Below, in pieces: positions 1-40,000 of a DNA stretch of 40,000 bases. Numbering within the stretch: the first letter of the stretch is position 1; every line of letters begins with the position of its first letter. A program made the position numbers and the translations under genes. The notes beneath the pieces were generated by a model that did not search any database, had not been told where the DNA came from, and saw only the letters and a program-made list of their open reading frames with translations. The stretch covers positions 1 through 40,000 of the forward strand of contig JASLRT010000066.1 of NCBI GenBank assembly GCA_030743815.1, written 5' to 3'. This stretch comes from Candidatus Neomarinimicrobiota bacterium (lineage in GTDB: Bacteria; Fidelibacterota; Marinisomatia; Marinisomatales; S15-B10).

Positions 1-618
1 CTGGTCGCCATTTTTCTCAGCTTTTTTGTACTGGGAACCATTGTGCTGGAATTTACCCGTGCTGTTCGTGTGCGGAGGGGTAAACGTGATGAAAGTATTC
101 CCGTGGCACTGATTCGAATTATATCCAAAAATCGCACCAGGTACGGAGGCTACATTGTCCATATCGGTATTGTGTTTATGTTTATCGGTTTTGTGGGTAA
201 GGCGTTCGACGTTGACCAAGAGTGGACGATGCAGAAAGGTGATGAAGTAAATATCGCCGGCTATGCTGTCACTTTGACGGATGTGAACCAGGAAGAGAGA
301 CCAAACCACTTCGCCTGGATTGCATCACTGAATGTGAGCAAGGATGGACAACATGTGACCGATCTTCATCCGGAGAAAAGAATCTATTTTCACACCAATC
401 CGGATCCTAACCGTCGCCAGCCCCACAGTGAACTGGATCTTTATTCCACTTTCCGTGAGGATGTTTACGCTGTTCTTGGCAGCATCGATACCAATAATGA
501 TATCCTCTCCATCAAAATCATGGTAAACCGTCTGGTGAGGTGGGTCTGGATAGGAGGATACTTGTTGGTGTTAGGTTCTATTATCGCTTTCTGGCCCGCA
601 AGATCGGGAAGGAAGTAG
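1..618 (+). CDS. ccmF: Cytochrome c maturation protein CcmF, C-terminal part (5' end outside window)
   Basis: The reading frame is open from base 1, so only the last 205 residues are present. CcmF is the membrane subunit of the System I haem lyase, which attaches haem to apocytochrome c on the periplasmic side. Visible features are the end of one membrane segment (residues 1-15), a conserved CcmF-type segment RYGGYIVHIGIVFMFIGF (about 46-63), a periplasmic domain of roughly 100 residues, and a last membrane segment near the C-terminus (about 177-199). The family is normally above 600 residues. The stop is followed directly by the next gene, and ccmA, ccmB and ccmC lie downstream, which supports the call strongly. 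The upstream neighbour and the start cannot be seen. Confidence 0.93.
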   Translation: MVAIFLSFFVLGTIVLEFTRAVRVRRGKRDESIPVALIRIISKNRTRYGGYIVHIGIVFMFIGFVGKAFDVDQEWTMQKGDEVNIAGYAVTLTDVNQEERPNHFAWIASLNVSKDGQHVTDLHPEKRIYFHTNPDPNRRQPHSELDLYSTFREDVYAVLGSIDTNNDILSIKIMVNRLVRWVWIGGYLLVLGSIIAFWPARSGRK

Positions 619-900
619 ATGTATTCACATTTGATGATTATCCTGACGTTCTTACTCGTAACAGGTTTTATCATTCAGCCGCTTTTCTCCGACTCGCGCA
701 AAAACCCATTTGCGGAAGGGAGACGTGAAGAGGCGCTTCAGTTGCACAAAAGGAATCTGTACCGCCAGATCAAAGAGGCTGAATTGGAGTTCGAAATGGG
801 TAACCTTTCGGATGAAGATTTTTCCAGGACTCGCAGCCTGCTAAAGGAAGAGGCGTCCCGTGTTCTTGCGCAGATTGAGAGACTCGAGTCGGCGGCATAA
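619..900 (+). CDS. Small membrane-anchored protein, CcmI N-terminus-like
   Basis: This 93-residue protein begins immediately after the ccmF stop, behind a GGAAGGAAG ribosome binding site. It has one N-terminal membrane segment (residues 5-22) and then a charged helical region with EAELEFEMGNLSDEDF near the middle. Pairing an N-terminal anchor with an E-L-E-F-x-x-G-x-L-S-x-x-D-F helix recalls the start of CcmI/CycH, or small proteins often seen beside ccmF. No CxxC motif of CcmH is present, and no TPR domain as in full CcmI. A role in presenting apocytochrome to the CcmF lyase is inferred from position only. A 62-base gap separates it from ccmA. Confidence 0.6.
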   Translation: MYSHLMIILTFLLVTGFIIQPLFSDSRKNPFAEGRREEALQLHKRNLYRQIKEAELEFEMGNLSDEDFSRTRSLLKEEASRVLAQIERLESAA

Positions 901-908
901 CCGTCTGG

Positions 909-951
909 GTGATTAGACTGAAATATCCGGCACAGACCTTCAGTGATTAGA
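909..951. repeat. Direct repeat GTGATTAGA in the gap before ccmA
   Basis: The nine bases GTGATTAGA occur at 909-917 and again at 943-951, 34 bases apart, in the only real gap of the ccm operon. The first copy also lies inside an imperfect GTCT...AGAC dyad. This could be a regulator site for a promoter in front of ccmA or could be chance; no clear -35/-10 pair is visible. Confidence 0.25.
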
Positions 952-962
952 GAATAACTAAT

Positions 963-1640
963 ATGTTGACGGTTGAAAATCTGCAAAAGTCTTATCATTT
1001 GAGACCGGTACTTCAGGGGGTGACTTTCGATGTGCATCAGAGTGAGAGCGTCGGCATCTTCGGTAAGAATGGTGCCGGAAAAACGACACTGTTGCGGGTG
1101 GTGGCCCGCATCTCTTCCTGTGATGGTGGAGAAGTGTACCTTAACGGAAATTCTCTCCTGAAAGGGACTCCTTCTGCCCGCAGGGGACTACTCTATATCG
1201 GGCACAATCCGAATCTCTATCCCACCCTCACGGGCGAAGAGAATCTTCAGCTCCTGGCAAGGTTGTATGCTGCGCAGGTACCAAAAGAAAATATTCTCGA
1301 AGCTCTTGAACGGGTAGAGCTGCTCCATCAGAGATGGGATCCAATTCGCTACTACTCCCGGGGGATGCTACAGCGGTTGGGGCTGGCGAAAGCACTAACG
1401 ATCCCGTGGCAGATTGTGCTGATGGATGAACCTACAGCCGGTCTCGATGAATCGGGCATGGTTCTGCTGGATGAACTGGTGAATCAGTGGCAGGCAGAGG
1501 AGAGGAGCATGTTGATTGTCTCCCATGAGCGTGAATGGTTGGAGCGGTTTTGTCCTCGTATCCTCATTCTTCGAGAAGGTCAGGTTGTTCAGAATAAACC
1601 GTTTGATTCTGATAAGGAGACGGCCGTCGCCGAAAGCTGA
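963..1640 (+). CDS. ccmA: Haem exporter ABC ATPase CcmA
   Basis: This is the cytoplasmic ATPase of the CcmAB(CD) complex, which uses ATP to release holo-CcmE (haem chaperone) in System I cytochrome c maturation. The protein has 225 residues, close to the usual CcmA length. The Walker A motif GKNGAGKTT is at residues 34-42, the signature SRGMLQ at 132-137, and Walker B IVLMDEP at 151-157. A typical CcmA SRGMxQR signature replaces the common LSGGQ. It is followed three bases later by ccmB and so is cotranscribed with it. Confidence 0.94.
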   Translation: MLTVENLQKSYHLRPVLQGVTFDVHQSESVGIFGKNGAGKTTLLRVVARISSCDGGEVYLNGNSLLKGTPSARRGLLYIGHNPNLYPTLTGEENLQLLARLYAAQVPKENILEALERVELLHQRWDPIRYYSRGMLQRLGLAKALTIPWQIVLMDEPTAGLDESGMVLLDELVNQWQAEERSMLIVSHEREWLERFCPRILILREGQVVQNKPFDSDKETAVAES

Positions 1641-1643
1641 ACC

Positions 1644-2306
1644 GTGTTTACCGCACTTCTGAGAAAAGACCTCACCATAGAGTTCCGCAGCAAAGAGATA
1701 ATAATCTCTATGATAACTTTCGGTGTAGCGGTAATTCTGCTTTATGCCTTAGCGTTTCGTCAGTCGCCGGAGGCTATTGAGAGATTTTCCCCCGGCCTGC
1801 TGTGGATGGTGTTTCTATTCATAGCAGCCATGGGGGTTCACCGTGCCTTTTCTCTCGAAAAAGAATTTGACGCCTTCGGTATGCTTCTTTCGGCACCAGT
1901 GGATAGGAGCATCATCTTTCTGTCCAAGTGGGTCAGCGGATTCATCTTCATTCTGGTATCTCAATTGGTAGTCGTTCCGCTCTTTTTACTTTTTCTTCAA
2001 GTTTCGCCGCCTGCGAATCTGGCAGGCTGGATCGGAATTTTTATCCTGACCGATCTGGGCATCACCGCCCTGGGGAGTCTCGTTTCCGGCATAGTCATGC
2101 GCGTCCGCATGAGTGAGATCCTTCTGCCTCTGTTGCTGTTTCCTCTCATTACGCCTCTCCTTATTGCCGCTGTGAAGTCCACTGATGCACTCATGATCGG
2201 TCTTCAATTCACTTACTGGAAAATCTGGCCACAGATTATTGTGACATTCGTCATTGCATTTGGTGTGCTCGGATATATAATCTTCGATTTCGTGAGTGAG
2301 GAATGA
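1644..2306 (+). CDS. ccmB: Haem exporter membrane protein CcmB
   Basis: This 220-residue, very hydrophobic protein has about six membrane segments and a GTG start three bases after the ccmA stop. The N-terminus FTALLRKDLTIEFRSKEII and the internal LEKEFDAFGMLLSAPVDR match the CcmB family, the membrane partner of CcmA. The length is normal for the family. The stop overlaps the ccmC start as ATGA, which suggests translational coupling. It acts in the inner membrane during System I cytochrome c assembly. Confidence 0.93.
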   Translation: MFTALLRKDLTIEFRSKEIIISMITFGVAVILLYALAFRQSPEAIERFSPGLLWMVFLFIAAMGVHRAFSLEKEFDAFGMLLSAPVDRSIIFLSKWVSGFIFILVSQLVVVPLFLLFLQVSPPANLAGWIGIFILTDLGITALGSLVSGIVMRVRMSEILLPLLLFPLITPLLIAAVKSTDALMIGLQFTYWKIWPQIIVTFVIAFGVLGYIIFDFVSEE

Positions 2307-2986
2307 TGAAAACATTTCATTCAAGATTGAGTTCGAAGGTTCTTCTGGCGTTTATTGTTGCGTCGGCCGCTGTTTGTCTCTTTCTCGTATTAGAGAAGAC
2401 AAGGATAGATCCCGATCAGCAGATGGCACAGAAAATATTCTATTATCATGTCCCTTCAGCGTGGGTCGGCGCTTTGGCTTATTTCCTGGTTATGGTAGGG
2501 GGGATCCAGTATCTACGGACAAAAGAAGACAGGTGGGACAGGTTCAGTCTTGCCGCCGCCGAGAACGGAACTTTCTTCGCCACGCTGGTTCTTATCACTG
2601 GTCCAATTTGGGCCACACCGATCTGGGGCACGCCGTGGAACTGGGAGCCGCGACTGACAACGACGCTTATCATCGTTCTAATATACGTGGGCTATTTCAT
2701 GCTGAGACAATTTGGCGGTGCCCCCGAGAGAATCAGGCGCCTCTCAGCGGTACTCGGAATTGTCGCCTTTGTAGATGTACCAATTATCTATTATTCCGTC
2801 GATTTCTGGGCAACTGACGTTCAGTCCCACCCCCAGAGGGAAATGGGGGGTCAGCCTGGTGATGTTCTCGGTACTTTCTTCTTTTCACTAATTATCTTTA
2901 CTGTCTTGTTTATCTATATGATGAGATTCAGAATTCATCTACTCGGTCTGGAAGCCAGACTAGTGGAGCAAAGCCGTGGCGTATAA
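2303..2986 (+). CDS. ccmC: Haem handling protein CcmC
   Basis: CcmC loads haem onto the chaperone CcmE. The 227-residue protein shows about six membrane segments and the tryptophan-rich motif WGTPWNWEPRLT at residues 108-119. Histidines at 49 (YYHVPSAW) and 176 (QSHPQRE) are in the places expected for the two haem ligands of the family. Many family members have Asp in the WWD-type motif where this protein has Glu (WNWE). It starts at an ATGATG pair that overlaps the ccmB stop, and its stop overlaps a small downstream gene. Confidence 0.94.
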   Translation: MMKTFHSRLSSKVLLAFIVASAAVCLFLVLEKTRIDPDQQMAQKIFYYHVPSAWVGALAYFLVMVGGIQYLRTKEDRWDRFSLAAAENGTFFATLVLITGPIWATPIWGTPWNWEPRLTTTLIIVLIYVGYFMLRQFGGAPERIRRLSAVLGIVAFVDVPIIYYSVDFWATDVQSHPQREMGGQPGDVLGTFFFSLIIFTVLFIYMMRFRIHLLGLEARLVEQSRGV

Positions 2987-3125
2987 ATACTTCGGCTACT
3001 TTCTGGCGGTGTTGATTATCGTGGCCGGTAGCGTAATCAGTTGGATTCTGTGGATGCTGAGGCGTGAAAAGTCTATCATGAAAAAGTTTGGAGTTTTACT
3101 CGAAGGGGAAGAAGAAAATGGGTAA
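2976..3125 (+). CDS. CcmD-like single-pass membrane peptide (49 aa)
   Basis: A short open frame begins with GTG inside the last codons of ccmC and encodes 49 residues: a hydrophobic segment YFGYFLAVLIIVAGSVISW followed by LWMLRREK and a charged tail. Size, one membrane segment, basic residues just after it, and position directly behind ccmC all fit CcmD, the small subunit that stabilises CcmC and the ABC transporter. CcmD sequences are poorly conserved, so the assignment rests on architecture and context. Its stop lies inside the start of the next gene (ATGGGTAA). Confidence 0.65.
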   Translation: MAYKYFGYFLAVLIIVAGSVISWILWMLRREKSIMKKFGVLLEGEEENG

Positions 3126-4185
3126 GAATATTGTTCACATTGTTGGCACGGGAACAATCGGTGAACCGCTCATCGGTCTCATGTCTGATTACCAAGCTGA
3201 ACTGGGCATCGATGAAATAACCTTTCATAAGAATTCACCTCTGTTGCGGGAGCGGGCTAAGGTCAACGATCTCATGAGCAGGGGGGCAAAGCTTGCCGTA
3301 GATGGAGATAAAATTGAAAGTTTCAAAGAAATCGATATAAATCCTGACCTTGAATCAGAAGAGGCAATTAAAAAAGCAACCGTGGTCATCGACTGTACGC
3401 CGAAGGGGATTGGTCACCGCAATAAGCACAGGTATTACGATAGGTTTGTCAAAGAGGGCAAGGGCTTCCTGGCCCAGGGGAGTGAACATGGTTTCGGGAT
3501 GAAATATGCACGCGGCATAAACGACGATGCGTTAAAGAAAAAGGGAGAAAACTTTATTCAGATCGTCTCGTGCAACACGCATAACATTGCAGCCATTACA
3601 AAGACACTTGCACTTAACCGTGGCGAAGACACACTCGAAGAGGGCCGGTTTGTCTGCATCCGACGATCATCTGATATCAGTCAGACGAGTGCATTTGTCC
3701 CGGCGCCGGAGGTGGGAAAGCACAGTGCTGAAAATTACGGCACGCACCACGCCAGAGATGCTGTTGAGCTGTTCCAGACAGTCGATTATTTACCCAACCT
3801 TTTCTCATCGGCAATGAGGATCAATTCTCAGTATATGCACGTAATCTGGTTCAATATACGCCTGAAAGAAAAAGTTACGCTGCAGGATGTGATTGACAGA
3901 TTCGCCGCCGATCCACTCATCGCGCTGACCGAGAAGACGAGTGCCAGTACTGTTTTTTCATTTGGTAGAGACCACGGTCACTATGGCCGCATTCTCAATC
4001 AGACGGTCGTTGCGGTACCCACCCTTACGGTTCACAATCAGAACGAGGTGGTAGGATACTGTTTCACTCCTCAAGATGGTAATTCCCTTTTGAGCTCCAT
4101 TTCTGCGACTGAATGTTTTCTTCACCCAAATAATTGGGAGAAGAAGATTAACGCACTTGCTCACCTTTTTTTCTCTGAAGTATAA
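3118..4185 (+). CDS. Archaeal-type (type II) glyceraldehyde-3-phosphate dehydrogenase homologue
   Basis: This is a 355-residue Rossmann-fold oxidoreductase. I read it as the type II GAPDH family of Archaea, unlike usual bacterial GapA. Evidence: the nucleotide-binding GTGTIG at 10-15, VVIDCTPKGIGHRNK at 89-103, the active-site-like IVSCNTHNIAA with Cys152, an RRSSD segment at 182-186, and THHARDAV with the paired His at 210-211. These occur in the same order and spacing as in archaeal enzymes, which are about 335-340 residues. The substrate is inferred; a related C-terminal dehydrogenase role is possible. I chose ATG 3118, preceded by a GGGGAAGAAG binding site and overlapping the ccmD-like stop, over an upstream TTG at 3088. 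It may be cotranscribed with the ccm genes. Confidence 0.72.
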   Translation: MGKNIVHIVGTGTIGEPLIGLMSDYQAELGIDEITFHKNSPLLRERAKVNDLMSRGAKLAVDGDKIESFKEIDINPDLESEEAIKKATVVIDCTPKGIGHRNKHRYYDRFVKEGKGFLAQGSEHGFGMKYARGINDDALKKKGENFIQIVSCNTHNIAAITKTLALNRGEDTLEEGRFVCIRRSSDISQTSAFVPAPEVGKHSAENYGTHHARDAVELFQTVDYLPNLFSSAMRINSQYMHVIWFNIRLKEKVTLQDVIDRFAADPLIALTEKTSASTVFSFGRDHGHYGRILNQTVVAVPTLTVHNQNEVVGYCFTPQDGNSLLSSISATECFLHPNNWEKKINALAHLFFSEV

Positions 4186-4244
4186 TTCGTAACTTAGCAA
4201 GGGATGAACCTTTTGTCTGCTGACGATACTAAAAAAAATATAAC

Positions 4245-5195
4245 ATGAAGGTTATTGAATATCTCAAGAAGGCCAACTCAACTTTGATAAGTTACGAGAT
4301 TATTCCGCCACTAAGAGGAAGGAGCGCGGAACCGATATTCGAGCTGGTGGAACAACTGATGCCGTACGAACCTCCATTCATCGACCTTACCAGTAGAGCG
4401 GCTGAAATCTATTACGATGATCTGCCGGGCGGCACCGTTAAACGCCACATCCGCCGCAAACGCCCCGGGACCATCGGCCTAAGCGCTGCTATCAAGAATC
4501 GGTTTGACGTTGAGACAGTTCCGCACCTGCTCTGCCGGGGATTTACGCGCGAAGAGACAGAAGACGCTCTCATCGAACTGTTCTATCTCGGTATCGACAA
4601 TGTGCTCGCCATCAGAGGAGATGAGACTAGGAAACAGCAATCCGGCACGAGCGGCAAGTCCTATAACAAGTTTACCACAGATCTGGTGAGACAGATCAAG
4701 GAGATGAATAGCGGAAAGTACGTCGAGGAAGACTTGGCGGACGCCTATGCTACAGATTTTTGTATCGGCGTCGGCGGCTATCCTGAAAAACACTTTGAAG
4801 CGCCTAATCTTGCCGCTGATCTCAGATACCTGAAGGAAAAGGTAGATGCCGGTGCGGACTATATTGTAACTCAAATGTGCTTTGATAACGACGCATTCTT
4901 CAATTTTGTCGAAAAGGCACGCGAGATGGGTATAACGGTGCCCATCATTCCGGGGCTGAAGATTCTGACCCGCAGATCGCATCTCACTTCCATACCGAGG
5001 AACTTTTTCGTGGATATACCGGAGAAGTTAGCGCAAACGGTTATGGAGCTGCCTGAGAAGGAGGCATATGATGCTGGCGTCGCCTGGGCGCTGCAGCAGT
5101 GCCAGGAACTGGTGGAAGCAAAAGTTCCGTGCATCCATTTCTACATCATGCAAGACGCTTCGGCCGTGACGGAGATAGTCTCTCAAATTAGGTAA
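4245..5195 (+). CDS. metF: Methylenetetrahydrofolate reductase (MetF type)
   Basis: This 316-residue TIM-barrel flavoprotein reduces 5,10-methylene-tetrahydrofolate to 5-methyl-tetrahydrofolate for methionine synthesis. Supporting segments are SYEIIPPLRG near residue 17, PHLLCRGFTREETEDAL near 90, NVLAIRGDE near 122, CIGVGGYPEKH near 175, GADYIVTQMCFD near 206, and VPIIPGLKIL near 233. These are the MTHFR blocks in the expected order. The length is slightly above the E. coli enzyme (296). There is no strong Shine-Dalgarno before the ATG; an A-rich run precedes it. The 59-base gap from the GAPDH-like gene has no clear terminator. Confidence 0.93.
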   Translation: MKVIEYLKKANSTLISYEIIPPLRGRSAEPIFELVEQLMPYEPPFIDLTSRAAEIYYDDLPGGTVKRHIRRKRPGTIGLSAAIKNRFDVETVPHLLCRGFTREETEDALIELFYLGIDNVLAIRGDETRKQQSGTSGKSYNKFTTDLVRQIKEMNSGKYVEEDLADAYATDFCIGVGGYPEKHFEAPNLAADLRYLKEKVDAGADYIVTQMCFDNDAFFNFVEKAREMGITVPIIPGLKILTRRSHLTSIPRNFFVDIPEKLAQTVMELPEKEAYDAGVAWALQQCQELVEAKVPCIHFYIMQDASAVTEIVSQIR

Positions 5196-5270
5196 GCGGA
5201 AACAGCCGCCGCCAGCGAGGCGTTCTTAGCGTCAATTTTTCTGTTTAAGACTGACAAAGCCAGTGTATAT

Positions 5271-6701
5271 TTGGTTACTGTGACTAAAATAAGAACAGAT
5301 ATAAACGTTTTGTTTGACGATCGAGACCCGGGTTTTCTTCAGTACTCCTTCGATAAAAGTCTCACAACTGACAAACTGATTAAACAAGGATCGGCTGTCC
5401 TCGTCGCTGTTTCCGGCGGCGTCGATTCGGTTGTGTTGCTCCACCTCCTGTCGTGCACGGCGCCGGCTTTCGGACTGACTATCGGCGTGGCGCACTACAA
5501 TCACGGTATGCGCGCAGAAGCCTCCGATGATGATGAGGCGTTTGTCAAGGAACTTGCGAACAGTTACGGATTGGACTGTTTTTCAGGCAGACTGCCTCGC
5601 AACGTTGCTCACGATGGAGAGAGCTGGGAAGCGTACGCACGTCGCCATCGCTATCACTTTCTTGAGAATGAGGCGTCTGCACAAGGATTCAGTTTTATCG
5701 CCACAGCGCATCACGCCAACGATCAGGCTGAAACGGTTCTGATGCGTATGATGGACGGCGCCGGTGTAAGAGGCATGGGCGGCATCCATCGGCGGAGAGG
5801 TCGCATCGTGCGACCGCTCCTCCCATTCACTAAAGAGCAAATTCTGACTTATGCCAGAGAACAGGAGCTCAGTTGGCGTGAGGATCAGTCCAACAGCGAT
5901 ACCCGCTTTCGCCGTAACAGGATTCGGCACGAAGTTTTACCGCCTATCCTGAAGTCAGATCCCGATTTCATCGAGACTGCATCCAGACTGGCAGATGAAA
6001 TGAGGAGCCTCGAGAACCTGCTCCGGGCTGAAGTTGAAAACCTGAAGACAAGCCTTGTTTCAAAAGACGCTTTCGGGCGCATAAACATTCAAACATCGGC
6101 GATGGCGGCGCTGCCGATGGAAATTCAGAAGCGGTTGATTCACCAGATTGTGGAAGCTGACGCACCCGAATCACCTTGGCGGCATCATCAATGGCTTCGG
6201 CTCGAAGAGTTCCTCACCGGCAGTAAGACAGGTCAAGTGCTCTGTCTGCCCTGTGGTTGGCGAATGCTGCGCGACAGGGATCGGTTTATTCTCGCGCACG
6301 AGAACGGTGACAGAGGGGAGGCCTGCCGTTTTGCGGCTGAACGTGCCGTATCGGTCGTCTGTGGTGATTACAGGTTCCAGATGGATGTTACAGCGCCGCC
6401 GGCTCAATTCACAGCCGACAGGTCAAAGGAGTGTGTAGATTTCCGCTTTCTTGAGAACAGGACGCTAGAGCTTCGGATGTGGCAGCCGGGCGACCGTATG
6501 AAACCCCTCGGATTGAAAGGATTCAAGAAAGTGAGTGATCTGCTGATCGACAAGAAGATCGACAGGTTCCGCAAGGAGCAGCAGACAGTTCTGACGGTGG
6601 ATGGGAAGCTGGCGTGGCTGTGTGGCGTACAGCTGGATGACAGGTTCAAAGTGACAAGCAGAACGGATAAAATGGCCCAGCTTACATGGGCGCATGTTTA
6701 A
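5271..6701 (+). CDS. tilS: tRNA(Ile)-lysidine synthase TilS
   Basis: TilS attaches lysine to C34 of the CAU-anticodon tRNA-Ile so that it reads AUA. The ATP-pyrophosphatase loop SGGVDS is at residues 48-53, followed by VAHYNHGMR, the TAHHANDQAET block and a later QSNSDTRFRRNRIRHEVLP segment that is diagnostic for TilS. The C-terminal domain carries WQPGDRMKPLGLKGFKKVSD. The 476-residue length is normal. The start is unsure: no good binding site is visible, and TTG 5271 and GTG 5280 are both possible. The gene begins a tilS-hpt-ftsH run also known from Firmicutes. Confidence 0.93.
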   Translation: MVTVTKIRTDINVLFDDRDPGFLQYSFDKSLTTDKLIKQGSAVLVAVSGGVDSVVLLHLLSCTAPAFGLTIGVAHYNHGMRAEASDDDEAFVKELANSYGLDCFSGRLPRNVAHDGESWEAYARRHRYHFLENEASAQGFSFIATAHHANDQAETVLMRMMDGAGVRGMGGIHRRRGRIVRPLLPFTKEQILTYAREQELSWREDQSNSDTRFRRNRIRHEVLPPILKSDPDFIETASRLADEMRSLENLLRAEVENLKTSLVSKDAFGRINIQTSAMAALPMEIQKRLIHQIVEADAPESPWRHHQWLRLEEFLTGSKTGQVLCLPCGWRMLRDRDRFILAHENGDRGEACRFAAERAVSVVCGDYRFQMDVTAPPAQFTADRSKECVDFRFLENRTLELRMWQPGDRMKPLGLKGFKKVSDLLIDKKIDRFRKEQQTVLTVDGKLAWLCGVQLDDRFKVTSRTDKMAQLTWAHV

Positions 6702-6720
6702 CTAAATCAGGAACGAGTGT

Positions 6721-7251
6721 ATGCGGGAACTTTTTACAGAACAGCAGATCGAGACAAAAGTCAAACAGCTTGCCGCTGAAATCTCCGCTGATTTTGAAGG
6801 TAAGGTACCTATTCTTATCGGTGTTCTTAACGGCAGTTTTATCTTCATGGCCGATCTCGTACGGGAACTCTCCATCGAATGTGAAGTTGATTTTATAAAG
6901 ATTTCCAGCTATGAAGGTACAAGCTCCCAAGGAACCGTTCACTTACTCAAAGATATTTCAGCGGATATTACAGGAAGAGACGTCTTAATTGTGGAAGACA
7001 TTGTAGATTCAGGTCTTACTATGAACTTCCTCATGTCCCGACTGAAGGGGGCTGGACCGACCTCGATCTCAGTGGCAACTTTACTTTTCAAAAAAGAGGT
7101 AGCGCAGTTAAATTTTAAGTTGGATTATGTCGGCTTTACAATCCCCAAGGATTACGTTGTAGGTTACGGCTTGGATTTTGATCAGAAGATGCGCAATCTT
7201 AAGGGTATCTATCGCCTTGACGGTCAGCAAGAATTAGAGGAGAACGGTTAG
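6721..7251 (+). CDS. hpt: Hypoxanthine phosphoribosyltransferase
   Basis: This enzyme converts hypoxanthine or guanine plus PRPP to IMP or GMP in purine salvage. The 176-residue protein carries the PRPP-binding motif VLIVEDIVDSGLT at 88-100, the flexible-loop region ISSYEGTSSQG near 61-71, and the purine-binding VGYGLDFDQKMRNL near the C-terminus. The length is typical. ATG 6721 follows an AGGAACGAG binding site. It lies 19 bases after tilS and five bases before ftsH, so one operon is likely. Confidence 0.94.
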   Translation: MRELFTEQQIETKVKQLAAEISADFEGKVPILIGVLNGSFIFMADLVRELSIECEVDFIKISSYEGTSSQGTVHLLKDISADITGRDVLIVEDIVDSGLTMNFLMSRLKGAGPTSISVATLLFKKEVAQLNFKLDYVGFTIPKDYVVGYGLDFDQKMRNLKGIYRLDGQQELEENG

Positions 7252-7256
7252 CAGAT

Positions 7257-9272
7257 ATGGCAAAAAAAGCGACAAAAGGAGACTCAAAGCGGGTGAAACA
7301 GAGTCCGACAAAGCAGTCACCAGAAAAAAACCAGCAGAACACTTTTCAGTGGAAACAGGCTGGTAAAACGTCCCTTATCTGGATTGTAATTCTCATCTCG
7401 GCAATCTTCCTCTCCAGCCTTTTCACGGGGAGGGGGAGAAAGGAGATGACCATCGACTACTTCCAGTATATGGAATACCTGAACTCGAACATGATCGCTG
7501 AGGCCATGATAATTGAGAAAGAGTTTCACGGAAGATTGACAGAAGAAATCGATCTGGTCGTCAATGATCAGGTGATCGGGAAAGTAGACAGGTTTGTTGT
7601 CACGTTACCCTATGTTAATGAATCGGTTCTCGCTGAATGGAATCGGAATAACCTCAAGTACAGTTTTCAAGAGAAGAAGATCGACTGGTTCAGCTACCTG
7701 CTGAGTATGGGGCCGTGGCTGTTACTGATCCTCATTTGGCTTTTCTTTATGCGCCGGATGCAGGGCGGTATGGGCGGCAAAGGTCTCTTCAGTTTCGGTC
7801 GGAGCCGGGCCAGACTGTGGGAGTCCGACAAGCCTCAGGTCACTTTCAAGAATGTGGCTGGATGTGTGGAAGCCAAAGAGGAGTTGACGGAAGTTATCGC
7901 TTTTCTCAAGAATCCAGAGAAGTATCAGAAGTTGGGTGGGAAAATTCCGCGGGGTGTCTTGCTACTGGGTCCGCCGGGGACAGGAAAAACACTTCTTGCC
8001 AGAGCGGTGGCAGGTGAAGCGGACGTTCCATTCTTTAGTCTCAGCGGCGCCGATTTTGTGGAGATGTTTGTCGGTGTTGGTGCTTCGCGGGTTAGGGATC
8101 TGTTTGAGCAAGGCAAGAAGCATGCCCCTGCCATTATTTTTATTGATGAAATTGATGCTGTGGGCAGACATCGCGGCGCCGGACTCGGCGGTGGTCACGA
8201 TGAGCGGGAACAGACGCTGAATGCACTTCTGGTTGAAATGGATGGTTTTGAGCCTAACACGAACGTGATTCTGCTGGCAGCAACAAACAGGCCGGATGTC
8301 CTTGACAATGCGCTCTTGCGGCCCGGCAGGTTCGACAGGCGTGTCATCGTGGATGTGCCCGACCTTCGAGGGAGAGAGGGGATTCTTGAGGTACATACCA
8401 AAGAGATTCCCATGCACAAGAATGTGGACTTGAAAGTTGTGGCTAAAGGTACTCCCGGACTTGTCGGTGCGGACCTAGCGAATTTGGTCAATGAGGCGTC
8501 ACTCCTGGCGGCACGGAATGGTAAATCCAAAGTCTCCATGGAAGATTTTGAAGAAGCCAAGGATAAAGTAATGATGGGCGTCGAACGGAAGAGCATGATC
8601 CTGAGTGACGAAGAGAAAGAGCTTACCTCATACCACGAATCGGGCCACGCCCTTATGGCAAAGCTTCTCCCTGATGCAGATCCCGTGCACAAGGTCACGA
8701 TCATTCCGCGAGGCCGCGCACTCGGTCTTACCGCCCAGCTTCCTATAGATGAAAAACATAACTATTCTCAATCTTACATCAAGACGCGACTTCTTGTTCT
8801 TCTCGGGGGCCGTGCCGCTGAAAAACTTGTCTTCAATGAGCTTACCACAGGTGCCGGTAACGATATTGAAATTGCAACCGAACTCGCCCGCAAAATGGTT
8901 TGTGAATGGGGTATGAGTTCCGAACTTGGTCCTCTGACATACGGCAAAAAAGACGAAGAAATCTTCCTCGGGCGGGAGATTGCGACTCATCGCGACTACA
9001 GTGAAATGACCGCCCAAAAGATTGATAAAGAAGTGGCAAGGATTGTGTGGGAAGTTGAAAATGAAAGTCTCGCTCTTCTAAAGAAGAATCTGGATAAACT
9101 TCATAATCTGGCACGAGAACTGCTTAAGCATGAGACGATCGACGGCGCAGACATGAATAAGATTATGGCCGGCAAGAAGTTGAGGAAGAAGGCATCCGTC
9201 TCTGCGAATGGTAGAAAAAATGCCAAGAAGAAGCCGAGAGGGCCTCGAAAGTCTGCGGGGAAGACAGCATAA
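7257..9272 (+). CDS. ftsH: ATP-dependent zinc metalloprotease FtsH
   Basis: FtsH is a hexameric inner-membrane AAA protease that degrades misfolded membrane proteins and some regulators. This 671-residue copy has a lysine-rich N-terminus, membrane segments near residues 36-56 and 145-165 flanking a periplasmic domain, Walker A GPPGTGKT at 238-245, Walker [12 protein letters not shown] near 295, and the zinc site HESGH at 460-464. The basic C-terminal tail (about 635-671) is rich in K, R and S and looks disordered. It follows hpt by five bases, as in many Firmicutes. No features suggest inactivation. Confidence 0.97.
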
Positions 9273-9392
9273 TCATCCACGACTTTTTGGTCTTCTCTTG
9301 AGTTATCTTTATTTCCGCACGTCACTTTTTATCATTTCAATCACCAGGCTAAAGCGTCCAAACCGGATTCTTTCATGGATAAATAAGTTGGT

Positions 9393-10232
9393 ATGAACAG
9401 TTTGCTGAATGATCTGTTAAATTTGAACAGGACGCTTATCGTAGGTGTGCTGAATGTTACGCCAGATTCCTTTTCGGATGGCGGTAACAACCTCGATCCG
9501 GCAATTGCCATTGAGCGTGCCCACGCAATGGTTGCAGAAGGTGCTGATATTATCGACGTAGGCGGGGAATCGACACGACCCGGCGCCGTCCCAATCACGC
9601 TGGCAGAGGAGATGCAAAGAGTTCTACCTGTGGTACAAGAGTTGACGGCATCATTAGATGTTCCGGTCTCGATAGATACTTACAAGAGTCAACTGGCGCG
9701 GGAAACACTTGAGATGGGTGCCGAGATAATAAACGATATTTCGGGCTTGCGCTTTGACTCGGACATGGCTGGTGTTGTGGCGTACTACGGAGCTTCAGTC
9801 ATCATTATGCATATGAAAGGGACGCCCAGAGACATGCAAATCGATCCACACTATGATGATCTGATGGGCGATCTGGAGCAGTTTTTTGTTGCTCAGATCA
9901 ATGTTGCCAGGACTGCGGGCATCCGTGATGATCAGATTGTTATCGATCCAGGCATCGGATTTGGCAAGACGGTTGCGGATAATTTCATAATTCTGAATTC
10001 ACTGCAGCTTCTGGTTCAACTCGGTTTTCCCGTTATGGTGGGGCCGTCCAGAAAATCGTTTATCGGCAGCACACTGGATCTTGCCGTGGATGACAGGCTT
10101 GAAGGGACGGCGTCAGCTATCACGGCTGCAATCCTGAACGGCGCCAGAATAGTACGAGTGCACGATGTTAAGGAAATGAAGCGCGTGGCGAAGATGACCG
10201 ATGCGATACGGCTGGAGGGGGCTGCGGCATGA
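9393..10232 (+). CDS. folP: Dihydropteroate synthase
   Basis: This enzyme condenses p-aminobenzoate with dihydropterin pyrophosphate in folate synthesis and is the sulfonamide target. The 279-residue TIM barrel has VGVLNVTPDSFSDGG near residue 18, DIIDVGGESTRPGA near 53, VSIDTYKSQLA near 93, VIDPGIGFGKT near 189, and GPSRKSFIG near 218, all family hallmarks. A 120-base gap after ftsH precedes it. The stop overlaps the start of the diadenylate cyclase gene (ATGA), so the two are translated together. Confidence 0.95.
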   Translation: MNSLLNDLLNLNRTLIVGVLNVTPDSFSDGGNNLDPAIAIERAHAMVAEGADIIDVGGESTRPGAVPITLAEEMQRVLPVVQELTASLDVPVSIDTYKSQLARETLEMGAEIINDISGLRFDSDMAGVVAYYGASVIIMHMKGTPRDMQIDPHYDDLMGDLEQFFVAQINVARTAGIRDDQIVIDPGIGFGKTVADNFIILNSLQLLVQLGFPVMVGPSRKSFIGSTLDLAVDDRLEGTASAITAAILNGARIVRVHDVKEMKRVAKMTDAIRLEGAAA

Positions 10233-11002
10233 CACTCTTTGAACTCGGCTTCCTAACGGTGACACTTCTCGATCTAATCGATATTGTGCTGGTGGCGTGG
10301 CTTTTTGTCAAATTATATGGCTATTTTAAGGGGACCCGTGCCGGCCATATGCTGGTGGGACTTGTTATTATCCTGCTCAGTTCATTCATTTTTCGCGCCG
10401 TAGGCATGCGCGGAATGACATGGATTATCGATCAGGTGCAGACTGTCTGGGTGGTGGCGTTTGTTATCCTGTTTCAGCCGGAATTGAGACGCCTGCTGAT
10501 TTATGTGGGACGGACCCGGTTTTTCAGGCGACTATTCAGGGTCGGAACGTCAGCAACTATCGACGCTGTTGTGGAGGCGTCCAAGCAGATAAAGCAGAGA
10601 GGCTGGGGCGCCTTGATTGTCCTCCAGAGAGACACAGGTCTGAAAGTTATCAAGGAAGCAGGTACGCCCCTGAAATCAGAGGTCAGTGCTCCTCTGCTTA
10701 CATCACTGTTTAACCCATCGTCACCTTTACACGACGGTGCAGTCATTATCCAGAATGACGTGATTGAAGCTGCGCAGTGCATCTTACCTCTCACTGAAAG
10801 TGAGCTGATAGATCCTGATATGGGTACAAGACACAGGGCCGCACTGGGTATCAGCGAGGAGACAGATGTTATCGCTGTTGTCGTTTCGGAGGAGAAGAGA
10901 AGAATCTCGGTGGCGCTGAACGGTATGTTCCATCTCAATCTCGACGAATTCGCCCTCAGAAGGTTTCTGAATGAGAACCTTTTTGTCGGCTCGGGCGAGT
11001 AG
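10229..11002 (+). CDS. cdaA: Membrane diadenylate cyclase CdaA (DisA_N domain)
   Basis: This enzyme makes cyclic di-AMP from two ATP. The 257-residue protein has about three N-terminal membrane segments (residues 1-85) and then a DAC domain with the catalytic HDGA at 168-171 and TRHRAA at 200-205, followed by GISEETDVIAVVVSEE. This is the CdaA (DacA) architecture; DisA would carry C-terminal DNA-binding domains, which are absent. The usual Firmicutes partners cdaR and glmM are not adjacent. It overlaps folP by four bases. Functions of c-di-AMP include potassium and osmotic control, but targets here are unknown. Confidence 0.94.
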   Translation: MTLFELGFLTVTLLDLIDIVLVAWLFVKLYGYFKGTRAGHMLVGLVIILLSSFIFRAVGMRGMTWIIDQVQTVWVVAFVILFQPELRRLLIYVGRTRFFRRLFRVGTSATIDAVVEASKQIKQRGWGALIVLQRDTGLKVIKEAGTPLKSEVSAPLLTSLFNPSSPLHDGAVIIQNDVIEAAQCILPLTESELIDPDMGTRHRAALGISEETDVIAVVVSEEKRRISVALNGMFHLNLDEFALRRFLNENLFVGSGE

Positions 11003-11061
11003 TACTCCTCTCTTTGAGATTGGCACCACTCATGTTTAACTTTTGACTTAATACCCGCGGA

Positions 11062-12190
11062 ATGATGGACACTTCTGAACTACAGGAAAAATTTCGGCTG
11101 CTGGATGAGCACTATCAGCATCTTCGGGGGTATCTTTGACATTCCAAGCCTGGAATCCACTTTAGAGAAACTCAAGTCGAAGACGATGCAGGACAATTTC
11201 TGGGCTACCGCTTCTTCGGCTCAATCCACGCTTAAAAGAATTTCAGTCATTGAAAAGGAGTTGACTCTCTGGAGCGATGCCCAGACGAAGCGTGACGATC
11301 TCGAAGTTCTGCTCGACTTCTTAATGGAAGATGTGTCTATGAAGAGTGAGGCTGAGAGCGAGCTTGTTTCTTTAGAGACTATGGTCGATGATCTTGAGCT
11401 CAAACTGACTCTTAGCGGCAGCGATGATGCAAAAGATGCTATCCTAACGATTCATCCGGGAGCAGGCGGTACGGAATCACAGGATTGGGCCGACATGCTC
11501 TACAGGATGTATGTCCGCTGGATAGAGCGGCAAGGATTTAAATACGATGTGATTGATTATCAGCCGGGGGACGAGGCCGGTATAAAAGATGTTACTATCG
11601 AGGTGAAAGGTGAATATGCACACGGTCTCTTAAAAGCGGAAGTTGGTGTCCATCGCCTCGTCAGGATATCCCCTTTTGACGCTTCCAGCCGCAGACACAC
11701 ATCGTTTGCTTCTATCTTTATCTATCCTTTACTGGATGAAGAGATTGAAATTGATATCAAGACAGAAGATTTGCGAATTGACACCTACAGGGCCAGCGGG
11801 GCCGGCGGACAACATGTGAATAAGACGGATTCGGCGGTTCGTATTACTCATATTCCGACAAATATCGTTGCGCAGTGCCAGAACGAGCGATCTCAACATA
11901 AGAATAAGGCCAACGCTATGAAAATCCTGAAGGCGAGGCTGTACCAGAGGAAGCTCGAAGAACAGGCTGAGTCGATCAAGGAATTGGAGGATCAGAAGAA
12001 GGACATCGGCTGGGGCAGTCAGATCCGATCCTATGTTTTTCATCCTTACATGATGGTTAAAGATCACCGGACAAAGCTGGAAATTGGTGATGCTAAGCGC
12101 GTTATGGATGGTGATCTCAACAAACTGATCAGAACGTTTCTGCTTCAGCAGGCAAGCGAAAAGCAGAATCACGCTAAAGAGGTAAACTAA
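11062..12190 (+). CDS. prfB: Peptide chain release factor 2, expressed by +1 programmed frameshift
   Basis: RF2 ends translation at UGA and UAA. The gene is split over two frames: 25 codons from ATG 11062 to CTT 11136, an in-frame TGA at 11137-11139, then the main frame from GAC 11138 to the stop at 12190. Skipping the T at 11137 joins them into about 374 residues. The tripeptide anticodon SPF is at residues 203-205 and the catalytic GGQ at 248-250, within two residues of E. coli RF2. ATG 11065 is an in-frame alternative start. A conventional single-frame call would wrongly start near 11105. lysS follows 14 bases downstream, as in E. coli. Confidence 0.95.
11125..11140 (+). promoter_or_regulatory. 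RF2 programmed +1 frameshift site
   Basis: The bases CGGGGGTATCTTTGAC combine a Shine-Dalgarno-like CGGGGG three bases before a slippery CTT codon and an in-frame TGA followed by C. The classic E. coli prfB site is AGGGGGTATCTTTGAC, so 15 of 16 bases agree. When RF2 is scarce the ribosome pauses at TGA and slips by +1, which restores RF2; this is the established autoregulation for the family. Confidence 0.95.
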
Positions 12191-12204
12191 GGTTTGTATG
12201 CCAG

Positions 12205-13704
12205 ATGACAGAAGATAAACAGCAAAGTCTTAAGCAGATTATCGAAGCCCGGACAGAGAAGCTTAAACGGCTTGAGGAGTTGGGGATCACTCCCTATCCG
12301 TATTCTTATCATGTATCTCATGTGACAGAAGAGATCTTGAGCGGCTACGACAAATTATCGGGCAAGACAGTGAGTATTGCCGGCAGGATCATCTCGATAC
12401 GGCGGATGGGCAAAGCATCCTTCTGTCACGTCCAGGATAGTTTGGGTAAGATGCAGGCTTATATCAAACAGGATATTGTAGGTCAAAAAGCGTACGAACT
12501 GTTCAAACTTCTGGACCTTGGTGATATTGTCGGTATCAGCGGAGAGGTGTTCAGGACGAAAAGTGGTGAAATCTCAGTCTCATGCGCAGAACTGACTCTT
12601 CTGGCCAAGAGTCTCAGGCCTCTGCCGGGAGCTAAGGAAAAGGAGGGCTCCACTTTTCACGCCTTTGCGGACAAGGAGCAGCGATACCGTAACAGGTATC
12701 TCGATCTGATTGTCAATCCCGAAGTTAGAGGTACTTTCATTAAGCGGGCGAAAATCATTACGGCTCTCCGCAGTTTTCTGGATGGTGAAGGATTTGTAGA
12801 GGTGGAAACTCCTGTATTGCAGCCGCTTTACGGCGGCGCTTCTGCCCGGCCATTCAAGACGCGACACAACACCCTTGATCAGGAGTTGTATCTGAGAATC
12901 GCCGATGAACTTTACCTGAAGCGGCTGATTATCGGCGGCTACGACGGCGTCTATGAACTATCGAAAGTATTCCGGAACGAAGGGATGGACAGGAATCACA
13001 ATCCGGAATTCACCATGCTCGAGTTCTATAAAGCGTACGTGGACTATCTGTTTCTGATGGATTTCACCGAGAATCTCATTAGAGTTGCCGCCAAGTCAAT
13101 CGGAGTCAAGATAGTTGCTGTTGGTGAATCTGAGGTTGATCTGACTAAGCCGTTCAGCAGGAAATCGTATATGGATCTCCTGGCTGGAGCGGTGGGTGAG
13201 GATCTGACAGATGCCGATGAAAAGCACCTTAAGAGTTTGTGTCGTGAAAAGGGCATTGAACTTGAGTCGGACGCTCATTTGGGACGGATGTATGAAGTGC
13301 TGATGAGAGAGTTGGTGGAACCTGAGCTTATCGCCCCTACCTTTGTTATCGATTATCCGAAAGCGATCTCGCCTCTTGCCAAGATCAGGAGGGACGGTAA
13401 TTCCGCCGTTGTGGAGCGGTTTGAGCTTTTCATCAACGGAGCCGAATTTGCCAACGCTTTTTCGGAGTTAAACGATCCCATAGATCAGCGGCAGCGCTTG
13501 GAAGCTCAGGCTGATCTTCGTGAGAAGGGTGACGAAGAGGCACAGACACTGGACGAAGACTTTTTGCGGGCTGTGGAATCGGGAATGCCGCCTACCGGTG
13601 GTGTGGGGATTGGAATCGATAGACTGGTGATGTTCCTTACCGGACAGAAGACCATCAAAGATGTGATTTTGTTCCCCGCCATGCGACCAGTGGCCGATGA
13701 GTAG
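12205..13704 (+). CDS. lysS: Lysyl-tRNA synthetase, class II
   Basis: This enzyme charges tRNA-Lys. The 499-residue protein has an N-terminal OB-fold anticodon-binding domain (about 55-160) and a class II catalytic core: motif 2 begins FRNEGMDRNHNPEF at residue 256, and motif 3 is GVGIGIDRL from 466. ARPFKTRHNTLD near residue 213 is typical of LysS. Length matches the bacterial class II family, so it is not the class I enzyme found in some lineages. It is 14 bases downstream of prfB, and its stop is adjacent to the next start. Confidence 0.96.
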   Translation: MTEDKQQSLKQIIEARTEKLKRLEELGITPYPYSYHVSHVTEEILSGYDKLSGKTVSIAGRIISIRRMGKASFCHVQDSLGKMQAYIKQDIVGQKAYELFKLLDLGDIVGISGEVFRTKSGEISVSCAELTLLAKSLRPLPGAKEKEGSTFHAFADKEQRYRNRYLDLIVNPEVRGTFIKRAKIITALRSFLDGEGFVEVETPVLQPLYGGASARPFKTRHNTLDQELYLRIADELYLKRLIIGGYDGVYELSKVFRNEGMDRNHNPEFTMLEFYKAYVDYLFLMDFTENLIRVAAKSIGVKIVAVGESEVDLTKPFSRKSYMDLLAGAVGEDLTDADEKHLKSLCREKGIELESDAHLGRMYEVLMRELVEPELIAPTFVIDYPKAISPLAKIRRDGNSAVVERFELFINGAEFANAFSELNDPIDQRQRLEAQADLREKGDEEAQTLDEDFLRAVESGMPPTGGVGIGIDRLVMFLTGQKTIKDVILFPAMRPVADE

Positions 13705-13706
13705 TG

Positions 13707-14933
13707 ATGTCGCTTCTCGCTTTCATTGCCCGGCGGCATCTGAGGTCCAAGCACTCCTTTAGTTTTATTTCCCTTATTAGTTATCTGGCCGTTAGTGGTC
13801 TCGCCATCGGTGTCGCTGTCCTCATCCTGACAATGGGAATTCTCACCGGATTCGAAAATGAAGTCCAGAAAAAGATTATCAGTTTTGACGGTCATATCCG
13901 GATCAGGGGATTTCTTGATAACGCCATCCCGCATGAGAGTGTTCAACGTGAATCCGTGCTGGCGTCCATCTCGGGCATTTTAGCTCGGGCGCCCTATATC
14001 CACCGTCCGGCCATGATCAGGAGCGGCGATGAAACAGAGAGCGTCTTTGTCGAAGGGATATCGCTTGACGCCGCTAAAGAAGTGTTCGGTACACCGGAAA
14101 TGATGACAGCCGGCAACTTCAGTTTTGGCACCGGCGCGGCAGAGGGGAGGGGTATCGTGCTGGGAGAGGTGCTGGCAAGGAAGCTCGGCATCGTACCCGG
14201 TTCTCAAGTGGTACTAGTAAGTCTGGAGTCAATCGGTCTGGCGGGAAAGCCGCCGCGGCTGGGACAGTATCATGTAGCCGGTATCTACAAGACAGGGCTG
14301 AAGGAGTACGACGAATCGATTCTCTATATGGACTTAACCGGCGCTCAGGAACTGTTTGATCTGCACGATCTAATCTCTGGTGAAATCGTTATTCTTGAAG
14401 ATACTGAGACGGCGCAAGCAGCGGCGGATGCCATGGAAGACGGTCTCAGTTATCCGTACACCGTGGCTACCTGGAAAGAACGTCACTATACCCTCTTCTC
14501 CTGGCTGTCAGTCCAGAAGTTCCCCATTACCATCATTTTTGCGCTTATCGCACTGATTGCTATCGTTAACATCACGTCGTCGCTTACCATGATCGTTATG
14601 GAAAAATCGAGGGATGTGGGTGTTCTAAGGGCCATGGGATTCTCGCGCAATGACATTTCCCGGCTTTTCCTTATGGAAGGCGGGATTATCGGTATCACGG
14701 GCGTTGCATCCGGTATTCTTATCGCTTTAATCCTCGGATATTTTCAGTTACAGTTCGGTTTACTGAAGATATCTGAAGATGTCTATTTCATGAGGGAACT
14801 TCCTCTGGCGTTCGTTCCGCATCAGGTGGCCTTGATTGCCGTAACGGGTTTAATCCTTGCACTTGGAGCGTCAATTTATCCGGCCTGGAAGAGTGCGGGT
14901 ATTCTGCCTGCTAAGGCCGTGAGGTACGAATGA
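13707..14933 (+). CDS. lolC/E: Lipoprotein-releasing ABC permease, LolC/LolE family (first copy)
   Basis: This 408-residue inner-membrane protein has the MacB/LolC layout: a membrane segment near residues 20-45 (LISYLAVSGLAIGVAVLILTMG), a large periplasmic domain to about 270, and three membrane segments at the C-terminus. DVGVLRAMGFSRNDI is the coupling-helix region that contacts LolD. ATG 13707 is preferred to GTG 13704, which overlaps the lysS stop. The next gene is a second member of the family and then lolD, so together they form a lipoprotein release complex. Sequence alone does not tell me which is LolC and which LolE. Confidence 0.88.
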   Translation: MSLLAFIARRHLRSKHSFSFISLISYLAVSGLAIGVAVLILTMGILTGFENEVQKKIISFDGHIRIRGFLDNAIPHESVQRESVLASISGILARAPYIHRPAMIRSGDETESVFVEGISLDAAKEVFGTPEMMTAGNFSFGTGAAEGRGIVLGEVLARKLGIVPGSQVVLVSLESIGLAGKPPRLGQYHVAGIYKTGLKEYDESILYMDLTGAQELFDLHDLISGEIVILEDTETAQAAADAMEDGLSYPYTVATWKERHYTLFSWLSVQKFPITIIFALIALIAIVNITSSLTMIVMEKSRDVGVLRAMGFSRNDISRLFLMEGGIIGITGVASGILIALILGYFQLQFGLLKISEDVYFMRELPLAFVPHQVALIAVTGLILALGASIYPAWKSAGILPAKAVRYE

Positions 14934-16138
14934 ACGGTTTCGATTTGTGGCTTGCGCGCAAGCTGCTCCTTTCAAGAAAAAGTGTGGGGTATATTTCTTG
15001 GAGCGGTGTTATCTCCATCGCCGGAGTCGCTGTCGGCTGTTTTGCGTTGCTGGTTTCCGTCGCCGTGCTCAACGGCTTTGAAGATGAGATACAGCAGAGG
15101 GTTATAGGATTCGAATCCGATCTGAGGATAAGCGGAAGCTCCTTTAGTGATGAGTATAAAGGTGAACTGGAGTCGATTCTATCGCGCATAGATGGTGTTG
15201 AATCTGTCTGTTTCTACTTGGAAAAAAAAGGCATCATCATGTCAGACGAAGAGCGCGTGATTGTCAGGATCAAAGCCGTTGAACCGGACAGGTTCTCTGA
15301 AATCTATACCATCAACGGCAGTAGTTCTTTTTTCATGGCAGCAGGTGAGCCGGCAGTTCATATGGGAAGAGGTGTGGCTGACAGGCTGGGTGTCCATAAA
15401 GGAGACTCGGTTACTCTTGTGAGTCCGCTGCAGAACCAGATTTATCTGGGATTTCCAGCCCTGGCAAAAGTAACGGTAGGCTCCGTATTCGAAACGAAGG
15501 TACTCAACTTTGACCAGGAGTTTTGTTTTGTTCCACTTGAAATTGGGCGTGGCGTTTTTGGCAAGTCAGGGAGTTACCACGGTGTCGATATCCGATTGTC
15601 GTCCACCGCTTCCCCGGAAAGGGTGAAGAACAGGATTGCGCCACTTCTTCCCGGCAGTCTTGAAGTTTCAACTTGGGCAGATTTGCATCAGGTGTTGTTT
15701 TCCGCCATGAAAATGGAAAAACTCGGCAGTATCATTGTGCTGAGTCTCATCGTCGTTGTGGCTTCATTTAATATTGTATCTACCTTGATTATGCTGGTGA
15801 TGGAAAAAATAAAAGAGATCGGAATTCTGAGGGCTATGGGAATTACACGCAGGAGAACAGGGAGGATCATCGGTCTGCAAGGAGCTTTTATCGGTGCCTC
15901 TGGACTTGTTCTCGGTTTAGGTTCCGGCCTGTCATTCATTCTGGTGCAAGAGAAGTGGGGTTTGATCAGGCTACCCGAGGCTATCTATTTTGTGGAGTCG
16001 TTGCCGGTGAAAATGCCGCCGGGGGACATCCTTCTGGTTGTCATTGTCGGTCTGTTCCTCATCGGATTGGCACTTTTTTACCCGGCAAGAGTAGCTGGGA
16101 AGCTGCTTCCACGGGAGGCCATCCAGTTCGAGAAATGA
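14930..16138 (+). CDS. lolC/E: Lipoprotein-releasing ABC permease, LolC/LolE family (second copy)
   Basis: This 402-residue paralogue of the preceding permease overlaps it by ATGA. It has the same layout: a membrane segment near 25-50 (SGVISIAGVAVGCFALLVSVAVL), a periplasmic domain, three C-terminal membrane segments, and the coupling segment EIGILRAMGITRRRT. A tandem pair implies a LolCE heterodimer rather than the single LolF-type permease of some lineages. Its stop overlaps the lolD start. It probably extracts outer-membrane lipoproteins from the inner membrane for the LolA chaperone, which is not in this window. Confidence 0.88.
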   Translation: MNGFDLWLARKLLLSRKSVGYISWSGVISIAGVAVGCFALLVSVAVLNGFEDEIQQRVIGFESDLRISGSSFSDEYKGELESILSRIDGVESVCFYLEKKGIIMSDEERVIVRIKAVEPDRFSEIYTINGSSSFFMAAGEPAVHMGRGVADRLGVHKGDSVTLVSPLQNQIYLGFPALAKVTVGSVFETKVLNFDQEFCFVPLEIGRGVFGKSGSYHGVDIRLSSTASPERVKNRIAPLLPGSLEVSTWADLHQVLFSAMKMEKLGSIIVLSLIVVVASFNIVSTLIMLVMEKIKEIGILRAMGITRRRTGRIIGLQGAFIGASGLVLGLGSGLSFILVQEKWGLIRLPEAIYFVESLPVKMPPGDILLVVIVGLFLIGLALFYPARVAGKLLPREAIQFEK

Positions 16139-16815
16139 TACTGAGAGCTGAATATCTGGCCAAGAGTTATACCACATCTACTGGACCTCTTCAGGTTCTC
16201 AACAATATTGACCTCACCATGGACATGGGGGAACTTGTCGCCATTATGGGACCGTCCGGCTGTGGCAAGTCCACTCTACTGAACATTCTGGGTACTCTTG
16301 ATAAGCCGGATGCCGGGGAATTACATATAGATGGGACAAGTGTCTTTGTCCTGACGGATGCTCAACTATCGGAATTGCGCAGCAAGACCATAGGATTTGT
16401 ATTTCAATTTCACCATCTGTTACCGGAGTTCACGGTGTTTGAAAACTTGATAATTCCTCAGATGATCGCCGGTTGTGAACAGAAAGCTTCGCAGGAGAGG
16501 GCCGCCGAGCTGCTCAGTAAGGTGGGACTGGAGAATCGCGGGCACCACCGTCCCAATTCTATTTCTGGCGGTGAGAGGCAGCGGGTGGCAGTGTTGCGCG
16601 CTCTAGCCAATAGACCAAAACTCGTTCTGGCGGATGAACCCACAGGGAATCTTGATTCCGAGAACAGCAGAATCCTCATGGATATGATTCAGGAACTGGT
16701 GCGCGATGAAGCGAGATCGTTCCTGATTGTAACGCACAGCGAAATCACAGCTGCGAATTGTGACCGAAAGTTTCTGCTGACTTCCGGTGAATTAGAGGAA
16801 ATACCACAAAAGTAA
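16135..16815 (+). CDS. lolD: Lipoprotein-releasing ABC ATPase LolD
   Basis: This ATPase powers lipoprotein release by the LolCE pair just upstream. From ATG 16135, which overlaps the preceding stop, the protein has 226 residues, the usual LolD size. Walker [10 protein letters not shown] is at 39-47, the signature [10 protein letters not shown] at 143-152, and Walker B LVLADEP begins at 163. [17 protein letters not shown] is the LolD-like Q-loop region. An open frame extends upstream to 15955 but lies within the permease gene, so the shorter start is chosen. Confidence 0.93.
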
Positions 16816-16865
16816 GTTGTGTTAGCATCCCAATGACGGTAAATTTCAATTAAGAATCCAAGCAG

Positions 16866-19370
16866 ATGAAAGAGAATTTTTCCAGACGCGTCCAGACGAT
16901 TATGAAATATGCCAAGGAGGAGGCGATCCAGCTCGGGCACAGTTACGTCGGATCGGAGCATCTGCTCCTCGGCCTCATCCGCGAAGGTTCAGGCAGGGCT
17001 GTCCAGATACTGGAAGAATTAGGCGCCGATCTCGAGGAGATGCGCGTTATGATCGAGGATATGATGAAGCCGTCCGGCGGGACAATGACACTTGGTCACC
17101 TTCCCCTTACACGGAGAGCTGAGCGGATACTCAGGAATACTTTTACTGAAGCTTCCAATCTCCATGCCGCTGTGGCTAATGACTATCATCTCCTGCTTGC
17201 GATTCTCAAAGAGAATGAGGGCGTTGCCTACGAAGTGCTGATAGCGTTCGAGATAGATTACAGTGCCATCCTTGAACAGCTCAAGGAGGAGGCTCCCAGC
17301 CGCCCTGCGACTTCATCACCGCCGGCATCGAAGAAGAAATCGAAGACACCTGCCCTCGATCATTTCAGTCGTGATATCACCGAGCTTGCTCGCGAAAACA
17401 GTCTTGACCCAGTCATCGGTCGCGCGGATGAGATTGAGCGTGTTGCGCAAGTGCTGTGCCGGCGCAAGAAAAACAATCCGGTCTTGATTGGTGAGCCGGG
17501 AGTTGGCAAGACGGCTATCGCCGAAGGGCTGGCGCAAAGAATTGTTGACCGTGACGTCCCGCGACTCTTGCACGGTAAGCGGATTGTCGCCATCGATCTT
17601 GCGGGGATAGTGGCCGGTACAAAATATCGCGGTCAGTTCGAAGAGAGAATGAAGGCCATCATGGCTGAACTGGAAGCTTCTGAAAGTATAATCCTCTTCA
17701 TCGATGAGTTACATACTCTTGTTGGTGCGGGAAGTGCTTCGGGCTCTCTTGACGCCTCCAACATGTTTAAGCCGGCTCTCTCACGGGGAGAGATTCATTG
17801 TGTTGGCGCCACCACGTTGGATGAGTATCGCAAATATATTGAAAAAGATGGCGCGCTGGAACGAAGATTCCAGAAGATTATGGTTTCACCTCCGACAATT
17901 GAAGAGTCTATCCACATTCTTAAAGGATTGCAGGACAGGTATGAAAGACATCACAGTGTCAAATACGATGAGGAAGCGATAAACGCCTGTGTTCAACTGA
18001 GTCATCGGTATGTGACTGACAGGTATCTTCCGGACAAGGCCATTGACGTCATGGATGAAGCTGGTGCTCGTTTGCACATGCTTAACTTGAATGTGCCTGA
18101 TGAGATTGTTGAATTGGAGTTGGAAATCGAGAAAATTCGAGCTGAAAAGGATGCTGTTGTTCTCAGTCAACAATTTGAGAAAGCGGCCAGTCTGCGTGAT
18201 AGTGAACGGACACTTGTGAAGTCATTGGAGAAGGCGCAGAAATCGTGGACGAAAGAAGAGAAGAAAAACGCTCCTGTAGTAGGTGAAGAAGATATCGCAG
18301 ATGTGGTATCCATGATGACTGGAATTCCTATCTCTCAGGTAGCGGCAACCGAGTCACAGAAGCTTCTCAAGATGGGGCAGACTCTGGAGGATGATATTAT
18401 CGGTCAGGGGGAGGCGATTGGGGTGTTGACCAAATCGATCCAGAGAGCGAGAGCAGGACTGAAGGATCCCAAACGGCCTATCGGTGCCTTCCTGTTCCTC
18501 GGACCGACAGGCGTTGGAAAAACAGAGATGGCAAAGGTGCTGGCAAAATACCTTTTCGTCCATGATGAATCACTCTTGAAGATCGATATGTCAGAATATA
18601 TGGAACGGTTCGCTGTCTCACGCCTCATTGGTGCTCCTCCCGGATATGTGGGATTTGAAGAGGGGGGTGAATTGACAGAACGGGTCAGAAGAAATCCTTA
18701 TTCCGTTGTGTTGTTCGATGAGATCGAAAAAGCCCATCACGATGTTTTCGGCATTCTGTTACAGCTTCTTGATGAAGGTATTCTGACAGACAGTATGGGG
18801 AGAAAGGTTGATTTCAGGAATACCATCATCATTATGACTTCAAATATAGGCACTAAAGGATTCGGCAAGGTCGGGACGTACGGTTTCGGCGAAACTTCGG
18901 CTACCACTGATTACGAAGCGATGAAAATGAGAGTGCTGGAAGAAGTGAAAGACATATTCAATCCGGAATTCATCAACAGGATCGACGAGACTATCGTTTT
19001 CCGGCCGCTCTCGAGAGAGAGTGTCCACAAGATTATTGAAATCCAGCTGAGAGACTTACGGGTAAACCTGGCCGCCAAGAAGATGAAAATGACCTTGTCG
19101 GCTAAGGCAAAGGATCTTCTCCTTGAGCGCGGATTCAGTAACGAATTCGGTGCCAGACCAATGCGCAGGGAAATTCAGGCATCGTTGGAAGGCCCGCTCT
19201 CAGAAAAGATTTTGAAGGGTCAATTTTCGGAAGGCGATCGCGTTAAAATTGATGTCAGGGGGAAGTCATTTGCTTTCAGAAAGATGACTTCTTCAGGCCG
19301 CAAGAAATCATCCCGCTCCCGCAAGTCGTCAACTTCGAAGCAAACCACGAAGTCTGACAACAAGTCCTAA
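16866..19370 (+). CDS. clpC: Clp protease ATPase subunit ClpC
   Basis: ClpC unfolds proteins and feeds them to ClpP. The 834-residue protein has two N-terminal Clp repeats (1-145), AAA domain 1 with Walker [10 protein letters not shown] at 209-217, a short middle region with a UVR-like segment (about 415-450) that separates ClpC from ClpA and ClpB, and AAA domain 2 with Walker [10 protein letters not shown] at 546-554. The C-terminal tail is rich in S, K and R. No ctsR or mcsAB gene lies beside it as in Firmicutes. The 50-base gap after lolD has no evident terminator. Confidence 0.94.
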
Positions 19371-19391
19371 AAATAGCCCAGAAGTACATGT

Positions 19392-19413
19392 TGTGCGTCA
19401 TATGTGCGTGATA
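19392..19413. repeat. Tandem 11-base direct repeat upstream of dnaK promoter
   Basis: TGTGCGTCATA at 19392-19402 is followed at once by TGTGCGTGATA at 19403-19413, one mismatch in eleven. It sits eight bases before the sigma-54-type promoter. Adjacent copies one helical turn apart suit binding by two protein subunits on one DNA face. The function is inferred; enhancer sites for sigma-54 activators are usually further upstream. Confidence 0.4.
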
Positions 19414-19420
19414 TTGCATA

Positions 19421-19436
19421 TGGCACGACTCTTGCT
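19421..19436 (+). promoter_or_regulatory. Sigma-54 (-24/-12) promoter for dnaK
   Basis: The bases TGGCACGACTCTTGCT match the sigma-54 consensus TGGCAC-N5-TTGCW exactly. The invariant GG (19422-19423) and GC (19434-19435) are ten bases apart, as the family requires. Transcription would start near 19447, giving a leader of about 60 bases before the dnaK ATG. Neither a sigma-32-type promoter nor a CIRCE element is visible here. No rpoN or activator gene is in the window. Confidence 0.7.
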
Positions 19437-19509
19437 AATAATAAGGGTAAAACGGAAGATTTGACTGTTTCCCTGATAATTATGAGTAAAGTAAGGAGGA
19501 TTCAATTCC

Positions 19510-21417
19510 ATGTCTAGAATTATCGGTATTGACTTAGGTACTACAAACTCGTGTGTTGCTGTTATGGAAGGTGGTGAGCCGAAGGTGATAACCAATCCCG
19601 AAGGGGGGAGGACAACACCTTCGGTCGTTGCCATGACGAAGGATGGTGATCGACTGGTCGGTCAGCCGGCGAAGCGTCAGGCCGTCACCAATCCTAGCAA
19701 CACTATCTACTCAATCAAGCGATTCATGGGACGTGAATATGACGAAGTAGGTACAGAGATGGGTGAAGTTCCCTTCGAGGTGAAGAAGGGAAATAAGGGT
19801 CAGGTGGAAGTGGTTGCTGACGGTAAGACTTATGCCCCGCCTGAGATCAGTGCCATGATTTTGCAGAAGCTTCGCCAGACGGCCGAGGAATATCTCGGCG
19901 AAAAGGTAAAGGAGGCCGTTATCACGGTACCGGCATATTTTAACGATTCCCAGCGCCAGGCCACTAAAGACGCCGGCAAGATCGCAGGACTGGAGGTTCG
20001 ACGCATTATCAATGAACCGACGGCGGCCGCCCTCGCCTACGGAATGGATAAGCAAAAGGATCAGAAGGTTGCCGTATTCGATCTTGGGGGAGGAACATTT
20101 GATATTTCCATCCTCGACATCATGGAGATCGATGGCGAAAAATCAATAGAAGTAAACGCCTCCAACGGCGACGGGCACCTGGGTGGTGACGATTTCGATC
20201 AGCGTGTCATAGATTGGCTGGCTGATGAATTCAAGAAGGCTGAAGGCATCGATCTTCGCGAGGACCCCATGGCTTTGCAGAGACTGAAGGATGCGGCAGA
20301 AGAAGCTAAGAAGGAGCTGTCGAGTTCAAAGCAGACAGATGTCAATCTTCCCTTTATCACGGCAGACGCCACCGGCCCAAAGCACCTCAACATATCACTA
20401 ACCAGAGCCAAGTTTGAAGAACTGGTAGATGATCTCATCGAAAGGACGAAAGGTCCCTGTCAGCAGGCTTTGAAAGATGCCAGTCTGAAAGCCAGCGATA
20501 TAGATGAAGTGGTCTTGGTAGGTGGCTCGATACGTATCCCGAAGGTTCAGGAGGTCGTAAAAAGTATTTTTGGTAAAGACCCCAGTAAGGGTGTAAATCC
20601 AGACGAAGTAGTGGCAATGGGTGCTGGCATACAGGGCGGTATTCTTGGCGGTGATGTGGAGGACGTCCTGCTGCTGGATGTGACACCACTTTCCCTCGGT
20701 ATCGAAACTCTCGGTGGAGTATTTACAAGACTGATCGAAAGGAATACAACCATCCCCACTAAGAAGAGCCAGATCTTTTCCACGGCGGCTGACAACCAGC
20801 CATCCGTTGAGATTCATGTTCTTCAGGGGGAGCGTGAGATGGCCGTCTACAACAAAACCATCGGAAAGTTTCACCTTGACGGAATACCCCCGGCCCCGCG
20901 GGGCATACCGCAGATCGAAGTTACATTCGATATCGATGCAAACGGGATTCTGAATGTGAACGCCAAGGATAAAGCCACTAGCAAGGAACAGAGTATCCGT
21001 ATTGAAGCGTCCAGCGGTCTCAGTTCTGAAGAAGTGGAGAAAATGGTGGATGACGCTAAGGTACACGAAGGTGAGGACAAGAAGAAGCGTGAAGAGATCG
21101 ACCTTAAGAATCAGGCTGATCAACTTGTCTATCAGACGGAGAAGAACCTCAAGGAATTCGATGAGAAGTTAGACGACGATGACAAGAAGAAGTTGACGGA
21201 TTCTATGGAAGCGCTGAAGTCAGCCAGCGCCGGCGGCAATCACGATGATATTAAGAAAGCCATGGATGAACTGAATTCGGTATGGAATACAATTGCCAGT
21301 AAGATGTATGCCAGCGAGAAGCAAGAGGGTCCAGCTGAGGCACCACAGCCGGAAGCTGAGCAAAAGGGCGCCGAAGACGGGGAGATCGAGGATGCCGATT
21401 TCGAGGTAGTTGACTGA
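19510..21417 (+). CDS. dnaK: Hsp70 chaperone DnaK
   Basis: DnaK is the ATP-dependent Hsp70 that binds unfolded polypeptides with DnaJ and GrpE. The 635-residue protein begins [19 protein letters not shown], has the phosphate-2 block [16 protein letters not shown] near residue 187, the adenosine block [14 protein letters not shown] near 335, the substrate domain start [17 protein letters not shown] near 390, and the usual acidic tail ending [16 protein letters not shown] at 19493-19499 is a strong binding site ahead of ATG 19510. dnaJ and grpE are not adjacent. It appears to be monocistronic, flanked by its own promoter and terminator. Confidence 0.98.
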
Positions 21418-21439
21418 TTTTAGTGATCTCAATCACGTA

Positions 21440-21473
21440 AAGGCGGAATCTGCAGATTCCGCCTTTTTTGTTT
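21440..21473 (+). terminator. Intrinsic terminator after dnaK
   Basis: A perfect 26-base palindrome (21440-21465) folds into an 11-base-pair stem, AAGGCGGAATC, with a TGCA loop, and runs into a T-rich tract (21464-21473). It lies 22 bases after the dnaK stop. The stem flanks, A on the left and T on the right, could let it work in both directions, though no gene approaches from the right. Confidence 0.92.
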
Positions 21474-21509
21474 CTGGAACTTCGTTAAGTTAAATTTGTA
21501 CTTTAAGTG

Positions 21510-24500
21510 ATGAAAATATCCAGAAAACTCAAGGCAGTCTTGATTCTGTCTCTGGTCGTTATTCTCCTAGTTGGAGTGACGCTGTTCGTTCTGCTTAAGC
21601 CGGGACAGTGGACGGACGAGATAGTTACTTATCTCAATGAAAATATTCTGGTAGAAAACGGTTGGAGAATTTCGATCGAAAAGATCGAAGGTCAGCTGAC
21701 ATCAGATATTGATATCCACAATCTGTACCTCAGAAAGATAGATGGGTCGGCCGTGTTTTATACCGAGTACGCCAAAGTCAATTTTGACTTGTCTCAGATT
21801 TTGGTGGGCAAGTGGGCAATCTCACGAGTAAGATCAGATAATGCTCTTCTCACCATCGATCAAACCGTTCCCGCGGAGATTACAGAACTGAACTTTGTAA
21901 CTGATCTGACGCGGAAAGGATTTCGCATACGGGAACTGAGCCTCGGTCGCTCAGCACTGATAGTTAGGGAAGACGAGGATGAATCACTCTATGATCTTAG
22001 TTTCGATGGGCGTATCGATACGCGTTCGGGGAAGCTGGTCATAAACCCGGCAAAGTTCCGTTTTGCCGATCTTAAGGGAGCAAACAGTCTCTGGTTAGCC
22101 GGAGGTGAATTTGCTTTATCAGCAACCGGCCTAGTCGCAAAAGAGGTGACAGGTAATCTCAATCAATTACCCTTTGAATTCAGTTCTGATATCGGATTCT
22201 ATCCCGACACCAAGATACTTCTGGATGCAACTGTGCACAATATCATCACCGGTGATTACGTTAACCAGGATGTGTTAACTGTTCTAAATGCTGATACAGT
22301 GAACCTCCAGTTCCAGTTAGAGACTGACTTGGTTAACGGCGTCGTTGACGGTTTGGTTTACAATTCGAGAACATATGACATTGTCAGTGAAGTTGATCTT
22401 GATGTGACACGGAAGGAAGATACGATCCTTCTGAACCGGTCCGCCGTACGAATCGGCACCTCCGAGGTGACGGGAGAGGGTAACCTGACGGACAATAAGG
22501 CGTTCCTGTTAAACATCTCTATTGACAAACTGGACTTGGCATCACTTAATCTCTTGCCCGAATCCACCCACATTACAGGCATGGCCACTCTCGAAGGCTC
22601 CTTTGACGATAACTCTCGTCTCGAAAGAGTAGCCGCCAGACTACGGCTCCAGAATGACAAGCGCGGTGATGAACGGTTTGTCAGAATAAGCGGTGGCGTC
22701 ACTTATGCGGCGGGAATCATCGAAATTACTGATTCGCTTACCGTTGATCTGGGATACGGTGTAATGTCAGCAGATGGTAAAATGAATCTCGAGGATGAAA
22801 GGATCGACGTGATACTTACTACCAAGGACGCTAATCTTCAGTCCCTGGCCTATGTGTTCGGCTGGCCCGATTCTCTTGCCGGTCAACTCAAAGGATCCGT
22901 CGATTTGACTGGATATCTCAGAGACCCGTCGGTTAAAGGTATTCTCACATTCAGTGACGGTGTTTTTGGCACCTCGATGGTTTCATCTCTGAGTGCATCA
23001 TTCTTCATCAACTCGCTGATCGAGAACCGTCAAGGTTCTCTCCGTGCCGTGGCAAAAGACGGCAAGACGCTGGGCTATCTGGTTGACGAAGGGACCGTTG
23101 ACCTCTATTTCCGGGGTGATACAGTTATGATTGCCAGCGTTCGACTCGATGGAGAAAATAATTATCTACAAGCGTCAGGGAAAATCGTCGGTTCCAGTTC
23201 TATTATCATTGACCAATTGCAGGCTTCCCTGAGAGATCAGTATCTCAGCACCGCCGAGAAGGTCGTAATTCGTCAGCAGGATGACGGTTTTGTTGTGGAA
23301 CCGGCAACGATCCGCATCAATGACGGTTCTGTTCAAGGTTCTCTCTTGCTGAAAGACGGCACGGTCCAAACGGGAAAAATGCGTGTTGTGAATCTTAATC
23401 TTGATGCTCTAGAAAGATTGCTGCAGACAGACTTTCTCATAACGGGATCCACCTTTGCTCAACTCGACATGATGAATGTAGATGGGGATCTCGTAGTGGA
23501 TGGAACGCTCGATATCAAAGACGGACAGTGGAACGAAATACCGTTCAGCGATCTTATTCTCACCGGCGACCTTAGAAATGACCAGGTTTCCATCAGAGAA
23601 ATGAGGATGCTCGGGGTTGACGGGATGACTATGGAGTTGTCAGGTTACTTAGGTAGCGTTTTGGGGGAAGATGGGCGTCTGGAAATTGATCCCGAGGGTG
23701 ATATTGAATTTTCCAGTGCATTCAAGAATCTAGATCTGGTGTTGCTTGCCGATTATTTACCGCAGTGGTGGAATCTCAGGGGGACAGCGACCGGTAGTCT
23801 CGCCATGTCCGGCAAGGCGATGGATTCTGAAATGATCTTCCAACTCACCATTATTGAGCCACAATTAGATAGAATTCATGCACAGAAGATTTCCGCTTCT
23901 GGCAGATACATGGATCATCGACTCTTTTTCGAGGATATGGAGGGTTTCACAGCTACTGGACACTATACAGGAGAGGGATACATTCCAGCGGAGTTTGATC
24001 TCATTGCTGAGGATGAGGATCGTTTTATGGCAACCGAACCTATATCAATTTCTTTTCGGGCTGAAACTTCAAACCTCGATTTCCTGACGCCATATTTTGC
24101 TGATGTCGATTCCATCAAGGGTGATTTTTCGATTGATCTTTCAATTAATGGGACGCCGGTGAATCCCGTCAGGAACGGCAGGATAAGCGTTGAAAACGGT
24201 ATTATCTACCCTCTCTACCTGGATGTCCCTATCAGCCAGATGAGCGGCAGCGCAATCCTTAAAGACAACAAATTCATGATAGAGGAAGTGACGGCTGCCA
24301 GCCACATGCCTGCCAACGTTGACTGGGCAAAGGATCTCAGATCCGGTCTGTCAAGAATTTCGGGAGGAATCTTTTTCGCAAAAGAGGGCACTTCCTTCTC
24401 TAAGAATATCCAGATCAAGGGAAGCATGGATATGGAACAGTTCTTCAGCCCGAATCTTGCCTTCTTGATCTCTGGAGAAGATGTATATGTAAGAACCTTG

Positions 24501-25391
24501 CTGGGGGAAATTGAAGGAATTGCTGACGTAGATTTATCGGTCACTGGTCAGGATACTCTCAGTATCGTTGGCGATATCATCCCAAGTGAAGCCGTGCTGA
24601 GGATGGAGTTTACTGATGAGGGTGACTTCGAAGATGCGAAAGAGGCCGGCGCCATGGTCACTCATTATGATCTGCACTTTCCGATCGCGGGGAACCTTTT
24701 CATTCGCAACAGTCAGATCGATGCTGAGCTGGAAGGGGATATGACCATCACGAGGCTTGGCAATGAGCCGTACCGCTATGCAGGTGAATTGACTGTCGCC
24801 GCAGGGAAATTTTACTACGGCACTGATAACTTTGATATTCAGGAAGGGTATCTCAGTTTTGATCCCACTGAATTCAATCCCAGGATGGATATCAGAGCAA
24901 CCACCACCATTTCAGACGTTGATATCCTTGTCTCCCTCACAGGAGAATTTGATGATCCAACCCTGATCATAGAAGATAGCGAACAGTTCTTTAGTCAGGG
25001 AGACCTGCTGCAGATGCTCACTATTCAGCGAAGATTTGAAGATGAAGATTTTTCCACCGAAAGCATAAGTGAACAGTCTGTCTACATCTTCGGCAAGTAC
25101 CTGAAGAATGAACTGGAAAGAAGCCTGGTACGGTCTACGCCTGTACTCGATGAACTTGAAATAGAAGGATCTGAAACTATCCTTAATCCATCGGATGACA
25201 GCGATCTAGCAGTAAAGGTGGGGACACGCCTATCATCTAATCTTTATCTGAGCTACAAACAGAATTTCTCGCTCACGCAACCTAATCAGGTTGGTGTTGA
25301 GTATCGTCTCAACAGAAATGTTTCACTCGTTGTCACTTATGACGAAGACGGTCAGGTACATCTGAAGTATCGTCGCAAATACCAGTTCTGA
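21510..25391 (+). CDS. tamB: TamB-family translocation and assembly module protein
   Basis: This 1293-residue protein has an N-terminal membrane anchor (about residues 8-30) and then a long beta-rich periplasmic region with the repeating pattern of TamB/AsmA-like bridge proteins. The last 300 or so residues match the TamB (DUF490) domain: LSIVGDIIPSEAVLRM, YRYAGELTVAAGKFYYG, FNPRMDIRATTTI, VDILVSLTGEFDDP and DLLQMLT. Such proteins span the periplasm, are implicated in lipid transport to the outer membrane and assist outer-membrane protein insertion. I prefer ATG 21510; GTG 21507 also lies in frame. The next gene, an Omp85 protein, is its likely partner. Confidence 0.88.
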   Translation: MKISRKLKAVLILSLVVILLVGVTLFVLLKPGQWTDEIVTYLNENILVENGWRISIEKIEGQLTSDIDIHNLYLRKIDGSAVFYTEYAKVNFDLSQILVGKWAISRVRSDNALLTIDQTVPAEITELNFVTDLTRKGFRIRELSLGRSALIVREDEDESLYDLSFDGRIDTRSGKLVINPAKFRFADLKGANSLWLAGGEFALSATGLVAKEVTGNLNQLPFEFSSDIGFYPDTKILLDATVHNIITGDYVNQDVLTVLNADTVNLQFQLETDLVNGVVDGLVYNSRTYDIVSEVDLDVTRKEDTILLNRSAVRIGTSEVTGEGNLTDNKAFLLNISIDKLDLASLNLLPESTHITGMATLEGSFDDNSRLERVAARLRLQNDKRGDERFVRISGGVTYAAGIIEITDSLTVDLGYGVMSADGKMNLEDERIDVILTTKDANLQSLAYVFGWPDSLAGQLKGSVDLTGYLRDPSVKGILTFSDGVFGTSMVSSLSASFFINSLIENRQGSLRAVAKDGKTLGYLVDEGTVDLYFRGDTVMIASVRLDGENNYLQASGKIVGSSSIIIDQLQASLRDQYLSTAEKVVIRQQDDGFVVEPATIRINDGSVQGSLLLKDGTVQTGKMRVVNLNLDALERLLQTDFLITGSTFAQLDMMNVDGDLVVDGTLDIKDGQWNEIPFSDLILTGDLRNDQVSIREMRMLGVDGMTMELSGYLGSVLGEDGRLEIDPEGDIEFSSAFKNLDLVLLADYLPQWWNLRGTATGSLAMSGKAMDSEMIFQLTIIEPQLDRIHAQKISASGRYMDHRLFFEDMEGFTATGHYTGEGYIPAEFDLIAEDEDRFMATEPISISFRAETSNLDFLTPYFADVDSIKGDFSIDLSINGTPVNPVRNGRISVENGIIYPLYLDVPISQMSGSAILKDNKFMIEEVTAASHMPANVDWAKDLRSGLSRISGGIFFAKEGTSFSKNIQIKGSMDMEQFFSPNLAFLISGEDVYVRTLLGEIEGIADVDLSVTGQDTLSIVGDIIPSEAVLRMEFTDEGDFEDAKEAGAMVTHYDLHFPIAGNLFIRNSQIDAELEGDMTITRLGNEPYRYAGELTVAAGKFYYGTDNFDIQEGYLSFDPTEFNPRMDIRATTTISDVDILVSLTGEFDDPTLIIEDSEQFFSQGDLLQMLTIQRRFEDEDFSTESISEQSVYIFGKYLKNELERSLVRSTPVLDELEIEGSETILNPSDDSDLAVKVGTRLSSNLYLSYKQNFSLTQPNQVGVEYRLNRNVSLVVTYDEDGQVHLKYRRKYQF

Positions 25392-25392
25392 T

Positions 25393-27255
25393 TTGACTCC
25401 TTATAGAGTTTTCTTTGCCTGCCTGCTCATTGGTCTGTTCTTTATCGGATCTCTTGAGGGTCAGATCAATACTGTTAGATATGCAGTCAACAGTATCGAG
25501 TTTGAGGGGAACAGTTTGATCTCCTCACGGCGACTGAGAAAAGTGATCAAACTCCAGGAACCGGATCTTTTATCCTCCGCGGAGTTCAACCAGCGCTCGT
25601 TAAAACTCGACGCTCTCAAAGTTCGAAATTTTTATCAGTCCCAAGGCTACCTGGCTGCGTCTGTGGAAGAATCTTTTGAGATAAGCCCTGATAATAAGGT
25701 TAACATTCTTTTCACAGTCAATGAGGGCACAAGGTCGTTCCTCAGGCATGTCACGGTTGAGGGGAATGAAGCCCTCTCTGAAGAGAGGATTTCCAGAGTT
25801 CTAAGACTCAGGATTGGTCGTCCGTTTAATCCCATCGGCTTAAGGCAGGGCATTCCCGATCTGGAAAGAGAATATGGCAAGCTCGGCAAACTCTACTTCA
25901 CTATCGATCCATCATACGTCCCCGGTAGAGATGTCGATTTGCGGCTTACCATTTATGAGGGGCCGCCGGTACGGATTGATAATTTTATTATTAAGGGACT
26001 TGAAAAGATGGACTCAACTTTTGTAATGCGGGAATTTGAGTTGAAAAGCGGTGACATTTTTAATCAGGAGCTGGTGGAACTGTCGGAACGTAGAATTTTT
26101 GAAACTGGTCTCTTCTCTATGGTGGATATGATACCCGCAAAAAGTACCAAGGGACCGGAATGGGTCAATGTGGTAGCGGAGGTGAGAGAGTTCAACATGA
26201 AGGAATTGCTGTGGGAACCGGGCATTTCACGGATTCGATCGGCCAGTGAAGGTGGTGAGCCGATCTCGGGTGTTGAAGGATCGATGCAGTGGCTGGATAG
26301 AAGTCTTTTGGGTTCAGGCACACGCTTTGGTATGAAAGCTTCAGTTCAGCTACCTCTAGAAGCGCTTCAGAATCCTTTTGGTGTTGCCATCTTCAGGTCT
26401 GATTTACGCCTGACAAGCCAGTGGTTACGGTACTGGCGCGCGCCCAACACTCTCCGTCTTTTCGCAGAACGGGTGCCTGAACTATTATTGGCGGATAAGC
26501 CGCTTCTGCGATACGGTTTGGAGTGGCAGGGAATGCACAGGTTTGCTGAAGAATCTATTCTGAGCGGTGGGTTGAGATGGAGTGAGATCGTTACGGAAGA
26601 TTTGGCAAAAAGGCAAAGCCAGCAGGAGCGCAGTGTGAGCATAACCTATCGCTTCCGGCGGCTTGATAATTTGATTGCACCGACACAGGGAGGGACTTTT
26701 TCTATCGAATCATCTGTTGTCGGTTGGATACTTGGCGGGACGCAAGATTACTATCGGTTAGAACTTGATATGCGGCGCTTTATCCATTTGGGCTCCTCCA
26801 GAGTGCTGGCACTGAGAACAAAAGTTGGTCGTATGGAAAGGCTATCGCCCGAAGCAAAAGAAATTCCCTCGTATGACATATTTTATCTGGGCGGGAGTAC
26901 CAGTTTGCGCGGGTGGAAGTCACAGAGGTTTCATACGTACACTGTTATCGATGAAAACGGGAAAGAGGTTGAGCGGGGAGAGGGTGGATTGGTTAAGATT
27001 CTATTGAATGCTGAAGTGCGGATCCCTCTCTGGAGTATTTTTGGTGTTGACCTGTTCCTGGATGGAGGCATACTGGCGGCAGATTTGCAGGATCTAAGCG
27101 CATATTTCAAAGAATGGGCAAAGGGCGAAGGGTGGGATTACGGTGTCGAATTCACCATCACAACACCTCTCGGTCCAATCAGAATCTATTACGCAATACC
27201 ATTGAAGAGTCCTGCGGCAGCTATACCGAACCTCGGTGTACCTTACGCTTTCTGA
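25393..27255 (+). CDS. Omp85-family outer membrane protein, TamA-like (three POTRA domains)
   Basis: This 620-residue protein has a signal peptide (residues 1-24), three POTRA domains (about 28-108, 110-188 and 190-272), and a C-terminal 16-strand-type barrel of about 340 residues. The barrel contains the Omp85 block YLGGSTSLRGWKSQRF near residue 497, including the RGW form of the conserved RG motif. TamA has three POTRAs and BamA five, and tamB is directly upstream, so I favour a TamA-like role in outer-membrane protein assembly, though the gene could serve as BamA here. It starts at TTG two bases after the tamB stop; no later start preserves the signal peptide. Confidence 0.85.
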   Translation: MTPYRVFFACLLIGLFFIGSLEGQINTVRYAVNSIEFEGNSLISSRRLRKVIKLQEPDLLSSAEFNQRSLKLDALKVRNFYQSQGYLAASVEESFEISPDNKVNILFTVNEGTRSFLRHVTVEGNEALSEERISRVLRLRIGRPFNPIGLRQGIPDLEREYGKLGKLYFTIDPSYVPGRDVDLRLTIYEGPPVRIDNFIIKGLEKMDSTFVMREFELKSGDIFNQELVELSERRIFETGLFSMVDMIPAKSTKGPEWVNVVAEVREFNMKELLWEPGISRIRSASEGGEPISGVEGSMQWLDRSLLGSGTRFGMKASVQLPLEALQNPFGVAIFRSDLRLTSQWLRYWRAPNTLRLFAERVPELLLADKPLLRYGLEWQGMHRFAEESILSGGLRWSEIVTEDLAKRQSQQERSVSITYRFRRLDNLIAPTQGGTFSIESSVVGWILGGTQDYYRLELDMRRFIHLGSSRVLALRTKVGRMERLSPEAKEIPSYDIFYLGGSTSLRGWKSQRFHTYTVIDENGKEVERGEGGLVKILLNAEVRIPLWSIFGVDLFLDGGILAADLQDLSAYFKEWAKGEGWDYGVEFTITTPLGPIRIYYAIPLKSPAAAIPNLGVPYAF

Positions 27256-27331
27256 AAATATCATTTATTTGCGAGACTGACTCCCTTGGCCGGGAACTTT
27301 TTGAAATGATCTTTGTACGATTGAACAAGTT

Positions 27332-27343
27332 GTATTCGAATAC
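27332..27343. repeat. Perfect 12-base palindrome before the TPR lipoprotein gene
   Basis: GTATTCGAATAC reads identically on both strands and lies 59 bases ahead of the ATG in a 146-base gap. It is a possible repressor site; no confident -35/-10 pair was identified next to it. Confidence 0.25.
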
Positions 27344-27401
27344 GCTTGTAGTGTGTGAGATAGACTATTAAATTCACGCCCCTTTTCCAATAGAGAAAAC
27401 G

Positions 27402-27905
27402 ATGTTGAAAAACAGCAAGACTATAATTTATCTGCTTTCACTGGTATTGCTTCTGGGGTGCGGTCAGAAAGCTGAGTCGCCGGCCGGCATGCTGGATAAG
27501 GCGAAAACGGAGATCGATGAATCAAGATTTACCGATGCGACCCAGTTGTTGCGCAAACTGGTAGAGCAGTATCCTGAAAGCCCTGAAGCGGCCGAGGCAC
27601 AATATATACTGGGAGATACATTTCTCTCCGCCGCAAAGGATTTTGAACAGGCGATCAGTGAATATCGACTGGTTGTCAGCAAATACCCGGAGTCGAGATT
27701 TGCAGTTAACGCCCAGTTCATGATCGGTTACATTTTTGCTAACTTCCTTATTGATGTTGAGTTGGCTAGGAATGAGTACAACCGTTTCCTTGAGCTCTAC
27801 TCCGACAAGGCTGATAGCGGGCTCGTCCAGTCAGTCCGCTTTGAACTACAAAATCTCGGCAAAGATCTCAATGATATTCATCAGCTCCGTCACATTACTT
27901 CATAA
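27402..27905 (+). CDS. TPR outer-membrane lipoprotein, BamD-like
   Basis: This 167-residue precursor has a lipoprotein signal with lipobox LLLGC (Cys20). The mature part contains TPR-type helices (about 45-145), for example EAAEAQYILGDTFLSAAKDFEQAISEYRLV split over two repeats, then SRFAVNAQFMIGYIFANF. This resembles BamD or YbgF/CpoB-type proteins, which have 240 or more residues, so this one is short. Its location just after an Omp85 gene suggests work in outer-membrane assembly, but that is inferred. The gene after it (MoxR) starts 27 bases downstream. Confidence 0.75.
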   Translation: MLKNSKTIIYLLSLVLLLGCGQKAESPAGMLDKAKTEIDESRFTDATQLLRKLVEQYPESPEAAEAQYILGDTFLSAAKDFEQAISEYRLVVSKYPESRFAVNAQFMIGYIFANFLIDVELARNEYNRFLELYSDKADSGLVQSVRFELQNLGKDLNDIHQLRHITS

Positions 27906-27932
27906 TTCTCCATTAGATCAAAACTGCCTTAA

Positions 27933-28928
27933 ATGACCGATTTCAGTCTGACTGAGATAAACGAACGAATAGCGAAAGAGTCAGCCTTTGTCAAACCGCT
28001 GACCGATGAAATCGCGAAAGTGATTGTTGGTCAGAACGACGTCGTCACTAAAATCCTCATCGGTCTTCTTGCCAACGGTCATATCCTGCTGGAAGGTGTA
28101 CCGGGGCTTGCCAAAACGACCATCGTGAAGACGATCGCATTGCTGATTGACACCAGATTCCAACGAATCCAATTCACGCCCGATATGCTTCCCGCTGATC
28201 TCCTGGGGACACTTATATATAATCAGAAGACAGGCGGCTTTGAGACGAAGAAGGGCCCCATATTTGCCAACATCATCCTTGCCGATGAGATAAACCGCTC
28301 TCCGGCGAAAGTGCAGAGTGCTCTCTTGGAGGCGATGCAGGAACGGCAGGTTACTATAGGAGAGGAGACATTTCTTCTCGACGATCCGTTCCTCGTTTTC
28401 GCTACCCAGAATCCCATAGAGCAAGAGGGAACCTATCCTCTCCCGGAAGCGCAGGTAGATCGCTTCATGATGAAGCTGAAAGTGGACTATCCCGAGAAAG
28501 GAGAAGAGATGCAGATTCTGCGCAGGATAGCCGGTGGTAACACTGTTCCTGATATGAAACCGGTAGTAACGCCGGAAACTATCAGGGACTCAAGGTCGGT
28601 TGTCACTGATATCTACGTAGATGAGAAGATTGAACAATACGCCGTGGATCTGGTACTTGCCACACGTAATCCTGCTGAATATAATCTGGCTGAAATAGAG
28701 AGCCTGATTGCTTACGGCGGTTCGCCCAGAGCGACAATTTATCTGATCCTAGCATCTAAGGCGCGAGCTTTCCTTGAAGGGAGAGGTTACGTTGTACCGG
28801 AGGATATTCGCTATATTGGCGAGGACATTCTTCGCCATCGAATTATTCCCACTTATGAAGCGGAAGCGGAAGAGATAACCCCCGAAAACCTGATACAAAG
28901 ACTTTTTGACACTATTGAAGTGCCGTAA
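27933..28928 (+). CDS. MoxR-family AAA ATPase
   Basis: This 331-residue AAA ATPase has Walker A GVPGLAKT at 55-62, Walker B IILADE at 114-119 followed by INRSPAKVQSALLEAMQE, and sensor 1 FATQNP at 156-161. These features define the MoxR family, chaperone-like ATPases that act with von Willebrand factor A domain proteins on metal insertion or complex assembly. The DUF58 gene lies nine bases downstream, the usual pairing. No VWA gene is present in the window. The client cannot be read from the sequence. Confidence 0.93.
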   Translation: MTDFSLTEINERIAKESAFVKPLTDEIAKVIVGQNDVVTKILIGLLANGHILLEGVPGLAKTTIVKTIALLIDTRFQRIQFTPDMLPADLLGTLIYNQKTGGFETKKGPIFANIILADEINRSPAKVQSALLEAMQERQVTIGEETFLLDDPFLVFATQNPIEQEGTYPLPEAQVDRFMMKLKVDYPEKGEEMQILRRIAGGNTVPDMKPVVTPETIRDSRSVVTDIYVDEKIEQYAVDLVLATRNPAEYNLAEIESLIAYGGSPRATIYLILASKARAFLEGRGYVVPEDIRYIGEDILRHRIIPTYEAEAEEITPENLIQRLFDTIEVP

Positions 28929-28937
28929 TTCTGTATC

Positions 28938-29813
28938 ATGATTCCACGGCAGATTCTCAAAAAAGTCCGTCACATAGAAATCCGCACCCGCCACTTGGTA
29001 AATGATATCTTCGGTGGTGAGTATCACAGTGTATTCAAAGGCCGTGGCATGACGTTTTCTGAGGTACGGGAATATCAGCCCGGCGATGATATCCGGCTCA
29101 TCGACTGGAATGTCACCGCCAGATACAATGCACCGTTCGTAAAGGTGTTTGAGGAGGAACGGGAACTGACCGTATTTATACTTTATGATGCCAGCCGCTC
29201 AGGACATTTCGGGACCACCGCCCACTTCAAATCGGAACTGGCGGCTGAAATCGGCGCCGTTCTCGGTTTTTCCGCCATCAAGAATAACGACAAGGTTGGA
29301 CTTTTGATTTTTACAGAAAATGTGGAGCGATTCATACCTCCCAAGAAAGGAACTTCCCATGTGTTAAGGGTGGTGAGGGAACTTCTCTACCATGAACCGG
29401 AGGCCCGGGGTACGGATATCGGTGCCGCTCTGAGCTATCTGCTGAGCGTGGCTCACAGACGGAGCGTTGTTTTTCTCATATCAGATTTTCTTGATATGGA
29501 ATTAGAGCAGACATTACGTGTGGCAAATCAAAAACACGATCTGATTGGTATCCAGATATTCGATCCTGGGGAGATCGACCTTGCTGATATAGGACTTGTG
29601 AAAATCCACGATGCCGAAACTGAGGAAACTTTCTGGCTGGACACTACTTCCCACGCCGCTCGTGTTGAGTACAGGAATCAGATGCTGGCAAAGATGGAAT
29701 CGTTCCACGGTGACTGTAAGCGCGCAAACTTTGATCTGATCCCCATTGCAGCGGACAATGATTATGTCGAACCGCTCATGGGATATTTCCGGCAGAGGGA
29801 GAAGAGGTTCTGA
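28938..29813 (+). CDS. DUF58 domain protein
   Basis: This 291-residue protein carries the DUF58 motif REYQPGDDIRLIDWNVTAR (44-62), then a VWA-like fold: VFILYDASRSGHFG near residue 80 resembles a partly conserved MIDAS motif DxSxS. It has no membrane segment. DUF58 proteins are constant companions of MoxR ATPases and are thought to be adaptors. It follows moxR by nine bases; an 82-base gap then separates it from the BatD-like gene. Confidence 0.9.
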   Translation: MIPRQILKKVRHIEIRTRHLVNDIFGGEYHSVFKGRGMTFSEVREYQPGDDIRLIDWNVTARYNAPFVKVFEEERELTVFILYDASRSGHFGTTAHFKSELAAEIGAVLGFSAIKNNDKVGLLIFTENVERFIPPKKGTSHVLRVVRELLYHEPEARGTDIGAALSYLLSVAHRRSVVFLISDFLDMELEQTLRVANQKHDLIGIQIFDPGEIDLADIGLVKIHDAETEETFWLDTTSHAARVEYRNQMLAKMESFHGDCKRANFDLIPIAADNDYVEPLMGYFRQREKRF

Positions 29814-29854
29814 TATAGTGTGCGGAGTGAGTGAAGATTGAGAACGACAAATAT

Positions 29855-29879
29855 CAAATCAAGAATATAGAATGATTTG
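29855..29879. repeat. Inverted repeat in gap before BatD-like gene
   Basis: CAAATCA (29855-29861) and TGATTTG (29873-29879) are perfect inverted copies around an 11-base A-rich loop. No T-run follows, so it is not a convincing terminator. It could be a binding site or chance in an AT-rich gap. Confidence 0.25.
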
Positions 29880-29895
29880 GTGAGACGGGTAATCG

Positions 29896-30939
29896 ATGTT
29901 AAAGCGAAGTGTTATCTTCGAGCTCATTTCGGGGGATAGATCTGGTTCGATGCTGAAAAGTGCGACAGTCTTAGCGAAAGCATCAATTGGCATCGCTTTC
30001 TTGACTGCGCTGACTGTCTGGAACGGGTGCGGAGCCGATTATCAATCTGTGTCCTCCTTTCATGTTTATAGCACAGTTGATACGAGCCGGGCAGCAATCG
30101 GAGACGTTGTCCGATTTCAGATCTGGGCTAAAGGAACCGGGGAGAGGAGAATCTCATTCCCGCCTATGGCTATCGAGGACTCTGATATTCTTGTGGTAGA
30201 GAGGCGCGATCTGGAAGGGGACAACAGTGATGACATTGGCATGGAATTTCAGATCACTTTCTGGGATACCGGCCGTTTTGAACTTCCGGCATATACAGTC
30301 AACGTTATGAATACAGACAACGATTCTATCGATTACGCCATCACTACGGATCCCGTTGCAGTTACTGTCGAATCGGTCGTCACCGATCCCCAGCCGAGCC
30401 TGAGGGCCATCAAGGAACCTGTACCGATTCCTATTCTCGTGCCGTACAGGATCATCCTTTCACTGGCGGCGATTGTTATTCTTCTGGGATTTCTCCTCTG
30501 GATCTGGCGCAAGAGAGTGGTGGAAAAGCGGGAGCCACCGCTGGTGCAAATTCCTTCCCGGCCACCTATCGATATTGCATGGGAAAAACTGGAGAATCTA
30601 CGCCAGGCAAAGCTGGATTCGCCGGACGAAGTCAAAGAGTTTTATGCAGCACTTTCTCATATTGTGAGAGAGTATATGGAATACCAGTTCTTCATCAGGG
30701 CCATGGAGATGACAACCTCGGAAATTGAAATGGCCAGGGATCTCTTCCCGCTGGAAAGTGAGGACGTTGATCCGATGCTTGATATTCTCAAGCGGGCAGA
30801 CCTGGCCAAGTTTGCCCGTTTTCAGCCTGAAAAGGGGCGCAGCAGGAAAGATATTGTTGCCATCAGTGAATTCATCGAGAAGACCAGAGTCCATCTGTCG
30901 CTGGTGGAAAATGGTGTGACGAAAGCGGAGGTACTATGA
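29896..30939 (+). CDS. BatD-like membrane protein of the MoxR locus
   Basis: This 347-residue protein has an N-terminal signal-like segment (about 19-43), a periplasmic beta-sandwich-like region to about 180, a central membrane segment (about 182-208, RIILSLAAIVILLGFLLWIW), and a cytoplasmic helical domain. That layout resembles BatD and DUF4381-type proteins beside MoxR and DUF58 genes. Two starts are possible: ATG 29896, or ATG 29950, which gives a more normal signal peptide ending near WNGC. The stop overlaps the next gene by ATGA. Function is unknown beyond association with MoxR. Confidence 0.65.
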   Translation: MLKRSVIFELISGDRSGSMLKSATVLAKASIGIAFLTALTVWNGCGADYQSVSSFHVYSTVDTSRAAIGDVVRFQIWAKGTGERRISFPPMAIEDSDILVVERRDLEGDNSDDIGMEFQITFWDTGRFELPAYTVNVMNTDNDSIDYAITTDPVAVTVESVVTDPQPSLRAIKEPVPIPILVPYRIILSLAAIVILLGFLLWIWRKRVVEKREPPLVQIPSRPPIDIAWEKLENLRQAKLDSPDEVKEFYAALSHIVREYMEYQFFIRAMEMTTSEIEMARDLFPLESEDVDPMLDILKRADLAKFARFQPEKGRSRKDIVAISEFIEKTRVHLSLVENGVTKAEVL

Positions 30940-31886
30940 TAGAAGTAAGGAACTTGACGAAGAGATACAGCACTTTCACTGCCGTGGATGATATCTCTTT
31001 TACCGTAGAGAAGGGCCAGATTTTGGGATTCCTCGGACCCAACGGCGCCGGCAAGACTACGACCATGCGGGTCATTACGGGCTTCATGCCGCCTACTAAA
31101 GGGACCGTAGTAGTGGCAGGATTCGATGTGGTTGAGAAACCGCTGGAAGTGAAAAGGCGTATCGGTTACCTGCCGGAATCGCCACCGCTCTATCTCGAAA
31201 TGACGGTGAATGAATATCTTGCTTTTGCCGCCAGACTAAAGCAGATCCCTTCCGCACAGGTAACTGAAAAGATAGCCGGCGCATCGCAAAAAGCAGCTAT
31301 CAGCGATGTGGGGGATAAGGTTATTAAGACCCTCTCCAAGGGATATCGCCAGAGAGTCGGTCTCGCTCAGGCTCTAATTCACGATCCGGAAGTTCTCGTA
31401 CTGGATGAACCTACTATCGGTCTTGATCCTATCCAGATAAGGGAAGTTCGCGAAATGATCAAGTCGCTGGCTCACGAACATACCATCATCCTGTCTACCC
31501 ACATTCTGCCAGAAGTGGATATGACGTGTGACAGTGTGGTGATAATTGACAGAGGGAAAATTATTGCTCAAGATACCCCGGACGGGCTGGCAAAATCGCT
31601 TGAAGGTGCGGAGAAATTGACCATCATGGCTGAAGGCCCGGCGGAAGAAATTTCGGCGGCCGTTAAAGACATCCGGGGGGTGCAAAAGGTTGTCGAGTCC
31701 ACCAGTGAAAATGGCGTTTCAACACTGACCCTGGAGTGTGATTTCCAGTTCCATGTACGCAAGGGGCTTTCAGAAGTCATGTCAGAAAAGGGGTGGGGAC
31801 TCCTCGAAATGAAGGTGGAGGAGACCACGCTGGAGGATGTGTTCATTCATCTCATGTCTGACAGTTCTGAGGAGGTTGTATCATGA
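30936..31886 (+). CDS. ABC transporter ATPase, GldA-like
   Basis: This 316-residue ABC ATPase has Walker A GPNGAGKTT at 34-42, a signature LSKGYRQRVGLAQAL near 132-146, Walker B EVLVLDEP near 152-159, and a C-terminal regulatory domain of about 90 residues typical of ABC-2 exporters. It is followed by a GldF-like permease and a GldG-like auxiliary protein, the order of the gldA/gldFG-type system. In Flavobacterium these were linked to gliding, but homologues occur widely in non-gliding bacteria. ATGA overlaps at both ends indicate tight coupling. The substrate is unknown. Confidence 0.88.
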   Translation: MIEVRNLTKRYSTFTAVDDISFTVEKGQILGFLGPNGAGKTTTMRVITGFMPPTKGTVVVAGFDVVEKPLEVKRRIGYLPESPPLYLEMTVNEYLAFAARLKQIPSAQVTEKIAGASQKAAISDVGDKVIKTLSKGYRQRVGLAQALIHDPEVLVLDEPTIGLDPIQIREVREMIKSLAHEHTIILSTHILPEVDMTCDSVVIIDRGKIIAQDTPDGLAKSLEGAEKLTIMAEGPAEEISAAVKDIRGVQKVVESTSENGVSTLTLECDFQFHVRKGLSEVMSEKGWGLLEMKVEETTLEDVFIHLMSDSSEEVVS

Positions 31887-32665
31887 GGAATGTAATAACC
31901 GTGTTCAGACGGGATTTCCGTTCGTACTTCTCATCTCCGGTGGCCTACGTGGTAATCGGACTGTTTCTTGTGCTGACGGGCGTTTTCTTTTACCTGCTTA
32001 CTTCATCGTTCATGCAGTACGCCACCAATCTTCAGTGGCAAGCAGCCAGATATCGTCAGCCACCTCCGCCGGTGAACGTAAATCACATGATCTTGCGGCC
32101 GCTGTTTTCCAACATCAGTGTCATCACTCTCTTTGTGGTGCCGATGATCACCATGCGCAGTTTTTCCGATGAGAAAAAGACAGGTACGCTGGAGCTGCTC
32201 TTAACGTCGCCGATTACCACCGCGCAGATTGTGCTGGGGAAATTCCTGGCGGCTTTCTTCCTGTATGCCATTATGGTGCTGCTGACGTGGGTCTATCCGC
32301 TTGTGATTATCCTTTTCGGTGATCCCGATGCTCTACCGATTGTGATTTCTTATCTTGGTGTCCTCGGGATGGGGGCGGCGTCCATAGGGATCGGAATCTG
32401 GATCTCAGCCATGACGGAAAATCAGATCATTTCAGCCATGGGAACTTTCGTCATCCTGCTTTTCCTCTGGCTGGTGGGGTGGTTCTCAAATTTTACGTCA
32501 GGTTTCTTAGGAGGATTCTTTGAATATCTCTCCATTGTGGAACATTTCGATGATTTTGCCAAAGGGATATTCGACACGGGCCATCTGATGTATTATGTCT
32601 CGCTGAGCGGAATTACGCTGTTTCTGGCCCATCAGTCTATTGAAAGTGTAAGGTGGAGGTCGTGA
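31883..32665 (+). CDS. ABC-2 type permease, GldF-like
   Basis: This 260-residue inner-membrane protein has six membrane segments. The N-terminus VITVFRRDFRSYFSSPVAYVV and the segment MRSFSDEKKTGTLELLLTSP are marks of ABC-2 permeases of the GldF/NosY-type group. It overlaps the ATPase upstream by ATGA and the auxiliary gene downstream by one base (TGATG). It forms the channel of the exporter; the cargo is unknown. Confidence 0.88.
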   Translation: MRNVITVFRRDFRSYFSSPVAYVVIGLFLVLTGVFFYLLTSSFMQYATNLQWQAARYRQPPPPVNVNHMILRPLFSNISVITLFVVPMITMRSFSDEKKTGTLELLLTSPITTAQIVLGKFLAAFFLYAIMVLLTWVYPLVIILFGDPDALPIVISYLGVLGMGAASIGIGIWISAMTENQIISAMGTFVILLFLWLVGWFSNFTSGFLGGFFEYLSIVEHFDDFAKGIFDTGHLMYYVSLSGITLFLAHQSIESVRWRS

Positions 32666-34221
32666 TGAAGATGTTGTGGCGTGGTTCTCTGTACGACGGA
32701 CTGGCAGTCCTTTTTCTGGGATGGCTGTATGGTGTCTCAATTGTAAAGTTCGACTGGATAGCATGGACGCTCATCGGCTTGGGCGGCGTTCTCGTGGTGG
32801 CCTCAGTGGGGCTGAACTGGAACCGATTTTCTCAGATGGTAAAAGAGAGAAGAACGCAGGTCAGCCTGAACGCCCTTCTGGTGATCGTTCTCGTACTCGG
32901 CATTGTGGGTATGCTGGATTACCTCTCTATCCGGCACTCATGGCGCGTAGATACCACTTCGCAGAGGGAATTCAGTCTCTCGGAACAAACTGTAAGTATA
33001 TTGAGGAATCTGGATGAAGATGTATCGTTGACGGCGTTTGTGAGCGATGCGGAAATCCGGCAGATGGGAGACCGCCTCACTGAATATGTTCACTACTCAG
33101 CCAAGTTCAAGTATGATATCATCGATCCCATCAAAGAGCCTGACCGGGTGCGAGAATTCTTCGGCCCCGATAAGCAGTACCTCGATATGCCGACACTCGT
33201 CCTCAAGACAGCTCTGAAAGATGAAGAGATAAAGAGTGTTGACGAGGAGAATATCACCAACGCCCTGATCAAGGTGACGCGCAAGGAGAAGCGCAAGGTC
33301 TATTTTACTCAGGGGCATGGCGAAAAGACGATTAATCCCGATCAGCCCGGGATGGACGGATATCAATTCGTGAGGGAGGATCTGGAGAAGCAGCATTTCG
33401 ACGTGGAGGAAATCAATCTCTATGAATCAGAAGCCGTTCCTGTGGATGCCGATGTTCTCGTGGTAGCGGGGCCCGCCCGGCGGCTGGCGAAAGGGGAAAT
33501 CGATGCCGTTGACAAGTTTCTCGAAGACGGAGGAAACGTGCTGGCCATGATCGATCCCGAAACGGAGAGTGGCACTGATTCTTTGCTTGCGAATTGGAAT
33601 GTAAAACTGAACCGCGATATGGTCATCGAGACACACTCCAGTTTTGTTCTCACTTCTCAGGGATTAAGCCGACAGAGCAACGTGAGTGTGGCACCGGCGT
33701 CGGCCGAATACGGCGAACATATGATAACCAAAAACTTTCGCTTTGCTACATCTTACATCAAGGCCCAATCGTTGACCGTCATTGATGAGGAAGATGATTC
33801 CATTGAGACAACTCCTCTGGTCTACACAAGCGGCAACAGTTGGGGGGAGACCAATCTGGACATGCTGTTCGATGAAGGAAAAGTCGCACAGGATGAGGAT
33901 GATCACGAGGGACCAACAACGGTGGCCATGGCTGTGGAGAAAGATAGCGGCAACAAGACGCGTCTTGTGGTGATGGGTGACTCCGATTTCGCCTCCGATG
34001 TCTATGTGGAGCAGGCTCCCGGGAATAGAGATTTTTTCCTCAATGTAGTGAGTTGGCTGGCAGAGGAAGAGGATTTGATTTCGGTACGGCCGAAGGAAAC
34101 CGAAAACCGCCCCCTTACAATGACCATGCGCCAGCAGAAGCTGACACTGTTCTTCCTGATTATCCTTCTCCCGCTACTGGCTGTCCGAATGGGGATTCAC
34201 GTTTACATGAAGAGATCCTGA
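32665..34221 (+). CDS. GldG-like auxiliary component of ABC exporter
   Basis: This 518-residue protein has two membrane segments at the N-terminus (about 10-30 and 32-55) and a third just before it enters the periplasm, a large extracytoplasmic domain (about 95-485) of the ABC_transp_aux type (FTQGHGEKTINPD, DVLVVAGPARRLAKGEIDAV, NVLAMIDPE), and a C-terminal membrane segment. This is the GldG family layout. ATG 32665 is chosen because GGAGG lies five bases upstream and overlaps the permease stop; upstream GTG codons are in frame but poorly placed. Confidence 0.86.
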   Translation: MKMLWRGSLYDGLAVLFLGWLYGVSIVKFDWIAWTLIGLGGVLVVASVGLNWNRFSQMVKERRTQVSLNALLVIVLVLGIVGMLDYLSIRHSWRVDTTSQREFSLSEQTVSILRNLDEDVSLTAFVSDAEIRQMGDRLTEYVHYSAKFKYDIIDPIKEPDRVREFFGPDKQYLDMPTLVLKTALKDEEIKSVDEENITNALIKVTRKEKRKVYFTQGHGEKTINPDQPGMDGYQFVREDLEKQHFDVEEINLYESEAVPVDADVLVVAGPARRLAKGEIDAVDKFLEDGGNVLAMIDPETESGTDSLLANWNVKLNRDMVIETHSSFVLTSQGLSRQSNVSVAPASAEYGEHMITKNFRFATSYIKAQSLTVIDEEDDSIETTPLVYTSGNSWGETNLDMLFDEGKVAQDEDDHEGPTTVAMAVEKDSGNKTRLVVMGDSDFASDVYVEQAPGNRDFFLNVVSWLAEEEDLISVRPKETENRPLTMTMRQQKLTLFFLIILLPLLAVRMGIHVYMKRS

Positions 34222-34308
34222 CGCTTGCGCGGAGTGTGACAATGAAACGAAGTGAAATTGTTGCTGATCTGAAGTTCAAGCAAGAAATGGAGGATAAGTA
34301 ACAGACCA

Positions 34309-35667
34309 ATGAAGAAAACGATCATTCTGGCGGCAATTGCGGCAGCGCTGGCGGCGTTCATCTATTCCGATATCGAAAAAGGGAAAGAGCGTGAAGAGGC
34401 GGAGGAATATGAGTCGTCGCTGTTGAAGATTGAGCAAGACGACGTCAATTCCATCACACTCATTAAGTGGGAGGGCGACACAATCGTCTATGTCCGTGCA
34501 GAAAATGACAAGTGGCGTATCACTTCGCCTGTTGTGACCGAAGGAGATCAATCCGCCGTCAGGAGTAATGTGAGCGGCTTCGTCAATGCCGATATCAAGA
34601 GGCGCCTGAGAACTACTGCCGCCAAACTCAAAAACTTTGGTCTCGATCCCGCTGCCATGGAGGTGATTATTGAGACTGGCGATGATCGTAAGATTAACCT
34701 GTTAGTTGGTGATAAAGCGGCCACAAGAGGCGACATGTTCGTCGCCTTCAAAGATTCGCTGCAAGTGCTGGTGACATCTTCCAATATCCTGACTCTGGCT
34801 GACAAATCACTCTTCGACCTGCGGGACAAGAAGATTGCTCACTATGAAAAGGACGACGTGAAGCGGGTGGAAATTGTATCGCAGCAGTACGATATCGTTC
34901 TGGAAAAATCGGGAGATGAGTGGATCATGCTGAAGCCGGGGGGGATCCTGGTAGACAATTCACGGGTCGACAGTTTTCTCAACAGTCTGAAGAACTATTC
35001 GGCAAAGTCATTTGCACAGGAGTCATTCAGTGATGGGGCGCAGTTCGGTTTTGATAAGCCGGTTCTGAAGCTCAGCCTGATGCTCGGCGATGAACTGTCC
35101 ACCAAGAAAATTGTCATCGGCAAGCAGCTTGAAGATGACGATGAGGCGCATTACGGCTACGAATCTGGGAGATCGCCGGTGTTTGTCGTGCGGGAGTCCA
35201 ACAGGGAGAGCATGACGAAGGAGCCGTTCTATTTCCAGGATAAGAAGATTGCCCGTTTCGATAAGAGTGAAATTACTGAGATCCGATTTTCAGGAGCATA
35301 TCAGGTCACGCTGACAAAAGAAGATACCATCGGCTGGTACGCCTTTACGGACTCCAGTATAAAAGTAGAAGACTCGGACATGGATCGCCTGTTTTCGCAT
35401 TTCAGCGCTCTAAACGTACGCGAGTTGGCCACCTATTCCCCCGAGGACCTCAGCGCCTACGGGTTGTCATCTCCTTTTCTTGCGGTTTCCCTCCTGAGGG
35501 AGGGCGAACAGGTTGCGGGATTTGAGGTGGGAGACGGCGTGGACAGCGACCGCTACGTTCGCAGCAGTGCTTATCCGTTTATCTACAAGTCATCCGTCAG
35601 TCAGGTGGATCGAATATTGGAATGGCTGAAGGAGTTCTTCGATCCCGAAGAGTCGTTACCGCTCTAG
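34309..35667 (+). CDS. DUF4340 domain protein
   Basis: This 452-residue protein has an N-terminal anchor or signal (residues 3-19) and a long extracytoplasmic region with repeated segments such as KLKNFGLDPAAMEVII and ELATYSPEDLSAYGLSSP, the x-Y-G-L-x-x-P pattern of DUF4340. Such genes regularly follow GldFG-type ABC exporters, so it probably serves the same machine. A role is not known. An 87-base gap separates it from the GldG-like gene. Its stop codon overlaps the convergent stop of the minus-strand gene by four bases. Confidence 0.82.
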   Translation: MKKTIILAAIAAALAAFIYSDIEKGKEREEAEEYESSLLKIEQDDVNSITLIKWEGDTIVYVRAENDKWRITSPVVTEGDQSAVRSNVSGFVNADIKRRLRTTAAKLKNFGLDPAAMEVIIETGDDRKINLLVGDKAATRGDMFVAFKDSLQVLVTSSNILTLADKSLFDLRDKKIAHYEKDDVKRVEIVSQQYDIVLEKSGDEWIMLKPGGILVDNSRVDSFLNSLKNYSAKSFAQESFSDGAQFGFDKPVLKLSLMLGDELSTKKIVIGKQLEDDDEAHYGYESGRSPVFVVRESNRESMTKEPFYFQDKKIARFDKSEITEIRFSGAYQVTLTKEDTIGWYAFTDSSIKVEDSDMDRLFSHFSALNVRELATYSPEDLSAYGLSSPFLAVSLLREGEQVAGFEVGDGVDSDRYVRSSAYPFIYKSSVSQVDRILEWLKEFFDPEESLPL

Positions 35668-37157
35668 AGCAGTAAGAGTATAATCGTTCCCCCCGACAGC
35701 GTACAAAGCAGATTCACTACATCATTGTTGATGTATCCGGTGCCGCGCGCGAGAGTAGCCGGTTCGGAGCAGTGGCTGGCGGCTTCCGTCATCCTGTTAC
35801 ACTCATTACATCTGTAGAGCCCCTGAACCGAAGCGCCGAGGAAGGAATCGATGAGACTGCCTGCAAAACCGGCGGCGATGACCCATTTCAGTATGCTAGG
35901 ATTGGGTAGAAAAGGATAAGCGGTTGCGGCGATCGCTATAGAGCCCAACAGTCCTCCCGCTGTTCCGATCAGCGTCACCCCACCCGATGCGCCCGGTTCC
36001 ATCTTGGCAAATGTGACACTGTTGCGGGGCACCCATCTGGAAAAGAATCCTATCTCCGTTTCCCAAGTGTCAGCCGTGGCCGCCGCTACGCTAGCCAGGT
36101 AAACGGCGTAGAGCCACTCAGATGGCTGATAAAACCACCAGATAGCTAGGAGCATGGGAATGCCGCCGTTGGAAAAAACCTGCACAATATCACGCCGTGA
36201 TCCTTTGACGGGTACAGCTCTGGCGGTTTTTTTACGGTGCTTACCAACCTTAGACAGGAGGGAAGAGAGGACGAAAAATACAACTAGCGGGATCATGAAT
36301 TGCCAGCTTCCTATACCGAAGATGAACAGACCCATGATAAAAGCTCCGAGAGCACCGTTCGTCGAAACGGTATTGAGCTTCACGGCACCTACTGCGAGAA
36401 CGAATGAGAATAGAATCCACAGCAGGAGTGTAACGGTTTCGCCATTTTGTGCAGTGATATAAAAAAGATCGTAGCTTACCGCCGCCACTAACGGAACCGT
36501 TAGGTTATCTGATCCTGTGCTGGAGGTTGCCTCGGCGACAGTGACCAGTGCAGCCACAAAGAGAGAGAGTGGCAGCAAGATTTTCAGGTCGACGGGTGGA
36601 ACATTAACTAACCCCTGGAACATACGCGTCCCCAAACCGATCAGAAGGATCGACACGATGAACATTATCACGCTTCCCTGAATAGTTTTTCTGTCGCGCC
36701 AAACTGTGTAAAATTCAGGCGATTTTGCACGCTCACCCGCAACAGCGGCAGCCGTGTCGGCAAAAGTCAAAAGTAGCAGGGAAATCTCGAAAACTACGGG
36801 CCGTTCCCACCAGAACAGGCAGAGGATCAGATAGGCTAACGGGAAATATACAGTACCGTATGTAACGCGGTTCGTAGCGTGCATCGCCTCGAACTTCTTG
36901 GTCCTCAGGGTAACGATATTTACGGCGATAAAAATAGCGGCCAGAGTAATGGGGGGAAGTTTAGAGACAAAGAGGAAAGGAGAAAATATTACCAGCACTC
37001 CCACAATGATGTGGACGGATCTGCGGCTCGTCTCCACAGTCCACCTCAGTTTAGACCGGGCTGCCTCGCTCAGGCCGATGAGGAAGAAGATAACTCCCAG
37101 AAAGACCAGGAAGGTGATCCACTCGTTCTCAAAGGGAGAAAATGTGGGAAACATCAC
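35664..37157 (-). CDS. Fused phytol/dolichol kinase-like and DUF92 (VTE6-like) membrane protein
   Basis: The 497-residue protein has some 12 or more membrane segments and two distinct halves. Residues 1-235 resemble the SEC59/VTE5 kinase group: RRSVHIIVGVLVIF, FADTAAAVAGERAKSPEF, RKTIQGSVIMF, and EATSSTGSDNLTVPL. Residues 240-497 match DUF92/TMEM19/VTE6: FSNGGIPMLLAIWW, AATADTWETEIGFFSR, MEPGASGGVTLIGTAGG and IDSFLGASVQG with a Cys pair CNEC. In plants VTE5 phosphorylates phytol and VTE6 phosphorylates the resulting phytyl phosphate, so one protein could do both steps on phytol or another isoprenoid alcohol. That activity is inferred. It is the only minus-strand gene here. Confidence 0.85.
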   Translation of the reverse strand: MMFPTFSPFENEWITFLVFLGVIFFLIGLSEAARSKLRWTVETSRRSVHIIVGVLVIFSPFLFVSKLPPITLAAIFIAVNIVTLRTKKFEAMHATNRVTYGTVYFPLAYLILCLFWWERPVVFEISLLLLTFADTAAAVAGERAKSPEFYTVWRDRKTIQGSVIMFIVSILLIGLGTRMFQGLVNVPPVDLKILLPLSLFVAALVTVAEATSSTGSDNLTVPLVAAVSYDLFYITAQNGETVTLLLWILFSFVLAVGAVKLNTVSTNGALGAFIMGLFIFGIGSWQFMIPLVVFFVLSSLLSKVGKHRKKTARAVPVKGSRRDIVQVFSNGGIPMLLAIWWFYQPSEWLYAVYLASVAAATADTWETEIGFFSRWVPRNSVTFAKMEPGASGGVTLIGTAGGLLGSIAIAATAYPFLPNPSILKWVIAAGFAGSLIDSFLGASVQGLYRCNECNRMTEAASHCSEPATLARGTGYINNDVVNLLCTLSGGTIILLLL

Positions 37158-37342
37158 GATAAAATAGCTATGTTATTGCAAGCATAAAACATGAATCGTC
37201 ATCTTGTCCAGACTCCGCTAACCCGTCAGCGACCGCCCGCTATGTGGCTAGAGTTATCGATGGTTCCCGGCGGAAATATTATGAGTTTTCCGTATCGCAC
37301 AATTCCAGTCGACATTTCTCGCACGATTTGTTATTTTGCGCC

Positions 37343-38455
37343 ATGGATCTGACCGGCATTACCGTCTTGATCATCGGCATCATCTTGGGAGGAGTTGCCG
37401 TATATGCTCTCATAAGCCAGTTCAGCAAGGATCGCAGTCCGCCCGCTGAGGAGATGAAGGACGCTTTCACTGCTCTCTCTATGGAGGCCCTTTCCAAAAG
37501 CACAGATGAATTTCTTAAACTCGCCTCTGAGACCTTGAAAGGTCAGTTGGAAAAGGGTGAGTCGACCCTGGAAGAAAAAAAGAAACTGATAGACACCAAT
37601 CTGGAGGAATTGAAGACACAGCTTGAGGGCCTCACCAAACAGACAACCGAGCTGAAAGGACAGATGAAACAGTCCAATCTGGGTGTGAAAGACCTGGTGG
37701 AGAGTACAGCGTCGCTTAATCGGATCCTCTCCAGTTCCCAGGCGCGCGGCCAGTGGGGCGAGCGAATGGTGTCGGATATTCTCGATCATCTCGGTCTGAA
37801 GAAAGGAATCAATTATGAGACACAGTCGGGAAGCAGGGAAGGGAAGCCGGATTTCACTTTTTTTCTGCCCCAGGGCAAACGCGTCAATATGGACGTGAAG
37901 TTTCCGTGGGATCATTATGCGGCCATGTTTTCCACAGACGGCACCGCCGGAAGAGAGGATGAACGCAAAGCGTTTCTCAAAGATGTGAAAGGGCACATCA
38001 AGACACTCAAAAAGCGCGACTACGTCGACCCGGCAGGCGGTACGCTGGACTTCGTCCTCATGTTTATCCCAAACGAGGGCATCTATGCCTTCTTAAATAA
38101 GCCGAAGACAGGTGAAGAAAACCTGGTAGAATTTGCCATGGATAACAAAGTGCTTCTCTGTTCACCGATCACTCTCTTTGCCATCCTGGCCATGGTGCGA
38201 CAGTCGGTGCAAAGTTTTCACTTGGAATCGCGTGCCTTGGAGATCCAGAACCTGGTACAGGCGTTTAGGCAGCAGTGGGATAAGTTTGTGGAAAAAATGG
38301 ATTCCATGGGTAAATCACTTACCGCAGCACAGAAACATTACGATGATCTCGCCACAACTCGCCGGAACCAGCTGGAAAAACCGTTAGACAAGATCGATGA
38401 TCTCCAACTTGGCCAGGATGGGAGAGACATGCTGCCAGACGAATCGACCGACTGA
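37343..38455 (+). CDS. rmuC: DNA recombination protein RmuC
   Basis: RmuC limits inversions at short inverted repeats in E. coli. From ATG 37343 the protein has 370 residues: a membrane anchor (3-25), a coiled coil (about 45-130), and a PD-(D/E)xK-like nuclease domain with GQWGE (Glu140), KPD at 168-170, and MDVKFP with Asp184 and Lys186. The frame is open upstream to a possible start at 37244, but that would add 33 hydrophilic residues before the anchor, so the shorter start is preferred. About 185 bases separate it from the divergent membrane gene; that gap probably holds both promoters, but I cannot point to them confidently. Confidence 0.92.
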   Translation: MDLTGITVLIIGIILGGVAVYALISQFSKDRSPPAEEMKDAFTALSMEALSKSTDEFLKLASETLKGQLEKGESTLEEKKKLIDTNLEELKTQLEGLTKQTTELKGQMKQSNLGVKDLVESTASLNRILSSSQARGQWGERMVSDILDHLGLKKGINYETQSGSREGKPDFTFFLPQGKRVNMDVKFPWDHYAAMFSTDGTAGREDERKAFLKDVKGHIKTLKKRDYVDPAGGTLDFVLMFIPNEGIYAFLNKPKTGEENLVEFAMDNKVLLCSPITLFAILAMVRQSVQSFHLESRALEIQNLVQAFRQQWDKFVEKMDSMGKSLTAAQKHYDDLATTRRNQLEKPLDKIDDLQLGQDGRDMLPDESTD

Positions 38456-38603
38456 TCTAATTCTCGGGGCGGGTAACGTCCGACAGATAGCCGTCCTATA
38501 TGATAAACAAGACCCTTTCATCTGCTAAGCAACCTGGACACTACAGCAAAAATACATTTACGGATAGATCTCGGGGTCGTAGATTTCATTAAAAGGAGAT
38601 TGT

Positions 38604-39491
38604 GTGTCAGATAAAAAGGCTTTCGCAATTCTTGTTACAACGGTGTTAGTCACCGGGCGTTTGCCGGCAATTGACTGCCCTGCTGATTCGGCCAGCTTCG
38701 TGGATCTCAATACTACCAGCGCTAGCTACGGTGAGAATGTCAACACCGGTCTCTGTGCTTGCCTGGATTTCGGCGCTACACTTTCCGGCACCGATTCCAG
38801 CGTGACCCTTTCCATCCTCATGTATGAAAACGAACCGTTGCGGGGGTTCCAGTTCGAGATTGCCGACAATAGCGGTGATGCTCTCGTCTTGAGGTCAGTG
38901 ACGGCCGGTGATGAGATCAGCAGCTGGACAGTCCTCGCCCGTGAAACTTCCACGGGATCGGTAATCGTTTTTGGCTTCAGCCCCGAAGGGGAAGAGACAG
39001 TGGCCCAAAGCGAGGGAATCCTTCTAGAGGTAACATTTGATATTGTCGGCGGACTGGGAGGAGAAGTGTCATTTTATCTTGATGATGATGCCAGTATCCT
39101 CTTATCCGATGTTGATGCTGAAAACGTGGTGTGTTCGTTTCCGACATTCGCGCAGCCGGCGACCTATCCCGTTGACTGGTTGGCCGTGGGTTCTGACGAT
39201 GTGGCGCTTCCGACTCAATTCGCCCTGATGCAAAACTACCCTAACCCTTTCAATCCTGAGACAACCATTGCATTCCACTTGAAGGAGAAGGTATACGTTG
39301 ACATGGCCATCTTTGATCTTTTGGGTCGCAGGGTGACGACAGTGGTGAACCGCGTCATGCCAGCCGGTTTTCACGACGCGCGCTGGAATGGGAAGGACAG
39401 CGCTGGAAATGAGATCGCTTCAGGCATCTACATTGCTAACCTGAGGGCCGGGGAATTCATCGATCAGAACAAGATGGTGCTGCTGAGATAA
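38604..39491 (+). CDS. Secreted protein with cohesin-like region and C-terminal sorting domain
   Basis: This 295-residue protein starts at GTG behind AAAAGGAG. It has a signal-like N-terminus (about 5-22), a beta-rich region (about 65-180) that resembles cohesin-type folds (VTLSILMYENEPLRGFQFEI; ILLEVTFDIVGG), and a C-terminal domain (203-295) of the FlgD/type IX sorting kind. That domain contains NYPNPFNPETTIAFHL, VDMAIFDLLGRRVTTVV, and SGIYIANLRAGEF...KMVLLR. In several FCB phyla this domain directs outer-membrane export and surface attachment; whether a type IX system exists here is not shown. The small size leaves no room for an enzyme domain, so a structural or binding role is plausible. 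Confidence 0.78.
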   Translation: MSDKKAFAILVTTVLVTGRLPAIDCPADSASFVDLNTTSASYGENVNTGLCACLDFGATLSGTDSSVTLSILMYENEPLRGFQFEIADNSGDALVLRSVTAGDEISSWTVLARETSTGSVIVFGFSPEGEETVAQSEGILLEVTFDIVGGLGGEVSFYLDDDASILLSDVDAENVVCSFPTFAQPATYPVDWLAVGSDDVALPTQFALMQNYPNPFNPETTIAFHLKEKVYVDMAIFDLLGRRVTTVVNRVMPAGFHDARWNGKDSAGNEIASGIYIANLRAGEFIDQNKMVLLR

Positions 39492-39498
39492 TGATCCT

Positions 39499-40000
39499 GT
39501 GATTTTTCAGCATTCGAAATCGCTGCTCTTCCTTGGCCTTAGCCTATACATCAGCCTAGCCCAAACCCAAACCACCTACAAGACTGTTGCCGACCTCGAA
39601 GAAGAGTGGAAAAAGTACACCTCCTTTCAGAAGGTTGAGCTTCTCAACTTCTGTGATTATCTCTTTGCGGAAGGTCATTATGAGCGTTCGGTCCTTGCCT
39701 GTTTCAGATTTCTCTTTCTTCATCCGGAAGATGAGTTAATTCCTGTTGTCTATTACAGGGTCGCCCGCAGTTATGAGTTGTCGGGGAATTTTAAGCTGGC
39801 GATCGAGTACTACCAGAAGGTTCAAGCTGAGGTGCAGCCCAATGCGTCTGAATATATAGCGGCTGACCACAGGCTGACAGCTCTCTATCTGTTTCAGGGT
39901 GATTATGAGTTTGTTCACAACATGGCGGAAGGCAGTGAAGATCCTTATCAAATCGTCTTTGACGCCTACGCCGCTTTCTCAGAGCTGAAGTGGGATGAGG
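39499..40000 (+). CDS. TPR-repeat protein, 5' part (3' end outside window)
   Basis: An open frame runs from GTG 39499 to the window end (167 codons) with no stop. It has a signal peptide (IFQHSKSLLFLGLSLYISLA, about residues 2-21), then TPR-type helices: FCDYLFAEGHYERSVLACF, YYRVARSYELSGNFKLAIEY, and AADHRLTALYLFQGDYEF. It begins seven bases after the sorting-domain gene stop. The length and the C-terminal domain cannot be seen. A periplasmic or outer-membrane scaffold is likely; no specific function is assignable. Confidence 0.72.
   Translation, partial: MIFQHSKSLLFLGLSLYISLAQTQTTYKTVADLEEEWKKYTSFQKVELLNFCDYLFAEGHYERSVLACFRFLFLHPEDELIPVVYYRVARSYELSGNFKLAIEYYQKVQAEVQPNASEYIAADHRLTALYLFQGDYEFVHNMAEGSEDPYQIVFDAYAAFSELKWDE

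Follow-up and report, generated by a model that had tools for sequence, protein, structure and literature searches.

A single gene of a Candidatus Neomarinimicrobiota bacterium, located in the 40,000-nucleotide stretch of DNA analysed here (referred to as the window), encodes a membrane protein that joins a SEC59/CTP-transferase-type kinase domain to a DUF92 domain; the conserved motif residues of both domains are present, and the fusion is retained phylum-wide. We propose that this protein is probably a bifunctional integral-membrane enzyme, a prenol kinase and a prenyl-phosphate kinase in one chain, which salvages C15-C20 alcohols and is likely to depend on CTP. We infer the kinase chemistry, the use of CTP, the order of the two steps and the class of substrate from the protein families to which the two halves belong. 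The idea of a fusion with a role as isoprenoid kinase, raised in an earlier note on this DNA, is sound but not new, as it was already published for archaea in 2015 (PMC5898192). The SEC59-DUF92 architecture is therefore known, and what is added here is its retention across a bacterial phylum.

Gene and start codon

The gene is an uninterrupted open reading frame on the minus strand, which encodes 497 amino acids when read from a GTG codon at position 37157, whereas the plus strand of the same region is full of stop codons and hence non-coding (Table 1). An ATG codon at position 37154, one codon further in, is probably the likelier start, since relatives align their methionine to residue 2, and its use would yield a product of 496 amino acids. 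The host genome is 2.1 Mb in size and assembled in 123 contigs, and as about 110 genomes share the SEC59-DUF92 architecture, the fusion gene is not an assembly artefact.

Table 1. Positions of the fusion gene, its two domains and their motifs in the window
Feature	Position	Strand	Observation
Fusion protein CDS	35664..37157	-	Open frame; stop codon included; methionine of relatives at residue 2
SEC59/CTP-transferase-type kinase domain (VTE5-like), residues 35-236	36450..37055	-	hhalign to stand-alone SEC59-type paralogs; weaker to CdsA
R45-x3-H49-x3-G53 kinase-domain motif	36999..37025	-	Invariant in 38 and 54 fusion sequences
D134-x6-G141 motif	36735..36758	-	Invariant; aligns with D-x-x-A-x-x-x-G of SEC59-type paralog and CdsA
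K157-[TS]-x-x-G161 motif	36675..36689	-	K and G invariant; aligns with KTxEG of paralog
E209...G-S-D217-N218...P222 motif	36492..36533	-	E209, D217 and N218 invariant in 54 fusions; aligns with E...DDN...P of paralog
DUF92 domain (PF01940; VTE6/COG1836), residues 250-489	35691..36410	-	Pfam E 2.7e-62; genome profile search 2.4e-63
DUF92 motif D363-T-W-x2-E368-x-G370	36048..36071	-	D363 in 53/54 fusions; E368 and G370 invariant
DUF92 motif G389-x-S391-G392	35982..35993	-	Invariant in 54 fusions
DUF92 motif D437-S438-x2-G441-x3-Q445	35823..35849	-	Invariant in 54 fusions
C450-x2-C453...H462-C463, possible metal-binding loop within DUF92 half	35769..35810	-	Intact in 44/54 fusions

The two halves of the fusion protein

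The assignment of the C-terminal half is clear. It scored 210.8 bits against PF01940, for which the cut-off is 27.5, and the match covers profile positions 2-250 of 251. Against the narrower NCBIfam model TIGR00297 the same half reached 135.7 bits, below the curated cut-off of 205.85, and by this measure it is no equivalog of that group. A PDB sequence search with the C-terminal half gave no match. Across the 54 fusion proteins aligned, residues R322, Q326, N330, E368, G370, D437, N478 and N482 are invariant, and the sole exception at D363 is an ambiguous residue (X) in one sequence. D363 and D437 are the likely counterparts of the two conserved catalytic aspartates reported for DUF92 (PMC5898192). 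The possible metal-binding loop is lost in some of the fusions and is therefore not strictly required.

The N-terminal half was recognised by comparison of profiles. A single-sequence Pfam search with this half yielded no significant match, PF01148 (CTP_transf_1) included, and only four out of 18 relatives reached PF01148 with their N-terminal half (best E 7e-4). In contrast, hhalign aligned the N-terminal profile with a family of 27 stand-alone SEC59-type kinases over 181 collinear columns (P 8.5e-16), and a profile built from 54 fusions matched the SEC59-type paralogs with P 2.5e-17, as compared to 0.22 for the reversed control. One of these paralogs is encoded by the host genome itself (L022:1453-2034, contig C35); it passes the PF01148 cut-off and is picked up directly by the fusion profile (2.6e-6, profile positions 35-234). 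It is homologous to the N-terminal half and collinear with it over 181 columns, but is a stand-alone protein of 193 amino acids. The similarity to CdsA is weaker (P 1.7e-5; reversed control 0.51), and a PDB search with the N-terminal half gave a weak but collinear match to the CdsA structures 4q2g and 4q2e (E about 0.06). The N-terminal half may be closer to VTE5 than to SEC59. Thus, the earlier note was right that one chain joins a SEC59/CTP-transferase-type and a DUF92/VTE6-type domain, while its expectation that both halves match family profiles held for the C-terminal half outright and for the N-terminal half in profile-to-profile comparison, not in the single-sequence Pfam search.

Residues R45, H49, G53, D134, G141, K157, G161, E209, D217 and N218 of the N-terminal half are invariant in the 54 fusions, and the motif residues are intact in both halves. 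In the yeast CTP-dependent kinase Dgk1, which belongs to the same superfamily, the substitution R76A or D177A abolishes activity (PMC3486869); going by the order of the motifs rather than an alignment with Dgk1, R45 and D134 would be equivalent to R76 and D177. The 2015 study of archaeal membrane proteins related DUF92 to PF01148 by a broader profile search and found the catalytic aspartates conserved (PMC5898192). We also considered an internal duplication as the origin of the two halves; they align in motif register, but their score of 24.1 is no better than the 23.6 obtained with the reversed control and is not significant. Two AlphaFold models calculated from a three-sequence alignment had a mean pLDDT of 39 and 47 and are too poor to be used for the fold.

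Distribution and history of the fusion

A survey of how often the fusion occurs, as the earlier note had advised, covered 175 Neomarinimicrobiota genomes with a completeness of at least 80%. The fusion profile matched in 126 of these, and the fusion was counted in 113, with a few copies split or cut by contig ends. DUF92 was found alone in four genomes and a broken copy of the fusion in one, and another eight gave a weak match only, via SEC59-type or N-half-like proteins. Neither the fusion nor DUF92 on its own was found in 57 of the 175 genomes, large near-complete ones included, and the function is therefore dispensable. The SEC59-DUF92 fusion is probably ancestral to the Neomarinimicrobiota, a phylum also known as Marinimicrobia or SAR406. 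The DUF92 tree broadly tracks the host families, apart from one pair of family f1 and several entries of families f7 and f8, which are long or displaced. Both the retention of the fusion and the agreement between tree and hosts argue for the bifunctional prenol kinase.

One of the DUF92-alone cases, L083, nests among the fusions, yet sits at a contig end. The other three belong to family f23 and lie between AddAB-type helicase genes, as the fusion does in L086 and L090; because they occupy the same place, these lone DUF92 genes are probably orthologous to the fusion. Read without a root, the DUF92 tree is compatible with f23 having lost the N-terminal half or never having had one. In a family f21 genome, the fusion gene is broken and contains several stop codons (G036:C1:201350-202798). 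Outside the phylum survey, a scan of genome contigs retrieved at least two close relatives, and two scans of viral contigs retrieved none. The stand-alone SEC59-type kinase was found in 27 of 31 relatives, among them several that do not possess the fusion.

Genomic context and isoprenoid gene content

No isoprenoid gene is located next to the fusion gene in the window or at the other loci examined, and neither chlorophyll nor tocopherol genes were found near it at these loci. The neighbourhood, made up of unrelated genes such as RmuC, AddAB, a Gld-like ABC operon and DUF4340, was considered as a functional clue and is uninformative. In the window, genes for an ABC transporter ATPase, a permease, a GldG-like and a DUF4340-like protein form an operon on the plus strand (30936-35667), which is convergent with the fusion gene, and this arrangement is kept in G002 (L094).

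The host genome codes for IspG of the MEP pathway, GGGP synthase, a GG-reductase, heme O synthase, and MenA-type and GGGP-geranylgeranyltransferase-like UbiA proteins, whereby the MenA-type proteins are weakly similar to the phytyltransferase model TIGR02235. Among these, the UbiA proteins, GG-reductase and GGGP synthase are consumers of prenyl diphosphates, and their presence speaks for a bifunctional prenol kinase. Tocopherol cyclase (PF14249) is absent from the host genome; the family was matched in 16 of the 175 genomes, mostly with only the C-terminal part of the model (e.g. G094:C73:14719-15282).

Archaeal lipid genes have previously been described in bacteria of the FCB superphylum (PMC7852524). 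GGGP synthase was found in 89 of 113 genomes with the fusion as compared to 35 of 57 without it (Fisher p 0.02, ignoring relatedness), and a strong GG-reductase match in 94 of 113 versus 32 of 57 (Fisher p 0.0003, again ignoring relatedness). Thirteen genomes with the fusion possess neither a GGGP synthase nor a strong GG-reductase match, and the link to the archaeal-lipid genes is therefore loose rather than strict.

Proposed function and alternatives

In plants, phytol is phosphorylated by VTE5 and the resulting phytyl phosphate by VTE6, with CTP as the strongly preferred donor (PMC9782597), and both enzymes also accept geranylgeraniol and its phosphate, respectively (PMC13415981). For the fusion protein, we hypothesize that the SEC59/VTE5-type N-terminal half phosphorylates a short-to-medium prenol, such as farnesol, geranylgeraniol or a reduced C20 alcohol like phytol, for which CTP would be the likely phosphate donor. 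The DUF92/VTE6-type C-terminal half would then turn the prenyl monophosphate into the diphosphate, which could rejoin the general pool of prenyl diphosphates and be used for quinones, isoprenoid lipids and polyprenyl chains. In this way, the fusion would hold two steps that share a membrane-bound intermediate within one polypeptide. In archaea, DUF92 is linked to uppS, and the family was proposed to provide a kinase step of isoprenoid biosynthesis (PMC5898192); in a table published in 2011, COG1836 is assigned to phytol-phosphate metabolism and listed as essential in Synechocystis (PMC3223725). That one chain carries out two consecutive phosphorylations, as the earlier note suggested, is a reasonable deduction from these families, and no assay for the activity of a fused protein turned up in our literature search. 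Counting against the bifunctional prenol kinase are the missing isoprenoid neighbour, the dispensability of the function, the four genomes with DUF92 alone, the failure of the N-terminal half to match in a single-sequence search and the non-significant similarity of the two halves to one another.

A narrower reading, which starts from the phytol salvage suggested in the earlier note, is that environmental phytol, derived from chlorophyll, is salvaged to phytyl diphosphate for the synthesis of quinones or tocopherol-like compounds. This would fit the VTE5/VTE6 type of the two halves and the weak TIGR02235 similarity of the MenA-type UbiA proteins, and the host, as a member of a mostly marine phylum, may come across chlorophyll-derived phytol. 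However, the host has IspG and lacks tocopherol cyclase, which in the phylum is rare and mostly partial, and the loci examined are devoid of chlorophyll and tocopherol genes, so that a connection to either compound finds no support. Methanogens, which have no chlorophyll, possess the same fusion (PMC5898192), and the plant enzymes themselves are not exclusive for phytol (PMC13415981). We therefore regard salvage specific for phytol as unlikely, though phytol may be one of the substrates. Alternatively, the first half could act like a dolichol kinase on polyprenols of the undecaprenol class and recycle them for glycan lipid carriers. The SEC59/dolichol-kinase-type family is the closest solid profile match of the N-terminal half and the archaeal link of DUF92 to uppS (PMC5898192) points in the same direction, but genomes with the fusion usually have a separate SEC59-type kinase, which would duplicate this step, glycan carriers act as monophosphates and would leave a second kinase without an obvious role, and neither uppS nor a glycosylation gene was recognised beside the fusion at the loci examined, making recycling of long-chain polyprenols unlikely.

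The protein might also not be a pair of prenol kinases at all, if one or both halves acted as a diacylglycerol kinase or cytidylyltransferase, or if one half were non-catalytic and served to position the other. CdsA and CTP-dependent diacylglycerol kinases are members of the superfamily and the N-terminal half does match CdsA, both by profile and, weakly, in the PDB search (4q2g). On the other hand, the motif residues of both halves are invariant in 54 sequences, the same genome encodes CdsA and a SEC59-type kinase as separate genes, and the DUF92 half falls into the family of the plant prenyl-phosphate kinase, and we consider such a function very unlikely. As most of the phylum has GGGP synthase and GG-reductase and the host also has a GGGP-geranylgeranyltransferase-like UbiA protein, one might further speculate that the fusion returns C20 chains to the synthesis of archaeal-type isoprenoid ether lipids and is thus the salvage route for a membrane of mixed bacterial and archaeal type, which we think very unlikely.

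Comparison with known systems

The closest described counterparts of the fusion are Mbar_A3310 of Methanosarcina barkeri (arCOG02245/COG1836/PF01940) and other proteins in which an N-terminal Sec59-like domain precedes DUF92 (PMC5898192). Mbar_A3310 has the same order of domains and retains both catalytic aspartates in each of them (PMC5898192), but is archaeal, whereas the fusion studied here is bacterial; the two were compared by the published description. The phytol kinase VTE5 of plants and cyanobacteria and the farnesol kinase FOLK are of a related superfamily and would by function correspond to the first step, but they are separate proteins characterised in photosynthetic organisms. Similarly, plant VTE6, a phytyl-phosphate kinase of COG1836, shares its family with the C-terminal half, which is a clear DUF92 member; VTE6 stands alone, whereas its counterpart here shares a chain with the first kinase, and this in a bacterium that has no obvious chlorophyll or tocopherol pathway.

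Genes for the second step, the phosphorylation of prenyl phosphates, are known in few organisms, and none of the literature cited here names a characterised prenol-salvage kinase gene of a heterotrophic bacterium. The fusion is not a new type of system, but a one-chain form found phylum-wide is convenient for testing, as a single gene would offer two separable activities and motif mutants for each half. If confirmed, the proposed role would give a function to proteins labelled DUF92, and could reveal if environmental isoprenoid chains are reused by bacteria of this kind.

Additional observations on prenyl-related genes

Several further gene arrangements were noted in the course of the analysis. 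In the host genome, a MenA-type UbiA protein carries an N-terminal pyridoxamine-oxidase-like (PNPOx) domain and its gene is followed by a probable UbiE/MenG gene (L102:949-2454, plus strand, contig C5). Also in the host, a protein of 651 amino acids with a C-terminal heme O synthase (CtaB) and a heme A synthase-like N-terminal part (L099:358-2310, plus strand, contig C86) is a probable CtaA-CtaB fusion, and frames of similar length are present in G002, G003, G005 and G008. On host contig C90, the GG-reductase gene lies beside a gene for a 317-amino-acid membrane protein without a Pfam or NCBIfam match (L118:2033-3217 and 3370-4320, minus strand); in L097 (G110) a UbiA member takes the position of the latter, and the UbiA-GGR pair thus seems to be conserved. 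Lastly, G134 has, in addition to the fusion, a stand-alone relative of the N-terminal half of 280 amino acids without a Pfam match (L089:4249-5088, minus strand, contig C91), which is located near genes coding for a UbiA-like prenyltransferase, an MMPL-type transporter and a methyltransferase-like protein.
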